A stretch of DNA of 64,000 bases from Lutimonas zeaxanthinifaciens (GTDB lineage Bacteria > Bacteroidota > Bacteroidia > Flavobacteriales > Flavobacteriaceae), in the NCBI RefSeq assembly GCF_030503675.1, contig NZ_CP129964.1, forward strand, positions 1,860,001 to 1,924,000, read 5' to 3'. This document shows, one piece after another, positions 1 to 64,000 of this stretch. A program made the translations under genes and the position numbers. Each line of letters opens with the position of its first letter. The first letter of the stretch is position 1. The notes under the pieces were generated by a model, which was given only the letters and a program-made list of their open reading frames with translations, was not told the origin of the DNA and ran no database searches.

Positions 1-644
1 AATTAAAAGAAATTGAACGAGGGGAATATCCTGCGGGATCCTTTATAAGACAGATGAAATCCATGGTAGATCAGTTGGTATATGAAGTGAGATCGGATGT
101 ATCACCCCGATCGATTTCTATGGAAGTGGATCTGCCTGACTATAAAAATAGTTCAAAGAAGCCTAAGGCCTCGACGATTTTAGGAGCAATTTGCCCAAAA
201 TGTGAAAAAGGAGTTATGGTCAAAGGAACGAAAGCCTATGGCTGCAGCAATTTCAAAAGTGGATGTGACTTTATTCTTCCGTTTCGCTTTAAAAAGAAGA
301 AAATATCAGAAAAACAATACCTGAGATTACTTGATAAAAATGAAACCGTTCATTTGAAGGGTTTTCAGGAATCTGAGCGAAAGATCAATGGAAAGATCGT
401 ATTAAACGATGATTTTCAACTAGAACTCCTTGAAAAGAATGGGAATCTGTCCAAAGAAGAAACCAATATAAGAAGTTGTCCCAAATGCGCTCAGGGAAAG
501 ATAGTTCGAGGTAAATCGGCTTACGGTTGCAGTAATTATAACAAGGGATGTGATTTTGTATTCCCTTTTGAAAAACTGCGAAAACTGGCCAAGGGTCAAA
601 AATTGAATGAAGAAACAGCCCTCAAAATCATGTCTGAAACTTAG
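1..644 (+). CDS. topB: DNA topoisomerase III, C-terminal part (cut by window edge)
   Basis: The reading frame is already open at base 3 and runs to a TAG at 642-644, so only about the last 214 residues of a larger protein are here. The visible part carries two copies of a topoisomerase-type C4 zinc module, each with CPKC followed about 14 residues later by YGCSN and GCDF. They are separated by a segment of about 70 residues with a lysine-rich start. Two such modules at the C-terminus, after the sequence ERGEYPAGSFIRQM, fit the type IA topoisomerase III of Bacteroidota, which relaxes and decatenates DNA. An internal ATG at 54 is not the real start, because the homologous frame continues upstream. 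The next gene converges on it. Confidence 0.85.
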   Translation, partial: LKEIERGEYPAGSFIRQMKSMVDQLVYEVRSDVSPRSISMEVDLPDYKNSSKKPKASTILGAICPKCEKGVMVKGTKAYGCSNFKSGCDFILPFRFKKKKISEKQYLRLLDKNETVHLKGFQESERKINGKIVLNDDFQLELLEKNGNLSKEETNIRSCPKCAQGKIVRGKSAYGCSNYNKGCDFVFPFEKLRKLAKGQKLNEETALKIMSET

Positions 645-667
645 ATTCAGACCTATTGATCTTTGTT

Positions 668-1342
668 TTAATCAATTGTGGAAACACCGTTGAGGTCGGT
701 TGTCAATACCTCGCTCATATAATCAAAATAGGGCCTCAAAGCTTTGAAAGTTAGTACAACTTCATCCTTAAATTCAGGAGATAGAACTTCCTGATCTGAA
801 AATTTTCTGACTGCTATAAAAGCCTTCTTTCTTATTAAATCGATTGCGGGATCATCCTTTTGAAAACCTTTGGGTGCTGTTTTTAATTCATCTCCCTCAA
901 GTTTGCCGTTAAAATATTTTTTAAAATCGGGGGCAGCCAGTATCTCTCTAATCTCTGTATCGCTGATCTCAAACTCTTTCCGAATTCTGTACAGGTCCTC
1001 TTTGTCAGGGCCCCAAAACCCACCTGCCAAAAAGGATTCACCCGGGCTGATTCTCAAATAATACCCCCCTCTAAGACTCTTGCCACTCCGGCTCAAAGAA
1101 CCGGCAAAATGAGATTTATAGGGAGTTTTATCCTTTGAAAATCGAACATCTCTGTAAATACGGTAAAACTTCATTTTTTCAATTTCATCGTCCTCGGAAA
1201 GGCCTTCCTTGATCTCCCGGTAGAATTCTTCCATCGCTGACTTCAGCTCATCAAAATAAGGTTTGTGTTCTTTAAACCAGTCGCGGTTATTGTTTTTCCT
1301 TAATTTTTTTAAGAACTGAATTACTTCTTTGTCTACTTTCAT
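668..1342 (-). CDS. DUF2461 family protein
   Basis: A 224-residue protein beginning with ATG. It has the family's characteristic central pattern: FYRIYRDVRFSKDKTPYKSH in the first half, then GGYYLRISPGESFLAGGFWGP. This is the DUF2461 (TIGR02453) family, of full family length and soluble. No molecular function is established for the family, and I do not assign one. It has no signal peptide or membrane segment. It converges on topB and lies 40 bases downstream of the start side of the cytochrome c assembly gene's stop, so it may be cotranscribed with it. Confidence 0.85.
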   Translation of the reverse strand: MKVDKEVIQFLKKLRKNNNRDWFKEHKPYFDELKSAMEEFYREIKEGLSEDDEIEKMKFYRIYRDVRFSKDKTPYKSHFAGSLSRSGKSLRGGYYLRISPGESFLAGGFWGPDKEDLYRIRKEFEISDTEIREILAAPDFKKYFNGKLEGDELKTAPKGFQKDDPAIDLIRKKAFIAVRKFSDQEVLSPEFKDEVVLTFKALRPYFDYMSEVLTTDLNGVSTID

Positions 1343-1382
1343 GATCGATCCCTGTTTTTTATTTCTTTTCTAATTGTCGTAA

Positions 1383-4300
1383 TTATTGAGCAGCCTTACT
1401 TCCTCTGACGTTTTTGTAGCTGCTAAATACAGCAATGAGCAACAAGAGGCCTGTAACTGCATAAACAAATTTAGGTATTGGAACAGGATCTCCTGTGGCG
1501 TATGAATGAAGACCGGTTAAATAATAGTTTACACCAAATGAAGTCATGATAATGGAGAAAAATGCAAAGGTACTGGCAATATTGATGGCCAGATCATTAT
1601 TTAGTCTGGGTATTAACCGCATATGCAGCACGATAGCGTAAATTATAATACTGATCAAAGCCCATGTCTCTTTAGGATCCCAGGCCCAGTATCTACCCCA
1701 GGATTCGTTTGCCCAGATTCCTCCAAGAAATGTTCCGATGCTCAGAATAAACAACCCAAGAGTCATTGACATTTCATTGATATAAGACAGCTCTTTAATT
1801 TTTCCATTGAGCAAATGTTCATTTTTATCCGTTTTAAAAATGATCATCAACTGTGCCATGACACCTAATAAAGCTGACAATGCCAGAGGTGCGTAACTAC
1901 TTATAATGGTGGCTACATGTATCTTAAGCCAGTATGATTTTAAGACCGGCATCAGGTTGGTTATCTCAGGGCTCAGCCAATCGAGATAGCTCACAAACAA
2001 CAGGGTCCCGGCAAAAATACTCGACAAGGGAAGTGAAAAATCGGATCTTCTAAAAAACATTAATCCAAAAAACATCAATCCCCAGGATACAAAAACTATC
2101 ATTTCGTAACCGTTACTCCAGGGAGGATGACCCGCTATATACCACCTCAGTATCAAATTGAAACTCTGAAGTAAGAAAGCGATTAAAGTTACAACAATAA
2201 AAAAGTTTATAGCATTGCTTATCAAGGTACTGCGCAAGAATATTCGTATCAGAGCGAGAACCAGCAAAATAAATCCCAGCGTAAAATAGGCCTGAAACAA
2301 CCAAAAGTTTAAGTTCAGTTTGTTATACCATAACTCGGCTTCTATACGTTCCTTTGAAGGAATAATATCTGCCGCCAAGACATCCTGATATTTTTTAATA
2401 TATGCCAGTTTATCTTCGGCCGCTGCCCAGTTCCCCGACAATTTTGCCTGCTGAATACTGACAAAATAAATGGGAAGGATTCCTTTTACAAAACGTGCAT
2501 CCTCTGTTTCAAAATCTTCAAAATCATGATTGGGGTTGTACCAGGTCCTGGAAGGATCTCCTTTCTTAGGAAAAATCTTTAAATAGTTGCCTGATAAAAC
2601 ATTAAACACAAGATTGAATCGTTCATCTACCAGTAAAATTTCCTTGTCAAATTCATTTCGTTCTCCTGGCTTTTTTTCATTGGCTTCAAGAACGGCTTTC
2701 TCCAGCAAATAATTTTCCTGATCATCAAGCAGGTTGTGAAAAGAAACCAGTCCATGTTCATTTGGATTCAAACTGCTAAAAAGTTCTCCTCCCTTCTTTT
2801 TATCTATCTTTATCAAAGGTAAATTATACCAGCTCCCCGGGCTCATATGCATGGCTAAAAAAACCTGATTGGCGTCCATTTTTAGTTGATTGCCCTTGTA
2901 GTAAGGTTTTCTCGAAACTTTTCTTAAAAATTCAGATGCCAGGGTGTTCAGTGGTTTAATCCTTCCATCCAGGTCCTGAACCATCAGTTTCCCAAACAAA
3001 TTTGCGTGCTTAGCCTGAACAGTCTGAAGCATTAAAACACTATCAATATCCGTTTTTATAAACTCAGACTTTCTACTTGTTAATGTTTTGGAATTAAGAA
3101 TATTAACCGAAATCAACAGCATGAATAACAGCAATTGTCGGGAGTTCAGTTTAATCAATTTTTTACGAACATAACTGAATCTTGAACCTTTCGAAAACAG
3201 GGTAAAAAACATGCCTATTCCCAAAAATAAATATCCTATATAGGTAACAATAGTCCCTGGCCTGTCCTTGTTGACTGCCAAAACCGTTCCTTTTTCATCA
3301 CTGTCATAAGAGGCTTGAAAAAATCGATGTCCCTGGTAATCAAGGACGTTATTCATATAGATTCTATAATCGATTTCCTGTCCTTCATCTAGGATGGTAA
3401 CCTCACTTGCATAGGACGAAGGGCTCGTGGATCCCGGATATTTTTCCATTTGAAAGTCGCGCAACTTTAATTCAAAATCCGTCTTTACCTCCAATGCACC
3501 ATAAGCTATTTCAAAATTTAGCCCCCCTAAAGACAATTGTTTTTTTTCAGGCAAATACCCATGGCGATATATAAGAGGTACCTCTTTTATCTGACCACCC
3601 GAATTAAGCTCCAGAATCACCAGATCATCTATGCGCTCATCATTATCCTTGGGCTTCTTTGCTCCTGACACCCATTTTAATTCGCCTTGAGGTACATGTT
3701 TTACAGCCACAAACGAAAAATCATGAGACTTGTACAACGTATTAAATAGTAAAATACGTTCCTCACCCGGTTCCTGGCTTCCTCCCTTTTGTTCTGCCAT
3801 TACAAAAAAATCCAGTCGCGATGGTGAAGAAATATACAGACTGTCATTTTTGCTGAAAATCGCAATGTCTGTATTTTGATCCGTGTTAAAACCTATCAGA
3901 TGCTCATGCCCCCCTACTTTCTTTAAACCCCCTTCTTTTAAATAGAGATTTTTTCGGCCATTTCCGGCGGAGACAACCAAGGACAAATACTCCTCCCCAT
4001 CCTTATCCGTTTCTATAAGTATCTCCTGAGCATCACTAATAAAATCAATCAACTCAATTTCAAAGCTTTTTCCTCCAATGGATTCCTCTAGCGAAACCTT
4101 ATTCTCCTTGATTGGAGAAAAATAGGCTTCTTTCTGGATTTCGATACGCTCAGCATCCTTATCAACTGAAACATGCAGATAATTTTTGTCTGAAATCATA
4201 ATATTCGATGCTGCCCCTTCCCTTATTCTCATAATTCCTTCAAAACCGGTATAACGTGTTATTCCCGCTCCAATCAAAATTATGACGAATGCCAGGTGAA

Positions 4301-4541
4301 ACATAAGAACCGGCCATTTTCTCCTTTTATATAGCTTGTACCTGAAGATGTTATTTATAAAATTCAATCCAAGAAGCATCATTACCAGTTCGAACCACCA
4401 GGCATTATAGATGACAGTTCTTGCCGTTTGAGTTCCAAAGTCATTTTCAATAAAGGTTGCAGTGGCCATTGCAGCTGCAAAAACAAATAACAAACTCAAG
4501 GCCATTTTTGGCGAAAATAAAATGGAAATCAACGATTTCAT
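1383..4541 (-). CDS. ccsBA: Cytochrome c biogenesis protein, ResB-CcsA fusion (system II)
   Basis: A 1052-residue membrane protein. The N-terminal part (about 1-455) has the ResB/CcsB layout: membrane segments near 5-25, 50-65 and 75-95, a long periplasmic domain and a further membrane segment near 430-455. After a second soluble domain (about 490-690) the C-terminus has at least six membrane segments and the CcsA tryptophan-rich haem-handling motif (ESWGRYWAWDPKETW). Histidines flank it, in AGHPPWSNGYE, LKIHVAT and GLHSYATGD. Such fusions carry haem across the membrane and attach it to CXXCH motifs of exported cytochromes. The gene lies directly downstream of nrfHA on the same strand, separated by a hairpin, so it probably matures NrfA, NrfH and other cytochromes such as the one at 37.6 kb. 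Confidence 0.93.
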   Translation of the reverse strand: MKSLISILFSPKMALSLLFVFAAAMATATFIENDFGTQTARTVIYNAWWFELVMMLLGLNFINNIFRYKLYKRRKWPVLMFHLAFVIILIGAGITRYTGFEGIMRIREGAASNIMISDKNYLHVSVDKDAERIEIQKEAYFSPIKENKVSLEESIGGKSFEIELIDFISDAQEILIETDKDGEEYLSLVVSAGNGRKNLYLKEGGLKKVGGHEHLIGFNTDQNTDIAIFSKNDSLYISSPSRLDFFVMAEQKGGSQEPGEERILLFNTLYKSHDFSFVAVKHVPQGELKWVSGAKKPKDNDERIDDLVILELNSGGQIKEVPLIYRHGYLPEKKQLSLGGLNFEIAYGALEVKTDFELKLRDFQMEKYPGSTSPSSYASEVTILDEGQEIDYRIYMNNVLDYQGHRFFQASYDSDEKGTVLAVNKDRPGTIVTYIGYLFLGIGMFFTLFSKGSRFSYVRKKLIKLNSRQLLLFMLLISVNILNSKTLTSRKSEFIKTDIDSVLMLQTVQAKHANLFGKLMVQDLDGRIKPLNTLASEFLRKVSRKPYYKGNQLKMDANQVFLAMHMSPGSWYNLPLIKIDKKKGGELFSSLNPNEHGLVSFHNLLDDQENYLLEKAVLEANEKKPGERNEFDKEILLVDERFNLVFNVLSGNYLKIFPKKGDPSRTWYNPNHDFEDFETEDARFVKGILPIYFVSIQQAKLSGNWAAAEDKLAYIKKYQDVLAADIIPSKERIEAELWYNKLNLNFWLFQAYFTLGFILLVLALIRIFLRSTLISNAINFFIVVTLIAFLLQSFNLILRWYIAGHPPWSNGYEMIVFVSWGLMFFGLMFFRRSDFSLPLSSIFAGTLLFVSYLDWLSPEITNLMPVLKSYWLKIHVATIISSYAPLALSALLGVMAQLMIIFKTDKNEHLLNGKIKELSYINEMSMTLGLFILSIGTFLGGIWANESWGRYWAWDPKETWALISIIIYAIVLHMRLIPRLNNDLAINIASTFAFFSIIMTSFGVNYYLTGLHSYATGDPVPIPKFVYAVTGLLLLIAVFSSYKNVRGSKAAQ

Positions 4542-4560
4542 AGTAGTAGTAGCATAATAA

Positions 4561-4590
4561 AAACCTCATAGATTATTACCTATGAGGTTT
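4561..4590 (-). terminator. Hairpin after nrfA, before ccsBA
   Basis: An 11-base perfect inverted repeat (AAACCTCATAG at 4561-4571, CTATGAGGTTT at 4580-4590) with an 8-base loop lies between the nrfA stop and the ccsBA start. Read on the minus strand it is followed by a short T run. It can act as a terminator or an attenuator that lets less ccsBA transcript through than nrfHA transcript. Confidence 0.7.
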
Positions 4591-4612
4591 CAAAAATAAG
4601 TTATTCTGTTGA

Positions 4613-6106
4613 TTAATTCAGGCCGGCAGATTTAACCTCCATTTTAGATTCTCTTTCCTTAGCCTCTTCAAGCCAAACAGGAACAAGTTCTTTCTTAAAG
4701 GTCTCTTTTTCAGCTTCTAATTTCTTCATGTCAAGTCCAATGTATTCCTGTGCTTTTTCTTTGCTCGCAATATCCGGCATATCTATGGCTTGATTATGAC
4801 CAAGACTTGCCAAAAGACGCGCTAATTTAATTCTCGCGTCCTGAACCTTAGACATACCTGTAGCATATACTCTTCCAATCTCGACAGGAGAATGGAAAGA
4901 TCCTCCGTGAGATGCTGCTCCGTAATCCCATCGCCATTGAGCGTGCCTTATATCCTGTAGGATATCTTTCATCTGATCTTCAGTTGCTCCAAGGTCCCAG
5001 GCTTTCTTAGCTTCTAAATGCGCCATGACAAGATCTTTTTCCAGGGCCAACCTTGTTTCTGTTGATTTCTTTTGTCTCGAATAGACATTCTCAATCAACT
5101 TATTGGTTTCCTGTCGGTGACATACCTGACACGAATTGGCAACATTATTAAGAGGAGACTGAATATGGTGATCCGTAAATTTCTGACCACCTTCACTTTT
5201 ATAAGGCATATGGCAATCTGCACATGACACACCTCTGTCTGCGTGTACACCAGTTAAGTATACTTCATAACCCGGATGTTGGGCCTTTAACATTGGAGCC
5301 TTACTCAAAGCATGGGTCCAGTCACTGAATTCAATATCATCATAGTATTTTTCCATGTCCTCTGCAGTAAACCCGTTTTTCCAAGGGAATACCAAATAAG
5401 GAACACCTTCCTTTCCGGGAATCTTTTTATTGAAATAGTATTCAACATGACACTGTGCGCAAACCAGCGATCTCATCTCCTGATGAGTCGCCTTGGTGAT
5501 ATCCTTGCCCATTACCTCGAAAGCTTCAACCAATGCCGGTCTCGAAATTTGCAAACTCATGTCTTTAGGATTATGACAATCCGCACATCCAATATTATTG
5601 ACAACCTCAGGCCCTTTTGAAGCCCATTTCCCTGAATAAAACTCATCTATTCCCGTTTCATTCATTAACCTTGGAACGTCAGGACTTTTACAGGTCCAGC
5701 AGGTACTGGGCATCGGACCATCATCCGGTCCTGTTGGCCCTCCTGTCCTTAGTGTGTTGTGCAAATCTTCAATTGCATAATAGTGTCCTCTTCCCTGATT
5801 ATAATCTTTTGAAAATCCATAACCTGCCCAAAGAATCACAAGATTAGGGTCCTCTTCAAGTAGATCAACCATATGGCTTCCGCCCTGATAGGAGGCAAAA
5901 TTTGTATCAAGTGTTTGGAGGTAAGATTGATATTCTTTTGGGAAATTCTTGCCCCACACGTCATTTCTGGGTTCATTATCGTTAATTTCAACCTTAGGCG
6001 TATAAGCAAACTTTGCTTCATTCTTTCTGTTGATAACGCTCGAAGCAAGTATTCCCAAAAGAAACACTACTACGGCGGTTACGACAAATAAGATCCAATT
6101 TTTCAT
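4613..6106 (-). CDS. nrfA: Ammonia-forming cytochrome c nitrite reductase, catalytic subunit
   Basis: A 497-residue exported pentahaem cytochrome that reduces nitrite to ammonium with six electrons. An uncleaved or cleavable N-terminal signal segment spans about 5-24. The haem sites are CWTCK at 136-140 (the lysine-ligated catalytic haem), CADCH 174-178, CAQCH 216-220, CADCH 295-299 and CQVCH 326-330. Tyrosines just after the third haem site (222-223) and the Lys275-x-His277 pair in LKAQHPGYE match the known active-site residues. Length and motif order are those of canonical NrfA. It follows nrfH by 12 bases, so the two form one operon. NrfH is the membrane quinol dehydrogenase that feeds it. 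Confidence 0.97.
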   Translation of the reverse strand: MKNWILFVVTAVVVFLLGILASSVINRKNEAKFAYTPKVEINDNEPRNDVWGKNFPKEYQSYLQTLDTNFASYQGGSHMVDLLEEDPNLVILWAGYGFSKDYNQGRGHYYAIEDLHNTLRTGGPTGPDDGPMPSTCWTCKSPDVPRLMNETGIDEFYSGKWASKGPEVVNNIGCADCHNPKDMSLQISRPALVEAFEVMGKDITKATHQEMRSLVCAQCHVEYYFNKKIPGKEGVPYLVFPWKNGFTAEDMEKYYDDIEFSDWTHALSKAPMLKAQHPGYEVYLTGVHADRGVSCADCHMPYKSEGGQKFTDHHIQSPLNNVANSCQVCHRQETNKLIENVYSRQKKSTETRLALEKDLVMAHLEAKKAWDLGATEDQMKDILQDIRHAQWRWDYGAASHGGSFHSPVEIGRVYATGMSKVQDARIKLARLLASLGHNQAIDMPDIASKEKAQEYIGLDMKKLEAEKETFKKELVPVWLEEAKERESKMEVKSAGLN

Positions 6107-6118
6107 ATCTTGATATTT

Positions 6119-6706
6119 TTATTTATTCATTTCAGTTTTTAACCATTCCGGTATGACATCCTTTTCCGGATCAGTAGGTATCGGGGCAATTGTATATTGT
6201 GTACTTGCAAGGCCATGTACGCGACCATGAGGTACTTCCCTATGACAATCCCAGCATTTTCTATCCGTTCTGTTTGCCTCATGCCCTTCAATCCAGCTCG
6301 TTAGTTTCACGTCAGTTACCTTTCCTAAATGGCACCTAATACAATTATTTTGTACAACTTCTGCCGATGCCTCTTTCATAAATATGACCTGAGGTTCATT
6401 TCTCATTGTAAACACAGAGGCATGATATAAACCATCTTTTGCCTTAAAATAATATTTACTTACGATGTTATCATTAGGAACATGACAATCGTTACAGGTA
6501 GTTGCTTCTCTATGTGAGCTATGCATCCAACTGTTATATTCAGATGTCATCACGTGACAATTTACACAGGTTTTTGGGTCATCTCCCATGTATGAGATCA
6601 CTTCAGATTCTTTTGCTAAAAAGGTAGAGAGTCCAACGATACTTCCAAAAATAACTATGGCATAAGGCAACCAGCGAGATTGATATGGAAATAACTTAAA
6701 TGCCAA
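6119..6706 (-). CDS. nrfH: Cytochrome c nitrite reductase small subunit (quinol dehydrogenase)
   Basis: A 195-residue NapC/NirT-type tetrahaem protein with one N-terminal membrane anchor (about 13-30). The haem motifs are CVNCH 47-51, CNDCH 71-75, CIRCH 122-126 and CWDCH 151-155. It takes electrons from menaquinol and passes them to NrfA. The start is unusual. A TAA stop immediately precedes the codon at 6706-6704, which is TTG. The first in-frame ATG is at residue 40, which would remove the membrane anchor and almost reach haem 1. A Bacteroidota-type promoter about 30 bases upstream leaves no room for another start. I therefore take TTG as the start. Confidence 0.94.
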   Translation of the reverse strand: MAFKLFPYQSRWLPYAIVIFGSIVGLSTFLAKESEVISYMGDDPKTCVNCHVMTSEYNSWMHSSHREATTCNDCHVPNDNIVSKYYFKAKDGLYHASVFTMRNEPQVIFMKEASAEVVQNNCIRCHLGKVTDVKLTSWIEGHEANRTDRKCWDCHREVPHGRVHGLASTQYTIAPIPTDPEKDVIPEWLKTEMNK

Positions 6707-6735
6707 TTATTTTGATTCGTTTGATTAGTTGTACA

Positions 6736-6765
6736 CAAATATAGGCAAATAAACAGAATGCCAAA
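6736..6765 (-). promoter_or_regulatory. Promoter of nrfHA
   Basis: On the minus strand a perfect TAnnTTTG box (TATATTTG, plus-strand 6736-6743) is preceded after 18 bases by TTTG (plus-strand 6762-6765). This is the layout of the main Bacteroidota sigma-factor promoter. The predicted transcript would start near 6729, leaving a leader of about 20 bases before the TTG start of nrfH. Confidence 0.55.
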
Positions 6766-6819
6766 CTTTCGAATATGAGAATTATCATCATCAAAAATAT
6801 TTGTTTTTGTTAGTTTGTC

Positions 6820-6839
6820 CTGTCAAAAAAAATTGACAG
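6820..6839. promoter_or_regulatory. Perfect inverted repeat between nrfH and the porin gene
   Basis: CTGTCAA at 6820-6826 and TTGACAG at 6833-6839 form a perfect 7-6-7 palindrome with an all-A spacer. It sits between two divergent genes, about 55 bases upstream of the nrfH -33 box. A dyad of this size suits a dimeric regulator, for example one of the Crp/Fnr family that often controls nrf genes, but the half-site does not match a consensus I can name. There is no T run that would make it a terminator. Confidence 0.45.
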
Positions 6840-6946
6840 TTAATTATACATAGATTGCATTATTTCAGAGTTTTAATTTTTTCGAGACAGAAAACATTTG
6901 TTATTTTGCATCTAAATAAATCGAAATCCTACTAACTATCATTATT

Positions 6947-8248
6947 ATGAAAAAAATATTTTTTATTGCCATAACCCTATTTGCCTTTTCACAGGCCTTC
7001 TCTCAGGAATTAAAAATGTCGGCAGAACTAAAACCACGATTTGAGGCAAGGCATGGTTTTGGAACCCTTGCATCTCCTGAGGATGATCCCGCTCTTTTTG
7101 TTTCTCAACGTACACGTTTGAGATTTGATTTTGCAACTGAAAAATACCAGTTTTTGGTTGATGTCCAAAATGTTGGAGTTTGGGGGGATGTAAGCACGCT
7201 GTCAAAAAGTGACAAAAATGGAACTTCGTTTCATCAGGCTTGGGGTATGTATCATTTTAGCCCAAAATTTGCAATGAAGTTGGGTAGACAGGAAATATCT
7301 TATGATGATCAGAGAATTTTGGGAGCTGTAGACTGGGCGCAGCAGGCAAGAAGTCATGATGCCCTGCTTTTTAAAATAAAGCCGGGAGAAAAAAGTCAAC
7401 TCGATCTGGGTTTTGCTTTAAATGCTAACGGAGAAACAAATTTTGGAGAGGATTATTTGGTCAATCAATATAAGAGCCTTCAATATGCCTGGTTTCATAC
7501 AAATTTTTCCGGCAATCTTGGTTTGAGTTTATTATTCTTGAACAATGGAATGCCTTATGATAAAACTGAAAACAACAATACAAAACAGAAAACTACCTAC
7601 AGTCAGACTATAGGTGGTAGAGTAACCTATAAGAAAGACAGATTAAGTTTAGATGGGGCCACATATTTTCAGGGAGGTAGTACTCCCAACGCTGCAAAAG
7701 ATATGACTGTTGATCTTTCTGCCTATTACTTAAGTGCCAATGCGAATTTCAAGCTAACCGATATTTTTAATCTGGGTGCCGGATTCGAACTTCTTTCAGG
7801 TAATGATCAGGATGGTGACGCAGATAAGAATAATGCATTTAATCCTTTTTACGGAACGAACCACAAATTCAACGGTTGGATGGATTACTTCTATGTAGGA
7901 AATCATGCCAACAATGTTGGCCTTTTTGATGTCTATGTTCCTTTTGGAGTTACAAAAGACAAGGTTGGCCTAAAATTGATCCCGCACTTTTTCTCGGCCA
8001 ATGGAACAATTTTGAAACCAGGATTTGAAAAAGCAGATTCTTATTTGGGAACTGAAATCGACTTCCAGTTCAGTTATAAATTGGTTAAGGATGTTATGAT
8101 CATTGCAGGATATTCTCAAATGTTTGCCACAGAATCTATGGAAATCATTAAAGGAGGTAGTAAAGATGAAGTTAACAACTGGGGATGGATCATGGTCACA
8201 TTTAAACCTACTTTTTTCAAAAAGAAATTTGATGAGCCTAAAGGGTGA
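6947..8248 (+). CDS. Outer-membrane porin, alginate-export-like family
   Basis: A 433-residue protein with a clear signal peptide (about 1-19, cleavage after AFS or FSQ). The sequence alternates like a beta barrel and carries features of the alginate-export (AlgE-like) porin family: LKPRFEARHGFG near the N-terminus, FVSQRTRLRFDF, then MKLGRQEISYDDQRILGAVDWAQQAR. It ends in a barrel-like strand (WIMVTFKPTFF). Family names refer to alginate, but this gene is divergent from nrfHA with a shared control region and has no alginate genes near it. Passage of nitrite or another small anion is a reasonable inference, not shown. Confidence 0.8.
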   Translation: MKKIFFIAITLFAFSQAFSQELKMSAELKPRFEARHGFGTLASPEDDPALFVSQRTRLRFDFATEKYQFLVDVQNVGVWGDVSTLSKSDKNGTSFHQAWGMYHFSPKFAMKLGRQEISYDDQRILGAVDWAQQARSHDALLFKIKPGEKSQLDLGFALNANGETNFGEDYLVNQYKSLQYAWFHTNFSGNLGLSLLFLNNGMPYDKTENNNTKQKTTYSQTIGGRVTYKKDRLSLDGATYFQGGSTPNAAKDMTVDLSAYYLSANANFKLTDIFNLGAGFELLSGNDQDGDADKNNAFNPFYGTNHKFNGWMDYFYVGNHANNVGLFDVYVPFGVTKDKVGLKLIPHFFSANGTILKPGFEKADSYLGTEIDFQFSYKLVKDVMIIAGYSQMFATESMEIIKGGSKDEVNNWGWIMVTFKPTFFKKKFDEPKG

Positions 8249-8279
8249 TCAAAACTCGTATGATTCTTAATTACCGGTG

Positions 8280-9536
8280 ATGAAGAACAAGAAGGTGCTG
8301 ATCATAGGCCTTACCTGGCCCGAACCTGATGCTACGGCAGCAGGTACGAGAATGATTCAGCTAATTCATTTTTTTAGCTCTAAAGGATACAAGGTGTTTT
8401 TTGCATCGGCAGCTTCAAAATCAAAGTTGTCGTATGATTTTCATAATACACCTGTTTCTTGCTTCGATATTGAACTCAATAACCGCTCCTTTGATAAAAA
8501 AATCACTGAACTGGATCCTTCAATAGTATTATTTGACCGTTTCCTGACAGAAGAACAATTTGGTTGGCGTGTTCAGGAAAATTGTCCTGATGCTATTAAA
8601 ATATTAGACACTGAAGATCTTCATTTGTTAAGAACTTCACGTCAATTGGCGCTGAAAAATGCAACAAAAGAATGGAAGAGTTATTTGAACAATGACACGA
8701 GTAAAAGAGAGATTGCTTCTATCTTAAAATGCGACCTGTCGCTGATTATCTCTGAGTTTGAAATGCAATTACTGCAAAATGAATTTAAAATTCCTGGAAT
8801 TATTCTCCAGTATACCCCTTTTCTCACAGAGCAGATTGATAAAAAATCCGTAGGTAGACTTCCCGGTTTCAAGGATCGAAAGCACTTCATGACGATCGGT
8901 AATTATAAACACTTACCCAATCAGGATGCTATCATTTATCTGTATCATCATATCTGGCCCTTAATCAGGAAGGCCCTGCCAAAAGCCGAGATGCATGTTT
9001 ACGGGGCATACGTTTCAAACAAAGTTCAACAGTTACACAATCCTGATCATGGGTTTTTGATCAAAGGCTGGGCCCAGGATAAGCAAAAAGTTTTTCAGGA
9101 ATCAAAACTCTGTCTGGCTCCCTTGCGATTTGGTGCAGGGCAAAAAGGTAAACTTCTTGATGCAATGATTAACGGAACCCCGGCAATAACGTCTTCAATA
9201 GGCGCTGAATCTATGGGACGCCTCGAGGACTGGACTGAGAGAATATCAGATGATCCAAAGACATTTGCTGAAAAAGCTATTGCACTCTACATAAATGAGA
9301 AATCCTGGCATTCTGCGCAAAAGGACGGATTCAAAATCATCAATGAAAATTTTAATCACAGGTATCATGAAAATTTGTTAGAGAAAAAGCTTGCGGAAGT
9401 TTCAGCTCAGCTGGAAAAGCATCGCAAAAATAACTTTATGGGAAGCCTTCTTCAATTTCACCAGTATAAAAGCACAAAGTATTTGTCGAAATGGATCGAA
9501 ACTAAAAATCTACTTGACGATAAAATAATAGAGTAA
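8280..9536 (+). CDS. Glycosyltransferase, GT-B fold (GT1/GT4-like)
   Basis: A 418-residue cytosolic protein. ATG at 8280 is preferred over the GTG one codon earlier. The N-terminal Rossmann half starts with KVLIIGLTWPEPDATAAGTR, the usual glycine-rich donor/acceptor face of GT-B enzymes. The C-terminal half contains the nucleotide-sugar donor motif GAGQKGKLLDAMINGTPAITS followed by GAESM (about 295-320). Sugar and acceptor cannot be told from the sequence. It starts 31 bases after the porin stop and may be cotranscribed with it. No other polysaccharide gene is adjacent. Its 3' end overlaps the convergent DUF423 gene by 27 bases. Confidence 0.85.
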   Translation: MKNKKVLIIGLTWPEPDATAAGTRMIQLIHFFSSKGYKVFFASAASKSKLSYDFHNTPVSCFDIELNNRSFDKKITELDPSIVLFDRFLTEEQFGWRVQENCPDAIKILDTEDLHLLRTSRQLALKNATKEWKSYLNNDTSKREIASILKCDLSLIISEFEMQLLQNEFKIPGIILQYTPFLTEQIDKKSVGRLPGFKDRKHFMTIGNYKHLPNQDAIIYLYHHIWPLIRKALPKAEMHVYGAYVSNKVQQLHNPDHGFLIKGWAQDKQKVFQESKLCLAPLRFGAGQKGKLLDAMINGTPAITSSIGAESMGRLEDWTERISDDPKTFAEKAIALYINEKSWHSAQKDGFKIINENFNHRYHENLLEKKLAEVSAQLEKHRKNNFMGSLLQFHQYKSTKYLSKWIETKNLLDDKIIE

Positions 9537-9890
9537 AATACCCCATCCCGTCATTAACAATAAACCTCCTACAGGAGTTACAGGTCCCAGAAACTTCAAA
9601 TTCAAATTTTTCGCTTTTCCATAGCATAAAGCATAAATACTGAAGGAAAACAAGAATACTCCAATGATCATAGTAGATGCGATCATTCGTTCGGTAAAAT
9701 CGATAAATTCAAAGTGAAAGCCCAGAATTAATAAGACTATAGCATGATAAAGCTGGTATTTTACGCCTGTCTCAAAGCTGTTTAAAACCTCTGGAGGTAA
9801 AATACGTTTTAGCCTGTGCGCTCCAAATGCGCCAAAAATAATTCCAAAAAAGCCGAAAGCGGCTGCAAAAAATTTAACTATTAACACCAT
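9510..9890 (-). CDS. DUF423 family small membrane protein
   Basis: A 126-residue protein with four hydrophobic segments (about 3-25, 45-62, 70-88 and 100-122). It has the DUF423 signature GFFGIIFGAFGAHRLKR near the N-terminus and GPVTPVGGLLLMTGW near the C-terminus. The family (YgdD-like) has no established function. The coding end overlaps the convergent glycosyltransferase by 27 bases. Confidence 0.85.
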   Translation of the reverse strand: MVLIVKFFAAAFGFFGIIFGAFGAHRLKRILPPEVLNSFETGVKYQLYHAIVLLILGFHFEFIDFTERMIASTMIIGVFLFSFSIYALCYGKAKNLNLKFLGPVTPVGGLLLMTGWGILLYYFIVK

Positions 9891-10320
9891 AAAAAAGTGA
9901 TTTTCATATCCTGATTCATTAGAACGTCAAAATAAGCGCAATATTTCCAATAACCCCAACTCTCTAAATTAAACTATACATTGTAAACAATAAAAATGTG
10001 TTATTACCCGAAGCGCCTATTTTTAAAAATAAAATTAATTGCCAAAAATATTATGATTTTTTAATTTTTATTAGCATTTAATTTATTATACCGTTAAAAT
10101 ATAGTTAATGTAATGCCGAATTCGTAACATAAATGGTTTTAGTTGCGTCATTATTATAGAAACCATCAAATTACACAATTATGAAAGCAGATATCAACAC
10201 ATTCGCAACAGAGGACAGAAGGTATGTTCAATTTTCAAATTTTAGAAATGCCAAGAGAATAAAATGGTCAGAACACAGACATTACAGATATTAAAACACT
10301 AGACTTATGAATCTCATTTG
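9891..10320. other. AT-rich intergenic stretch
   Basis: Between the DUF423 gene start and the nuclease gene stop there are 430 bases without a long gene. The stretch is very AT-rich and contains one short open frame with ATG (10181-10294, listed separately). I see no tRNA, no strong hairpin with a T run, and no perfect promoter in it. Confidence 0.6.
10181..10294 (+). CDS. Possible small basic peptide, 37 residues
   Basis: An ATG-started frame encodes 37 residues, ending in a TAA. It is rich in arginine, lysine, histidine and aromatic residues: the second half reads FSNFRNAKRIKWSEHRHYRY. There is no signal peptide or membrane segment. It lies alone in a 430-base gap, and no Shine-Dalgarno motif is evident, which is common in Bacteroidota. 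It could be a real small protein or a chance frame. Confidence 0.3.
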   Translation: MKADINTFATEDRRYVQFSNFRNAKRIKWSEHRHYRY

Positions 10321-11166
10321 TCACACATGATTTTCACAAAGATCGATTATATCCTCGTGAATTTTTCGAATTCTTGTCTTGGAAAAACCGTTTTTACGCA
10401 GTAATTCAGGAGCCTCGTATATTTCTTTACAAAGAACAATTCCCTGCTCCAGAAAATACTGCTTTTCTCTTTTTGTCAATGAAGTAAGTGAAGTTATAGG
10501 AAACAACCGTGATTTATTGATCCTGTATTTAAGGCTTTTATTCTTAGGATAATCCCAGCTCACTAACTGTAGCCCACTGCATTTTGCATACTTAATTGCA
10601 TCCGAAGTGAATCGGGTGTTCGTAAAAATCCAGCCCTGAAATTTTGTGAAACCATTCGTTTTATCCTGTTCCATCCTGCTCTTTAGATCATTAAATCTGG
10701 AATGAATATATAAAGGGACCTTCACATCATTCCGTTTACCCTGAGAGTTGTGATACTTACATTCAATGATATAGCATTTTTCTTCTTTGCAGGCCAGGAC
10801 ATCAACTTCATGGCTGATACAATTTCCTTCCATAACAATTCCTACATCGGTAGAATAACCATCATGCTTGAAAATATGTCCAATGTAATGTTCAAAAGGA
10901 AAACCTGAAGGTCCAAGTTCCATTATGGCTCTTTTTAACTTATACCTGGCTGCACTAGGTCGTCTTTTCTTTTTTAAGAGCCTGAAGGCTTTGTCGTAAA
11001 TGGCTTTTGTGGTCATACCGTCAAAAAGGTCTTTCTCGATTTGTCTGACAATGGTATTTGCAAGTTCATCGTCTGCTCTGGCATTTTTTAATGATCGAAT
11101 TAATTTGCTCTCATCAAAATCAACCAGGTCCCCGGAAAATTTTTGAACTTTTATTGGTTCCTTCAT
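10321..11166 (-). CDS. ATP-cone domain fused to Mrr-type restriction endonuclease domain
   Basis: A 281-residue protein from the ATG at 11166. The frame extends 24 codons further to a non-ATG start inside the divergent gene's promoter, which I reject. Residues about 5-85 form an ATP-cone (VQKFSGDLVDFDESKLIRSL, then RYKLKRAIMELGPSG), the nucleotide-sensing domain of ribonucleotide reductases and NrdR. Residues about 90-200 are an Mrr-like PD-(D/E)XK nuclease with FEHYIGHIFKHDGY, Asp122 and Glu135-x-Lys137 (HEVDVL then YIIECK), so the catalytic set is intact. The last 55 residues form an extra helical tail. It has no methylase partner nearby. An ATP- or dATP-gated nuclease acting on DNA is inferred from domains only. 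Confidence 0.8.
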   Translation of the reverse strand: MKEPIKVQKFSGDLVDFDESKLIRSLKNARADDELANTIVRQIEKDLFDGMTTKAIYDKAFRLLKKKRRPSAARYKLKRAIMELGPSGFPFEHYIGHIFKHDGYSTDVGIVMEGNCISHEVDVLACKEEKCYIIECKYHNSQGKRNDVKVPLYIHSRFNDLKSRMEQDKTNGFTKFQGWIFTNTRFTSDAIKYAKCSGLQLVSWDYPKNKSLKYRINKSRLFPITSLTSLTKREKQYFLEQGIVLCKEIYEAPELLRKNGFSKTRIRKIHEDIIDLCENHV

Positions 11167-11210
11167 AAATCGAATATAATAAGATATTTTCTTATTCAGG
11201 CTATTCGTTG

Positions 11211-11218
11211 TATTTTTG
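11211..11218 (+). promoter_or_regulatory. -7 box of the MscS-type channel gene
   Basis: TATTTTTG matches TAnnTTTG exactly and lies 24 bases before the ATG at 11243. The matching upstream element is only a T run (11187-11190), so the -33 part is weak. The 76-base gap also has to hold the promoter of the divergent nuclease gene. Confidence 0.4.
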
Positions 11219-11242
11219 GCCGCTAAGAAAAATAGCAAAACA

Positions 11243-12487
11243 ATGAAGGAATTCTCTCACTTTTTCTATAATTATTTTATAAAACTTGGGATGTCTGATT
11301 TAGGTGCAAAATACCTAAACATGGCAGTTTTAGTGTTAGCAACACTTTTGATAATATTTATTACTGATTTGATTATCAGGCGCATCTTGCTAAATCTTTT
11401 TACCAAGTTTTCAGAAAAGACCAAAACACATTTTGATGATTATGTTGTAAAGAATAAGGTGCCAAGGAATGTAGCCCATATCATACCTCTGTTGATTGCG
11501 CTGGAATTTGTGCCATTTGCATTTGTTGATTTCCCTTATTTTGAAAATGTTGTTGAGAAAGGACTTCAGGTCTTTAGTATACTATTGACAATTTGGGTGA
11601 TCCGAAGTTTTGTCAAGGCCATTCGGGATTACCTGAACACAAAAGAACGATTAAAAGATAAACCGATAAACAGCTACGTCCAGGTAATTCTCATCATTGT
11701 ATGGTCGATAGGATTGTTGTCTGCATTTGCCCTTGTAACCGGGATCCCATTCTTTAAGTTTATAACAACTCTAGGAGCAGCTTCCGCTGTTATTTTATTG
11801 ATTTTCAGAGATACAATCATGGGGTTTGTTGCCAGCCTTCAGGTATCTATCAATGATATGGTTCAAATTGGTGATTGGATTACTTTCGAAAAATTTGGTG
11901 CAGACGGCGATGTTATAGAAATTAATCTTGCTACGGTAAAAGTTCAAAATTTTGACAAGACCATAACAACGATTCCCACCTATGCTCTTATATCCGATTC
12001 TTTTAAGAACTGGCGTGGAATGGAAAACTCAGGAGGAAGAAGGATCAAAAGAGCGGTAGTCATCAAACAGAGCAGTATCAAATATCTCAACAAAGAACAA
12101 ATTGATGCTTTAAAGAAAATTGAAATAATTTCGGACTATATCAATACGAGATCGGCAGAAATTGATACGTTCAATACAAAAAACAAGGTTGATAAATCGC
12201 TTTTGATCAACGGAAGAAATCTTACAAACATTGGTCTGTTCAGAAAGTTCGTGGAAACTTATGTAGAACGTCATTCTGCCATCAATAAGGAGATGATGAT
12301 TATGACAAGGCAACTCGCTCCGACAACACAGGGAGTTCCTATCGAAATTTATGCGTTCAGCAAGGATAAAAGGTGGCAAAATTACGAGTATATCATGGCA
12401 GACATATTTGATCATATCATTGCCGCCGTGCCTTACTTTGACCTTGAGATCTTCGAGCTCGCCACGGACCTAACTCCTTCAAGTTGA
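11243..12487 (+). CDS. Mechanosensitive channel of the MscS family, YbdG-like
   Basis: A 414-residue membrane protein; I start it at ATG 11243, not at the TTG nine codons upstream that overlaps the promoter box. It has membrane segments near 20-45, 70-90, 105-125 and 145-165. These are followed by the pore-lining helix and beta domain typical of MscS (LGAASAVILLIFRDTIMGF, then NDMVQIGDWI). The stretch GADGDVIEINLATVKVQNFD and ALISDSFKNWRGM is diagnostic for the YbdG branch. Such proteins open or signal under hypo-osmotic membrane tension. It is divergent from the ATP-cone nuclease and convergent with a TetR gene, with only four bases between the stops. Confidence 0.9.
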   Translation: MKEFSHFFYNYFIKLGMSDLGAKYLNMAVLVLATLLIIFITDLIIRRILLNLFTKFSEKTKTHFDDYVVKNKVPRNVAHIIPLLIALEFVPFAFVDFPYFENVVEKGLQVFSILLTIWVIRSFVKAIRDYLNTKERLKDKPINSYVQVILIIVWSIGLLSAFALVTGIPFFKFITTLGAASAVILLIFRDTIMGFVASLQVSINDMVQIGDWITFEKFGADGDVIEINLATVKVQNFDKTITTIPTYALISDSFKNWRGMENSGGRRIKRAVVIKQSSIKYLNKEQIDALKKIEIISDYINTRSAEIDTFNTKNKVDKSLLINGRNLTNIGLFRKFVETYVERHSAINKEMMIMTRQLAPTTQGVPIEIYAFSKDKRWQNYEYIMADIFDHIIAAVPYFDLEIFELATDLTPSS

Positions 12488-12491
12488 TCGA

Positions 12492-13109
12492 TTATGCATG
12501 CACGGGAACCTGGATGGAGTTTATAATAAAATCTGCCACCAGGGTACCCCCTTTCTTTTTAATCAACTCAAATTCATCATTGCCAGCATTGATAAAATCC
12601 TTCATTAGTGGTGAGGCTACATGAGGAAATACACTCAGTGCAAAAATATTAATAATCAATTGTTTGGGGTTAATCTTTCGTATTCTTCCTGCTTCAATTT
12701 CCTTTTCCACCTGATGATAAAAATTAGTTGGATCAGGCATCCTCAAATTAACGATAAATTCCTTGGCAAAATCTGTTTTTGAATTCAGCTTTCGTATCAA
12801 CCCAAGAGGTAAAAATTTATAATCGTTTATAAAGGATACATAGTTATTTGTAAAATGCCTGATTTTTTCTATCACAGGCATGTCACCATCAAGAATATCC
12901 TGAAGCTGGGGAGCTATCCTTCCATATAATTCGAGAAAAACATATTTAAATATCTCATCTTTACCGGAGAATATCGTTTTTAGTTCTTTCTTTGAGATTC
13001 CTGCCTCCCTGGCAATACTACTCATACTGGTTCCTTTGAAACCATTATTCTGGAACTCCAGAATAGCAGCTTCAATGACCTGCATTTCTTTTGGGGGGAA
13101 ACTGTTCAT
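12492..13109 (-). CDS. TetR/AcrR family transcriptional regulator
   Basis: A 205-residue protein with an N-terminal TetR helix-turn-helix (about 8-55; FKGTSMSSIAREAGISKKEL followed by FSGKDEIFKYVF) and a helical C-terminal ligand domain. It lies downstream of the RND adaptor gene with a gap of 108 bases on the same strand. It could therefore be read through from the efflux operon and control it, or be independent. TetR proteins commonly repress efflux pumps. The sequence gives no direct link to metal sensing, and I see no metal-ligand cluster. Confidence 0.88.
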   Translation of the reverse strand: MNSFPPKEMQVIEAAILEFQNNGFKGTSMSSIAREAGISKKELKTIFSGKDEIFKYVFLELYGRIAPQLQDILDGDMPVIEKIRHFTNNYVSFINDYKFLPLGLIRKLNSKTDFAKEFIVNLRMPDPTNFYHQVEKEIEAGRIRKINPKQLIINIFALSVFPHVASPLMKDFINAGNDEFELIKKKGGTLVADFIINSIQVPVHA

Positions 13110-13217
13110 TTGTTTGTATATTTTAAGGATAAATGTAAAAAATAAAATTTATCATCCAAAACTGATTTGATCATTTAACCATCTCGTAACTTTGAAGTTA
13201 AACTCTTGTTGTATGTA

Positions 13218-14360
13218 CTATTCGATCAGATAACCGGCACCACTAAGAAACTTCTGATCCAGGTTTGAGCCTTCCGGAATTCTTACCAACTGCACTCCGT
13301 CCATTTCATCACCTAACTCTATTTCAATCAATTTGAACTCGAGTCTATCTATGGATTCCTGATTCAACTTCAGAAGATAATATTGATTTTCTTTCTTAAT
13401 AATAGCACTCTTATCAATTGCAACTGAAGCCTTATCTTCAAGAATTATTTTTGCCTGAACAAACATTCCCGGGATAAAACCCGCTTCATAAGGCTCTTCA
13501 ATATGAACATGAACTTTAACAGTTCTGTCTTTTCCGATAGATTTTCCAATCAAATGTATTTCTCCCTTGAAGATCTTTGAATTGGACTCGGGAATTGTGA
13601 ATTCAACCCCTTGTCCAACATTTAATTTTAGAACATCCTTTTCAAAGACCCTCAGTTCCAAATGTAAATGATCAGTACTTACAATTTCCATGATCACATC
13701 AGACGGACTAACGGGTGAACCGGATGCTACATTAATATGTGTTACATCTCCTGAAATAGGAGAAAATATTGTGGCTTCCGAACTCAGTAATCCTTTCTCA
13801 ACCAACTCAGGGTCAATATTAAGAAGTTCTAATTTCTTCCTGAGGCCCAAATACATGGCTTCCACTGATTTATAATCACTTTGAGACCTGAGGTATGATT
13901 TTTCTGAGGTTATTTTTTCCTGATAAAGTTCCTTTTGCCTTTCAAATTCTGATTTCAAATATTCCAGCCGCTCCTTTGATTCAAGGTATTGCTGCTGGAT
14001 TTCAAGAAATTCAATATTTTCAATACTCATCAGGAATTGTCCTTTTTTTACTTTATCTCCAACAAGTAGCGGGGTATTTTTAACAAATCCCCCTATCTGG
14101 GCAGTCACGACCGCCTTTCCATTAGGTGGAACTTCAATCAAACCTGTTGAGGACACTGATTTTCCCAAAGAATAATTCTCCAAATGAATCAAATCCAGAT
14201 CGTGCTTATTAAAATCCTCCTTCGATATTTCAAAAATATTATCAATAATCATTGATTTTTTTGGGCTCGACACCAAATCAGTCTTCTTTGAACCTTTTGA
14301 GCAGCTACTAAATACTATAAAGATCAAAAAGGTTAGAAAATATAAAATGTTTGTATTCAT
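13218..14360 (-). CDS. RND efflux periplasmic adaptor (CusB/CzcB-like) lipoprotein
   Basis: A 380-residue membrane-fusion protein. The N-terminus is a lipoprotein signal (hydrophobic 5-18, lipobox FSSC with Cys20). Then follow a barrel-sandwich/lipoyl half (VVTAQIGGFVKNTPLLVGDKVKKGQ, about 82-108), a coiled-coil hairpin (about 115-185), the second lipoyl half (ATIFSPISGDVTHINVASGS, about 195-215) and beta-barrel and membrane-proximal domains. It links the inner-membrane pump to the outer-membrane channel. It lies 10 bases after the pump gene. No obvious Met- or His-rich metal-binding N-terminus is present, so the metal is not predicted. Confidence 0.92.
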   Translation of the reverse strand: MNTNILYFLTFLIFIVFSSCSKGSKKTDLVSSPKKSMIIDNIFEISKEDFNKHDLDLIHLENYSLGKSVSSTGLIEVPPNGKAVVTAQIGGFVKNTPLLVGDKVKKGQFLMSIENIEFLEIQQQYLESKERLEYLKSEFERQKELYQEKITSEKSYLRSQSDYKSVEAMYLGLRKKLELLNIDPELVEKGLLSSEATIFSPISGDVTHINVASGSPVSPSDVIMEIVSTDHLHLELRVFEKDVLKLNVGQGVEFTIPESNSKIFKGEIHLIGKSIGKDRTVKVHVHIEEPYEAGFIPGMFVQAKIILEDKASVAIDKSAIIKKENQYYLLKLNQESIDRLEFKLIEIELGDEMDGVQLVRIPEGSNLDQKFLSGAGYLIE

Positions 14361-14370
14361 TTTCTGTTGC

Positions 14371-17300
14371 TTATAAGGTTAAATAATTGATTTCCAAAAC
14401 GAGTTGATTGTAGTCATTCAGATTGCCTAAATAATCCAAAAGTATTCCAAGCGCATTCTCCATACTTTGGATATACTGGAAGAAATTTATTTCTCCTGAT
14501 TCATAACTAAATTGTGCTGTTTTAAAAATCTCTCTCGACAAATTCTCGCCTTCTGACTGGTAATAAGTCAAGGCCTCCTGATATTTTTGTAATTCAGTAA
14601 TCATTTCAGAATGCTTGGTTTCCAATTGAATTCTATAATCAGCCTCGAGGTTTTCCAAAATTTCTGTTTCTATTTTTGATGCCTTGATCTTTGCCGCATT
14701 TCCACTGAAAAGAATGGGAATCTTTAATCCGATCTGATAACCCGTCAAATTTTCATCAAGCCCTGGGTTCGAGCCGAGAAAATAGTTTATTTTTATGTCC
14801 GGCAATAAACTTTGCGATTCAACATTTTTCTTGGCCTGAACAAATTCCTTCCTCTTTGAAAAATAGATCAAACCGGGATTTTCTTCAAACTCTGGCTCAT
14901 TTAATTCAAGTTTATTTAATGGTATTTTTGCTACTTTGAACTCCTTATCACTCTGAACTGCCTCCTTTAATAAGATCATTGCCCGCTCAACATCCTGTTG
15001 AGATTGTCTGTGCAAAGTTTGTAACTGTTTTTGTTTGGCCTGTGCTGTAATTTTTTCAAGATAATTGGTATCCCCTATTTCAAATTTTCGTTTCGCTGCG
15101 TAGGCAAAAGTCGTGTAAAAACTGTCTAGTTTTTTTAAAACAGCCTCCCTTTCAAATTCATATTGAAGCTGATAGTATCTGGCATTGATTTTTAGCTCGA
15201 GTTGCCTTCTTTTAATGGAATAAGAATTATTCTCCATTTCAAGTTGCAATCTATTTACTTTTTTATCTGCAAAATATCTGGTTGGGAAAAGAAACTCCTG
15301 TTCAATCCCAAAAACTTTAATTGCCCGATTATTATAGGCAAGGTTATTTTCATCGTAATGATAATATAGCTCTGTTTTGTCAAAGCTGAAGGCATTTCCT
15401 ACTAGAGCATCCGCTCTTTCAACCTCCAAAGAAGAGGCCATTAAACCTGAATTCCCCTCCAGAGCAAGATTGGTGATTGACTGCAGGTCCAGGGTTTCAA
15501 CTTCTTGAGCATGTATCGAAAGACTAAATAAGCCTATTACAATTATCGGAAGAGGATCCTTTAAAGCGTCCAATTTTACCTTTCTTGATTTATTAAACAA
15601 TGAATACAAAACAGGTAAAACGATCATGGTCAATAGCGTTGATGAAACCAGCCCTCCAATAACAACTGTTGCCAGCGGACGTTGAACCTCTGCTCCAGCT
15701 CCTGTTGAAACTGCCATGGGCAGAAAACCCAGAGCAGCCGCCAAAGCGGTTAAAATAACCGGCCTTAATCTTTCTGTGGCCCCGTTAATAATAATTTTAT
15801 TAATGTCTTCCATGCCTTTGCTTTTTAATTCTTTAAAATGTTCAATTAAAACGATACCATTTAGTACAGCGATTCCAAATAGGGCTATGAACCCTACTCC
15901 TGCAGATATACTAAATGGCATACCTCTTAGTTTAAGAAGGAGTACTCCTCCTACTGCCGCCAAAGGAATAGCTGAAAATATGAGCGTTGCTTCCCGGACC
16001 GATCCGAAAGCGAAAAACAGCATCAAAAAAATTAAAACAAGAGCTACAGGAACTGCAATTTTTAATCGTGATTTAGCCCGCTGGAGATTCTCAAACTGAC
16101 CTCCGTAAGTGATACTGTAACCCGCCGGAAGCTTGATCTCTTTGCTGATCAGTTCCTGAGCATCCTCTATTACGGATTGAAGATCTCTGTTCCTAACGTT
16201 AACGGCAACAACGATTCTTCTTTTGGTATTATCCCGTGAGATTTTAGCCGGTCCCTTTGTATAATTTATACTTCCCAATTCACTAAGTGGAACTTTCAAG
16301 CCAAGGGGAGTGTCAATGAATAGTTGCTCCAGATTTGAAATATCTTTCCTGTGATCCTTATCCAGTCGAACTGCCAGATCGAACCTTTTTTCACCCTCGA
16401 ACACACTTCCGACGACCGTTCCGGCGAACCCCATTGAAATTACATCATTTACTTCTTTAATACTCAGCCCATAACGAGCAATCTTGTGTCTGTCAAATTC
16501 AATCTTCATCTGTGGCAAACCTTCTATTTTTTCAACTGTAATGTCAGAAGCACCCTCAACACCCGAAATCAATTCACTTATTTCGTTTGCCTTTTGTGAA
16601 AGTATTTCAAGGTCGTCACCAAATATTTTTATGGCAATATCCGACCTCACTCCGGTAATGAGTTCATTGAACCTCATTTCAATGGGTTGAGTAAATTCCA
16701 GTTCCACCTCCGGAAAGTAAATGGAAAGAGCTTCTTTGAATTTATCGGCAAGCTCATCCTTGGATCTGGCCGAAACCCATTCCCTCTTGGGTTTTAACTT
16801 AATGATAATGTCACTGTCCTCCATCGACATGGGATCGGTTGGTATTTCCGCAGCTCCAATTCTGCTGACCACCTGGACAACCTCCGGAAAATTCTCAAGT
16901 AATATTTGTTCAATTTTTGTTGTCGTTTCGATTGTTTTTGAAAGAGAAGTCCCTGTTTTAAGAACGGGTTGAATTACAAAATCCCCTTCATCAAGAGTAG
17001 GTACAAATTCCCCTCCCATTCTACTGAAGATAAAGGTTGCGACAATCAGTAGAACAACAGCGATCCCAATAACGATTCTTTTGAATTGTAATGCCCAACG
17101 TATGGTCGGTTGATACATGTTGGATATAACGGTCATGATCCTCTGGCTTAGATTAGGCCTCGTTCTTTTTACCGGTTTTATAAAAATTGCCGACATCACG
17201 GGTATATAGGTTAATCCAAATATCATTGCTCCTATCAGGGCAAAACTAAATGTCAGCGCCATAGGTTTAAACATTTTTCCCTCCACCCCGCTTAAGGACA

Positions 17301-18702
17301 GTATTGGAATGAACACGATCAGGATAATAAGCTGGCCGAAAATTGCTGAATTCATCATTTTTGAGGCCGCCTGTGATGTTATTTCAGAGATTCTCTTTTT
17401 CTGCTGCGACAACCCCAACGGTAAAATTTCATCTCGCTTTGAAACCAGTTGAAAAGAAATAAATTCCACAATGATAACCGATCCATCGATAATAATACCG
17501 AAATCAATGGCACCCAGGCTCATCAGATTTGCGTCAACACCAAAAATATTCATCATGGAGATGGCGAACAGGAGGGTCATGGGTATCATAGAAGCTACTA
17601 CCAGTCCAGACCTTATATTTCCCAGAAGTAGAACGACAACAAAAATGACAATTAAACAACCCAGAATTAGGTTTTCAGCAACCGTGAATGAGGTACGTTC
17701 AATAAGTTCACTACGTTCCAGAAAGGCGTTAATATATATCCCTTCAGGAAGAATTCCTGAAATCTGATCAACACGAGATTTAACGTCATCGATGACCTTT
17801 TTGGAATTTCCATCTTTTAACATCATAACCTGGCCGAGAACTTTCTCGCCTTCCCCATTTCCCGTTATGGCACCAAACCTGTTGGCATGGCCGAATCCAA
17901 CTTCTGCTATATCTTTAATGTAGATTGCGAGCCCGTCAACATTCTTTACAGGAATATTCCTGATATCTTCAAGACTCTTAACGAGCCCTTCTCCACGTAT
18001 AAAATAGGCCTGGTCTCTTTTTTCAATATAGGCACCCCCTGCTATTGAATTGTTCATGTCTACTGCAGTAAACACTTCAGATGCTGAAATGTTCATGGCA
18101 TTCAGCTTTTCCGTATTTATAGCAACTTCATACTGTTTCAAAAAACCTCCCCAGGTATTAACTTCGATGACTCCAGGAATTCCGGATAGCTGTCTTTTTA
18201 CGATCCAGTCCTGAATGGACCTCAGATCGGTAACGCTGTACTTAGATTCAAATCCAGGTTCGACATCCAGGATATATTGATAGATTTCACCGAGTCCCGT
18301 ACTTATAGGCCCCATTTCAGGGTGGCCATAACCTTCAGGTATTTTTTCACTAATAGCAAGAATCTTTTCTGAAATAAGTTGTCTTGGCAAGTAGGTTCCC
18401 ATGTTGTCCTCAAAAACAATGGTAACAACAGAAAGCCCGAATTTTGAAATGGATCTGATTTCCACGACTCCCGGCAGGTTGGCCATTTCCAGTTCTATCG
18501 GGTAGGTAATGAATTGTTCAATATCTTCCGTAGATAAATTTCTGGATGTGGTTATAACCTGAACCTGATTGTTAGTCACATCGGGAACCGCACCAATATG
18601 GATTTTACTTAAGGAATAGATTCCGAACGCGATCACCGCAAAGGTGAAAATAAAAATGGTCAACCTGTTTCTAAGGCTGAATTCAATTATTTTCGTAAGC
18701 AT
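14371..18702 (-). CDS. CzcA/CusA-type heavy-metal RND pump fused to a TolC-like channel
   Basis: A 1443-residue protein from ATG 18702; a non-ATG start 13 codons upstream is less likely, because RND pumps start close to the first membrane helix. Residues 1 to about 1035 are a complete heavy-metal RND proton antiporter. It has 12 membrane helices, the two large periplasmic loops, and the transmembrane-4 proton-relay region MSLGAIDFGIIIDGSVIIVE. Residues about 1048-1065 form a new hydrophobic segment ending in SIHA-Q, like a signal-peptidase I site. The last 378 residues are a TolC/CusC-like outer-membrane factor with long coiled coils. The fusion supplies pump and exit duct in one gene, next to the adaptor. 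It likely exports a divalent or monovalent heavy metal. Confidence 0.93.
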   Translation of the reverse strand: MLTKIIEFSLRNRLTIFIFTFAVIAFGIYSLSKIHIGAVPDVTNNQVQVITTSRNLSTEDIEQFITYPIELEMANLPGVVEIRSISKFGLSVVTIVFEDNMGTYLPRQLISEKILAISEKIPEGYGHPEMGPISTGLGEIYQYILDVEPGFESKYSVTDLRSIQDWIVKRQLSGIPGVIEVNTWGGFLKQYEVAINTEKLNAMNISASEVFTAVDMNNSIAGGAYIEKRDQAYFIRGEGLVKSLEDIRNIPVKNVDGLAIYIKDIAEVGFGHANRFGAITGNGEGEKVLGQVMMLKDGNSKKVIDDVKSRVDQISGILPEGIYINAFLERSELIERTSFTVAENLILGCLIVIFVVVLLLGNIRSGLVVASMIPMTLLFAISMMNIFGVDANLMSLGAIDFGIIIDGSVIIVEFISFQLVSKRDEILPLGLSQQKKRISEITSQAASKMMNSAIFGQLIILIVFIPILSLSGVEGKMFKPMALTFSFALIGAMIFGLTYIPVMSAIFIKPVKRTRPNLSQRIMTVISNMYQPTIRWALQFKRIVIGIAVVLLIVATFIFSRMGGEFVPTLDEGDFVIQPVLKTGTSLSKTIETTTKIEQILLENFPEVVQVVSRIGAAEIPTDPMSMEDSDIIIKLKPKREWVSARSKDELADKFKEALSIYFPEVELEFTQPIEMRFNELITGVRSDIAIKIFGDDLEILSQKANEISELISGVEGASDITVEKIEGLPQMKIEFDRHKIARYGLSIKEVNDVISMGFAGTVVGSVFEGEKRFDLAVRLDKDHRKDISNLEQLFIDTPLGLKVPLSELGSINYTKGPAKISRDNTKRRIVVAVNVRNRDLQSVIEDAQELISKEIKLPAGYSITYGGQFENLQRAKSRLKIAVPVALVLIFLMLFFAFGSVREATLIFSAIPLAAVGGVLLLKLRGMPFSISAGVGFIALFGIAVLNGIVLIEHFKELKSKGMEDINKIIINGATERLRPVILTALAAALGFLPMAVSTGAGAEVQRPLATVVIGGLVSSTLLTMIVLPVLYSLFNKSRKVKLDALKDPLPIIVIGLFSLSIHAQEVETLDLQSITNLALEGNSGLMASSLEVERADALVGNAFSFDKTELYYHYDENNLAYNNRAIKVFGIEQEFLFPTRYFADKKVNRLQLEMENNSYSIKRRQLELKINARYYQLQYEFEREAVLKKLDSFYTTFAYAAKRKFEIGDTNYLEKITAQAKQKQLQTLHRQSQQDVERAMILLKEAVQSDKEFKVAKIPLNKLELNEPEFEENPGLIYFSKRKEFVQAKKNVESQSLLPDIKINYFLGSNPGLDENLTGYQIGLKIPILFSGNAAKIKASKIETEILENLEADYRIQLETKHSEMITELQKYQEALTYYQSEGENLSREIFKTAQFSYESGEINFFQYIQSMENALGILLDYLGNLNDYNQLVLEINYLTL

Positions 18703-18787
18703 ACTATTTAATTTCTTTAATATTGTTAAGATCCTGCTCAATGCTCTTGTAAAGCAAAGTGCACCCTAAAATACCTGTCAATAAATA

Positions 18788-19186
18788 TTAGCTTACTTTG
18801 GGAGGTTCAAAGATGTCTGAATTCTCAAGAAATGAGTAGTTGTTATAATAAAATGAAGGTTGCTGATGCGTACAGTCTGAAGAAGCAATCCATTTAGCGG
18901 CCACAGGAGCTATAAGAAAGAATTGTACTCCATCTGCACATACCTTATGCTTAAATGGTAATTTTTGATGCTCTCCACCTTTTTTTTCCTGATGATCCTT
19001 ATGCTGCGATATCTTGTTTCCGTAGTGTTTGGAAATAAACGAGAAAAAACTATCTCCGTATTCAGACTCATGCAGTTCAAAATGTTCCAGTAAAGCTCCT
19101 AAATGAACCATGTCTTTAAAATGTACATTTATACTTTGCGTAAGTATAAATAATGAGAGCACCAAAGATGACACCTTGAGGAACAT
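18788..19186 (-). CDS. Small His-rich secreted protein upstream of the metal pump
   Basis: A 132-residue protein with an N-terminal hydrophobic signal (about 4-20). The mature part is unusually rich in histidine (about 12-14 His, several in HFELHESEYGD, HKDHQEKKGGEHQ and FKHKVCADG) and contains two cysteines. It lies 85 bases upstream of the pump gene on the same strand, probably as first gene of the efflux operon. A periplasmic metal-binding or metal-delivery role is suggested by composition and place only. I do not recognise the family. Confidence 0.65.
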   Translation of the reverse strand: MFLKVSSLVLSLFILTQSINVHFKDMVHLGALLEHFELHESEYGDSFFSFISKHYGNKISQHKDHQEKKGGEHQKLPFKHKVCADGVQFFLIAPVAAKWIASSDCTHQQPSFYYNNYSFLENSDIFEPPKVS

Positions 19187-19311
19187 AAATTTAAAATTGA
19201 TAATAAAAGATTCTTATTATGACTTATAAAAATAAGACATTATTAAAAACCAAATGTTGACTAATGTCACATTTCGATATCAAAAAATAATAAGATGAAT
19301 TCTTGATCAGA

Positions 19312-20829
19312 TTACCTGAAAAGCATACTGATCTTGACCCGTAACTGTCTTTTGTAGTCTTCCTCGAGCCATTTGATATAATTCTTGGAACTTTTTAAAA
19401 TACAAAATGAATATTGTTTGATCCTGTATTCTATTTCATCATGAAGTTCCCGTGAAAGAATGTGTGCGTCAAAAACATCCTCACTGTTCTCAGCACAAAT
19501 TTTAGCGTGTTGTGCAATCGACTTTTCCAATACTAATTTTGACTTCTTACCCGAACTGACCGCTTCTTTATATTCCTTTTTTACGTCAAAATCAAAATCA
19601 TCCGATTTTGAAAACATTGCCTTGACGCTATCAGGCATCTCATATTTGAAATTTCGCTCTATCTCCTCATCACTGATCAGGTTTTCAAGGAAATACGAAG
19701 GGTTCTTAAATATCAACTGCCAGTCTACTTCATCGGTCCACAATCCAAATCTTGAAACGTTATTACCAAGATCAACAACTGTAAATTTATTTTTATCATC
19801 CACAACCCTTGATCCTCTTCCAATCATCTGAAAATAAAGCGCCAAAGACTTTGTTGCCCGATTAATAATGATCGATTCAATGCTGGGTTCATCAAAGCCC
19901 GTTGTTAAAATTCCGACAGAAGTTAATATGGCATCCGGGGTATTTTTAAACCAGCTCAATACTTGCCTCCGCTCTTCTTTTGTATTTGTGTTGTCAATGT
20001 AGTTTACCTTATAACCAGCTCTTTTGAAGATTTCATAAACATGCCTCGAAGTATGTATTCCATTATTAAAAATCAATGTTTTTCTTCCTTTACTCGTACT
20101 TTCATAGGCCGAGATCAGCTTAGACTGCATCTCACTTTTTGTATATAACTCTTCTGAAGATTTAACGGTATAATCTCCATTGGCACCAATCTTAAGCGTA
20201 CTAAGATTCACGTTAAAACTGTAGGTTGTTGCCTGTGCAAGAAAACCCTTTTCTATTAAGGTTGGAATACGTTCACCTACTATCAGATCCTTGTAAATTT
20301 CATGCATGGGCAGGTTAATATTCGAACTCAAGGGAGTTGCCGTTACTCCAAGGATAAAGCATCCTTCAAAATGCTTAAAAAGTTTTCTAAATGAATTGTA
20401 ATGTGCCTCATCAACAATAACAAGGCCGATATCCTGAAGATCCGCTTTTTCTTCTTTTATCCTGTTGTTCAAGGTTTCAACCATGGCAACAAAACAAGAA
20501 TATTTTTCCTCGTTTGTCACCTCTTTTACACTGCTGTCAATGACTTTATTATTTACGCCAAATTCTGTCAGCATACTTGAGGTTTGTTTACTCAACTCGA
20601 TCCGGTGCGTCAGAATTAAGACTTTATGCTGATTTTTTTTAATGTATCGTCTTGCTATTTCAGAAAAAATGACAGTTTTACCTCCTCCTGTTGGCAATTG
20701 ATATAAGAGGTTATAACTTGTGGGGTTTTCGTTTATTCTCTGGAAAATCTTGTCTATGGCTCCATGCTGGTAATCATAAAGTTTCTTACCAATAATCTTT
20801 TCTTCCTTATCAAGTTTTGTGAGCACCAT
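19312..20829 (-). CDS. DEAD/DEAH-box superfamily 2 helicase
   Basis: A 505-residue protein from ATG 20829. A TTG 11 codons upstream is the alternative start. The SF2 motifs are in order: Q-like YDYQHGAI, Walker A PTGGGKT (about 46), DEAH box VDEAHYNSF (about 140), motif III VTATP, a helicase C domain and motif VI IGRGSR (about 335). The remaining 160 residues are helical and not recognisable. It resembles the helicase core of type I/III restriction R subunits and RadD/SSL2-like repair helicases, but no nuclease domain or modification partner is present. It appears as a lone gene between the metal-efflux operon and the leu operon. Confidence 0.85.
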   Translation of the reverse strand: MVLTKLDKEEKIIGKKLYDYQHGAIDKIFQRINENPTSYNLLYQLPTGGGKTVIFSEIARRYIKKNQHKVLILTHRIELSKQTSSMLTEFGVNNKVIDSSVKEVTNEEKYSCFVAMVETLNNRIKEEKADLQDIGLVIVDEAHYNSFRKLFKHFEGCFILGVTATPLSSNINLPMHEIYKDLIVGERIPTLIEKGFLAQATTYSFNVNLSTLKIGANGDYTVKSSEELYTKSEMQSKLISAYESTSKGRKTLIFNNGIHTSRHVYEIFKRAGYKVNYIDNTNTKEERRQVLSWFKNTPDAILTSVGILTTGFDEPSIESIIINRATKSLALYFQMIGRGSRVVDDKNKFTVVDLGNNVSRFGLWTDEVDWQLIFKNPSYFLENLISDEEIERNFKYEMPDSVKAMFSKSDDFDFDVKKEYKEAVSSGKKSKLVLEKSIAQHAKICAENSEDVFDAHILSRELHDEIEYRIKQYSFCILKSSKNYIKWLEEDYKRQLRVKISMLFR

Positions 20830-20968
20830 ATAGTCAAAAATAAACCTTGCAAAAATACTCAATTAACTAGGTTCTTTTACAATTCCATGAAAGATTTTTT
20901 TTAAAAATCTTCAATCTTTTTCTATCCGACTGATTACTAAAAATTTAGGCTGAAATCATTGTAAATAA

Positions 20969-21002
20969 AAAAATGCCGTCTTTAAAAAAGATCGGCATTT
21001 TT
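20969..21002 (-). terminator. Terminator of the leu operon
   Basis: The arms AAAAATGCCG (20969-20978) and CGGCATTTTT (20993-21002) pair perfectly, with an inner TCTTT/AAAGA extension. Read on the minus strand the hairpin ends in a long T run. It lies 25 bases past the leuB stop. Confidence 0.9.
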
Positions 21003-21027
21003 TAAACTATTAAATTATTTCTTCCCA

Positions 21028-22086
21028 CTAAATATTCTCAGCGAGCCAATCTCCTACTTCTGATGTACCATAAGACTTTCCTCCATCCGCAAGATCTTCG
21101 GTAACCATTCCTTCCGCCAATGATTTATTGACTACTTCACGAATTGCCGCTCCTTCTTCATGTAATCCAAATCCCGTTTCAAACATCATAGCAGCAGACA
21201 ATACAGTTGCCAAGGGGTTTGCTATGTTCTTACCGGCAGCCTGTGGATATGAACCATGTATTGGTTCAAATAGAGAAACTTCTGAACCTACTGAAGCAGA
21301 GGGCATCAAGCCCATTGAACCGGAGATCACTGATGCTTCATCAGTTAAAATATCACCAAACAGATTCTCAGTAATCAATACATCATACGAGTTGGGCCAT
21401 TGAACGAGACGCATGGCAACCGCATCAACGAATTCATAAGAGACCTCTACTTCTGGATAATCTTTTTCCATATCCTGAACTGTTTCCCTCCATAATCTTG
21501 ACGTTTCCAATACATTGGCCTTGTCCACGCAACAAAGTTTTTTGCCACGGTTCATGGCCATTTCAAATCCTTTTTTTGCCAGTCGCTGAACCTCTTCACG
21601 TGAATAAACACAATGATCATAGGCTACGTCACCACCATTCTCCCTTCCTTTTTTACCGAAATAAATTCCACCCGTTAATTCTCTTAAAAATACCAGGTCA
21701 GTTCCTTCAATCCTTTCCTTCTTTAAAGGAGACTTATCGATCAGTGACGGAAAAGTAAAAGTCGGCCTCACATTGGCAAAAAGGCCAAGTTTTTTTCTCA
21801 TCTTTAACAACCCTTGTTCAGGCCTTACTTTTGCAGAAGGGTCATTGTCAAATCGAGGATGCCCAATAGCTCCAAAAAGTACGGCATCTGAGTTTGCACA
21901 GATTTTGTGTGTTTCTTCAGGATAAGGATCTCCCACAGCATCAATTGCAGCAGCACCTGTCAATGCCGGGTGCCAGCTAATTTCATGATTGAACTTTTTT
22001 GCGATGGCATCAGAAACTTTCACGGCCTGATCAATTACTTCAGGCCCAATTCCGTCTCCTGCCAAAAGGGCAATTTTTAATTTCAT
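21028..22086 (-). CDS. leuB: 3-isopropylmalate dehydrogenase
   Basis: A 352-residue cytosolic enzyme of the isocitrate/isopropylmalate dehydrogenase family. It oxidises and decarboxylates 3-isopropylmalate with NAD in leucine synthesis. Motifs seen: [13 protein letters not shown] at the N-terminus, [15 protein letters not shown] (about 132), and the metal-binding and nucleotide-binding C-terminal part [19 protein letters not shown], then [19 protein letters not shown] (about 265-290). The length is normal. It is the last gene of leuCDAB, 13 bases after leuA, and is closed by a terminator. Confidence 0.96.
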
Positions 22087-22099
22087 ATGAAGTTTTTTT

Positions 22100-23620
22100 C
22101 TAAATTATATTCAACATTTTCTGTGTGGCAACAATAGCCGATACGGTCTGATCGGAATCAAGCCCACGAGTTTTAAAGGATTTTTCATCCAATTGCCAGG
22201 TGATGACCGTTTCGCATAGTGCGTCAGAATTGGACCCCGGAGGAATTCTTACAGCATAATCGGTCAATTCCGGCAGCACCTTTCCTTTATCCTTATAAAT
22301 CTTCTTTAAGGTGTTCATAAAAGCATCAAACTGACCATCCCCCTGTGCGTTTTCCTGAATGGATTCTCCCTCAAACTTGATAGAGACCGTTGTGGAAGGT
22401 CGTAAGCCTTTGGAATGGGTCAATACATAGGACTCAACAATCACCTTCTCCTCAACGGCGTTACTGTCAAGGACATCGGATATGATATAAGGAAGGTCCT
22501 CCTTTGTCACCACCTCTTTTTTGTCACCTAATTCGATAATTCGTTTTGTTACTTTGGCAATATCTTCATCACTCAGGTGCAATCCCAATTGCTGAAGGTT
22601 TTTTTGAATATTGGCTTTCCCTGAAGTCTTACCCAGGGCATACTGCCTTTTTCTACCAAATCTTTCCGGAAGCAGATCATTAAAGTAAAGGTTATTTTTA
22701 TTGTCTCCATCTGCGTGTATTCCAGCTGTTTGCGTAAATACATTATCTCCAAGAACCGGTTTGTTTTCAGGAATTCTGAATCCTGAAAAAGTTTCAACAA
22801 GTTTACTCACCTTGTACAGGGACTTTTCCTTGACCGCAATTTTAACCTCTGGAACAAAATCATTGATGACTGCAACAGCACTGGCAAGTGGGGCATTACC
22901 CGCACGTTCCCCCATACCGTTTAAAGTCAGGTGTAATCCATCTGCACCCGCTCTTACCGCCTCAAGTACATTTGCAACCCCAAGATCATAGTCATTGTGG
23001 GCATGAAAATCAACATGCATATCAGGGTATCTATCTTTTACCTGCTTTATAAAATCATACGATTCCTTTGGAGTAAGAACACCCAGCGTATCGGGCAATA
23101 ACAGCCTTTTAATAGGTTGTGCAGACAGGAAATCCAGAAACTGAAAAACATATTCTGGTGAATTTCTCATCCCGTTGCTCCAGTCTTCCAAATAAACATT
23201 GGTTTCTATACCATTTTCCCGGGCAAGGCCTATACTTTGTCCGATTTCCTCAAAATGTTGTTCCGGAGACTTTTTTAACTGATGGGTCAAATGGTTTAAA
23301 GATCCCTTGGTCAACAGATTCTGGACCTTTGCACCTGTTTCCACCATCCATTTGATAGAAAGTCCTTTATCAACAAAGGACAAAACCTCAACTTTATCAA
23401 TAAAGCCGGCATCCAGGGCCCAGTCCGTAATACTTTTAACGGCATTGAATTCGCCTTGGGAAACCCTCGTTGAAGCGATTTCTATTCGATCAACATGCAA
23501 CTCCTCCAGTAGCAATTTAGCTATCGTCAGTTTCTCCGAGGAGGAAAACGATACTCCATTGGTTTGTTCACCATCCCTTAAGGTGGTGTCCATGATCTCT
23601 ATTCTCCTTTTCTTAGCCAT
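22100..23620 (-). CDS. leuA: 2-isopropylmalate synthase family enzyme (LeuA; citramalate synthase possible)
   Basis: A 506-residue enzyme of the DRE-TIM metallolyase family, condensing acetyl-CoA with a 2-oxo acid. The N-terminal barrel has [17 protein letters not shown] (about 10-26) and the metal-binding [10 protein letters not shown] (about 204-213), with [10 protein letters not shown] after it. The C-terminal quarter (about 390-506) is a LeuA-type allosteric domain containing GDGQFDAF. Its place between leuD and leuB points to leucine synthesis. Length and divergence from classical LeuA leave open that it makes citramalate instead; the substrate cannot be fixed by eye. Confidence 0.85.
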
Positions 23621-23630
23621 TTAAGCTTGT

Positions 23631-24227
23631 TTAAAATGGTCTTTTATTTGCAAATTCTATGATCTCTTCTTTAATATTCTGCAGGTAATCTATATCATCA
23701 AATCCATTCAGCATATTTTCCTTTTTATACCCATTAATAGCAAAAGATTCCTTTGATCCCGTGGATAAAAGTGACACTTCTTGTTTTTGCAGGTCTACCA
23801 AAATCTCTGTTTTTGGATCTTTTTCAATCTCATCAAAAATTTCGGCTAGAAACTCCTCACTAACCTGCACAGGCAGTACGCCAACATTCAAACAGTTATT
23901 CTTAAAGATATCCGCAAAAAAGCTTGAAATGACACATCTGAATCCAAAATCATACACGGCCCATGCCGCATGTTCACGTGAAGAACCCGAACCAAAGTTT
24001 CTACCACCTACAAGTATTTTTCCACCGTAAATTTCTTTGTTTAAAACAAAGTCATTCTTTGGAGTTCCGTCACTATTGTATCTCCAGTCTCTGAACAGAT
24101 TGTCACCAAAGCCCTTTCTTTCTGTAGCCTTTAGAAATCGTGCCGGAATGATCTGATCCGTGTCCACGTTTTCTATCGGTAAGGGATAAGCACTACTCTT
24201 TAATATTGTAAATTTATCGTAAGCCAT
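23631..24227 (-). CDS. leuD: 3-isopropylmalate dehydratase small subunit
   Basis: A 198-residue swivel-domain protein. With LeuC it isomerises 2- to 3-isopropylmalate. Seen: YPLPIENVDTDQIIPARFLK near the N-terminus and GGRNFGSGSSREHAAWAVYD (about 73-92), the signature loop of the aconitase swivel domain. It lies 28 bases after leuC and 10 bases before leuA on the minus strand. Confidence 0.96.
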   Translation of the reverse strand: MAYDKFTILKSSAYPLPIENVDTDQIIPARFLKATERKGFGDNLFRDWRYNSDGTPKNDFVLNKEIYGGKILVGGRNFGSGSSREHAAWAVYDFGFRCVISSFFADIFKNNCLNVGVLPVQVSEEFLAEIFDEIEKDPKTEILVDLQKQEVSLLSTGSKESFAINGYKKENMLNGFDDIDYLQNIKEEIIEFANKRPF

Positions 24228-24255
24228 TATTTCTGTTTCTTAAATTCAAATCGTG

Positions 24256-25650
24256 TTATAATAATTCTCTCGGATCTGTTACCTCTCCGGTTACAGCAGC
24301 AGCCGCAGCCACCAACGGACTTGCAAGCAATGTTCTAGAACCCGGCCCTTGTCTTCCTTCAAAGTTCCTGTTGGATGTACTTACAGCATATTTTCCGGCG
24401 GGCACCTTGTCATCATTCATAGCTAGACAAGCCGAACAACCAGGCTGGCGCAATTCAAATCCGGCATCAGTCAGGATATCAAGTATTCCTTCTTTTTTGA
24501 TCTGGTCCTCAACAATATGTGATCCGGGAACTAACCAGGCCGTCACATGATCCGCCTTTTTTCGTCCCTTGACTATAGAAGCAAAAGCTCTGAAGTCTTC
24601 TATACGGCCATTGGTACAACTGCCTAAAAATACATAATCGATCTTTTTCTTCTTCATGGCTTCACCTTCCTGAAAGCCCATATACTGTAAAGACTTGTCG
24701 TATGTTGATTTTCCTCCTTCAACCTTTTCAGCATCAGGAATATCTTTTGAGATCCCAATACCCATTCCAGGATTCGTTCCGTAAGTAATCATGGGTTCAA
24801 TTTCTGAAGCATCAAATGAAAACTCCTTATCAAACACGGCACCTTCATCGGTTTTAAGTGTCTTCCAATAAGCCATTGCCTTTTCCCAGTCTTCTCCTTT
24901 TGGCGTAAACTCTCTTCCTTTCAAATAATCATAAGTGGTATCATCCGGAGCTATCATTCCGCCTCTTGCGCCCATCTCAATACTCAGGTTACAAACGGTC
25001 ATTCTTCCTTCCATACTCATTTGTTCAAATACCTCCCCGGAATATTCAACAAAATATCCTGTGGCACCTGAGGTGGTCAATTTTGAAATGATAAAAAGAG
25101 CAACATCTTTTGGACCAACTCCTTTTCCAAGTTTACCGTTTATATTGATTCTCATCTTCTTTGGCTTGGGCTGCATAATACACTGTGTTGAGAGCACCAT
25201 CTCCACCTCTGAAGTACCAATTCCGAAAGCAATTGCGCCAAACGCGCCATGCGTTGAAGTATGTGAGTCCCCGCAAACAATCGTCGATCCCGGTAAGGTA
25301 ATTCCATGTTCAGGCCCAACAACATGAACAATTCCGTTGTTCTTATCACCAAGACCCCAGTGACTGATTCCGTATTTACCGGCATTTCTCTCCAAGGTTT
25401 CCAGTTGATTCGCAGATAGCGGATCTTTAACCGGAAGATGCTGATCAATCGTTGGTGTGTTATGATCGGCTGTTGCAAATGTCCTCTTAGGGTACATCAC
25501 CCCCACACCTCTGTTTTCAAGTCCCAGGAAGGCTACCGGACTGGTTACTTCGTGTATAAAATGTCTGTCAATAAAGAAAACATCGGGTCCGTCTTCTATC
25601 TTTCGCACCACATGCGCGTCCCAAACTTTATCAAATAAGGTATTAATCAT
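24256..25650 (-). CDS. leuC: 3-isopropylmalate dehydratase large subunit
   Basis: A 464-residue aconitase-family catalytic subunit that holds the [4Fe-4S] cluster. Substrate-site sequences [20 protein letters not shown] (about 125-145) are present. The cluster cysteines are in [13 protein letters not shown] (about 345) and in [11 protein letters not shown] (about 405). The size is normal for LeuC. It is the first gene of the operon leuCDAB. The leader of about 40 bases has a Bacteroidota -7 box. Confidence 0.96.
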
Positions 25651-26018
25651 AATCTTTTCTAAATAATTTTAATATCGATTTTGCCTCAGGCAGATGCAAA
25701 TTTATCCCTTTAGTTGAATCTTATTTATAGTTTGAATGTTTTTTTTACAATGTTCAAAACCGTTATAATCCTCTGAACAGCATTTTTAAATTATCCGGAC
25801 CTCCCGTATTTTAAATTTAATTATATTTATAACAATAAACTGCCTATATTTTTACATTATATTCAATTTGATAATGATTTATTACATATTTAATATTTTT
25901 AGCATTAATAATGATTCCCAGTGACCAAAACAATATGTTTTAGGCAATAAATGAAATACGATTTTTAAGTGGAATATTATTGTATTTTTAGCCTTGATTA
26001 AATCCAAATACTCATTTG
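25651..26018. other. Divergent control region, leuC and M19 dipeptidase
   Basis: The stretch of 368 bases separates two divergent starts. It is AT-rich. It contains the leuC -7 box and an 11-base palindrome near the expected leuC start point (listed next). I see no leader peptide rich in leucine codons, no T-box and no other structured leader. Confidence 0.5.
25682..25704 (-). promoter_or_regulatory. leuC promoter -7 box and adjacent palindrome
   Basis: On the minus strand TAAATTTG (plus-strand 25697-25704) is an exact TAnnTTTG box. No clear TTG lies 20 bases upstream, so the -33 part is weak. Just downstream, at the expected transcript start, TGCCTCAGGCA (25682-25692) is an odd-length perfect palindrome that could be an operator. 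Confidence 0.4.
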
Positions 26019-27311
26019 ATGAAATATATTTTCAACTCCCTAATCTTACTGTTTTCCACAACCTTGATTTTAGCTCAAACAAGGCCTCCTGAAAGTGAAT
26101 ATGGCATTCGTAGTCGAGCCGAATCCATTCATGAGTCGATTATCACCATAGATACCCATAACGATTTTGAGCTTGAGAATTTTACAACAGAAAAAAATTA
26201 TACTCAAAATTTAGAAACTCAGGTAAATTTGCCAAAGATGGTTTCCGGAAACCTCGACGTTTCCTGGCTTGTTGTTTTTACGGGTCAGGGGGAATTGAAT
26301 AAATCAGGGTACAAAAAGGCATATACTCATTCTCAAAAGAAATTTGATGCGATACATAGATTTACAAAGGAATTGGCAGCAGACAAAATTGAGCTAGCAC
26401 TTACCGCAGAAGATGTGGTTCGAATTCATGATTCCGGAAAAAAAGTCGCTATGATAGGCGTTGAAAATGCCTATCCGATTGGAGAAGATTTGGACAGGAT
26501 TGAAGAATTTTACGATAAGGGGGCCCGATATATGTCATTGGCGCACAACGGGCATAATCAATTTGCAGATTCACATTCAGGAGAAAAAGAAGGTGTTTGG
26601 CTGCATAATGGTTTGTCCGACTTGGGGAAAAAGGCCATTGAGGAAATGAATCGATTAGGAATAATGATAGACCTTTCTCATCCTTCAAAGGAGGCGAATA
26701 TTCAGACAATTAAGCTTTCCAAGGCACCTGTGATCGCTTCTCATTCATCCTCAAGAGCACTCAGTGATGTGAGTAGAAATCTGGATGACGAAGTTTTGTT
26801 AATGATCAAAGAAAACGGTGGGGTTGTTCAAACCGTTGCGGTGGGTACCTTTCTTAATTCAGATAAATTTAATGCCTTCATTGAAGCTTCCCGGCCCATT
26901 CTGGAAGAAATTGCCTCTGAGCTGAATGCTACTTTTTTAACCATTGATGAAATAGGACAATTAACCGGTGAAGACGCTGAACAGGCCTATATCAATTACG
27001 AAAAGATCATGAAAATTTCCGAAGACCGAACCAGGGAAATAGCAAAAATATATCCAAAGGTCTCCGTTTCTGATTTTATTGACCATATAGATTATATGGT
27101 AAAATTGATGGGAATCGATCATGTTGGGATCAGTTCTGATTTTGATGGAGGCGGTGGCATCGTTGACTGGATGGATGCCTCTGAATCTTTAAATGTAACT
27201 TATGAGCTGGTAAAAAGAGGGTATACAAAGCAGGAAATTGAAAAATTATGGGGTGGAAATTTACTGCGTGTAATGAGAGAAGTAAAATTGGTTTCAAAGA
27301 AAATGAAATAA
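26019..27311 (+). CDS. Exported M19 family dipeptidase
   Basis: A 430-residue protein from ATG 26019 with a signal peptide (about 1-20, ...TLILAQ). It belongs to the renal/membrane dipeptidase family M19, zinc enzymes that cleave dipeptides. Visible metal-site sequences: TIDTHNDFE (about 41-49), GVENAYPIGEDL (bridging Glu), MIDLSHPSKE, IASHSSSRAL and DHVGISSDFDGGG (about 365-377). It probably acts in the periplasm or on the cell surface in peptide scavenging. It is a single gene with its own upstream control region, divergent from leuC. Confidence 0.92.
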   Translation: MKYIFNSLILLFSTTLILAQTRPPESEYGIRSRAESIHESIITIDTHNDFELENFTTEKNYTQNLETQVNLPKMVSGNLDVSWLVVFTGQGELNKSGYKKAYTHSQKKFDAIHRFTKELAADKIELALTAEDVVRIHDSGKKVAMIGVENAYPIGEDLDRIEEFYDKGARYMSLAHNGHNQFADSHSGEKEGVWLHNGLSDLGKKAIEEMNRLGIMIDLSHPSKEANIQTIKLSKAPVIASHSSSRALSDVSRNLDDEVLLMIKENGGVVQTVAVGTFLNSDKFNAFIEASRPILEEIASELNATFLTIDEIGQLTGEDAEQAYINYEKIMKISEDRTREIAKIYPKVSVSDFIDHIDYMVKLMGIDHVGISSDFDGGGGIVDWMDASESLNVTYELVKRGYTKQEIEKLWGGNLLRVMREVKLVSKKMK

Positions 27312-27349
27312 GTTCTGTCCTTTTTAAAATACTGTGATTTTGCATGGGG

Positions 27350-27380
27350 TTGACTTGATAAGATATTTTTTGTATCTTTC
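27350..27380 (+). promoter_or_regulatory. Promoter of the kelch/T9SS gene
   Basis: TTG at 27350-27352, a spacer of exactly 20 bases, then TATCTTTC at 27373-27380, which fits TAnnTTTG except for the last base. The predicted start near 27387 lies 15 bases before the ATG. Confidence 0.5.
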
Positions 27381-27401
27381 TGATAACTAAACCCCTACGC
27401 T

Positions 27402-29045
27402 ATGGACAAAATTACTTTTCAAATTTTTTTTTCTACAATTAAACGAAATGCAACAAATGCAGTTCTAAAAAAATCTGTATTTGGTAAGACTCTATTAGCA
27501 CTATTTGTGTTTATTTTATCCGCCAATGGGATCCCGGACTGGCAGAAAAATGAAGGTAAAAACTTCAAATCATGGACCTGGGAGGTTATTAAGGAAACTG
27601 TTGATGTCCCTCCACCCTATGACAGTCACTGGTCGAAAAGAGCAGGTCTTCAGGCACTGAACCACAGAGGTAAATTCTACATTTTTGGTGGACGAACACC
27701 CTTACCTCCTCCAGCACCTTTTGGTGCGAGTATCATTCATGGTGATGGTTGGGTTAGTGAAGATAAAGGTAAGACCTGGGTCAATATCCTTCCTTCAAAT
27801 GATTTCTTACCACCCTTCGCTCAACATTGGCCTAACCGAGCCTATTTTCAAGCTGTAAAAAAAGGAAGTTATATGTACATATTGGGAGGGCAAAATTTTG
27901 GCTTTCCAGACTCTGATTTTTTCAATGATACCTGGAGGTCTCGAGATGGTATCAGATGGAGTCAGATGACTAACCCGTCCACTTCGGATGAAAGGTGGGA
28001 ACCACGCGCAGGTTTAAGCGCCGTTGTGTTCAAAGGATATATTTATGTAATGGGTGGATCACAAAATGATGATTGCTCAATATTACCTCCCGAAGCATGT
28101 CCTCCGGGTGCTCCACCTCCAAGAAAATATTATAACGATGTGTGGAGATCGCGTAATGGAAGGAATTGGGAAATGGTGAAGGAGAACAATCCCTTTGATG
28201 AAAATCATTGGGCTCCAAGAGCTGGTGGAATTGCAGTCGTGAAAGATGGATACATGTATATGATAGGTGGAGAGGAAGGATTTATTTGTCCTCCCGAAAT
28301 TCCAGGAGTACCATCAACTGCACCTTGCCCACCTTATTTTAATGATGTTTGGCGCACAAAAGACGGTGTGAACTGGGAAGAAATGACTTCGGAGGCTGAA
28401 TGGGATAAACGTCCCGGTCATCAGGTTGTGGTGGCTCAAGACAGACTCGTATTATTTGGAGGATTTGGATTGGGTGATGATAACGGTGAAACTCCCTCGA
28501 ATCCATCAGATGTTTGGATTAGTAATAAAGGAAAGGTTTGGAAAAAAGTCAATGATGCCCCGTGGAATGCAACTGGTTCTCAAGATATCAAATATGATTT
28601 TGATGCTGTAGTTGTAAGAGGTAAAAATAAAAATCAGGATGCCATATACACCTTTGGTGGGGATAGAGAAACTTTTGATCGAGATGATCCAAATAATTGG
28701 ATGCGAGTTGATAACGACGTGTGGAAGTTCAGTCTACCAAAAAAATCAGAGGAAGAACCTGAGGCACCAAAAGGGTTAGTCTTATATCCTAATTATCCAA
28801 ATCCATTTGAAGAATCTACCATGTTAAAATACTTTATACCGAGTAAATCCTATGTATCTTTAATGATCTTTGACAGATATGGCAGATATGTTACCAAACT
28901 GGTCAATAAAAATCAGAATGCGGGTGAATATGAAGTGGAATGGAACGGGAAAAATTACAAAGGTAAAAATGTAAGAAAAGGTATTTATTATGCGAGAATA
29001 TGGCATAAAGGAAAAGCCAGAACCATTAAAATGCTTAAAAAATAA
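27402..29045 (+). CDS. Secreted kelch-type beta-propeller protein with T9SS sorting domain
   Basis: A 547-residue protein. A hydrophobic segment at about 28-44 acts as a signal after a basic N-terminal stretch that is longer than usual. Then come about six repeats of about 60-70 residues with the pattern RAGLQA...GKFYIFGG...NDVWRS.DG..W (clearest starts near 82, 147, 203, 270 and 335), fitting a six-bladed kelch propeller. Proline-rich loops (PLPPPAPF, GAPPPRKY) sit between strands. The last 80 residues (LVLYPNYPNPFEESTMLKYF to the C-terminus) are a type A sorting domain of the type IX secretion system, so it is exported to the cell surface or medium. Ligand unknown. A hairpin terminator follows. 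Confidence 0.88.
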   Translation: MDKITFQIFFSTIKRNATNAVLKKSVFGKTLLALFVFILSANGIPDWQKNEGKNFKSWTWEVIKETVDVPPPYDSHWSKRAGLQALNHRGKFYIFGGRTPLPPPAPFGASIIHGDGWVSEDKGKTWVNILPSNDFLPPFAQHWPNRAYFQAVKKGSYMYILGGQNFGFPDSDFFNDTWRSRDGIRWSQMTNPSTSDERWEPRAGLSAVVFKGYIYVMGGSQNDDCSILPPEACPPGAPPPRKYYNDVWRSRNGRNWEMVKENNPFDENHWAPRAGGIAVVKDGYMYMIGGEEGFICPPEIPGVPSTAPCPPYFNDVWRTKDGVNWEEMTSEAEWDKRPGHQVVVAQDRLVLFGGFGLGDDNGETPSNPSDVWISNKGKVWKKVNDAPWNATGSQDIKYDFDAVVVRGKNKNQDAIYTFGGDRETFDRDDPNNWMRVDNDVWKFSLPKKSEEEPEAPKGLVLYPNYPNPFEESTMLKYFIPSKSYVSLMIFDRYGRYVTKLVNKNQNAGEYEVEWNGKNYKGKNVRKGIYYARIWHKGKARTIKMLKK

Positions 29046-29089
29046 TGTAGTTTACAATAGCAATTAACCAAGTCTCCCCATAGACTATC

Positions 29090-29124
29090 AGCCTCACATT
29101 ACCAGTAATTGTGGGGCTGTTTTA
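29090..29124 (+). terminator. Terminator after the kelch/T9SS gene
   Basis: AGCCTCACA (29090-29098) pairs with TGTGGGGCT (29110-29118) with one T-G wobble, followed by TGTTTTATTTTAT. It lies 45 bases after the stop codon. Confidence 0.85.
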
Positions 29125-29186
29125 TTTTATTGGTTGACAAGCTTAATCTGCGCAATAAAATTGAAGCATTCCAATGAAGTAAATTC

Positions 29187-29855
29187 CTAATATTCCGGAG
29201 TGATCATGATATGCGCATTGTATTGCCCTGGAAACATAAGCCAAGGGTGACCTGGTTCGTTAGGTGCAAGTGAAAGGCCTGTACTTTCCTGAGTAGCATA
29301 GGGTATGTACACAACATATCTGAATTTGCCATTTACAATTTTATTTGTTTCCGTATTGAAATAGGCATCCGCACCATGATAAATATGAAGTGTGGCAGGT
29401 GCCTCTGGCAAGCTCATTTTTCCGGATTCAGCCTCTTTTGACCTGATCTCTTCCTTTTCCTCTCTTGATTTTCCTTCTGAATCCAACTCCCGGCCTCTTG
29501 ACATCATCGGTTCAAGACTTTTATGATATGCCACGATCTGAAAACCATTTTTTTTGGGATTATTCGCAATACAGACAAACTCGTTCGTACCTTCTCTCAA
29601 GGTCATGAATTCACCGCTCTCGCTGTAACCATAAACTGTAGCCTCATCCCTACCGGCTTTTGGAACAACCTGAGTTGCAGAAGCAATCTGCTGAGCCGCC
29701 GTAAGTTCCTGATTCAACGGGATTTCATCAAAAATTGACGTCTCAGAAGCCACTTCTTCCTTTGTTTTTATGATTTTATTTTTTTTGTAAGAAGGTTTTC
29801 CACATCCATTTATTACAATACTCAAAACGAGAAATAAAATTAATTTGATTTTCAT
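29187..29855 (-). CDS. Lipoprotein of unknown function
   Basis: A 222-residue protein with a lipoprotein signal (hydrophobic 4-15, lipobox INGC, Cys18). The mature part contains ATVYGYSESGEFMTLREGTN (about 73-92), a charged segment rich in Glu, Lys and Arg (about 120-143), then ATLHIYHGADAYFN and a C-terminal part with GHPWLMFPGQYNAHIMITPEY. I do not recognise the family. The layout suggests a periplasmic protein. It stands alone between a terminator and a 314-base gap. Confidence 0.7.
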   Translation of the reverse strand: MKIKLILFLVLSIVINGCGKPSYKKNKIIKTKEEVASETSIFDEIPLNQELTAAQQIASATQVVPKAGRDEATVYGYSESGEFMTLREGTNEFVCIANNPKKNGFQIVAYHKSLEPMMSRGRELDSEGKSREEKEEIRSKEAESGKMSLPEAPATLHIYHGADAYFNTETNKIVNGKFRYVVYIPYATQESTGLSLAPNEPGHPWLMFPGQYNAHIMITPEY

Positions 29856-30169
29856 GATTCTGACTCTTTAGTTGATTCGAGCTAAGATAGAACAATTAAG
29901 ATTTACCTCAAAATAATTGAATCACGCTCCATGAAGCAATGGAAAGAAAAACCATTGTAAAAAAAATGTACACAATAATTCAGGACCAAGACCGTTATTT
30001 AAGTATTAAGTTCTTAACCATAATTAAATTGCTAAATAATCCGGAAGAAAAAAGGATATTTACCAAAAGAGTCATAGCGAGTTAAAAAGGCCTTGAGGGG
30101 GGCTTATTGATCAAACTAAAAACATTTAAAATATGAATGTTCAACTATTGAAACTTGCTATGGCTTTTT
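29856..30169. other. Gap of about 310 bases without a gene
   Basis: The stretch is AT-rich apart from a short G run near 30097-30102. I find no gene, tRNA, strong hairpin or consensus promoter in it. It must hold the promoter of the lipoprotein gene. Confidence 0.5.
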
Positions 30170-32359
30170 TTATACCAGCCCTTCATTACTTAAGGGAAGA
30201 TTTCTATAACGCTTACCCGTTGCATTAAAAATAGCATTAATAATTGCCGGTGCTATAACCGGAACCCCTGGTTCTCCAATTCCTGTTGGAGCCTCAGAGC
30301 TTTCAACAATTTCAACATGTACATTCGGAGCTTCGTGAATTCTTAACATCCTGTAATCATGGTAATTACTTTGCTCCACTCTACCTTGGACTGTTGAAAT
30401 ATCGCCATAATAAGTTAGTGACATTCCAAATATTGCCGCACCTTCCAGCTGTGCCTTAACCGTATTTTTGTTAACGACGGTTCCACAATCAACCACAGTA
30501 AAAACGTCATGCACCTTTAACTTGTCTTTAATAACAGATACTTCAATTACCGAAGCCACATAACTGTAAAAACTATAATGAACCGCCAATCCAAGGCCAT
30601 GCCCTGCTGGGAGCTTTCTTCCCCAACCAGCATTTTCAGCGGCTTTGGAAAGTACATTTTTCAGTCTTTTGGTATTGAGCTGATACTCATTATTAGAGGG
30701 GTATATTCGATCCGATCCAATTAAGTCAAGCCTAAATTCCAGTGCATCTTTCTGAGATGCCCCTGCAAGCTCATCCGCAAAAACATTGACGGAGAAACCG
30801 TGAATGATATTGATAACCGAACGCAGCCATCCAATTCTTAAATGCGCATAAGCCTCTCCGTTCTCAAATTTTATGTTCTCAATATCGTAAGGCATATTGG
30901 TCATCCCTTGTTGAAATTCAAATCCCGCAGCATGACTGACTCCCTCTGCAAAGGTTGAAGCAATTGAAGGAAAAGCTGTTCTATGGAGCCATGAAGTAAC
31001 CTTGCTCCCTTTTAATGAAGCCTTTAAATGTTGCGCACTGATGGCGTGATAATAACTATGCCGGATATCATCTTCTCTTGTCCATAACACTTGAACGGGT
31101 CTACCAGTCATTTTTGACAAGGCTACGGCTTCCAGTACAAAGTCTGGTTTGGACTTTCTACCAAATCCTCCTCCCAGGAAGGTAACATTTACTTTGACCT
31201 GTTCAATTTCCAATCCCAAAAAGTCACTTATTTCCTGTCTTGTTAACTGGGGTGCCTGAACCGGTGCCCATACTTCACAAAATCCTTCCTGAACATGGGC
31301 TGTTGCATTGGGTGTTTCCATTGGCGCATGGACCAAATGAGGCAGTTTATAAGTCGCTTCAACCACTTTATCTGCGTCTTTCAAAGATCCATTAACATTT
31401 CCCTTTTCACGAATCAATTTAGCCCTGTTTTCAACATTTTGAGTCAAATGATCCATGAATTCCTTAGTTGAATAATTCTCATTCTCTCCAAGGTCCCAGT
31501 CAATAGTTAAGGCCTCTTTCCCTTTTAATGCTGCCCAGCTGTTATCAGCCAGTACCGCTATACCACCAAGGGCCCCGAAAGGTTTTTCTATCCTTTCGAT
31601 TTCTTTCACATCAATTACACCCTTGATCTTCATCGCCTCAGAGCCATCATATGACAAGGCCTTTCCAAAGGTCACCGGACATCGGCTGATATTTGCATAG
31701 ATCATCTGATCAACCTTGACGTCAAGGCCATATTTTGAACGGCCATTGACAAAATCATCGACGTCAACACTTGCAAGATCTTTACCGATATAGATAAATT
31801 CATCAGGTGATTTGAGACTTGGCGATTCGGGAAGAGGAAATTTACCGGCATCCTCAACCAGGTCACCATAAAACAGTTTTTCATTTGAATCTGATCGGAG
31901 CACATAATGCAGTTCGGTTTTACAAAGATCCTCAGAGATACCCCATTTTTCAGCCGCAGCGGAAACAAGCATAGCCTTTGCCATGGCTCCCATCCTTCTC
32001 ATGGGTTCGTATATGGTTCTAATACTTCGTGAACCATCAGTATTTTGATTTCCATAGGCATCATCACCGGGCGCCTGGACCACCGATACCCTCGACCAGT
32101 CAGCATCCATTTCATCGGCAATGACAGAGGTTAAGGAAGTTCTGACTCCCTGCCCCATTTCACTCCTTGAGGCCGTCAATAATAAGGAGCCGTCTTTTCT
32201 CAGTTCTACGAATAAATTTGGTGAGAACCGGTCCTTATCGGATGCATTAAAGTTTGCATCTTTGGAAGAATTCAATTCACAGGCCAGCAAAATCCCCCCG
32301 CTCAGAAGGCTTAAATTTTTAATAAATACCCTTCTGTTTGTTTTTGATAGATTATTCAT
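30170..32359 (-). CDS. Molybdenum hydroxylase large subunit, isoquinoline 1-oxidoreductase beta-like
   Basis: A 729-residue xanthine-oxidase-family catalytic subunit of the IorB type. The N-terminus has a twin-arginine signal (TNRRVFIKNLSLLSGGILLAC), whose C-region could also be a lipobox, so it is exported folded to the periplasm. Molybdopterin-binding sequences seen: RSEMGQGVRTSLTSVIADEM (about 59-78), VTFLGGGFGRKSKPDFVLEA (about 394-413) and the catalytic glutamate loop GIGEPGVPVIAPAI near the C-terminus. With the 2Fe-2S subunit, whose stop overlaps its start by four bases, it would oxidise an aldehyde or N-heterocycle. No FAD subunit is present, as is usual for this branch. Substrate unknown. 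Confidence 0.9.
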   Translation of the reverse strand: MNNLSKTNRRVFIKNLSLLSGGILLACELNSSKDANFNASDKDRFSPNLFVELRKDGSLLLTASRSEMGQGVRTSLTSVIADEMDADWSRVSVVQAPGDDAYGNQNTDGSRSIRTIYEPMRRMGAMAKAMLVSAAAEKWGISEDLCKTELHYVLRSDSNEKLFYGDLVEDAGKFPLPESPSLKSPDEFIYIGKDLASVDVDDFVNGRSKYGLDVKVDQMIYANISRCPVTFGKALSYDGSEAMKIKGVIDVKEIERIEKPFGALGGIAVLADNSWAALKGKEALTIDWDLGENENYSTKEFMDHLTQNVENRAKLIREKGNVNGSLKDADKVVEATYKLPHLVHAPMETPNATAHVQEGFCEVWAPVQAPQLTRQEISDFLGLEIEQVKVNVTFLGGGFGRKSKPDFVLEAVALSKMTGRPVQVLWTREDDIRHSYYHAISAQHLKASLKGSKVTSWLHRTAFPSIASTFAEGVSHAAGFEFQQGMTNMPYDIENIKFENGEAYAHLRIGWLRSVINIIHGFSVNVFADELAGASQKDALEFRLDLIGSDRIYPSNNEYQLNTKRLKNVLSKAAENAGWGRKLPAGHGLGLAVHYSFYSYVASVIEVSVIKDKLKVHDVFTVVDCGTVVNKNTVKAQLEGAAIFGMSLTYYGDISTVQGRVEQSNYHDYRMLRIHEAPNVHVEIVESSEAPTGIGEPGVPVIAPAIINAIFNATGKRYRNLPLSNEGLV

Positions 32360-32832
32360 AATGCATCGTCATTTTCAGATTCATTCATCTTCGAAGCCGC
32401 GAGGTGTATGGCTTTTCTTATTCTCAAATAGGTACCGCATCGGCAGATATTGCCGCTCATTCCTTTGTCAATGTCCTCATTAGAAGGAGATGGTTTTTCC
32501 TGGAGCAAAGCTACGGCACTAATCACCTGACCTGGTTGGCAAAATCCACATTGAGGCACATTGAGTTCTTCCCAGGCCTTCTGAACAGTTTTATTTACTT
32601 TATAAATACCTTCGATACTTATAATCTCTTTATTATTAAAGTTAGAAATTGGAGTTACACAGGATCTAACGGCTTTTCCTTCGACCAGAATCGAACAGGA
32701 TCCGCATACACCCATCCCACAACCATATTTTGTCCCTGTTAACTGAAGGACATCTCTCAGCACCCATAAGGCAGGCATTTCGGGAGAAACATCAAGCGTA
32801 TATTGCTCGCCGTTTACGGTAATATTAATCAT
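32356..32832 (-). CDS. 2Fe-2S subunit of the molybdenum hydroxylase (IorA-like)
   Basis: A 158-residue protein with two [2Fe-2S] domains. The plant-type ferredoxin part has CGMGVCGSCSILVEG (about 38-52) and a fourth Cys in RSCVTP. The helical second domain has CGFCQPGQVISAVALL (about 97-112) and GNICRCGTYLRIRKAI (about 129-144). It passes electrons from the molybdenum centre of the neighbouring subunit. It has no signal and would be co-exported with the Tat-signalled partner. Overlap of four bases with the next gene shows translational coupling. Confidence 0.94.
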   Translation of the reverse strand: MINITVNGEQYTLDVSPEMPALWVLRDVLQLTGTKYGCGMGVCGSCSILVEGKAVRSCVTPISNFNNKEIISIEGIYKVNKTVQKAWEELNVPQCGFCQPGQVISAVALLQEKPSPSNEDIDKGMSGNICRCGTYLRIRKAIHLAASKMNESENDDAL

Positions 32833-32943
32833 ATTTTTTCATTTGAAAACGTAGCTTTGTAAAGTTAGTATTTTTAATTAATTTAGTTAATTCAGATCAA
32901 ACCCTAAACTTCAAACAAAAATCCCCCGAAAAATTACCCCAAC

Positions 32944-33411
32944 ATGCTAAAACCAATCCTCACCTTTTCGCTCATTATTTCTATGTGTTTTTTAGGAATA
33001 TCACAATCTAACCAGGATGAATTGCAATTGATGCAGTCTCTTTATGGAATGGAAAAAAGAGATATTGTCGCTGAATTCGTTGAATTAAGTGAAGCTCAGG
33101 AAAATGAATTCTGGGTCCTTTATGACGAGTATGAAAATAAAAGAAAAGCCCTTGGGCAGGAACGATTTGATCTGCTTCAACGCTATGTGAATGATTATGG
33201 TGAAGTAAGGCCGGAAAATGCAGAAAATTTTATGAAACAGGCTATTCCTATTCGAATCAAAACGGATAAACTTCGTGATACATATTATCAAAAAATTAAA
33301 TCGAGGACCGATCCTGTAGTTGCTATGCAATTTTATCAAATTGAGAACTATCTTTCTGACGCGATTAGAATGGAACTCTTAGAAGAAATATATACCACAA
33401 AAAAACAATAA
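32944..33411 (+). CDS. Small secreted helical protein, paralogue 1
   Basis: A 155-residue protein with a signal peptide (about 1-20, cleavage near GISQ). The mature part is predicted to be all helical and highly charged. It shares with the next protein LYDEYEnkRkaLG, DLLQRY and FYQIEnYlSDaIR, so the two arose by duplication. I do not recognise a named family; the general layout recalls small periplasmic Spy/LTXXQ-like chaperones, but that motif is not present. An exact TAnnTTTG box (TAGCTTTG, 32852-32859) lies about 85 bases upstream without a clear -33 element. It is first of a likely three- or four-gene operon. Confidence 0.75.
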   Translation: MLKPILTFSLIISMCFLGISQSNQDELQLMQSLYGMEKRDIVAEFVELSEAQENEFWVLYDEYENKRKALGQERFDLLQRYVNDYGEVRPENAENFMKQAIPIRIKTDKLRDTYYQKIKSRTDPVVAMQFYQIENYLSDAIRMELLEEIYTTKKQ

Positions 33412-33439
33412 CTTAATAACAATAACTTAAAACAACGAC

Positions 33440-33910
33440 ATGAAAAAATTAACTTATTTAATTGCCGCTTTCCTGGTGTTTAACTTGTCATTTGCACAAG
33501 ACACCTCTGCCGAAGAAATTGAATTGGTACAAGAACTGTTCGGTTCTGAAAAAAGAGCGATCATTGAAGACAATGTTGACCTGACAGGGGTTGACGGAGT
33601 AGCATTTTGGAAACTTTATGATGAGTACGAGGCACAACGCCAGGATCTCGGAAAGGCGAAACTTGATTTATTGCAAAGGTATACCACAAAACAAGGTGCA
33701 CTTACCAATGCACAGGCAAAAGACCTTTTAATGGAAGCCGTTCCGTTAAGAACCTCGGAAGACAAATTGATTCTGAATTATACTAAAAGAATTGAAAAAG
33801 CCACAAGTGCTCTTGTTTCGGTTCAATTCTATCAGATAGAACATTATATTTCAGACGGGATCCGATTTGCCATATTAAACAACATCGATTTTATACAAGA
33901 TAAGAAATAA
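33440..33910 (+). CDS. Small secreted helical protein, paralogue 2
   Basis: A 156-residue protein with a signal peptide (about 1-19, cleavage at SFA-QD). It is a clear paralogue of the preceding protein: LYDEYEAQRQDLGKAKLDLLQRY (first 20 residues aligned directly) and VQFYQIEHYISDGIRF are shared, with similar spacing throughout. It starts 28 bases after the first copy and nine bases before the barrel protein. A periplasmic role tied to that barrel protein or to the sulfatase downstream is possible. No catalytic motif is visible. Confidence 0.75.
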   Translation: MKKLTYLIAAFLVFNLSFAQDTSAEEIELVQELFGSEKRAIIEDNVDLTGVDGVAFWKLYDEYEAQRQDLGKAKLDLLQRYTTKQGALTNAQAKDLLMEAVPLRTSEDKLILNYTKRIEKATSALVSVQFYQIEHYISDGIRFAILNNIDFIQDKK

Positions 33911-33919
33911 ACGAAGTCA

Positions 33920-34528
33920 ATGAAGAAAATTAAACTCTCGTTTGTACTCTTTTCCTTTTTGATTTTTGGATCCATGCATGCCCAAAAAGTTGAGATTACC
34001 CCTCAGTTTGGATATCAGGTTGGTGCCAAATACAATTACTATGGAGGCTATGTAAAACTGAAAAGTTCAGAACAGTATGGTCTTACCTTTGGTATAAACG
34101 CAACAGACGATATTACTGTTGAATTTATGTGGGCACAGCAGAATTCAAAGGTGAGTATTAAAGACTTCCAGTTTTATCCCCAGGAAACAGAATTAACGGA
34201 TGTAGTTGTCAATCATTATCAGATTGGTGGAATTCACATGTTCGGATATAGTGACGCCCGTCCTTTTGCAGGTTTATCTGCTGGATGGTCCACATTTAAT
34301 CCAGAGGACAATCGATATGATGGAACTACAACTTTTACCCTTGGTTTGACTGGTGGACTAAAATATTTCTTTACAGATCGTATAGGATTAAGACTGCAGG
34401 CGCAATTACTGATGCCCGTGAGTTGGGGAGGTGTTTACATCGGTGGTGGCGGTGGCGGAGTTACCACAGGCGGTTCCATCTTACAGCTCAATTTCAGTGG
34501 TGGTCTTATTATAGGACTCGGTGATTAG
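33920..34528 (+). CDS. Small outer-membrane beta-barrel protein
   Basis: A 202-residue protein with a signal peptide (about 1-21, cleavage at MHA-QK). The mature part alternates polar and hydrophobic residues, with glycines and aromatics as in an eight-stranded OmpW/OmpX-like barrel. A glycine run occurs near the end (IGGGGGGVTTGG) and it ends in a strand LNFSGGLIIGLGD. It starts nine bases after paralogue 2, so they are cotranscribed. No ligand can be inferred. Confidence 0.75.
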   Translation: MKKIKLSFVLFSFLIFGSMHAQKVEITPQFGYQVGAKYNYYGGYVKLKSSEQYGLTFGINATDDITVEFMWAQQNSKVSIKDFQFYPQETELTDVVVNHYQIGGIHMFGYSDARPFAGLSAGWSTFNPEDNRYDGTTTFTLGLTGGLKYFFTDRIGLRLQAQLLMPVSWGGVYIGGGGGGVTTGGSILQLNFSGGLIIGLGD

Positions 34529-34632
34529 TCCTCATCATAATATCGATAAATACATAAACTCAAATTCATGATGAATTACTCAGCATATTTTTGAGGCCTT
34601 TAATATTTAATAACAATAAAAACCCCCTATTT

Positions 34633-36174
34633 ATGAAAAAAAACAACCTATTAACAATTATTTTGATGAGCTTTCTCATAGCAGGAAGCGCATATTCTCA
34701 AAAGAAACCCAATATCCTGGTCATATGGGGTGATGACATTGGACAATCCAATATCAGTGCCTATACTTTTGGGCTCATGGGTTATCAGACTCCAAATATT
34801 GATCGTCTGGCAAAAGAAGGATTAATGTTTACAGATTATTATTCTGAACAAAGCTGCACGGCTGGTAGATCTTCATTTATTACAGGTCAAAGCGTTTTCA
34901 GGACCGGTTTGAGTAAGGTTGGTTTGCCTGGAGCCAAAGAAGGTATCAGTGAAAAAGATCCTACCATAGCAGTATTATTGAAAGAACAAGGTTATGCCAC
35001 GGGTCAATTTGGTAAAAATCACCTGGGCGACCGGGATGAACATCTGCCGACAAATCACGGTTTTGATGAATTTTTTGGAAACCTTTATCATTTAAATGCT
35101 GAAGAAGAGCCTGAATTACCAGATTATCCGGATCCGGAAAAGTATCCGAACTTCCGCAAGAATTTTGGACCACGCGGTGTGATTCATTCTTATGCCGACG
35201 GAAAAATCGAAGATACCGGACCATTGACCAAGAAAAGAATGGAAACCGTTGATGACGAAACGGTGGAAGCAGCTGTAAAATTCATTAGAAATGCTGTAAA
35301 ATCGGGTAAACCGTTCTTTGTTTGGTGGAATGGAACCAGAATGCATTTTAGAACTCATGTAAAGGATGAACTTAGAGGTATTTCGGGACAGAACGAATAT
35401 GGCGACGGAATGGTCGAGCACGATATGCACGTTGGAAAATTATTGGATTTATTAGATGAATTAGGTGTTGCTGACAACACCATTGTTCAGTACGGAACAG
35501 ATAACGGGCCTCATAAAAATACCTGGCCGGATGCAGCAGCCAATCCTTTTCGCGGAGAAAAAAACACAAACTGGGAAGGTGGCTGGAGAACTCCTTCTTT
35601 GGTAAGGTGGCCAGGCCAGATTAAAGCCGGGTCAATTTCCAATGAGATAATGTCTGGAATGGATTGGTTTCCAACCTTCTTGGCAGCTGCGGGTAATGAT
35701 AACGTAATTGAAGAATTAAAAAACGGTAAAACTGTAAATGGAAGATCTTATAAGGTTCATTTGGACGGTTACAACTTTTTACCTCACTTAACAGGTAAAG
35801 AAGACAAAGGTCCGAGAAAAGAATTGTTCTATTTTTCTGATGATGGGGATCTTACTGCGATGAGATATGAAGACTGGAAGTTTATCTTTATGGAGCAGAG
35901 AATGGCCGGTACTTTAGGAGTCTGGGCCAATCCTTTTACACCATTGCGATTACCTTTGATCTTTAATTTAAGAAGGGATCCTTACGAAGCGGCTACGATC
36001 ACTTCAAACACTTATTATGACTGGCTATTAGACCATGCCTTCTTGCTAGTGCCGGCTCAGGCAATTGTAGGTGAGTTTCTGGGGACTTTCAAGGATTATC
36101 CACCTCGAATGAAAGCAGCCAGCTTTAGTCTTGAAAAAGTATTGGACGAACTATCATCTCCTCAAAACAACTAA
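34633..36174 (+). CDS. Exported arylsulfatase (Cys-type)
   Basis: A 513-residue protein from ATG 34633 with a signal peptide (about 1-22, AYSQ). An upstream non-ATG start would spoil the signal. Type I sulfatase hallmarks: the metal pair in ILVIWGDDIGQ (Asp34-Asp35), the modification site Cys75 in SCTAGRSSF (C-x-A-x-R, converted to formylglycine), KNHLGD (about 127) and YGTDNGPH (about 290) with the Asp-Asn metal ligands. The substrate is some sulfate ester; the family is also called arylsulfatase A-like. A Cys-type site needs an anSME or FGE maturase, which is not in this window. It follows the barrel gene by about 100 bases. Confidence 0.92.
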   Translation: MKKNNLLTIILMSFLIAGSAYSQKKPNILVIWGDDIGQSNISAYTFGLMGYQTPNIDRLAKEGLMFTDYYSEQSCTAGRSSFITGQSVFRTGLSKVGLPGAKEGISEKDPTIAVLLKEQGYATGQFGKNHLGDRDEHLPTNHGFDEFFGNLYHLNAEEEPELPDYPDPEKYPNFRKNFGPRGVIHSYADGKIEDTGPLTKKRMETVDDETVEAAVKFIRNAVKSGKPFFVWWNGTRMHFRTHVKDELRGISGQNEYGDGMVEHDMHVGKLLDLLDELGVADNTIVQYGTDNGPHKNTWPDAAANPFRGEKNTNWEGGWRTPSLVRWPGQIKAGSISNEIMSGMDWFPTFLAAAGNDNVIEELKNGKTVNGRSYKVHLDGYNFLPHLTGKEDKGPRKELFYFSDDGDLTAMRYEDWKFIFMEQRMAGTLGVWANPFTPLRLPLIFNLRRDPYEAATITSNTYYDWLLDHAFLLVPAQAIVGEFLGTFKDYPPRMKAASFSLEKVLDELSSPQNN

Positions 36175-36201
36175 TTCGAGACAATTTAACGGTTGATTAA
36201 A

Positions 36202-36230
36202 AAAAACAGGTAGAAAAACTACCTGTTTTT
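36202..36230. terminator. Bidirectional terminator between sulfatase and CDGSH genes
   Basis: AAAAACAGGTAG (36202-36213) and CTACCTGTTTTT (36219-36230) are perfect arms around a five-base loop, with A and T runs on both sides. It serves both converging genes. Confidence 0.92.
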
Positions 36231-36242
36231 TTGTTTTAAAGT

Positions 36243-36668
36243 TTAACCTTGAAATCCTATTTTTTTGTGCTGACCGTCACAATACGGTTTGTTATTTGAG
36301 CCTCCACAACGACAGAAAGCCGTTAGTTTTTCTTTGTTGACGACCGATCCGTCAGGAGATTTGATCTGTATCGATCCTTTTACCAGTAAAGGGCCATTTT
36401 CCATTAATTCAACTTCAGTTTGTGATGCGGGATCACCTTTGACCGCATCTTCCAAATCATAACTCAACGCACCTGAAGGGCACTTATCAATCTGATCTTT
36501 AAGCTCTTCCACAGAAGCATTTTCAGGTTTGATCCAAGGCCTGGATTTTGGATCATAAACGCCTGGAAGTTCTTTAACGCAAACAGCTGAATGAATACAC
36601 TTTCCCGCTTGCCAGTTAATTGTAAGATTATCTCTTTTATACTTTTTGATTATATCCTTTTTATCCAT
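36243..36668 (-). CDS. Ferredoxin-like (Fer4_19) plus CDGSH iron-sulfur protein
   Basis: A 141-residue cytosolic protein with two iron-sulfur domains. The N-terminal half (about 15-72) has WQAGKCIHSAVC and DKCPSGALSY, the divergent mono-cluster ferredoxin domain Fer4_19. The C-terminal third has a CDGSH [2Fe-2S] site: CRCGGSNNKPYCDGQH (about 117-132). The three Cys and one His are present, but the usual Ser/Ala/Thr before the His is Gln. The family is involved in redox or iron handling, and no specific partner is known. It is a single gene closed by the bidirectional terminator. Confidence 0.9.
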   Translation of the reverse strand: MDKKDIIKKYKRDNLTINWQAGKCIHSAVCVKELPGVYDPKSRPWIKPENASVEELKDQIDKCPSGALSYDLEDAVKGDPASQTEVELMENGPLLVKGSIQIKSPDGSVVNKEKLTAFCRCGGSNNKPYCDGQHKKIGFQG

Positions 36669-36765
36669 CCTTTAAATGTTTAATTTCACAACTTAACGCT
36701 ATACTCAAAGATAATTATAATATCTGATTTACTTATATTGATTTAAAACAACCTCTTTGGATTCT

Positions 36766-37569
36766 ATGATTAGGTTTTTGGTTCCACTTTTTTTTATCCT
36801 GAACTTTCTTGTTGTTTCAGCACAGCAAGAAGATCCTGTAAATGCCAACGTTAACAGACAGTTTTGGCTGGATTTCAATACCAGGCGTAGTTTGGACTCC
36901 ATACATGAATTAAGCGGTTTTGTTGGCTACAGAAGCATTTCGCCTCATCTTTTTGATAAATTTCTGGTGGTTCCTACCTATAACATTATACATACAAAGA
37001 GCCCAAAATTCATGAACCTGGATAAACCATTGATCAGCTCATTTCATTTAGGTGCCGGTTTGTACTACACGAATAACAAGTACGAACCCGATAATTTCGA
37101 ATTCCGATTGATGCAGGGATTGAAATTCTTTTTACCCTCAATTGATATGATTCCCTTAAAGAACTATGTACGGCTCGAAGAACGATTTCAAAAAACCTTT
37201 GATGGATCCTATTGGAACGCTTCCTTCAGATTCAGATATAAAATTTCAACTGTCATCGAATGGAAAAAGCATCTTTTCTCCTTTAATAAGGGTCTATACA
37301 TACCCATGAGCGTAGAATTCTTTTTCAATTTGAAAAAAGCGGACCGCTTTAACGATGTAATTCGAATAACTCCCGGACTTGGATATAAATTCAACGAGGA
37401 ATGGAAGGCTGAATTCTATGTGTCCTATCATTACAGCCAGAATACTTCTGAAGATGATGATTCAACCAATGATTTTGTATTTAGACTCAGAATCTATAAA
37501 AAATCTATTCAGAAGAAGCCTCCTGTCTTTAATACCAAGGAAGAAGATCTAAAAGAGCTAATCGAATAA
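36766..37569 (+). CDS. DUF2490 family outer-membrane barrel protein (copy 1)
   Basis: A 267-residue protein from ATG 36766 with a signal peptide (about 1-19, VVSAQQ). The mature sequence begins QFWLDFNTRRSLD and continues in regular amphipathic strands (FHLGAGLYYTNNKYE, NYVRLEERFQKTF, FVFRLRIYK), as in the DUF2490 family of presumed outer-membrane barrels. Family function is unknown. It is convergent with the eight-haem cytochrome gene, with 23 bases between stops. A second member lies at 43.6 kb. Confidence 0.8.
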   Translation: MIRFLVPLFFILNFLVVSAQQEDPVNANVNRQFWLDFNTRRSLDSIHELSGFVGYRSISPHLFDKFLVVPTYNIIHTKSPKFMNLDKPLISSFHLGAGLYYTNNKYEPDNFEFRLMQGLKFFLPSIDMIPLKNYVRLEERFQKTFDGSYWNASFRFRYKISTVIEWKKHLFSFNKGLYIPMSVEFFFNLKKADRFNDVIRITPGLGYKFNEEWKAEFYVSYHYSQNTSEDDDSTNDFVFRLRIYKKSIQKKPPVFNTKEEDLKELIE

Positions 37570-37592
37570 AATACCATTGAAACCCTGTTGAA

Positions 37593-39761
37593 TCACTGGG
37601 ATGATTCAAGTTCATTAAGGATCGCATTGGCTTCATCAATACGTCCCAATTCCTTTAAAACCAGAGCTTTTAAGTATTTTATATCCGGATTGGCCGGATC
37701 GATTCCAAGTGCGTGATTCGCTTCTTTCAGGGCTGACTCAAAATCTTTAATTTGATAATAAAAGGTCGCAAGATTATACATAGAGCGTATATCCTGAGGA
37801 TCAAGATCAATCGCCATTTTCAGGTCCTCCACCGCAATTTCACCATTTCCCAATTCAAAGTTTAGCAATGCCCTTAAATAATAAGGCCTTCCGGCATCTG
37901 GTTGATAATCCATCCAGGTGTTTAATGTCTCAAATGCTTTTTCTGTATTCTGATCTATACTGTAGGCAGTGGCCAGATTCGTATAAACAGGAAAAAGTAA
38001 ACTATCCATCTCCAAGGCTTTGTCATAATGTTTTATGGCCGTCTTAATATCATTGTTTTGCATGAAATAATCACCCAGTTGCAGCCTTCCGGTGGAAAAA
38101 TCAGCATTGGCAAATAACATTTGTTCAAACTCCTCATTCGCTTTGAACAAATTAAGTTTATCCGTTTCACTCCAGCCTTCCCCATTAAAACCGATAAGCA
38201 GTTGTGCAGCTCCAATACGAACCAGTTTCATTTTGTCCTTTAAATGCTTTTGAGCAACTGTCATTCGATCCTGGGGAGCCATACCTCTGAATTGCATCAA
38301 CGCGTGATATCTAACCACTGCCGAAGAGTCACTCAAAGCTTTAAGTAAAGATTTTATCTGATCTTCTCCTGAAAACGTTAAATTTCCGATCACTGTTGAC
38401 CGAGCGATGTATGGATAATTCAGATCGTTAATGAATTCGTTCAGTTTCAACCGATCCTCGTAAGAAATCTCATTTTGATTACTCAACAAAAGATAATCCG
38501 AAAAATGAGGTGTCCTCTCTTTACCATACCATTTCTCCACCCAATTGGCCGCCCATTCCTCTGACTGATCCTGGTGACATTCATTACATGCATTTGGCGT
38601 GCCATAGGATAGGCTCTGGTCCGGTCTAGGAACCCTGAAACTATGATCCCTTCTAAAATCATTACCCATATAATACCTGCCTGTCATGTGACAGTTTATA
38701 CACTTTGCCGATTCTGAATTCATTTCATGAAAATGGTGTTCATTGCTATCATATTTTTCAGGTACGTGACATTGCAGACATAGTTTGTTGCCTTCGAGTT
38801 TTAACTTATTGGAATGCACATTATGACAGTCTCCACATTTAATTCCCTGGGTATGCATCTTGCTTTGAAGAAAAGATCCATAAACATAATCTTCTTCTAA
38901 AATCTGGCCGTCAAGGTGATAATACTCTGACGAGATATTCTGAACGAGATACTGGTCTTCAAAAAGGTTGCCCGGAATCAAATTTTGTGTAAGTTTCATT
39001 CTTCGTGCATGACACGGGGCACACATATTTAGTTGAGACTGTTGATCACCACCCAAAACCAAATGCATCTCCCCTTCCTTTTGACCTGAATCTGCCCATT
39101 GCACATGCTTTTTACCTGGTCCGTGACAACTTTCACAGCTGACATTGATAGATGAATAAGTCGTGTGAAATGAATCTTTCTCAACCAAATAGTTTTTTTT
39201 CAAATTAGTAGAATGGCACTCGGCACACATGGTATTCCAGTTTTGAGCGCCTCTGGTCCAGTGCAACCAGTCCGTAATTGTAATTTTGTCACCTGCGTAT
39301 TGATGAAACCATTTATTCTCCAAAGTATCCCAGGTAACTCTAAGAACCTGTTTCTTGCCATCCGGGAAATCCACAATATATTGCTGCAATGGTGTTATCC
39401 CAAAAACATAAGCCACCTTATACTCAGCTTCAGAATCGTCCAATTCCTTCACTTGGATCATAAAATCTCCCCCATTTTTAAAAAACGTATAACCTACTCC
39501 GTCTATAGATACGTTCACATCATTAAAATCACCAAGAACAGTTGAATCGGCAACCATCTGCATCGCTTTGTCATGATGAGAACCTCGCCAGGTCTTATAT
39601 GCTGACTCATGACATGAAATACAACTGGCATCACCTAAATATCCTTCACTGTCGGCATGCGAAACGCTACTTATTTGTTGATACGCTTCTCCCTTTGATT
39701 CCTTCTCACAGGTTATCAATATCAACGAAATCATCAGGAAAATTTGATATGGAATTCTCAT
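37593..39761 (-). CDS. Eight-haem cytochrome c lipoprotein with HEAT-like and TPR domains
   Basis: A 722-residue protein with a lipoprotein signal (lipobox LITC, Cys18). The first 420 residues hold eight CXXCH sites in order: CISCH (about 47), CAECH, CESCH, CAPCH, CGDCH, CLQCH, CINCH and CNECH. This is the cytochrome c554/multihaem family layout. A helical repeat section resembling HEAT follows (about 440-560). It ends with four to five TPR units (about 575-715; LGDYFMQNNDIKTAIKHYDKAL and similar). It is placed as an outer-membrane or periplasmic electron carrier with a protein-binding tail. Its haems would need the system II machinery encoded at 1.4 kb. Electron partner unknown. Confidence 0.88.
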   Translation of the reverse strand: MRIPYQIFLMISLILITCEKESKGEAYQQISSVSHADSEGYLGDASCISCHESAYKTWRGSHHDKAMQMVADSTVLGDFNDVNVSIDGVGYTFFKNGGDFMIQVKELDDSEAEYKVAYVFGITPLQQYIVDFPDGKKQVLRVTWDTLENKWFHQYAGDKITITDWLHWTRGAQNWNTMCAECHSTNLKKNYLVEKDSFHTTYSSINVSCESCHGPGKKHVQWADSGQKEGEMHLVLGGDQQSQLNMCAPCHARRMKLTQNLIPGNLFEDQYLVQNISSEYYHLDGQILEEDYVYGSFLQSKMHTQGIKCGDCHNVHSNKLKLEGNKLCLQCHVPEKYDSNEHHFHEMNSESAKCINCHMTGRYYMGNDFRRDHSFRVPRPDQSLSYGTPNACNECHQDQSEEWAANWVEKWYGKERTPHFSDYLLLSNQNEISYEDRLKLNEFINDLNYPYIARSTVIGNLTFSGEDQIKSLLKALSDSSAVVRYHALMQFRGMAPQDRMTVAQKHLKDKMKLVRIGAAQLLIGFNGEGWSETDKLNLFKANEEFEQMLFANADFSTGRLQLGDYFMQNNDIKTAIKHYDKALEMDSLLFPVYTNLATAYSIDQNTEKAFETLNTWMDYQPDAGRPYYLRALLNFELGNGEIAVEDLKMAIDLDPQDIRSMYNLATFYYQIKDFESALKEANHALGIDPANPDIKYLKALVLKELGRIDEANAILNELESSQ

Positions 39762-39804
39762 TTATGTTTGTAACAGTGGGTTCGCTAAAATAGAGTATTC
39801 ATAA

Positions 39805-39835
39805 AAAAAGACCTAACATTTTAGCAGGTCTTTTT
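39805..39835 (-). terminator. Terminator after the porin gene
   Basis: AAAAAGACCT (39805-39814) and AGGTCTTTTT (39826-39835) pair perfectly. On the minus strand it follows the porin stop by 20 bases and separates the dcu-ansB-porin unit from the multihaem gene. Confidence 0.88.
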
Positions 39836-39854
39836 ATCAAATGATTCCATGGTT

Positions 39855-41033
39855 TTAAAATATTTTAAGTGGTGAAATAATACCAATAGCAAAACGGCCT
39901 GTTTGATAATCCACCAGCCCTACCCTGGACTCAGCATAACTTGAATAATTGTAGATTCTACCCACATACACTGCAAAGAATTTTAAATTAATATCCGACC
40001 AGGGATAGAATTCAAGAGAAGGTATGATCCCATAACCGGTTCTCCAGTGATCTGTTGTTTTTTCGGGATCTATGTCATCGAGCCATTTTGCCTGATCGAT
40101 AAATCCGGTGAAGCTCGCCCCCCACTTCTTTGCAAAACGATAATCGATCTTGGTCCAATGACTGTAGTACAAAGTATTTTCGAGGGCCCAGGGATACAAA
40201 TCATCAGGAACATCTTCACTGATTATACCCGTCCTGTCAAGATCTTCTTTACTCCATTTAAAATCATAAGCAATGGTCCATTTATCAAGTTTTAACTGGT
40301 TCCCAAGTGCGATATAGTTCTTAAAAGTATCCTTGGCCTCATTAAATAATGAATAGGACCACAGTGTCGTAAATTTCCCATCAAGGAACTTGCCTCTCCA
40401 GTTGACCACTGCAGCCAAAGGAATATCGGACCCTTCCAGTTCAGGGTGGCCTTGATAGAGTTCTTCAAAAGACTGGGTTCTTGAATTCAGGATCTGAAAA
40501 GAAAACCCGTTTCTCTCAGTGGCCTGCCAGTAAGCGCCAACCCCTGTTAGAAAATTATCGGCTTTCTCAATAATGTCTGAAAATTCATAAACATAAATAG
40601 GATTCAAATCGAATTCAATTCCTCCCCAATCGGCAAATGTTTTTCCAATGGTCAGCTGAACTTTTTCCGATACATCAAATCTTACAAAGGCAAAATCTAC
40701 ACCTTTTATTATTTTATCTATAGATTGGGGCTCAAATGTACTGGTATAGCGATGCCTGAACCTAAAATATATCTTTTCATGAACGTACCCTTTAAACTCC
40801 AGTCTAAATTGCTCTACTCTAAATTTTGTTTCTAAATGTTCTCCTTCATAAAAATCACTGCGTAGCGCCATTTGCAAATTAGCGATCATATCTACATTCT
40901 TTAAAAGCGACTGTTTTCCTGTAGGAATCAAACTACGATACGTAGAAACCGTATCTACCTGCCTGTTTTGAGCAAAGACAGAAGGAATAGAAATAATTAG
41001 CAAGAGAATTAAAACTTTAGACTTGAATTTCAT
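39855..41033 (-). CDS. Phosphate-selective porin O/P-like outer-membrane protein
   Basis: A 392-residue protein with a signal peptide (about 1-21, SVFAQN). The mature part is a long beta-strand-rich sequence with features of the OprO/OprP-like porins: FRVEQFRLEFKGYVHEKIYF (about 71-90), FAFVRFDVSEKVQLTIGKTF (about 120-139) and a terminal region GRFAIGIISPLKIF ending in Phe. It lies 47 bases after ansB on the same strand and shares a terminator. Because its neighbours are an exported asparaginase and a C4-dicarboxylate carrier, it may admit amino acids or dicarboxylates rather than phosphate. That is inference. Confidence 0.8.
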   Translation of the reverse strand: MKFKSKVLILLLIISIPSVFAQNRQVDTVSTYRSLIPTGKQSLLKNVDMIANLQMALRSDFYEGEHLETKFRVEQFRLEFKGYVHEKIYFRFRHRYTSTFEPQSIDKIIKGVDFAFVRFDVSEKVQLTIGKTFADWGGIEFDLNPIYVYEFSDIIEKADNFLTGVGAYWQATERNGFSFQILNSRTQSFEELYQGHPELEGSDIPLAAVVNWRGKFLDGKFTTLWSYSLFNEAKDTFKNYIALGNQLKLDKWTIAYDFKWSKEDLDRTGIISEDVPDDLYPWALENTLYYSHWTKIDYRFAKKWGASFTGFIDQAKWLDDIDPEKTTDHWRTGYGIIPSLEFYPWSDINLKFFAVYVGRIYNYSSYAESRVGLVDYQTGRFAIGIISPLKIF

Positions 41034-41080
41034 ATGTTAATTGTTTAGATATTAATTAATTCAAAAAAATCATCAACAGG

Positions 41081-42151
41081 TTAATAGGTATAAAACAGCT
41101 TCTGAATATCTTCCAGGCTTCGGTCCTTCAATAATGCCAGCATAAGCAGAACCCTTGATTTTTGAGCATTGAGCTCATCTGAGGCAACGGTCTTGTTCTC
41201 GTCATCATTGATTTCAGCATTTCTTAAGACATAACCCGTGGGCACTCTTGTACTTCTTACTACTACAATACCGTTCTCAGCTGCATTTTTACAGGCCTTA
41301 AGTGTTGCCGCATTCATGTTTCCATTACCAACTCCGGCTATTACTATTCCTTTGGCACCGGCCTTAATGGATAGATCAACGAGGTCTGCCGGTGTGTCTA
41401 CTCCGGTATAAATAATATCTACTCTTGGCAAGGAAGTTACCCCTTCAATACTGAATTCACTTTCAGGACCAAATATCCCATGTGGTTTACTGTAAAACTC
41501 ATGTTTCCCATAAATAACAGCACCGGTTAAACCATGCATGGGTGACATAAAGGTTTGAACGGAGGTCGTGTTCGTCTTTGTCACTCCATGAGCAGAATGG
41601 ATCTGATCGTTCATTACAACCAATACCCCATAACCACTCGCATTGGAATCGGCAGCAATGGCAACTGCATTGTATAAGTTCAATGGCCCTTCAGCACTCA
41701 CTGCTGTAGAAGGCCTCATAGATCCTGTTGTAACAACCGGTTTATAACTTTTGACAACCAAATTAAGGAAAAAGGCCGTCTCTTCCTGGGTATCTGTACC
41801 ATGTGTGATCACAATGCCATCCACGTCATCCCGGCTCAATAGTTCATTTACCCTGTTGGCCAGTTTCAACCAGATTTCAACACTCATATCCTGAGATCCG
41901 ACATTTGACAATTGCTCTCCAGTTACATTCGCAAGATCCTTTATTCCCGGCACTGCCGCGATCATGGTTTCTATGCCAACTTGCCCTGAGGTGTAACCCG
42001 CCTGTGTTCCGGTAGCAGCAGAGCCTGCAATAGTTCCTCCGGTTGCAAGAATGACAACATTGGGCAAATCTTTATTTTGTGCCGCTGCAAAGTTGAACGT
42101 CATAGTAATAATTACAACGGTCAGCAGTTTTTTTGATATTGTATTTAACAT
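41081..42151 (-). CDS. ansB: Periplasmic type II L-asparaginase
   Basis: A 356-residue enzyme with a signal peptide (about 1-24, NFAAAQ), hence periplasmic. Catalytic threonine motif one is VVILATGGTIAGSAA (about 31-45) and motif two is DGIVITHGTDTQEETAFFL (about 105-123, with the Thr-Asp-Lys triad region). The length is that of EcAII. It hydrolyses asparagine to aspartate and ammonia. It lies between the Dcu carrier gene (47 bases upstream) and a porin gene (47 bases downstream), so the three look like one operon for using external asparagine. Confidence 0.94.
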   Translation of the reverse strand: MLNTISKKLLTVVIITMTFNFAAAQNKDLPNVVILATGGTIAGSAATGTQAGYTSGQVGIETMIAAVPGIKDLANVTGEQLSNVGSQDMSVEIWLKLANRVNELLSRDDVDGIVITHGTDTQEETAFFLNLVVKSYKPVVTTGSMRPSTAVSAEGPLNLYNAVAIAADSNASGYGVLVVMNDQIHSAHGVTKTNTTSVQTFMSPMHGLTGAVIYGKHEFYSKPHGIFGPESEFSIEGVTSLPRVDIIYTGVDTPADLVDLSIKAGAKGIVIAGVGNGNMNAATLKACKNAAENGIVVVRSTRVPTGYVLRNAEINDDENKTVASDELNAQKSRVLLMLALLKDRSLEDIQKLFYTY

Positions 42152-42198
42152 AATGCCATAAATTTAAATGTATATATTTCTCTTAATTAAATGTCTGT

Positions 42199-43527
42199 TC
42201 AGATTAAGTAGGTTATCAATAAGGCAATGGTAACGGCTGAAAATGTTGTTACAAGCCCAGGTATCATAAAACTATGGTTTAAAAGATACTTACCAATTTT
42301 TGTTGTACCTGTCTGGTCAAAAGAAATAGCAGCCAGAATAGTACCGTAGGTTGGCAAGAAGAAAAATCCATTAACAGCCGGATAAAGAGCTATCAATAAT
42401 TCGGCATCCAATCCAAGGGCAAGGCCCAGGGGCATCAGGGTGACAACAGTAGCCGCTTGACTGAATAGCATAATACTCATAGCGAACAAACCAAATCCAA
42501 AGACCCAGTGGTCACCCTCTATCAATTGAGAAATACCCTCTACCAGAATGACTCTATTACCCTCAAAAAAAGAAGACCCAAGCCATGCGATACCCAATAT
42601 GGAAACTATGGCAACGATACCACTTTTCATAACACTCCCGGTAACAGCCTTTTCCGGGTCCGCTTTTAAAAAGATCATCATCAGGGCTCCTACAGTTAAC
42701 ATTAAGATCATGATAGTTGGCCCCATAGCTACTTGATCCTCGATAACTGTTCCATCCTTAATGACTTCACTTATGGGCCTCAATTCCGGAAACATTCCAA
42801 ACACGATTACCATCAATATCGCAGAAAAGAAGAATGCAATAGATCCCTTTGCACGCTTTACTGATTTTCTTTCCAAGGATTTAGAACTTGCCAATTCTCT
42901 TATTCTCCCTTCTTTTAGTCGCTGGAGATAAACGGGGTCTTCAGATAGTTCTTTCCCCTTCTTGTAAACAACTATGGATCCTATGATTACGGCTATAAAT
43001 GTAGATGGAATTACGATCAAAAGAATACGGGGCAAACTGATACCACTCACGGTCAAAATACCCAACATGGCAACTGTTGCTGCTGAAATTGGTGAGGCAA
43101 CGATACCTTGCATTGCGGCTATATCCGACATAGCTATAGGTCTTTCCGGACGGATTCCTGACTTCCTGGCAATTTCAGCAATAACAGGTAATAAGGCGTA
43201 GATGACATGCTGTGTGCCGGCCGACAATACAAGTACATAAGTTACAATGGGAGCGACGATGGTTATATTCTGAGGCCTCTTTCTCATGATCTTTTCTGCC
43301 ACAGCTATCAAATAGTCAAGTCCTCCTGCAGCTTCCATAGCAGACAAGGCCGTAATTACTGCCAGGATCATTCCTAAAACTATAATAGGGGGGCTGCCAA
43401 CAGGTAATCTAAACAGGAATATAAAAAGAATAAGACCGATACCGGCCAGGGTACCCATAGCTATACCTCCTATTCTGGAACCGATAATAACAATAGATAG
43501 AAATATGATCAATTCGATCCAAAGCAT
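42199..43527 (-). CDS. Anaerobic C4-dicarboxylate transporter, DcuA/DcuB family
   Basis: A 442-residue inner-membrane protein with about ten hydrophobic segments. Family sequences: GGIAMGTLAGIGLILFIFLF near the N-terminus, AVITALSAMEAAGGLDYLI (about 56-74), LSAGTQHVIYALLPVIAEIA (about 101-120) and PISAATVAMLGIL (about 151-163). DcuA/B carriers exchange aspartate, fumarate or malate for succinate. With periplasmic asparaginase next to it, aspartate uptake against succinate or fumarate is likely. The sequence does not separate DcuA from DcuB, so I give no symbol. First gene of the operon. Confidence 0.92.
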   Translation of the reverse strand: MLWIELIIFLSIVIIGSRIGGIAMGTLAGIGLILFIFLFRLPVGSPPIIVLGMILAVITALSAMEAAGGLDYLIAVAEKIMRKRPQNITIVAPIVTYVLVLSAGTQHVIYALLPVIAEIARKSGIRPERPIAMSDIAAMQGIVASPISAATVAMLGILTVSGISLPRILLIVIPSTFIAVIIGSIVVYKKGKELSEDPVYLQRLKEGRIRELASSKSLERKSVKRAKGSIAFFFSAILMVIVFGMFPELRPISEVIKDGTVIEDQVAMGPTIMILMLTVGALMMIFLKADPEKAVTGSVMKSGIVAIVSILGIAWLGSSFFEGNRVILVEGISQLIEGDHWVFGFGLFAMSIMLFSQAATVVTLMPLGLALGLDAELLIALYPAVNGFFFLPTYGTILAAISFDQTGTTKIGKYLLNHSFMIPGLVTTFSAVTIALLITYLI

Positions 43528-43602
43528 GGCTGGGGAAGGTTAAGTTATTGACTCATAAATATAAGCAATCCCCATAAAACAAAAAATAACAGGCAAAAGT
43601 GA

Positions 43603-44379
43603 CTATTCTATGTCACCAACTGGATAGTGCGGTAACTGTTCATCCTTTTTCTTTCTCAAATCAGGTGAGAAGTAGAAAAACAACCGTATCGTATGATTCA
43701 TGTCGTATTGGTACCCGCTATATTTTTGCTGAAAAACCATCATATAACCCGCATCAAATGACCAACCTTTTCCCATCTTATGGTTTATCCCAACAAATAA
43801 TCGGTTTTGGTCAAAGGTGTTGTAAACAATTTCTTTTCCAAAATGAAAAAGAATCTCATCCGAGAGTACAAGCCTTGGCTTTTTTTCATCTTCAAAAACT
43901 CTGATGGCCGCAGAAAATAAAAACCTGACCCTGTTTGAAAATCGAATTCGATTTACACTTCCGTCCGGGTTAAGTACCTCGTGCCATCTTTGTTCATTTC
44001 TAATTCTCTGTAAGAATTTAGCTCTACCATTTACACTTCTCCAAAGCAATTGTTGATAGATACGATTTTCAATGGCGTAATTCCAACCATCATTCAAATC
44101 TGGCTGGGCCAGCCATAAGCGGGCACCCCCACCGGCAAGAGAAATTTTATCATTAAACCAATAAACCCCTCCTAATCGGAGGAAATAAAAATTAGGGTCT
44201 TTTAAAAAATCATTTCTTCTTACATGAAAATCTCCCATAGCACCCCAATGATCACTCAATCTCCAGGTGGAGTTGACACTCGTCCAGAACTGAACCTGTT
44301 GGTTTATTTCTTTTTCCGTCTGCCCCTTCATATGAAGGCCAATTAACAGAAAAATTGATAATGATATTATTCTCTTCAT
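43603..44379 (-). CDS. DUF2490 family outer-membrane barrel protein (copy 2)
   Basis: A 258-residue protein from ATG 44379 with a signal peptide (about 1-18, GLHMKGQ). It has the family start QFWTSVNSTWRLSDHWGAMG (the same QFW start as the 36.8 kb copy), FYFLRLGGVYWFNDKISLAG, and a strand-rich C-terminus (NHTIRLFFYFSPD). Function unknown. It lies 75 bases upstream of the dcu gene on the same strand and may be read with it. Confidence 0.8.
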   Translation of the reverse strand: MKRIISLSIFLLIGLHMKGQTEKEINQQVQFWTSVNSTWRLSDHWGAMGDFHVRRNDFLKDPNFYFLRLGGVYWFNDKISLAGGGARLWLAQPDLNDGWNYAIENRIYQQLLWRSVNGRAKFLQRIRNEQRWHEVLNPDGSVNRIRFSNRVRFLFSAAIRVFEDEKKPRLVLSDEILFHFGKEIVYNTFDQNRLFVGINHKMGKGWSFDAGYMMVFQQKYSGYQYDMNHTIRLFFYFSPDLRKKKDEQLPHYPVGDIE

Positions 44380-44513
44380 AAGGGGAGCAAAAATACGAAA
44401 TAGGCATAGATATGCAGAGAACAATCGTCATAATCTAAGAAAACGATTTCGATAAAAATCGATCAAATAATGAGATCCTTATCTCTTCATTTGATGGAAC
44501 AAAAGGGCAAAAA

Positions 44514-44543
44514 AAAGGTTTGAATTTTACAACTCAAACCTTT
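44514..44543 (-). terminator. Terminator after the Gly/Tyr-rich lipoprotein gene
   Basis: AAAGGTTTGA (44514-44523) pairs perfectly with TCAAACCTTT (44534-44543). On the minus strand it is followed by a T run, 23 bases past the stop. Confidence 0.88.
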
Positions 44544-44565
44544 GATATAAAAGATATTCTTAAAA

Positions 44566-45243
44566 TTATTTCTTCAACTGTTTTGCTACCGCATCCGCGT
44601 ATTTTGGAGCCACTTTTGAAGCTGATTTAGGATCAGTAATATCGATGGCAATAACACCTAACAACTGCTTCCCTGGTTCAAGGTCAAGATTGTAGATAAC
44701 GGTTTCCAGATTATACGTTTCCGAAGTGTAAGTTCTGGTTTCGGATGGAACATAGGTACCTCCGTATCCGTAACCATAGGGTGAATAAACACGGCCGTAA
44801 TAACCACCGAATCCTCCGTAGTATCCTCCGTAATAAGAAGGGTAATATCCTCCAGAAACATAACCACCGGTCTCGGAGGTTACAATTTCCTTGCTCATGT
44901 CCTTAAGAACTGTTAGTACAACACCTTTATAACCTTCGTTTTTAATGATTTGCACCCTTTGTGCAATCTGCTCTTCGGTCAATTCCTGATTTTGTTTCAT
45001 CGCAGGAAACTTTTTATAACTCTCCATGGCATCCACACCATCCGCTCTTAATCTTTCGGCAATTTCCTGCTCAAATCTTTGTCTTCCAACCATATCATCT
45101 GACCGGCCAATTACCAATATTTTTGCACCTGACAAAGTTTCGATCTCATCTGCTTTCCAGGAATCCACAACTTTGATGGAAGAACAACTAGATGCAATCA
45201 CAGCAATTGACATCAGCATTATTAATTGTTTAAATTTTCTCAT
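44566..45243 (-). CDS. Lipoprotein with a Gly/Tyr-rich insert (DUF4136-like)
   Basis: A 225-residue protein with a lipoprotein signal (lipobox ASSC, Cys20). The folded part starts IKVVDSWKADEIETLSGAKI and continues LVIGRSDDMVGRQRFEQEIA, resembling DUF4136-type envelope lipoproteins. In the middle (about 125-165) is a low-complexity stretch made of Gly and Tyr with a few Pro and Ser (SGGYYPSYYGGYYGGFGGYY). The C-terminus is again folded (LGVIAIDITDPKSASKVAPK). Role unknown; the rich tyrosine segment could be disordered and sticky. Single-gene unit with terminator. Confidence 0.72.
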   Translation of the reverse strand: MRKFKQLIMLMSIAVIASSCSSIKVVDSWKADEIETLSGAKILVIGRSDDMVGRQRFEQEIAERLRADGVDAMESYKKFPAMKQNQELTEEQIAQRVQIIKNEGYKGVVLTVLKDMSKEIVTSETGGYVSGGYYPSYYGGYYGGFGGYYGRVYSPYGYGYGGTYVPSETRTYTSETYNLETVIYNLDLEPGKQLLGVIAIDITDPKSASKVAPKYADAVAKQLKK

Positions 45244-45285
45244 GTTTCTTTAAGTAATGTTAGGGTTTTATATCTAATAGTATTA

Positions 45286-45293
45286 CAAATATA
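45286..45293 (-). promoter_or_regulatory. -7 box of the lipoprotein gene
   Basis: On the minus strand TATATTTG is an exact TAnnTTTG box about 43 bases before the ATG. No good TTG lies at the expected distance upstream. Confidence 0.35.
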
Positions 45294-45453
45294 TAGTATT
45301 TTTTGTTGAATGGCCTGTATATATCTATTTTTCAACAGATCGTTTTTCTCAGATAAAGTTTGCTAAAAGCATTAACTTCAAAATCTATTGAAATAAGAGA
45401 TAAATATATTTTATTTTGAGTTTATTTTTTTCTTAAAATAATATAGAAAATGT

Positions 45454-45484
45454 TTGGAGGATTCTAAACCAAATAATACATTTG
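45454..45484 (+). promoter_or_regulatory. Promoter of the tRNA-Ser/tRNA-Pro unit
   Basis: TTG at 45454-45456 (within TTTG), exactly 20 bases, then TACATTTG at 45477-45484. Both elements match the Bacteroidota consensus fully. The predicted start near 45491 is about 27 bases before the first tRNA. Confidence 0.7.
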
Positions 45485-45517
45485 CAAACCAAAATTTTTG
45501 TTCTTTTAAAGATTATC

Positions 45518-45601
45518 GGAGAGGTGCCAGAGTGGTAATGGAGCAGATTGCTAATCTGTCAACGGGCAACCGTTGCCTGGGTTCGAATCCCAGTCTCTCC
45601 G
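45518..45601 (+). tRNA. tRNA-Ser (GCT)
   Basis: The 84-base cloverleaf has the acceptor stem GGAGAGG (45518-45524) with TCTCTCC (45594-45600, one G-T pair) and discriminator G at 45601. The anticodon loop TTGCTAA has GCT at 45550-45552. A long variable arm (ACGGGCAACCGT) and T-loop GTTCGAATC confirm a class II serine tRNA. CCA is not encoded. Confidence 0.97.
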
Positions 45602-45623
45602 CAATTATACTCAAAATTATTTT

Positions 45624-45698
45624 CGGGGTGTAGCGTAGCCCGGTTATCGCGCCTGCTTTGGGAGCAGGAGGTCGCAGGTTCGAATCCTGCCACCCCGA
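45624..45698 (+). tRNA. tRNA-Pro (TGG)
   Basis: The 75-base cloverleaf has acceptor arms CGGGGTG (45624-45630) and CACCCCG (45691-45697), perfectly paired, and discriminator A. The anticodon stem is CCTGC/GCAGG with loop TTTGGGA, anticodon TGG at 45659-45661. T-loop GTTCGAATC is present. It follows tRNA-Ser by 22 bases in the same transcript. Confidence 0.97.
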
Positions 45699-45704
45699 CA
45701 TTTC

Positions 45705-45739
45705 AAATCCTTCAGAAGAATGATTCTGGAGGATTTTTT
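45705..45739 (+). terminator. Terminator of the tRNA unit
   Basis: AAATCCTTCAGAA (45705-45717) pairs with TTCTGGAGGATTT (45724-45736) with one T-G wobble around a six-base loop, ending in a T run to 45739. Confidence 0.92.
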
Positions 45740-45789
45740 ATTTTCCAAAGGCTTTAAAAAACTACCCCATCTCCTACAGCGTTTCTCAA

Positions 45790-46758
45790 TCATTTTCTGA
45801 AATTGACAGATCGAGGACTGATCCAGGTCAAATGTCTTAAAGCATTCGCATAATACACTAAAAGATTCTTTAAAATAAAAATATTCACGCGTAACTTAGG
45901 TTTAAAAAAGAATAATATTCCCACAATTGATAGGAAAATCCGTTCAATCAGGAATCCCGTGATCATTAAGAAATGAAGTAAAAAAGCCTCTAAAGGGTTA
46001 AAATGAAGAGAAATATAAACATGCTTTGAAATGATTACTTCGGTTTTGGTCAGCGCTTTTGTTTTTAGGTTAATTCGAGAAGTTCCCCCGTGCATGTGCA
46101 AAATTGAAGTCTTTCTAGAAATGGCCATCTTTCCTCCCTGTTCACTAATTCTTTTACAAAAATCTACATCTTCTAAATAAAGCCAGAAATCTTCATTCCA
46201 TCCCGACACTTTGTCAAACCAGCTACTATCTGTAAATACCACAGACCCCGAAATCCAATCGGGAAAAATCAAATCTGAATCTGTATCTTTAAACCGTTCG
46301 CGGTACTTCCTTCGGTTCAATATTCTGTCAAAACTTCTGAATACGCCAAAAAACCGAAAAAATGAAGGAAATAACCTCTCCTGCCTTTCAGTTCTTCCGT
46401 TTTCATCCTGCTGAACACAAGATAACAAAGCAATTTCCGGATGTGATTGGTAAATTTCCTTTAAAGACTGTAATGTGTCATTTTTGATAATCGTATCAGG
46501 ATTGAGGAATAATAAGTAGTTCCCTATTGAAACTTTTGCTCCCAAATTACATCCATTGGCAAAGCCAAAATTACCCTCGTTTAGAATAAATTGAAATGAA
46601 GGGAATTCATTTTTAAAATTCAGAAATTCACCATCGTTTGAATAATTATCTACTACGATTACTTCAAATCCGATCTGATCCTCAATTTGATCTAATGATA
46701 GAAGGCATTTCTTCAATGCACTCCAGCCTCTGTAATTAACTATAATTATTGAAATCAT
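45790..46758 (-). CDS. Glycosyltransferase family 2, rhamnosyltransferase-like
   Basis: A 322-residue GT-A enzyme from ATG 46758; an upstream non-ATG extension of 17 codons is rejected because the fold starts at MISIIIVNYRGW. Motifs: VVDNYSNDGEFL (about 35-46), GNYLLFLNPDTII (DxD-equivalent near 92-97), DWISGSVVFTDSSWFDKVSG (about 170-189) and FWLYLEDVDFCKR (catalytic ED pair, about 195-207). The last 60 residues carry a hydrophobic segment. This is the WcaA/RfbN-like branch that adds deoxysugars or hexoses to cell-surface glycans. It stands alone here. Confidence 0.88.
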   Translation of the reverse strand: MISIIIVNYRGWSALKKCLLSLDQIEDQIGFEVIVVDNYSNDGEFLNFKNEFPSFQFILNEGNFGFANGCNLGAKVSIGNYLLFLNPDTIIKNDTLQSLKEIYQSHPEIALLSCVQQDENGRTERQERLFPSFFRFFGVFRSFDRILNRRKYRERFKDTDSDLIFPDWISGSVVFTDSSWFDKVSGWNEDFWLYLEDVDFCKRISEQGGKMAISRKTSILHMHGGTSRINLKTKALTKTEVIISKHVYISLHFNPLEAFLLHFLMITGFLIERIFLSIVGILFFFKPKLRVNIFILKNLLVYYANALRHLTWISPRSVNFRK

Positions 46759-46935
46759 CTGAATAGGTTGCCAAAAGGTATTCAACTTTAATACGTAACA
46801 AAGAAACAAGATTCAAAGCAAAAATTACCAAGATTATTGAATTTAAATATGAACTACTTCATGCGAAATGCGCGACTTTAAATGGCAATAATTAGGTTTT
46901 AAGAAATCATGCAAATAAAATATTAACAAATTTTT

Positions 46936-46967
46936 TTGTTTAACTTTTTTGTTTTATTGTTAAACAA
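46936..46967. promoter_or_regulatory. Candidate operator for the TetR regulator
   Basis: TTGTTTAAC (46936-46944) and GTTAAACAA (46959-46967) are perfect nine-base inverted arms with a 14-base spacer. They enclose the -33 TTG of the promoter below, and the right arm ends four bases before the -7 box. A TetR dimer bound here would block RNA polymerase, so autorepression of the following operon is likely. Confidence 0.65.
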
Positions 46968-46979
46968 AACATATCTTTG
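46949..46979 (+). promoter_or_regulatory. Promoter of the TetR-ABC1-flavin reductase-FolE-SDR cluster
   Basis: TTG at 46949-46951, a 20-base spacer, and TATCTTTG at 46972-46979, all matching the Bacteroidota consensus. The predicted start near 46986 is 10 bases before the ATG, giving a very short leader. Confidence 0.7.
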
Positions 46980-46995
46980 ACTAAAATTAAGAGAT

Positions 46996-47652
46996 ATGGC
47001 ACGCAAGAAAAAAATTAATAAGGAGGATATCTATACATTCTACATGAATTATTATCTTGAAAATGGACGAGCTCCTTCTTCAGCCTACGAACTGGCTAAA
47101 TTGAATAATTTCGATGAAAAGGATTTCTATACGTTTTTTGGAAATCTAAAAACAGTTGAAAAGTCTATTTTTGATTCATTCTATGATCAAACATTACTGT
47201 TATTGCATAACAGTGAAGATTATGAAAGTTTTGATGTCAGGAATAAACTATTGAGCTTTTACTACACTTATTTTGAAATTCTGACAGCAAACCGAAGTTT
47301 TGTGATGGCACTTGCTTCGAAAAGCAAATTCAAATATGACTTGCTAAAGTTGCTCTCTTCTACGAAAAGAAAATTCTCATTTTTCGTTCAAAAACTGGAA
47401 ATTGATAAGTTGGATCTCAAGGATACAAAACTGGATGAGTTCATTGACCGATCCATTGAAGAAAGTCTATGGGTGCAATTTGTGGTCTGCTTTAAATTCT
47501 GGCTCGATGATGAATCTGCTTCATTGGAGAAAACAGACATTTTTATTGAAAAGTCGGTGAATACCGGTTTTGACCTTCTCAATGTGAAACCCCTGAGAAG
47601 TATACTCGACCTGGGCAAGTTTTTGTATCATGAGAAAATTCACATGAACTAA
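46996..47652 (+). CDS. TetR-like transcriptional regulator, first gene of the pterin/flavin cluster
   Basis: A 218-residue protein. The N-terminal 60 residues are a divergent TetR helix-turn-helix (SSAYELAKLNNFDEKDFYTF, followed by LKTVEKSIFDSFYDQTL), and the remainder is helical (IEESLWVQFVVCFKFWLDDE near 155-175). The HTH is poorly conserved against common TetR proteins. It is translationally coupled to the ABC1 gene by a TAATG overlap and has a perfect palindrome over its promoter. It should be the cluster's own repressor. The effector is unknown. Confidence 0.8.
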   Translation: MARKKKINKEDIYTFYMNYYLENGRAPSSAYELAKLNNFDEKDFYTFFGNLKTVEKSIFDSFYDQTLLLLHNSEDYESFDVRNKLLSFYYTYFEILTANRSFVMALASKSKFKYDLLKLLSSTKRKFSFFVQKLEIDKLDLKDTKLDEFIDRSIEESLWVQFVVCFKFWLDDESASLEKTDIFIEKSVNTGFDLLNVKPLRSILDLGKFLYHEKIHMN

Positions 47653-48962
47653 TGAATACCATAGATAGAATACCCGTAGGTAAGGTGGAACGCGCTACCA
47701 ATTTGGTCCAGACCGGAGCAAAAGTTGGGGTTAACTACATTAAATACTACGGAAAGAAACTCACTTCAAGTGAAAAAGAGGCTAGAGCAAGGCTCAATGA
47801 AGACAATGCCGCCGATATATATGACGGATTGAAAAAGCTTAAAGGAAGCGCTCTCAAAGTGGCACAAATGCTTAGCATGGAAAAAAGTATTATGCCTCAG
47901 GCTTATGTTGAAAAGTTCTCACTCTCTCAGTTTTCGGTCCCACCTTTATCTCCTGCTCTTGTGGTTAGGACGTTCAAGAAATATTTTGGAAAGTCGCCTC
48001 ACGAGGTTTTTGATGAATTTAATTCCAAATCAGTGAATGCAGCCAGCATAGGCCAGGTGCATAAGGTCTTAAACAACGATAAGCAGCTCGCAGTTAAAAT
48101 TCAATATCCGGGGGTTGCCGGAAGTATCAGCTCTGACCTGGCTCTCGTAAAGCCAATAGCGATCAAAATGTTCAATATACAAGGTAAAGATTCGGATAAA
48201 TACTTTAAGGAAGTTGAGGACAAACTAATCGAAGAAACAGATTACCGGCTGGAGTTAAAGCAATCCATAGAAATGGGGCAGGCATGCCGTCATATTCCCA
48301 ACCTTAAATTTCCGGAATACTACAAAGAGTTTTCTTCGGAAAAAATCCTGACCATGGATTGGATGTCAGGGGAACATCTTTCGGAATTTGTGCAACATGA
48401 TAATGATCAAACTGATCTGAATAATTTGGGACAGGCCCTCTGGGACTTCTACATGTTTCAGATCCACAGGCTGAAAAAAGTTCATGCTGATCCTCACCCG
48501 GGTAACTTTTTAGTGTCAAAAGAAAAAGAGTTAATCGCTCTTGATTTTGGTTGTATTAAACAGATTCCCGATGAATTTTACAATCCATACTTTGAATTGG
48601 CAGACAGAGAAAACCTTTCGAACCCTGAATATTTTAAAAATAAATTATTTGAACTTGAAATTCTACTTGAGGAAGATTCAAAAGAAGAAATTGAATTTTT
48701 CACTTCGATGTTTCACGAATTGCTAACTGTTTTTACAGAGCCTTTTCAATCTGAATTTTTTGACTTTTCGCGATCCACCTTTTTTGATAAAATAAGTGAT
48801 CTGAGTGAGAAATACAGTAAGAATACCGAACTGAGGAAAATGAATGCCAACAGAGGTTCAAAACACTTTATATACATGAACAGAACCTTCTTTGGACTCT
48901 ATAACCTCATGTTCGACCTTAAGGCAAAAAACGTAGAAATTAACCGCTTTAATTCATTTTAA
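47652..48962 (+). CDS. ABC1/UbiB (ADCK) atypical kinase-like protein
   Basis: A 436-residue protein of the AarF/UbiB/COQ8 family, members of which act as ATPases that extract or expose isoprenoid lipids such as quinones. Seen: an alanine-rich loop AASIGQVH (about 134) and AVKIQYPG with the ATP-site Lys. The catalytic loop HADPHPGNF is near 277 and the DFG of ALDFGCIKQ near 297. The family's N-terminal KxGQ motif reads Lys69-Val-Ala-Gln72, with Ala for Gly. It overlaps both neighbours by TAATG, so all three are coupled. No C-terminal membrane helices typical of UbiB are seen. The target lipid or cofactor is unknown. Confidence 0.9.
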   Translation: MNTIDRIPVGKVERATNLVQTGAKVGVNYIKYYGKKLTSSEKEARARLNEDNAADIYDGLKKLKGSALKVAQMLSMEKSIMPQAYVEKFSLSQFSVPPLSPALVVRTFKKYFGKSPHEVFDEFNSKSVNAASIGQVHKVLNNDKQLAVKIQYPGVAGSISSDLALVKPIAIKMFNIQGKDSDKYFKEVEDKLIEETDYRLELKQSIEMGQACRHIPNLKFPEYYKEFSSEKILTMDWMSGEHLSEFVQHDNDQTDLNNLGQALWDFYMFQIHRLKKVHADPHPGNFLVSKEKELIALDFGCIKQIPDEFYNPYFELADRENLSNPEYFKNKLFELEILLEEDSKEEIEFFTSMFHELLTVFTEPFQSEFFDFSRSTFFDKISDLSEKYSKNTELRKMNANRGSKHFIYMNRTFFGLYNLMFDLKAKNVEINRFNSF

Positions 48963-49603
48963 TGAAATCTTTCAATACACTTGATTTTAATAACATGGAA
49001 AGGTTGTACAGAATTAACCTGATCAACTCTGCGTCCGGATTCAAATCTGCGAATCTCATAGGGACTAAAAGCAAATCCGGCCACAGCAATGTTGCCATCA
49101 TCAGTTCCGTAATTCATTTGGGTTCTGATCCTGCTCTGTTGGGTTTTGTAAGCCGACCTGTTTCTGTACGTCGGAATACTTATGATAATATTAAAGAAAC
49201 AGGAATTTACACAATAAATCATGTTCATGAAGGTATCATTGAAGATGCACATCATACTTCAGCGAAATACGATGCATTAGTCTCGGAATTTTCAATGACA
49301 AATCTCAAGGAAGAATACAAATCAGAGTGTGACGCACCATTTGTTAAAGGAGCACCTGTTCAAATCAAAATGAAATTTCTCGAAGAAGTGAAATTAAAAT
49401 TAAACGGAACCATTATGATCATCGGTGAAATCCAGAAGCTTTTTGTTGAATACGGCATTCTCAAAAAAGATGGTTTAATAAACTTGACAGAAGGAAAAGT
49501 GGTCGCCATAAACGGACTGGATCATTACACCCTTCCTCAGTCAAAAAAAAGGCTTCCGTATCAAAGACCAAAAATTACAAATCAATTAGTTAAAGAATCA
49601 TAA
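48962..49603 (+). CDS. Flavin reductase family protein (FMN-binding split barrel)
   Basis: A 213-residue protein of the flavin-reductase-like FMN-binding family. Typical sequences: ANLIGTKSKSGHSNVAIISSV near the N-terminus, LLGFVSRPVSVRRNTYDNIKETG (20-residue core about 60-80), TINHVHEGIIEDAHHTSAKYD (about 83-103) and GTIMIIGEIQKLFVE. Members bind FMN and reduce flavin, or act as oxidoreductases with a partner. It overlaps the ABC1 stop by one base (TAATG) and is followed after 64 bases by folE. The presence of both flavin and pterin genes suggests a shared redox cofactor theme. Confidence 0.87.
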   Translation: MKSFNTLDFNNMERLYRINLINSASGFKSANLIGTKSKSGHSNVAIISSVIHLGSDPALLGFVSRPVSVRRNTYDNIKETGIYTINHVHEGIIEDAHHTSAKYDALVSEFSMTNLKEEYKSECDAPFVKGAPVQIKMKFLEEVKLKLNGTIMIIGEIQKLFVEYGILKKDGLINLTEGKVVAINGLDHYTLPQSKKRLPYQRPKITNQLVKES

Positions 49604-49667
49604 CCAATAAATCTATTAATATTAATCAATGCTTTGCTAATCAAGACAGCATTAAAAAAAGACAATT

Positions 49668-50363
49668 ATGAAAACAAACGAGCCCCTGTTTACCGAAGGA
49701 ACTTCCGCTTTAAAAATTTTAGATCACAATGAAATTGGCGACAATCACATGATGACCAGTTTAGAAACACCAATGAAAGATTCTGCTTTTGACATAAGTG
49801 ATGATGAAAAAAAAGAGAAAATCGCCTTCCATTTTAGCGAAATTATGGAAGTTCTTGGCCTTGACCTGACAGATGATTCTCTGCAGGGAACTCCTGACAG
49901 GGTGGCGAAAATGTTTATTGAAGAGATTTTTTCCGGCCTTGATCCAAAAAACAAACCGAAAGTTGCCCTGTTCGATAACAAGTACCAGTACAATCAGATG
50001 CTGGTTGAAAAAAACATCACATTTTATTCCAATTGTGAACATCATTTTGTTCCGATTATTGGAAAAGCACATGTGGCTTATATTTCTTCAGGGAAGGTAA
50101 TTGGCCTTTCCAAACTAAACCGTATTGTTCAGTATTATGCCAAAAGACCTCAGGTTCAGGAAAGACTGACCAACCAGATAGCAGATGAACTCAAGCGCAT
50201 TTTAGGAACGGAGGATATTGCAGTTATCATTGATGCCAAGCACCTTTGTGTATCTTCCAGAGGGATCAAAGATGACACTTCAACTACCGTCACTGCATAT
50301 TATGGAGGAGCGTTTGAGAAGCACGAAAAAATAGTTGAACTGCAAAATTTTATCCAGTCATGA
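49668..50363 (+). CDS. folE: GTP cyclohydrolase I
   Basis: A 231-residue FolE-I enzyme that turns GTP into 7,8-dihydroneopterin triphosphate. Zinc and active-site residues are present: FYSNCEHHFVPIIGKAHVAY (about 122-141) and KHLCVSSRGIKDDTSTT (about 190-206), with QVQERLTNQIAD in between. The N-terminal 40 residues before the fold are an extension of low conservation. It overlaps the SDR start by four bases (ATGA). In this place, after a flavin reductase and away from folate genes, it may be a second FolE serving a special pterin, for example a photolyase antenna, rather than folate. That is inference. Confidence 0.94.
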   Translation: MKTNEPLFTEGTSALKILDHNEIGDNHMMTSLETPMKDSAFDISDDEKKEKIAFHFSEIMEVLGLDLTDDSLQGTPDRVAKMFIEEIFSGLDPKNKPKVALFDNKYQYNQMLVEKNITFYSNCEHHFVPIIGKAHVAYISSGKVIGLSKLNRIVQYYAKRPQVQERLTNQIADELKRILGTEDIAVIIDAKHLCVSSRGIKDDTSTTVTAYYGGAFEKHEKIVELQNFIQS

Positions 50364-51043
50364 AAAAAGTACTCATCGTTGGAGGAAGCAGGGGAATTGG
50401 CAGAGCTGTTGTACAAAAAATGAATGAATCTTATGAATTGATCTCGATAAGCAGGTCTGCCTCAGAAGATATGAAAGGTTCTTTGGTTCAGTATACTTGC
50501 GACGTTTTGACGGATGAGTTACCTCATATTGAGGAATTGGAAGGCCTGGTCTATTGCCCGGGCACTATAAACCTAAAACCATTTACGCGCTTGTCAGAGT
50601 CAGATTTTAAAGAAGATTTTGAACTCAATGTATTGGGTGCGGTTAGGGTAATTCAAAAATACCTGAAACTTTTAAAAAATGGTAACGATTCTTCAGTTGT
50701 ACTTTTCAGCACAGTTGCGGTAAAAATGGGCATGCCCTTTCATGCCAGTATCGCCGTGGCGAAGGCCGGTGTGGAAGCACTAGTGAAATCATTGGGTGCA
50801 GAATTGTCACCAGGGATAAGATTCAACGCCATTGCACCTACCATTACAGATACTTCTTTGGCAGAAAAGATTCTGCGGAACGATGCCATGAAAGAAAAAA
50901 TGAAGGAAAGACATCCGATGAAGTCCTACCTGGAACCTAATGATGTGGCTGAAATGACTGAATTTTTAATTTCAGATAAAAGTAAAAAAATCTCGGGACA
51001 AATTTTTGAACTGGATTGTGGGATAGTCACGTTTAAGATTTAG
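50360..51043 (+). CDS. SDR-fold protein lacking the catalytic tyrosine
   Basis: A 227-residue classical-size SDR. The nucleotide-binding motif VGGSRGIGRAVV is at 7-18, and YCPGTINLKPF (about 65) replaces NNAG. Ser117 of LFSTVA and Lys135 are in place, but the residue four before the lysine, normally Tyr of YxxxK, is Ile131 (segment HASIAVAKAG). No tyrosine lies in that segment. The ending FELDCGIV replaces the usual INVDGG. It may be a reductase with a different acid residue, for example His128, or a binding protein. The four-base overlap with folE suggests a pterin-related substrate. Confidence 0.85.
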   Translation: MKKVLIVGGSRGIGRAVVQKMNESYELISISRSASEDMKGSLVQYTCDVLTDELPHIEELEGLVYCPGTINLKPFTRLSESDFKEDFELNVLGAVRVIQKYLKLLKNGNDSSVVLFSTVAVKMGMPFHASIAVAKAGVEALVKSLGAELSPGIRFNAIAPTITDTSLAEKILRNDAMKEKMKERHPMKSYLEPNDVAEMTEFLISDKSKKISGQIFELDCGIVTFKI

Positions 51044-51163
51044 CCTGAAAGTTCTATTAAATCCGCAAAATAGCAGTTAAGGGGACTAAACAAAGAGAAT
51101 CTCTTACGACGTTTTTCACATTATTTTATTAAATAATTAACTCAATATTTAGTATCATTGCGC

Positions 51164-52093
51164 ATGCAAAAAATTGTGTTCACATTTTTTTTGATTTGCT
51201 TGCATCTGAATGGTTTTTCTCAGCAGATTATTGAAAAGGAAAAAGATTCTGTAACAGCATCATCTGTATCCAAAAAACAAGATTCTCTAAACTCGGAAGT
51301 ATTTACCACTATAGATGGGATCACGAAAGATACGATTAAAGAGACGGATCAAGGTGTACATACATTAAAGGGAAGAATTATCAGTATCACTGATAAAAAG
51401 CCTCTCCAGAGCGCCCACGTTGTAAACCTGAATTCTGTAGATGGAACGATTACCAACTCAAATGGACAATTTGAGATTCCCGCCGTGGTTAACGACACCA
51501 TATTTATTTCTTACATCGGTTTTCAGTCTATCAAACTTAAAATCACCAATGATTTGCTTAAAGGAAACGAACTTGAAATTGCTATTCATGAAAAAGTGGT
51601 CAACATTCAGGAAGTAACATTAAAATCGCATAAGTTGATCGGTGTACTTGTAGTTGATGCTAAAAATGTACCTCAGGATTCGTATAGCAGAATACATATA
51701 AACGGTTTACCTCAGGCCTATGAAAGAGGAAATGCCTATAACAGGAATTTTAATTCGGGATTGGGGGCCATATTTAACCCTGTTGATTTCTGGTATAACA
51801 AATTTGGCAAGAAACCAAAGGAAATGCAGCGTCTTAGGAAGTTGAAGGAAGGTGATCAGATGAGAAACATGATGGAGCAAAAGTACAGTCGTGAAATCAT
51901 GATGGACTATCTCGACATGAGCCGAAAGGAATTGAACGATCTGCTTTCAGAATGTAACTATTCAAATCGGTTTATAAATAAAGCCAGTGACCTTCAGATC
52001 ATAGAGGCAGTGCTGGAATGCTATGAGAATTATAGAGCGATACAAAAAGGCCAGGTCAAAAAAGATATTATTCGTATCAATAGTGAATATTAA
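51164..52093 (+). CDS. Exported protein with CarboxypepD_reg-like domain
   Basis: A 309-residue protein from ATG 51164 with a signal peptide (about 1-18, GFSQQ). After a charged linker, residues about 68-145 form a carboxypeptidase-regulatory-like beta domain (LKGRIISITDKKPLQSAHVV, SNGQFEIPAVVNDTIFISYI, GFQSIKL). The remaining part is helical and charged (PKEMQRLRKLKEGDQMRNMM). This architecture is common in Bacteroidota periplasmic proteins, with no catalytic motif. It follows the SDR gene after 120 bases and has a bidirectional terminator behind it. Role unknown. Confidence 0.8.
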   Translation: MQKIVFTFFLICLHLNGFSQQIIEKEKDSVTASSVSKKQDSLNSEVFTTIDGITKDTIKETDQGVHTLKGRIISITDKKPLQSAHVVNLNSVDGTITNSNGQFEIPAVVNDTIFISYIGFQSIKLKITNDLLKGNELEIAIHEKVVNIQEVTLKSHKLIGVLVVDAKNVPQDSYSRIHINGLPQAYERGNAYNRNFNSGLGAIFNPVDFWYNKFGKKPKEMQRLRKLKEGDQMRNMMEQKYSREIMMDYLDMSRKELNDLLSECNYSNRFINKASDLQIIEAVLECYENYRAIQKGQVKKDIIRINSEY

Positions 52094-52120
52094 AAAAGGC
52101 CGGTTAAAACCAGCCTTTTT
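52093..52120. terminator. Bidirectional terminator between the CarboxypepD_reg and SPFH genes
   Basis: AAAAAGGC (52093-52100) and GCCTTTTT (52113-52120) pair, with additional inner GG/CC pairs. It lies between two converging stops. Confidence 0.82.
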
Positions 52121-52138
52121 AATTCAATTTCATATCGT

Positions 52139-52966
52139 TTAATTGTTACCTAGTATTAAAGGTAACCCGTCTTGTCCTCCAACAACAACTACTTTGGTAT
52201 TTGGTGATTCAGACAACTTCAAGGTTGCCTCAATTCCCTTATCCCTGAGTATTTTGTCCGTTAAAGATGCGCTTAGAATTCTGTTGGCATCGGCTTTACC
52301 CTGAGCCTCAATTCTTTGCTTTTCAGCTTCTTTCTGTGCCTTTTCCAATCTAAATTCATATTCAAGAGATTCCTGCTCCTGACCTAACTTTCTTTCGATA
52401 GCATCCTTGATCGCCGGCGGAAGTGTAACATCTCTTACCAGGACATCATTTAACTGTATGTACTGATCCTGAACAATCTTTTTGGTTTCATCGAAAATCT
52501 CTTCCTGGATTGCGTCCCTTTTGGATGAATAAATTTGTTCTGGAGTATACCTTCCAACAACACTCCTTGTGGCAGATCTCATGGCAGGCTTCAAGACCCT
52601 GTCAAGATAATTGGTACCTTTAGTTTGATGTAACATACCCAGATTATTGGATTCCGGCTGGTACCATGCTGTTGCTTCCAGCTGAATGTCCAGACCGTTG
52701 GATGAGAGTACTTTCATTTTTTCAGTCAGTTCCTGCTGTCTAATTTCATAAACAATCACAGTGTTCCAGGGAGCGACAAGATGAAATCCTTCTCCAAGAG
52801 GTGGTTCATCAGTTACCACTCCACCTCCAAATCTTTTCCAGAGAACCCCGGCTTCACCGGCTTCGATCGTGATTGTAGATTTTGAAATAAATATCAGGAC
52901 AAGAATCCCGACAAATATTATTGGCAATATTCCTTTTGGAAATTGCAATTGTGCTTGTTGTGCCAT
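52139..52966 (-). CDS. SPFH/prohibitin family membrane protein
   Basis: A 275-residue protein with one N-terminal membrane anchor (about 13-30) and a band-7/prohibitin domain (about 33-200; GEAGVLWKRFGGGVVTDEPP, GFHLVAPWNTVIVYEIRQQE, VVGRYTPEQIYSSKRDAIQE). A coiled-coil tail follows (about 195-225; RKLGQEQESLEYEFRLEKAQ). Such proteins form large oligomeric rings at the inner membrane and can modulate FtsH-type proteases. It is downstream of the VWA gene with a gap of about 40 bases. Confidence 0.9.
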   Translation of the reverse strand: MAQQAQLQFPKGILPIIFVGILVLIFISKSTITIEAGEAGVLWKRFGGGVVTDEPPLGEGFHLVAPWNTVIVYEIRQQELTEKMKVLSSNGLDIQLEATAWYQPESNNLGMLHQTKGTNYLDRVLKPAMRSATRSVVGRYTPEQIYSSKRDAIQEEIFDETKKIVQDQYIQLNDVLVRDVTLPPAIKDAIERKLGQEQESLEYEFRLEKAQKEAEKQRIEAQGKADANRILSASLTDKILRDKGIEATLKLSESPNTKVVVVGGQDGLPLILGNN

Positions 52967-53005
52967 TTTATAAATTTTATATTAAACTATTTTTAAACGA
53001 TTTCT

Positions 53006-55018
53006 TCAGACTAATCCTCTATATTTTCTAAGAAACCATTCCAAACTCAAAGATAGGACAATTAGACCTAAAAGCCATCTCCAATCGATCAAAGAAACCC
53101 TTTTGATCTGTACTTTTTCCAATGGTCTGAACTTATCGTTATTGATTAAATCAGTTTTGACATTTTCAAACTGATCAATATAAAAAACTGCACCTCCACT
53201 ATGATCCGCTAATCGTTTCAAATCTTGAATATTGGGGCTGATATTGGCCTCTTCCAATGAATAGTTATCTACAAAAAATGATCCTTCTCTATTTTCTTCG
53301 GAATCGTTAGAACTAACTTGAAAATTATAGGTCCCGGGGCTCAAAGAACCGATTTTAACTTCGTAACTCCTGTTTTTGATATAAAATGGAAAGACTTCAT
53401 CTGAGTCGTCAAGTTTAAGGACCAAACTGGATTTTAAATCTAAATTTAAATTGTTGTCATATTTTTTTGCCTGTATCAATATAGGTTGTCCGGCATGATA
53501 AACAGGATCATAAAACAATTCCAGCTCTTTTTTTCTGTCAGATAATTGCAGATATTGGATCAAACTATTAAAGAAATTATCAAATTCTGCAAATGAGCCA
53601 TGAATGGAAAAACTTTCAGCCCTCCACTTCCATATATCTTCACCAAATAAGACAATACTTTTTTGATCAACCTGATCAGAGGCTATAAGAAGTGGGTTTT
53701 CACTTTGAATATCATTGATTCTCTGTGTCAGCAGAACCTGGTTATTCTTACCCAGGGTGATCTCACCAATTTCACCTCTTAAAGGAGGAAACGATCCAAA
53801 CCCAATGTCCTCGGTATAGAAAGAAGTGAAATCTCTTTCATAATCTGGAAACAGGTTCTCTACCAGATCGGTACTCTCTTTTCTAAACTCATTTTGAAAT
53901 TCATCCAGCAGCCTCCAATTTGTTTGGGTGCCCGCAAAAAGCATATAATTGAAATTTTTCTCATTAATGTAATTCAAGAGATCCTTGAAGCCTGCATCGG
54001 GCTGATACAAAACAAAAAGATCAAATTCGCCCAGGCGTCCTTCGATTTCCTCAACCTGTAAAAGGCTTGCTTTTCGCTGCCGATTGGATTCTACAGACCT
54101 TTTAATCATCCCCACATCCGGGTGCAAAAGCCCATAAACTATGGCGATATTTGTTTGCTCATCCAAAACCTCAACTCCAAAATTCCTAATGTTATTCGCC
54201 AGTACCTTCTCCTGCATAACGGGTTCAATTCTTGCAGAGTAAAGCTGCATCCCGACGGAATCCGCAGGTAACAACATTGTAACTACTTCATTTGATTTGT
54301 CCCCGTCAAAATCAATTGTTTTCGAAAATACTTCGATACCATTTTTTTCTACAATTAATTGTGATTTCTGCTTTGATCTTAAATTTGCATTGACAAAAAT
54401 TTCGACCGGGAAATTATTGTCTAAAGTTGTATATGCGTTGGTATTGATCCGTTCAATGCTCAAATCAATTACCTCGAGCGTATCTCCTGTTACTATCGGG
54501 AATATAGGGTTCCTGCCTTTTAAATAGGCATAATTCTGTCCATAGTTCTGTCTTCCGTCTGTAACCATAACGATTGAAACGTTACCTTCCTCATTTAATG
54601 CCTCCAGATCGGTAATAGCTTTGTGTATATTGGTTTGCCCCTCCTTGAAATTCCATAAGGAATCCGCCGTCAACCCCTCTCCAAAGAGAAAGGTAGAAAC
54701 CTCAAAACGATTTTTGAGGTCGGCATCTTCATACAGGTTGTTGCTAAACTTTTTAAGTTGTTCATCAACTTTGGGCCGGTTCATCGAAGCTGAATTATCA
54801 ATAGCAAGAAAAAGCTTAGGTTTTTCTATTTTCCTGATACTTTTTTCAACTCCTGGATTAATGAGCAACAGCATTGCAGCCAAAATAGCGACAAACCTTA
54901 AGGCTGCCATAACCCATAGTTTACGCTTGGTATTATTATTGAAAAAATACTGATAAAAAACAATCAAGGCAGACAAAATAAGGGCTAGAACACTTAAGAT
55001 GATGCTTGTAAAATTCAT
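53006..55018 (-). CDS. Membrane protein with von Willebrand factor A domain
   Basis: A 670-residue protein. It has two N-terminal membrane helices (about 4-24 and 38-56), then a VWA domain with the MIDAS motif AIDNSASMNRP (about 73-83) and VMVTDGRQNYGQN (about 145-157). A long extracytoplasmic part of beta-sandwich-like sequence follows, with a final membrane helix (about 645-662; WRWLLGLIVLSLSLEW). This layout is typical of Bacteroidota VWA/BatA-like scaffolds, but no MoxR ATPase or other Bat gene is next to it. It probably holds an envelope complex; partner unknown. Confidence 0.82.
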   Translation of the reverse strand: MNFTSIILSVLALILSALIVFYQYFFNNNTKRKLWVMAALRFVAILAAMLLLINPGVEKSIRKIEKPKLFLAIDNSASMNRPKVDEQLKKFSNNLYEDADLKNRFEVSTFLFGEGLTADSLWNFKEGQTNIHKAITDLEALNEEGNVSIVMVTDGRQNYGQNYAYLKGRNPIFPIVTGDTLEVIDLSIERINTNAYTTLDNNFPVEIFVNANLRSKQKSQLIVEKNGIEVFSKTIDFDGDKSNEVVTMLLPADSVGMQLYSARIEPVMQEKVLANNIRNFGVEVLDEQTNIAIVYGLLHPDVGMIKRSVESNRQRKASLLQVEEIEGRLGEFDLFVLYQPDAGFKDLLNYINEKNFNYMLFAGTQTNWRLLDEFQNEFRKESTDLVENLFPDYERDFTSFYTEDIGFGSFPPLRGEIGEITLGKNNQVLLTQRINDIQSENPLLIASDQVDQKSIVLFGEDIWKWRAESFSIHGSFAEFDNFFNSLIQYLQLSDRKKELELFYDPVYHAGQPILIQAKKYDNNLNLDLKSSLVLKLDDSDEVFPFYIKNRSYEVKIGSLSPGTYNFQVSSNDSEENREGSFFVDNYSLEEANISPNIQDLKRLADHSGGAVFYIDQFENVKTDLINNDKFRPLEKVQIKRVSLIDWRWLLGLIVLSLSLEWFLRKYRGLV

Positions 55019-55093
55019 AGTTTTTTATTGATGACAAAACTAGTTCGTTGGTTAAGTAAAGATACTTTTATTTTAGTCGATAAATAAAACAAA

Positions 55094-55121
55094 AAAGCAA
55101 ACCTTTAAAAAGGTTTGCTTT
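55094..55121 (-). terminator. Terminator after fabG
   Basis: AAAGCAAACCT (55094-55104) pairs with AGGTTTGCTTT (55111-55121). On the minus strand it lies 22 bases past the fabG stop and is followed by T-rich sequence. Confidence 0.85.
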
Positions 55122-55142
55122 GTGTTTTCATGCATCGATTTT

Positions 55143-55889
55143 CTAAGTGAGCATTCCTCCATCAACATTGAGGGTCTGACCTGTCACATATGAAGACATC
55201 TCTGATGCCAAAAATACACAGGCATTTGCTACATCTTCAGGAGAACCTCCTCTTTTTAAAGGGATAGCGTTCCTCCACTCATCAACCGTTTTCTGATCCA
55301 ATTTAGCTGTCATTTCGGTTTCAATAAAACCAGGAGCTATTGAATTACATCGTATATTTCTCGATCCGAGTTCCAAAGCCACTGACTTTGTAAAACCAAG
55401 GATACCGGCTTTGGAGGCTGCGTAATTTGTTTGACCCGCATTTCCTTTAACACCCACTACTGAACTCATATTGATAATAGAGCCTTCTCTTTGCTTCATC
55501 ATCGGACGAATAACTGCTTTTGTCAAATTAAAGACTGATTTCAAATTAACTTCAATTACCTTATCGAAATCTTCCTCCGATATACGCATCAAAAGATTGT
55601 CCTTAGTGATTCCCGCATTATTTATTAATACCTGCAAACTTCCAAAATCATTCAGGACCTCCTTTACAAGTTCCTGAGCCGCATCAAAATCTGCCGCATT
55701 TGATTGATATCCTTTCGCTTTTACGCCATAAGATTCCAGTTCCTTTTCAAGTTCCTTAGCTGCTTCCACTGAAGCATTGAAGGTAAATGCCACATTGGCC
55801 CCCTGTTTTGCGAACTCAACAGCAATCCCTTTTCCTATTCCACGAGAAGCCCCTGTGATCAAGGCAGTTTTATCTTTAAGTAATGTCAT
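55143..55889 (-). CDS. fabG: 3-oxoacyl-ACP reductase
   Basis: A 248-residue SDR enzyme reducing 3-oxoacyl-ACP with NADPH in fatty acid synthesis. The motifs are complete: TGASRGIGKGIA at 12-23, NNAGIT near 90, the catalytic Ser of INMSSVVGVKGN, and Tyr-x-x-x-Lys in NYAASKAG. The C-terminus has GQTLNVDGGM. Length and sequence are close to standard FabG. It is a single gene with its own promoter and terminator. It makes a useful comparison with the tyrosine-less SDR at 50.4 kb. Confidence 0.93.
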   Translation of the reverse strand: MTLLKDKTALITGASRGIGKGIAVEFAKQGANVAFTFNASVEAAKELEKELESYGVKAKGYQSNAADFDAAQELVKEVLNDFGSLQVLINNAGITKDNLLMRISEEDFDKVIEVNLKSVFNLTKAVIRPMMKQREGSIINMSSVVGVKGNAGQTNYAASKAGILGFTKSVALELGSRNIRCNSIAPGFIETEMTAKLDQKTVDEWRNAIPLKRGGSPEDVANACVFLASEMSSYVTGQTLNVDGGMLT

Positions 55890-55914
55890 AATTTATTTTG
55901 TGAATTTTCAAAAT

Positions 55915-55946
55915 CAAAGATAATAATTTGTGCCTGAGAATAACAA
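55915..55946 (-). promoter_or_regulatory. Promoter of fabG
   Basis: On the minus strand TATCTTTG (plus-strand 55915-55922) is preceded after 21 bases by TTG (plus-strand 55944-55946). Both match the Bacteroidota consensus. The box is about 26 bases before the ATG. Confidence 0.6.
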
Positions 55947-55960
55947 GCAATCAAAAAAAG

Positions 55961-55987
55961 AAAATCCCCGTACAATACAGGGATTTT
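55961..55987 (-). terminator. Terminator after the M16 protease gene
   Basis: AAAATCCC (55961-55968) and GGGATTTT (55980-55987) pair perfectly. It lies 19 bases past the M16 stop on the minus strand, and an A/T-rich tail follows. Confidence 0.82.
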
Positions 55988-56006
55988 AAAACACTATAAA
56001 GAAGTT

Positions 56007-58970
56007 CTATTGTTTTACCTCTGTTTCCTTGTAGTTAAATAAATAATCAATATCCATTTCATGCACTTTACCTAACTTTTTCAATGCTTGCATATCGAGG
56101 TCTTTCTTGTTTCCAATTACAGATACCGAATAATTCTGACCTTTGATATTTGACGTGAAAAAATTACTCAGATCAGCCATGGTCATTTCCTCAATCTCCT
56201 TATACATCTTCTCTCTAATGTCATAGTCCAGTCCCCTTTTTTTCAATCCTTCATAATTCCAAAAAATATTTGATTTTGTTATTCTTTGGGAAGCAATTTG
56301 TTTTAAAGCTGATTGTTTTGCAGTAATAAACTGCTGCTCCGCCTCGGGCATATTATTTAATAAATTCAACATGGCCTCCACCGCTTCTGGCACTTTATTG
56401 GCCTGAGTACCGATATATGCAAACGTTCTATCATAGTTTTCCTTTTTTGAAGACGGTAAATAACCCGCTGCCGCGGCATATGCGAGACCCTTTGACTCCC
56501 TGATTTCCTGAAGAACTACCGAGGAAAAACCCTGGCCAAAATAGGAATTAAACACAGTGGCTAAAGCCATTTTATTTACATCAAACTGCTCTCCTTTTGC
56601 AATAAAGTACATCTCTGCCTGCACCATATCAAAATCCGTAAAATAAACATTTTTTCCCGTGTCCAGCTGTTTATACTCCTTGGCAGGTGGATAGTCTTTT
56701 AAGGATTTTGATACCTTATGATGTTGATTTAATGCTGATTTCGCTGCCTGAACATCCTTCCCATAATAGAAAATTCGATGTTTAAAATTATTTAGGTCAG
56801 TAATAATTGTGACTAACTCTGAAACATCCATATTTTTTAGTTCATGGGCCGTATAAATGTTTCTCAATCTTGAGTCTTCACCATACTGAGCAAAACTGTT
56901 TAAACCATTTTGTAAAATATTGCCTTTTCTGGTCTTTCCATCTTCACGTGATTTAAGTATTCTCTCAACATAAAGATCATAAGCTTCTTGATCAGCAACA
57001 ACATGCTTCATCAAATGTTCCAGCAATTCAAGCCCTGGTTCCAAATTTTCCTGGAGTCCTGAGATGCCAACGTAAGAACGATCGCTTCCCGCGCTGACAC
57101 TATAATTGATCCCAAGTTTGTAAAATTCTTTTTTCAGATCCTCGGGACTGTATTTATCTGTACCTAAAAATTCCAGGTATCCAACAGCAAGCGAAAGTTT
57201 TTTATCATTATCCTTTCCCATATCGAAAATGACATTCAAACTGAAAAGGTCATTATTAGGATTCTTAATATTGGAAATTTCCAATCCGCTTTCCAATTGA
57301 CCTACCTGAATTTCCTTTTTATAATCAACAAATACAGGCTGTAAATCAGTAGATTCAATTTTAACAAACTCTTTTAAATATTCAGACTCTGCTCCTCTGT
57401 TGATCTGAATTGGGGTAATCCCCGGGTTTTCTACTTTTGCGATATTTCTATCCTCACCTTGTTTTTTGTAGACGACAACATAATTATTACCAAAAAATTC
57501 ATTGGCAAATGCGACAAGTTCAGCTTTACTAATTTTCTTTAAATCATCTAAAAACTGAATCTTGTTATTCCATTGTTCACCATGTATAAATGCATTATAA
57601 TACATAGATGCCAGGGCTGTTGAATTTTCATAACGGCGGGTTTCACTGAGTTTTAAATCATTAACAACGGCATCAATCATCCAGTCTTCAAAATCACCGG
57701 ACTTAATTAATTCAACTTGACTTAACATCAAATCTTTAACTTCATCCAAAGTCTGTCCTGCCTTTGGTGTACCACTGAAGGTCAAAGTTCCGTAATCATT
57801 TTGAAAAAACGGTGATGATGTCGCATTCTGAACCAACTGTTTTTGATTCAAATTTAGGTCCATTAACCCGGCGCTGCTGTTCGCAAGAATCATGTCGATC
57901 AAGGTTATGTATTTTTGATCCTGAGATCCAATTCCTCCCGTTCGAAAAGAAACTGTTACACTTTCATTGTTGGGCCCAAATACTTCCCTCATAACAATAC
58001 CATCAAGAGGTTCCTCTTTTGGAAGTACAGGATGCTTAAGTTCTTTAAATTTAAACTTTCCAAAGGTTGAATCAATAAGCGCTATGGTTTTATCGAAATC
58101 CAGGTCGCCAACTAAAACAACTGCCATGTTATTTGGCACATAATAAGTGTCAAAATAATTCTTAATGGCCACCATTGAAGGATTCTTAAGATGATCACTT
58201 GTTCCTATTGTGGTTTGTTGACCATAGGGGTGTGTAGGAAATAAGGCTTCCATCTGAGCATAATATGCCTTTCTCCCATCATTATCCTGGGTTCTGTTGA
58301 ATTCTTCGTAAACTGCCTCTAGTTCTGTATGAAACAATCGCAACACCAATTTTCCAAACCGTTCACTTTCCAATGATGCCCATTTTTCCAATTCATTGGC
58401 TGGTATTTTATTTTTATATACTGTTTCTTCATACCATGTATGGGCGTTTGTACCTGAAGCACCGAGTAAGCTAACCATCTTATCATATTCATTTGCAATA
58501 GCATATCCGGAGGCTATATATGAAACACTGTCAATTTCTCTATAAATAGCCATTTTTTTATCAGGATCAGATTCGATTTTATGTTTTTCGTACAAATCTG
58601 AAATCCGGGCAATTAATTTTTCCTCTTCTTCCCAGTTCAATGTAGCAATCTTATCCGTTCCTTTAAAAACCATATGTTCCAAATAATGAGCCAAGCCTGT
58701 ATTATCTTTTGGATCATAATTGGATCCGGCTTTTACCGGAATATAGGTCTGAATAGTTGGCTCATCTTTATTTTGACTTAAATATACTTTAAGGCCATTG
58801 TCCAGGGTATAAAGTCTTAAACCTGTTGGATCATTTGAAACTGATTCATATTTATAGCCATTTGGGTCTGTTTGAGATTGTACCTTATAATCGGTGATAC
58901 CGTCCGCTTTTTTACAGGCCAGACTTCCTACCAACAAAAAAGCATAAAATAGAAAATGTAGTTTTTTCAT
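56007..58970 (-). CDS. M16 family zinc metalloprotease, lipoprotein
   Basis: A 987-residue pitrilysin-like protease. The N-terminus is a lipoprotein signal (lipobox GSLAC, Cys19), which places it in the periplasm on a membrane. The inverted zinc motif HYLEH is in GLAHYLEHMVFKG (about 90), with the second Glu in ELEAVYEEFNRTQ about 76 residues later. The family's usual two homologous halves are present: the active one to about 520, then a second inactive half with no HxxEH (about 550-970). Such enzymes clear peptides and misfolded fragments. Single gene with its own terminator. Confidence 0.92.
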   Translation of the reverse strand: MKKLHFLFYAFLLVGSLACKKADGITDYKVQSQTDPNGYKYESVSNDPTGLRLYTLDNGLKVYLSQNKDEPTIQTYIPVKAGSNYDPKDNTGLAHYLEHMVFKGTDKIATLNWEEEEKLIARISDLYEKHKIESDPDKKMAIYREIDSVSYIASGYAIANEYDKMVSLLGASGTNAHTWYEETVYKNKIPANELEKWASLESERFGKLVLRLFHTELEAVYEEFNRTQDNDGRKAYYAQMEALFPTHPYGQQTTIGTSDHLKNPSMVAIKNYFDTYYVPNNMAVVLVGDLDFDKTIALIDSTFGKFKFKELKHPVLPKEEPLDGIVMREVFGPNNESVTVSFRTGGIGSQDQKYITLIDMILANSSAGLMDLNLNQKQLVQNATSSPFFQNDYGTLTFSGTPKAGQTLDEVKDLMLSQVELIKSGDFEDWMIDAVVNDLKLSETRRYENSTALASMYYNAFIHGEQWNNKIQFLDDLKKISKAELVAFANEFFGNNYVVVYKKQGEDRNIAKVENPGITPIQINRGAESEYLKEFVKIESTDLQPVFVDYKKEIQVGQLESGLEISNIKNPNNDLFSLNVIFDMGKDNDKKLSLAVGYLEFLGTDKYSPEDLKKEFYKLGINYSVSAGSDRSYVGISGLQENLEPGLELLEHLMKHVVADQEAYDLYVERILKSREDGKTRKGNILQNGLNSFAQYGEDSRLRNIYTAHELKNMDVSELVTIITDLNNFKHRIFYYGKDVQAAKSALNQHHKVSKSLKDYPPAKEYKQLDTGKNVYFTDFDMVQAEMYFIAKGEQFDVNKMALATVFNSYFGQGFSSVVLQEIRESKGLAYAAAAGYLPSSKKENYDRTFAYIGTQANKVPEAVEAMLNLLNNMPEAEQQFITAKQSALKQIASQRITKSNIFWNYEGLKKRGLDYDIREKMYKEIEEMTMADLSNFFTSNIKGQNYSVSVIGNKKDLDMQALKKLGKVHEMDIDYLFNYKETEVKQ

Positions 58971-58993
58971 TATTGATTAAGTTAAGTTCAAAT

Positions 58994-59001
58994 CAAAAAT
59001 A
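58994..59001 (-). promoter_or_regulatory. -7 box of the M16 protease gene
   Basis: On the minus strand TATTTTTG is an exact TAnnTTTG box about 24 bases before the ATG. No TTG is found at the expected upstream spacing. Confidence 0.4.
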
Positions 59002-59067
59002 TCAATTGTCACTTTATATATGTTTCTTTATCGTTTTATTATGATTATTTTAACACTAGTCATAAAA

Positions 59068-59093
59068 AAAACCCGTCGTTTCAGACAGGTTTT
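59068..59093 (-). terminator. Terminator after sucD
   Basis: AAAACCCGTC (59068-59077) pairs with GACAGGTTTT (59084-59093) with one C-A mismatch. On the minus strand a T run follows. It lies 21 bases past the sucD stop. Confidence 0.82.
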
Positions 59094-59113
59094 AAATTAT
59101 AAATAGGAATTGT

Positions 59114-59986
59114 TTATCCCAGCACCTCAAGTACTTTCTGACCTATTTCAGCAGGGGACTCAACTACATGAATACCATTCTCAGCAAGTATTTTCATCTT
59201 TGCCTGGGCAGTATCGTCCTTACCTCCTACTATGGCACCTGCATGCCCCATAGTCCTTCCTGCAGGAGCGGTTTGACCAGCAATAAATCCAACAACAGGT
59301 TTTTTGTTTCCTGTTTCTTTGATCCACCTGGCTGCATCAGCCTCCAGCTGACCACCTATTTCACCAATCATCACGATCGCTTCAGTATCCGGGTCGTTCA
59401 TTAACAATTGAACTGCCTCTTTGGTAGTGGTTCCGATAATTGGATCTCCTCCAATTCCTATGGCCGTTGTTATTCCCAGGCCTCTTCTTACAACCTGATC
59501 AGCGGCTTCATAGGTTAAGGTCCCTGACTTGGACACGATTCCTACCTTACCTTTTTTAAACACAAATCCGGGCATGATACCAACCTTTGCTTCTTCCGGA
59601 GTTATTACTCCCGGGCAGTTTGGACCTACAAGGGTACAATCTTTACCCTCCAGATAAGCCTTGACCTTCACCATATCCGCAGTTGGAATCCCTTCTGTAA
59701 TACAAATTATTACTTTAATTCCAGCCTCGGCAGCTTCCATAATGGCGTCACTTGCAAATGCAGGTGGAACAAAAATTATTGAAGTATCTGCCCCTACCTC
59801 TTTTACGGCGTCGGCAACCGTATTAAAAACAGGCTTCTCCAGATGAGTCTGACCTCCTTTTCCAGGGGTTACCCCTCCAACTACATTTGTCCCGTATTCG
59901 ATCATCTGTCCTGCGTGAAAAGTTCCTTCACTTCCTGTGAAACCCTGAACGATTACTTTAGAATCCTTATTTACTAAAACACTCAT
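59114..59986 (-). CDS. sucD: Succinyl-CoA synthetase, alpha subunit
   Basis: A 290-residue subunit of the citric-acid-cycle enzyme that makes ATP or GTP from succinyl-CoA. CoA-binding sequence [20 protein letters not shown] at 12-31, [20 protein letters not shown] (about 123-142), and the phosphohistidine loop [13 protein letters not shown] (about 242-254) are present. The length is normal. No sucC is next to it, as is usual in this group. It stands last in a row of minus-strand lipid A genes but has its own -7 box. Confidence 0.96.
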
Positions 59987-60026
59987 TTATTTGATTTTTT
60001 ATTTTTAGGTGAATCTATATTCTATC

Positions 60027-60050
60027 AATATACTCTTACAAAAGTATATT
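60027..60050 (-). promoter_or_regulatory. sucD -7 box inside an inverted repeat
   Basis: AATATACT (60027-60034) and AGTATATT (60043-60050) are perfect inverted arms eight bases apart. The minus-strand box TACTTTTG (plus-strand 60039-60046), an exact TAnnTTTG, lies inside. A -33 element is not clear. The palindrome may be an operator over the promoter or a weak hairpin after the upstream gene. Confidence 0.4.
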
Positions 60051-60070
60051 AATAGGATGACATTTTACTG

Positions 60071-61003
60071 CTATTTTTTAATATTTTCCAGTATTCGAGG
60101 CAGCGATTTTAACGATGCTAATTCCCTGTATTTTTCTCTCGCTTCTCCCGCAGGTGAACCAAAATAAGTCTTACCTGCTTCGAGATCCCTTCCAACACCT
60201 GATTGGGCGTAAACCACAGCTCCTTTACCAATGGTAACATCACTGATCACACCTACCTGACCCCAAAGTGTTACTTCATCTTCAATTCTCACGCATCCTG
60301 CAATACCCACATGTGACGCTATTAAACATTTTTTACCAATACTTGTGTCATGAGCTATCTGTACCTGATTATCTATTTTGGTTCCTTCACCAATAATTGT
60401 GTCTCCTGTAACTCCCTTGTCAATTGTACAGCCCGCACCAATTTCTACATGATCGTTGATAACAACTCTTCCACAGGAATAAAGTTTATCAAATCCTTTT
60501 GGCCGTTTCTGAAAATAAAAGGCATCAGCGCCCAAAACAGTACCTGAATGGATCACTACATGATCACCTATTACGCAGTTGTCATAAATGGTTACATTGG
60601 CATGAATCATACAATGGTCACCTATGGTAACATGATTCCCTATAAAAACATTGGGCTGTATGATCGAATTTTCTCCAATGACCGCTGATTCCGAGATTGA
60701 CTGGGAAGCACGCTGAAATGGCTTGAAATGAGTTGACAACTTATTAAAATCTGAAAACGGATCTTCTGAAATCAATAGTGCTTTACCCTCAGGACAATCA
60801 ACTTTTTTATTAATCAATACAACAGTAGCAGCTGATTTTAAGGCTTTATCGTAGTATTTAGGATGGTCCACAAAGACAATATCACCTGGTTCAACCACGT
60901 GGATTTCATTCATTCCGTTCACCGGAAAATCATCAGCCCCGATATAATCAACGCTTAAGATATCGGCAATTTCTTTTAAGGCATAGGTACGTGAAAACTT
61001 CAT
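60071..61003 (-). CDS. Second LpxD-like N-acyltransferase (hexapeptide family)
   Basis: A 310-residue left-handed beta-helix protein of the LpxD family. An N-terminal uridine-binding-like domain (about 1-105; VEPGDIVFVDHPKYYDKALK) is followed by many hexapeptide repeats (about 110-270; IGENSIIQPNVFIGNHVTIG). The C-terminal part has FGSPAGEAREKYRELASLK. Catalytic His of the family falls in QIAHDTSIGKKC (about 226). LpxD adds 3-hydroxyacyl chains to UDP-GlcN in lipid A synthesis. A further lpxD begins the same gene row at the right edge, so this is a paralogue with its own, perhaps different, acyl or substrate choice. Confidence 0.85.
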   Translation of the reverse strand: MKFSRTYALKEIADILSVDYIGADDFPVNGMNEIHVVEPGDIVFVDHPKYYDKALKSAATVVLINKKVDCPEGKALLISEDPFSDFNKLSTHFKPFQRASQSISESAVIGENSIIQPNVFIGNHVTIGDHCMIHANVTIYDNCVIGDHVVIHSGTVLGADAFYFQKRPKGFDKLYSCGRVVINDHVEIGAGCTIDKGVTGDTIIGEGTKIDNQVQIAHDTSIGKKCLIASHVGIAGCVRIEDEVTLWGQVGVISDVTIGKGAVVYAQSGVGRDLEAGKTYFGSPAGEAREKYRELASLKSLPRILENIKK

Positions 61004-61007
61004 TTGA

Positions 61008-61574
61008 CTATTCTTTCACCCTTTCGACGTAAGATCCTTTTTCAGTATCAATTTTAATCTTATCCCCTTCATTGATAAACAACGGAACGTTCACTTTTGC
61101 TCCTGTTTCCACAACTGCCGGTTTTGTAGCATTAGTTGCTGTATTGCCTTTGACACCGGGTTCGGTGTGAGTAACTTCAAGGTAAACATGAGAAGGCATT
61201 TCTACGGCCAGCGGAAGTTCATCTGAAGTCCTTATGATTATTGTAACAATTTCTCCTTCCTTCAAGAGTTCAGGAGCGTCCAAGGCCTGTCTCTCCAAGG
61301 ATATTTGATTGTAATCATCTGTATTCATGAAGTGATAGGTATCTCCTTCAGGATAAAGGTACTGGTACTTTCGTGTCTCAACCCTGACCTCTTCAATCTT
61401 ATGCCCGGCGGAGAATGTATTTTCAAGTACCTTACCCGTCGTAAGACTCTTTAGTTTTGTCCTTACAAAAGCCGGCCCCTTACCGGGTTTAACGTGTAAA
61501 AATTCAATGATTTTATACGTATCATGATTAAATACGATACAAAGACCCTTTTTTATATCTGATGTGTTTGCCAT
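61008..61574 (-). CDS. efp: Elongation factor P
   Basis: A 188-residue translation factor that helps ribosomes at proline runs. Three beta-barrel domains fit the family: KKGLCIVFNHDTYKIIEFLH then PGKGPAFVRTKLKSL (the loop Lys that may be modified sits in GKGPA), FMNTDDYNQISL in the middle, and VEVTHTEPGVKGNTAT-like LEVTHTEPGVKGNT near the end. The length is normal. It lies between lpxA and the second lpxD-like gene, with gaps of nine and four bases, so it is part of the lipid A operon. Confidence 0.96.
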   Translation of the reverse strand: MANTSDIKKGLCIVFNHDTYKIIEFLHVKPGKGPAFVRTKLKSLTTGKVLENTFSAGHKIEEVRVETRKYQYLYPEGDTYHFMNTDDYNQISLERQALDAPELLKEGEIVTIIIRTSDELPLAVEMPSHVYLEVTHTEPGVKGNTATNATKPAVVETGAKVNVPLFINEGDKIKIDTEKGSYVERVKE

Positions 61575-61583
61575 TTCTGTTTT

Positions 61584-62369
61584 TTAATAGTTACTTGTGT
61601 ATCCTTTCATGATACCCCTTTGTGAATTGTTGATAAAGGTCAAAACCTCATCTCGCTCAGGGCTCGCATCTAATTCTGCTTCTAAAATTCTTGCAGCCTG
61701 AGTGGTGTTGTTATTTTGCTGAAAAAGGATCCTGTAAATATTCTGTATTTCATTGATCTTATCCGATGAGAAACCTCTCCTCCTGAGTCCGATTGAATTT
61801 ATCCCGATGTAAGACAGGGGTTCTTTTGCTGCTTTAACAAAAGGAGGTACATCTTTACGAACCAGAGACCCTCCTGAAATCATTGCATGTTTCCCAATAT
61901 GAATGAATTGATGTATACCTGCTAATCCACCGATTATGGCATATTCTCCAATTTCCACATGTCCTGCCAGTGTTACACCATTCACAATAATTACATTGTT
62001 GTTAATTATACAATCATGTGCGACATGCGCTGTAGCCATGATCAAACAATTATCTCCGATCTCGGTTTTACCGTAGGCCTTTGTTCCTCTGTTGATCGTT
62101 GCACATTCCCTAATTGTTACGTTATCTCCTATCACCGTCAGAGAATCCTCTCCTTCAAATTTAAGGTCCTGCGGTATCGCGGAAATAACAGCTCCCGGAA
62201 ATATTCTGCAATTTTTACCAATTCTGGCACCTTCCATGATGGTTACGTTGGAACCAATCCAGGTACCTGAACCAATTTTTACATTGTTGTGAATGGTTGT
62301 AAAAGGTTCAATAACCACATTAGTGGCAATCTTGGCTCCCGGATGTATATATGCTAATGGTTGATTCAT
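61584..62369 (-). CDS. lpxA: UDP-N-acetylglucosamine acyltransferase
   Basis: A 261-residue left-handed beta-helix trimer protein that puts the first 3-hydroxyacyl chain on UDP-GlcNAc. It starts with YIHPGAKIATNVVIEPFTTI and has about nine hexapeptide turns. The catalytic His is in IMATAHVAHDC (about 120). GLRRRGFSSDKINEIQNIYR (about 195-215) marks the C-terminal helical domain of LpxA. The length is normal. It lies 15 bases after lpxC-fabZ and nine bases before efp. Confidence 0.96.
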   Translation of the reverse strand: MNQPLAYIHPGAKIATNVVIEPFTTIHNNVKIGSGTWIGSNVTIMEGARIGKNCRIFPGAVISAIPQDLKFEGEDSLTVIGDNVTIRECATINRGTKAYGKTEIGDNCLIMATAHVAHDCIINNNVIIVNGVTLAGHVEIGEYAIIGGLAGIHQFIHIGKHAMISGGSLVRKDVPPFVKAAKEPLSYIGINSIGLRRRGFSSDKINEIQNIYRILFQQNNNTTQAARILEAELDASPERDEVLTFINNSQRGIMKGYTSNY

Positions 62370-62384
62370 AAATTTTAGATTTGA

Positions 62385-63782
62385 TTACATATCAGGGTTT
62401 CTGACAATTTGTGCCATTAATTCCGCCTCTACAACCAATTTGTTATTCGCATAACCATAGGCCTGCATATGACAAATTCCCCTTCTGATTGGAGCCATTA
62501 GTTCTGCTTTAAAAATCAATGTATCTCCCGGGAGAACTTTTTGCTTAAAACGAACATTGTTCATTTTCATAAAATACGTAAGATAATTCTCCGGATCAGG
62601 CACTGTGCTTAGTACCAGAATTCCTCCGCATTGTGCCATTGCTTCCACCTGTAAAACTCCGGGCATTACTGGTGCACCGGGGAAATGTCCAACAAAGAAA
62701 GATTCATTCATTGTGACATTTTTCATACCCACAACATGATGATCGGAAAGTTCTATGATACGGTCGATCAACAAAAATGGAGGTCTGTGCGGCAATAATT
62801 TCATGATCTTATGAATATCCATAAGTGGTGGCTTACTAAGATCATATTGTGGCACTTTATTTCGCTTTTCAATTTTGATAAGCTTCATCATTTTACGGGC
62901 AAACTGCGTATTGATCTTGTGGCCGGGTTTTGTTGCGATTACCTTTCCTTTAATTTTGGTCCCAATCAGTGCAAGATCTCCAATTACATCCAGAAGTTTA
63001 TGCCTGGCTGCCTCATTGGCCCAGTGAAGGTTTAGATTGTCAAGAATTCCGTTTGGTTTTACCTTTACCGAATCTTTCTTAAAGGCCTTGCTCAATTTTT
63101 TCATCGTGGCATCCGACAGTGGCTTGTCCACATAAACAATAGCGTTGTTCAGATCTCCTCCCTTGATGAGATCGTTATCGAGAAGCATTTCTATTTCATG
63201 CAAAAAGCTAAAAGTTCTGGCATCAGCAATTTCCTTCTTAAAATCGCTCATCCTTTCCAGGTTGGCATTCTGTGTCCCAAGGATTTTTGTTCCGAAATCA
63301 ACCATTGTGGTAATTTCGTACTTATCCGAAGGCATAATCATAATCTCGCTTCCCGTTTCTTCATCCTTAAAAGAAATAATGTCTTTTACCTCGTAAACCT
63401 CTCTTTCCGCCTCTTGCTCCACAATTCCGGCTTTCTCTAAAACCTCTACAAAATATTTTGAAGACCCATCCATTATCGGAGGTTCAGGCGCATCAATTTC
63501 AATGACAATATTGTCTATATCCATACCCACAATAGCTGCCAGTACATGCTCTGAAGTATTGATCACAACCCCGTTCTTTTCAATATTGGTGCCTCTTTGC
63601 GTATCTGTAACATAGCAAGCCAAGGCCTCAATAGCAGGTTGACCTTCAAGATCCGTTCTCACAAATGTAAATCCGGTATTTTCCTCAGCGGGTTTAAATG
63701 TCAGGGAAACTTGATTTCCTGTATGCAGTCCTATTCCTTGCAAGGAAACCTCACTTCCTATAGTCTTTTGCTTTTCACTCAT
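62385..63782 (-). CDS. lpxC: Bifunctional LpxC deacetylase / FabZ dehydratase
   Basis: A 465-residue fusion typical of Bacteroidota. Residues 1 to about 305 are LpxC, the zinc deacetylase committing UDP-acyl-GlcNAc to lipid A: QGIGLHTG near 16, EHVLAAIVGMDIDN (zinc His, about 78) and the zinc ligands of LNLHWANEAARHKLLDVIGD (about 248-267). Residues about 320-465 are FabZ, the 3-hydroxyacyl-ACP dehydratase: LLPHRPPFLLIDRI (about 330) and FVGHFPGAPVMPGVLQVEAM with catalytic His and Glu. It overlaps the lpxD stop by four bases. Confidence 0.96.
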   Translation of the reverse strand: MSEKQKTIGSEVSLQGIGLHTGNQVSLTFKPAEENTGFTFVRTDLEGQPAIEALACYVTDTQRGTNIEKNGVVINTSEHVLAAIVGMDIDNIVIEIDAPEPPIMDGSSKYFVEVLEKAGIVEQEAEREVYEVKDIISFKDEETGSEIMIMPSDKYEITTMVDFGTKILGTQNANLERMSDFKKEIADARTFSFLHEIEMLLDNDLIKGGDLNNAIVYVDKPLSDATMKKLSKAFKKDSVKVKPNGILDNLNLHWANEAARHKLLDVIGDLALIGTKIKGKVIATKPGHKINTQFARKMMKLIKIEKRNKVPQYDLSKPPLMDIHKIMKLLPHRPPFLLIDRIIELSDHHVVGMKNVTMNESFFVGHFPGAPVMPGVLQVEAMAQCGGILVLSTVPDPENYLTYFMKMNNVRFKQKVLPGDTLIFKAELMAPIRRGICHMQAYGYANNKLVVEAELMAQIVRNPDM

Positions 63783-64000
63783 TTTTTAATATGATTATCA
63801 CCAATTTGTTTTTCAAGTTCATCCAGTCTTGAACATAATTTGGGTAAGTTTCTAAAATGTACGTATGATTTATTAAAGTCGTTATAAGGCATCGCCGGGC
63901 TACCCTGTACGATTTCTCCGTCAGGTATCGACTTACCAATCCCGGACTGAGCCTGTATTCTAACTTTATTCCCAATAGTTATGTGCCCAACAATACCAAC
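63779..64000 (-). CDS. lpxD: UDP-3-O-acylglucosamine N-acyltransferase, C-terminal part (cut by window edge)
   Basis: The frame enters at base 64000 and stops with TGA at 63781-63779. It encodes 73 residues: hexapeptide repeats GIVGHITIGNKVRIQAQSGI, then the LpxD C-terminal signature GSPAMPYNDFNKSYVHFRNL and a short coiled-coil tail. A different frame with an ATG in the same stretch lacks any family likeness and is rejected. The stop overlaps the lpxC start (ATGA). This is the canonical first gene of the lipid A row. Confidence 0.92.
   Translation of the reverse strand, partial: VGIVGHITIGNKVRIQAQSGIGKSIPDGEIVQGSPAMPYNDFNKSYVHFRNLPKLCSRLDELEKQIGDNHIKK

Follow-up and report, generated by a model that had tools for sequence, protein, structure and literature searches.

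The five-gene module analysed here looks, by comparison with related genomes, like the contracted form of a larger, widespread photoprotection operon which usually carries photolyases too. We read it as a light-induced operon of the Flavobacteriaceae which would be controlled by a MerR-type regulator and would include a TetR-like/ABC1 pair acting on lipids, a reading to which we assign a probability of about 0.58. The initial annotation had presented the module as a stand-alone set headed by a self-regulating TetR regulator; the gene order of the relatives speaks against the former, and the distribution of the operator together with the properties of the TetR-like protein against the latter.

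Module and conserved neighbourhood

Within the window, i.e. the whole stretch of 64,000 nucleotides under study, all five annotated reading frames are present, preceded by a putative operator and a candidate promoter element:

46937-46966 (core), 46934-46969 (full arms), no strand assigned: putative operator palindrome TGTTTAAC-N14-GTTAAACA (inverted-repeat search and related genomes)
46972-46979, + strand: Bacteroidota-type -7 box TATCTTTG, just 3' of the palindrome, which we take to fit the consensus TAnnTTTG
46996-47652, + strand: TetR-like gene (TetR fold, PF17931 TetR_C_23; reading frame and Pfam match)
47652-48962, + strand: ABC1/UbiB-family atypical kinase (PF03109 ABC1; reading frame and Pfam match)
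48962-49603, + strand: flavin reductase-like protein (PF01613 Flavin_Reduct; reading frame and Pfam match)
49604-49667, + strand: intergenic gap, the matching place of which is occupied by a photolyase block in related operons
49668-50363, + strand: GTP cyclohydrolase I, FolE (reading frame and equivalog model)
50360-51043, + strand: SDR-like protein (PF13561, PF00106; reading frame and Pfam matches)

The TetR-like and ABC1 genes overlap by one base (TAATG), as do the ABC1 and flavin reductase genes, while FolE and SDR share four bases (ATGA) and 64 bases separate the flavin reductase gene from FolE. From these overlaps and the conserved gene order we infer that the five genes are co-transcribed.

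The link to photolyase/cryptochrome, DUF2256 and TIGR03643 (DUF2805) genes, which had initially been proposed, is borne out by the relatives. Full flanks are available for 59 related loci; 47 of these have a photolyase/cryptochrome-family gene no more than about 10 kb away, and flavin reductase (38), FolE (36), SDR (43), DUF2805 (36) and DUF2256 (20) genes recur likewise. Far from being scattered, the homologues follow a recurrent order of twelve genes: TetR-like, ABC1, flavin reductase, SDR-DUF2867, DUF2256, DASH cryptochrome, DPRP, second cryptochrome, c9, DUF2805, FolE and SDR. The comparison shows this order to be conserved in full in 13 of 99 loci and in parts in many more. Both ends of the twelve-gene operon are kept in the window, and the missing middle is mostly found elsewhere in the same genome. 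Among the best-ranked matches from open-licence PMC papers, none was found on the operon, on its operator or on a TetR-like/ABC1 pair occurring together with photolyases; an excerpt of one paper on marine metagenomes ties DUF2805 to translation-related domains rather than to light (PMC3597751).

Operator and candidate regulator

The arms of the palindrome, 11 bases each (46934-46944 and 46959-46969), are 100% complementary and spaced by 14 bases, and in this respect the initially annotated perfect palindrome stands. A sigma-70-type scan reveals no site at the module promoter and, across 46800-51300, no excess of sites (9 vs 12.5 in shuffles). The 30-base core has a single exact match within the 64-kb window; with up to three mismatches there are three matches compared to 0.53 expected from shuffles, 3 of 100 of which also reached three. 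Were the window the sole basis, nothing but the exactness of the match would stand out; its significance derives from the related genomes.

There, the consensus TGTYNAA-N16-TTNRACA yields 133 sites in 1.84 Mb versus one at control spacing. In 74 of 99 loci a site lies at the operon lead, where 25 have none; sites are also found before c9, crtI, SDR-DUF2867 and FolE and by the MerR gene. The gap amounts to 14 bases in 94 of 104 near-matches to the palindrome. A search with an N15 spacer gave 7 sites versus 8 in the control, matching an off-spacing form at the cryptochrome promoter of the own genome, and in a half-site search the control count exceeded that of the pattern. CarH-type operators are built as tandem 11-bp repeats; this geometry was dropped for the present operator, as an inverted repeat with a gap of 14 fits far better.

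The own genome contains eight operator sites versus one match of the reversed control. Five of them score 27-36 bits with a matrix built without the window, and they lie before the module itself, c9, DUF2452-DUF2805-amine oxidase, a fasciclin gene, and fasciclin // MFS-DUF1295. The site at crtI is weak, the cryptochrome-DPRP promoter carries the off-spacing form only, and no operator site is present at the SDR-DUF2867/photolyase locus.

The candidate regulator is a CarH/LitR-type MerR protein, whose gene adjoins crtI-crtB at C1:2543.8 kb (L152 6643-7530). In tables of 148 genomes, in which phylogeny is ignored, the operator occurs in 25 of 28 genomes with a strong MerR and ABC1, in 13 of 14 with a strong MerR lacking ABC1, and in 1 of 7 with ABC1 lacking MerR; applying a laxer MerR threshold, it is found in 15 of 38 genomes with MerR and without ABC1. 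The reversed-pattern control shows no association with MerR in these tables. On these counts the operator tracks the CarH/LitR-type MerR gene and not the TetR-like/ABC1 pair. Twelve loci hold a MerR-like reading frame, seven of which (L058, L125, L128, L129, L131, L132 and L134) have no operator at the operon lead, although a site precedes crtI in L131, L132 and L134, and in L058 two sites lie next to crt genes. As for a CarH/LitR light regulon, sites that precede the member genes are associated with MerR, but not universally.

In the own MerR protein, which is only 35-36% identical to the flavobacterial queries, PF13411 and PF02607 exceed their cut-offs and PF02310 stays below it (E 0.0063). 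B12-binding_2 (PF02607) is above the cut-off in all six MerR proteins tested, and five of these show no PF02310 match at E <= 0.01. The motifs ExHxxG and W-x9-EH are present, presumably corresponding to the residues with roles in CarH. According to an excerpt of PMC9758184, both domains are needed, so that the use of B12 is half supported. Because most of the tested proteins are devoid of a PF02310 match, we grade the light-regulon reading lower and an oxidant as signal slightly higher.

The initial annotation had left the choice between a light- and an oxidant-responsive cofactor pathway. Of the two we favour a light-responsive role. Photolyases act only with light, and the operator follows a MerR with a B12-binding_2 domain, as in known light regulators. 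We therefore regard it as rather unlikely that the module serves against photooxidative or peroxide stress and responds to an oxidant instead of light sensed by MerR, even though glutathione peroxidase and TspO genes recur in 42 and 36 of 80 GTDB loci, respectively (one member of each assignment confirmed by Pfam), and oxidative stress would fit the flavin reductase and carotenoid genes.

The TetR-like/ABC1 pair, FolE and the SDR

Self-regulation, as initially annotated, would imply that the palindrome is the binding site of the TetR protein, which would keep its own operon repressed up to its release by a ligand. This is suggested by the palindrome lying directly 5' of the gene and by the structure model (pLDDT 87, pTM 0.81), in which an N-terminal three-helix part and a helical ligand domain form a TetR fold (best Foldseek E 3.8e-05, to a TetR regulator) close to FadR-type repressors. 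Moreover, two of three loci examined in the MerR-less family f5 (L051 and L052) carry a different AT-rich palindrome 5' of the TetR-like gene. Nevertheless, we consider self-regulation improbable: crtI, c9, DUF2805 and other genes have the same palindrome in front of them, the operator follows MerR in the genome counts given above, and a variant of it is retained in L116, a locus without TetR-like gene.

The protein itself points in the same direction. None of 18 TetR-like proteins matches TetR_N (PF00440) at E <= 10, a search in which the HMMER filters drop most matches above 0.1, and the own protein is absent from the whole-genome TetR_N matches at E <= 10, among which five other proteins exceed the cut-off. 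The charge of the recognition helix ranges from -1 to -4 in 56 of 56 TetR-like proteins, compared to 0 to +2 in the five true TetRs of the genome. FadR-type regulators are the nearest sequences by profile and near-top by fold; unlike them, the TetR-like protein has this acidic helix, no TetR_N match and a fixed neighbour, since in 36 of 36 ABC1 genomes a single copy adjoins ABC1 on its 5' side and on the same strand. Lacking a recognisable DNA-binding domain, it seems to partner the ABC1 protein without binding DNA. An operon headed by a gene annotated as TetR regulator is not necessarily under the control of that gene.

The ABC1 protein scores 185.8 bits against PF03109 (cut-off 22.9), and the motifs of the ATP site and DFG, unchanged in 17 of 17 proteins, place it in the ABC1/UbiB family. 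Its nearest solved relatives are mycobacterial MABP-1 and COQ8A/B, with which it has the AASIGQVH loop and the DPHPGN and DFG motifs in common. It differs from COQ8/UbiB in that KxGQ reads KVAQ (KxAQ, the alanine being invariant in 17 of 17 ABC1 proteins), in lying outside a quinone locus and in having a TetR-fold partner. By analogy, the pair may work like COQ9/COQ8, a TetR-fold lipid binder with an ABC1 ATPase: COQ9 likewise has a TetR fold without predicted DNA binding and a partner pathway with an ABC1 ATPase. Homology to COQ9 by sequence was not established, as PF08511 matches are weak and confined to 7 of 18 proteins (best E 0.015), and PDB sequences searched by profile yielded TetR regulators but, at E <= 10, no COQ9; by fold, COQ9 (6awl) ranks 11th behind TetR regulators.

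FolE is assigned by two models (NF006824, 282.4 bits vs cut-off 202; TIGR00063, 221 vs 181.6). It is the orthologue of the light-operon FolE, with 69-81% identity to the operon FolEs of the main clade and 57% to a second FolE of the same genome at C1:1668739; because of this second FolE, the one in the window is probably a dedicated paralogue. In the SDR, Ser117 and Lys135 are found in all 54 orthologues examined, whereas the tyrosine of the classical Ser-Tyr-Lys set is replaced by Ile or Val in all 54 (alignment to 2nm0). This missing catalytic tyrosine argues against a simple reductase role, and a tetrahydrobiopterin or FolM-type pathway of FolE and SDR was discarded. That the module is a metabolic operon supplying folate or menaquinone, in which ABC1 would take the part of UbiB and which would lie near photolyases in the relatives by chance, accords with the FolE assignment and with the service of ABC1 proteins in quinone synthesis in other organisms, but is very improbable in view of the second FolE, a score of 155.6 for UbiB (TIGR01982) below the cut-off of 487.55, and the photolyase-family neighbours.

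Proposed mechanism and known light regulons

For the light-induced operon we propose that in the dark the CarH/LitR-type MerR repressor would occupy the 30-bp palindrome that covers the promoter, from which light, sensed via bound B12 or a partner protein, would release it. The module would then be transcribed along with c9, DUF2805 and other operons bearing the same operator. Pterin from FolE and reduced flavin from the flavin reductase could serve photolyase/cryptochrome enzymes whose genes now lie at other places in the genome. The TetR-fold protein, its DNA binding lost, might bind a membrane lipid (carotenoid, menaquinone or oxidised lipid), which the COQ8-like ABC1 ATPase would help to extract or present. 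A bacterial COQ9/COQ8 counterpart outside quinone synthesis, i.e. a light-induced pair moving carotenoids, menaquinone or photo-oxidised lipids from the membrane, is put forward tentatively, at somewhat less than even odds. It would offer a small bacterial system for roles of ABC1/COQ8 ATPases outside ubiquinone synthesis and for the pairing of ABC1 with a TetR-fold protein.

The light response of Flavobacteriaceae would thereby gain a specific, testable regulon made up of operator, candidate regulator and member genes, through which DUF2805, DUF2256 and c9, all of unknown function, would be tied to light. LitR/CarH regulons (class II LitR of Pseudomonas; class I of Thermus, Myxococcus and Bacillus) resemble it in the MerR gene beside crt genes, in comprising photolyase, cryptochrome, FolE and SDR, and in paired TGT..ACA half-sites. 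As given in an excerpt of PMC9758184, phrB, cryB and folE belong to the Pseudomonas LitR regulon, to which the P. mendocina region adds folM and folX, and the LitR operator reads TGTACA-N12-TGTACA, unlike TGTTTAAC-N14-GTTAAACA here. The present regulon differs further in that it also comprises the TetR-like/ABC1 pair, flavin reductase, DPRP, DUF2805, DUF2256 and c9.

The window operon and its larger relatives

The five open reading frames of the operon (46996-51043) are joined by two 1-base overlaps, a 64-base gap and a 4-base overlap, in this order, and bear the Pfam/NCBIfam names TetR_C_23, ABC1, flavin reductase, FolE and SDR. A perfect inverted repeat with 11-base arms and a 14-base gap is situated 5' of the first gene, closely followed on its 3' side by TATCTTTG, a putative Bacteroidota-type -7 box. 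The five linked reading frames behind a perfect palindrome, as described in the initial annotation, are thereby confirmed in position and, by Pfam/NCBIfam, in family. The gap between the flavin reductase and FolE genes (49604-49667) contains an inverted repeat AATGCT...AGCATT followed by an A run, conserved in the matching gap of Lutimonas halocynthiae (locus L059).

Of 148 genomes belonging to the order, 36 encode an ABC1 orthologue, defined by an identity of at least 47%. We compared 99 loci, comprising the window, 18 neighbourhoods from these 36 genomes and 80 named GTDB-contig loci, the latter being the best 80 of at least 586 confirmed relatives in one scan of GTDB contigs. Genes were assigned by profiles from the first 20 loci with score thresholds of our own choice, and flank counts cover those 59 of the 80 GTDB loci whose two flanks both exceed 9 kb. 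As the loci are related and were chosen by similarity, all counts reflect conservation rather than independent trials.

A TetR-like reading frame directly precedes ABC1 in 97 of the 99 loci, at a distance of -52 to 64 bases in 94 of these and of 190, 227 and 484 bases in the remaining three. The neighbourhood with photolyase or cryptochrome genes that the initial annotation mentioned is indeed found, since 47 of the 59 full-flank loci harbour a photolyase/cryptochrome/DPRP gene. DUF2805 (36/59) and DUF2256 (20/59), whose co-occurrence had been proposed as a check, accompany the operon as well. Further members are an SDR (43, FabG-like SDRs possibly being counted in), SDR-DUF2867 (41), flavin reductase (38), FolE (36; jointly with SDR 28), the recurrent protein c9 (32), SRPBCC (31), crtI/crtB/crtZ (10) and a MerR regulator (7). 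Thirteen of the 99 loci, the best-80 GTDB sample included, share one exact 12-gene order: TetR-like, ABC1, flavin reductase, SDR-DUF2867, DUF2256, DASH cryptochrome, DPRP, second cryptochrome, c9, DUF2805, FolE, SDR.

In the window, as in L059, the locus closest to it (ABC1 identity 79%), the operon is limited to the five genes TetR-like, ABC1, flavin reductase, FolE and SDR, and corresponds to the larger one minus its middle. The window's own genome (3.53 Mb, one contig, C1) possesses three photolyase-family genes outside the window. An SDR-DUF2867/photolyase pair is located near 217 kb, a set of RibD_C-like, cryptochrome-like, DUF2256 and DPRP genes near 1332 kb and DUF2805 near 1510 kb. The c9 gene, which encodes about 142-149 amino acids and recurs as a regulon member preceded by the operator, lies near 799.5 kb (L149 4248-4694); two c9 proteins checked gave no Pfam match. 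Our verdict from these comparisons is that the window probably holds a conserved operon of a light-type regulon in contracted form.

In the vicinity of the operon, the best 80 GTDB loci also contain genes for glutathione peroxidase (42/80) and TspO (36/80), one member of each being Pfam-checked, and for a 75-residue protein without known function (36/80; L059-L138).

The predicted operator and its candidate regulator

Among pairs of 8-base arms with at most one mismatch and gaps of 0 to 24 bases, 94 of 104 show a gap of 14, as do 43 of 45 exact pairs. A wider consensus yields 133 sites in 1.84 Mb versus a single one at control spacing. Operon leads account for 77 of them, in 74 of the 99 loci, while 26 precede c9, seven crtI, three SDR-DUF2867, three FolE and one DUF2805; four lie by MerR, three by other TetR-like calls and nine are unassigned. 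No consensus site is present at the operon lead in 25 of the 99 loci, and these 25 include seven of the 12 loci with a MerR-like reading frame.

The own genome has eight occurrences of the pattern, versus one of the reversed control. Five of these sites score 27-36 bits with a matrix built without the window; of the other three, one scores -1.3 and two are without score.

Strong operator sites of the own genome (each 27-36 bits)
before the window operon
before c9
before DUF2452-DUF2805-amine oxidase
before a fasciclin gene
before a divergent pair, fasciclin // MFS-DUF1295

With the same matrix the crtI promoter adjoining the own MerR gene scores 18.9. The matrix scan gave no operator site at the SDR-DUF2867/photolyase locus, and the cryptochrome-DPRP promoter carries an off-spacing form. 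Fasciclin-domain genes adjoin two operator sites and one off-spacing site (C1:745254, C1:3069856, C1:1331781), and one is situated opposite the MerR gene (L152 7700-9523). At L058 (590-672), beside crt genes, two operator-like palindromes lie close together between a B12-binding-type reading frame and, as read from the sequence, a likely ECF sigma factor gene.

Operator, MerR and ABC1 were cross-tabulated over the same 148 genomes, the reversed pattern serving as control. Where MerR (E<1e-48) and ABC1 coexist, 25 of 28 genomes contain the operator (control in 6); where MerR occurs without ABC1, 13 of 14 do (control in 1). ABC1 without MerR at E<1e-30 is accompanied by the operator in one of seven genomes, all of family f5 (control in 3), and at E<1e-48 in two of eight, the eighth being the window's own (MerR E = 1.9e-44). 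Genomes with neither gene show it in four of 74 cases (control in 7). At the laxer threshold (E<1e-30) 15 of 38 MerR genomes without ABC1 contain the operator, hence distant MerR homologues mostly lack it. The reversed control is not associated with MerR (8/67 with, 10/81 without). Loci L116 and L123 are devoid of the TetR-like gene; L116 retains a symmetric operator variant, TGTCTAA...TTAGACA, before ABC1, and the L123 form falls outside the consensus. On the basis of this tabulation and the L116 variant we assign the palindrome, as a predicted operator, to the MerR regulator, although this rule is not universal. Self-regulation by the TetR-like protein, as initially proposed, is rejected by comparison, the operator following MerR (13/14 without ABC1 versus 1/7 for ABC1 without MerR) and a variant of it persisting in L116; the earlier interpretation is partly right.

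In two of three loci examined from the MerR-less family f5 (L051, L052) a different, AT-rich palindrome is found 5' of the TetR-like gene, which perhaps serves another regulator.

Relation to known light regulons

MerR_1 and B12-binding_2 domains exceed the cut-off in all six MerR proteins examined, and the ExHxxG motif is present in those read. PF02310 gave no match at E<=0.01 in five of the six, and the own-genome match is below cut-off. According to PMC9758184, B12 use generally needs both domains; class II LitRs without the second one still respond to light, through a LOV partner. Taken together, a CarH/LitR type is well supported by the domain content, a light sensor is not. Light sensing in the window operon's regulon is what we infer.

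The same source describes 19 light-inducible genes under LitR homologues in Pseudomonas putida, including phrB, ufaM, folE and cryB, folM and folX in addition in the P. mendocina region, and TGTACA-N12-TGTACA as LitR operator. For the flavobacterium Dokdonia MED134, a light response of cryptochrome and photolyase genes is reported (PMC9040609). The operon appears to be a Bacteroidota variant of this LitR-kind regulon, from which it differs in its own operator and in the TetR-like/ABC1 pair. No description of this pair was found in the open-licence papers searched.

The lead pair, FolE and SDR

All 18 TetR-like orthologues examined match TetR_C_23, none matches TetR_N and seven weakly match COQ9. 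A whole-genome TetR_N search gave five genes over cut-off, the window gene not being among them. All 56 orthologues examined have a recognition-helix segment with a charge of -1 to -4; in the own genome's five true TetRs this charge is 0 to +2. The structure model is confident (pLDDT 87) and shows a TetR fold; among its fold matches human COQ9 comes 11th, after TetR regulators that include 3c07 and FadR. A profile search detects the protein in 37 of the 148 genomes. In each of the 36 ABC1 genomes there is a single copy, which has the orientation of ABC1 and precedes it by 8-786 bases; G116, with 29% identity, is the sole genome of the 37 where the protein has no ABC1 beside it. The nearest relatives of the window ABC1 are mycobacterial MABP-1 and COQ8A/B; ATP-site motifs are kept, while KxGQ reads KxAQ. 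PMC9774615 classes COQ9 as an atypical member of the TetR family, without predicted DNA binding, and PMC7615680 describes COQ8B as an ATPase streamlining COQ enzymes. An analogy of the pair to COQ9/COQ8 seems reasonable, no homology to COQ9 being claimed, and the biochemistry we ascribe to the pair is presumptive.

The window FolE groups with the main-clade operon FolEs (69-81% identity); the own genome's second FolE is 57% identical to it. Five loci of the Flavobacterium-type group (L044, L045, L127, L135, L137) contain, in the same operon, a distant FolE subgroup (39-42% identity), so that FolE was apparently recruited twice, independently. In the SDR (50360-51043) the usual catalytic Tyr position is occupied by Ile or Val in 54 of 54 orthologues, and Ser and Lys are retained together with an invariant His128-x-Ser130. 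The protein may have a different catalytic activity or act solely in binding.
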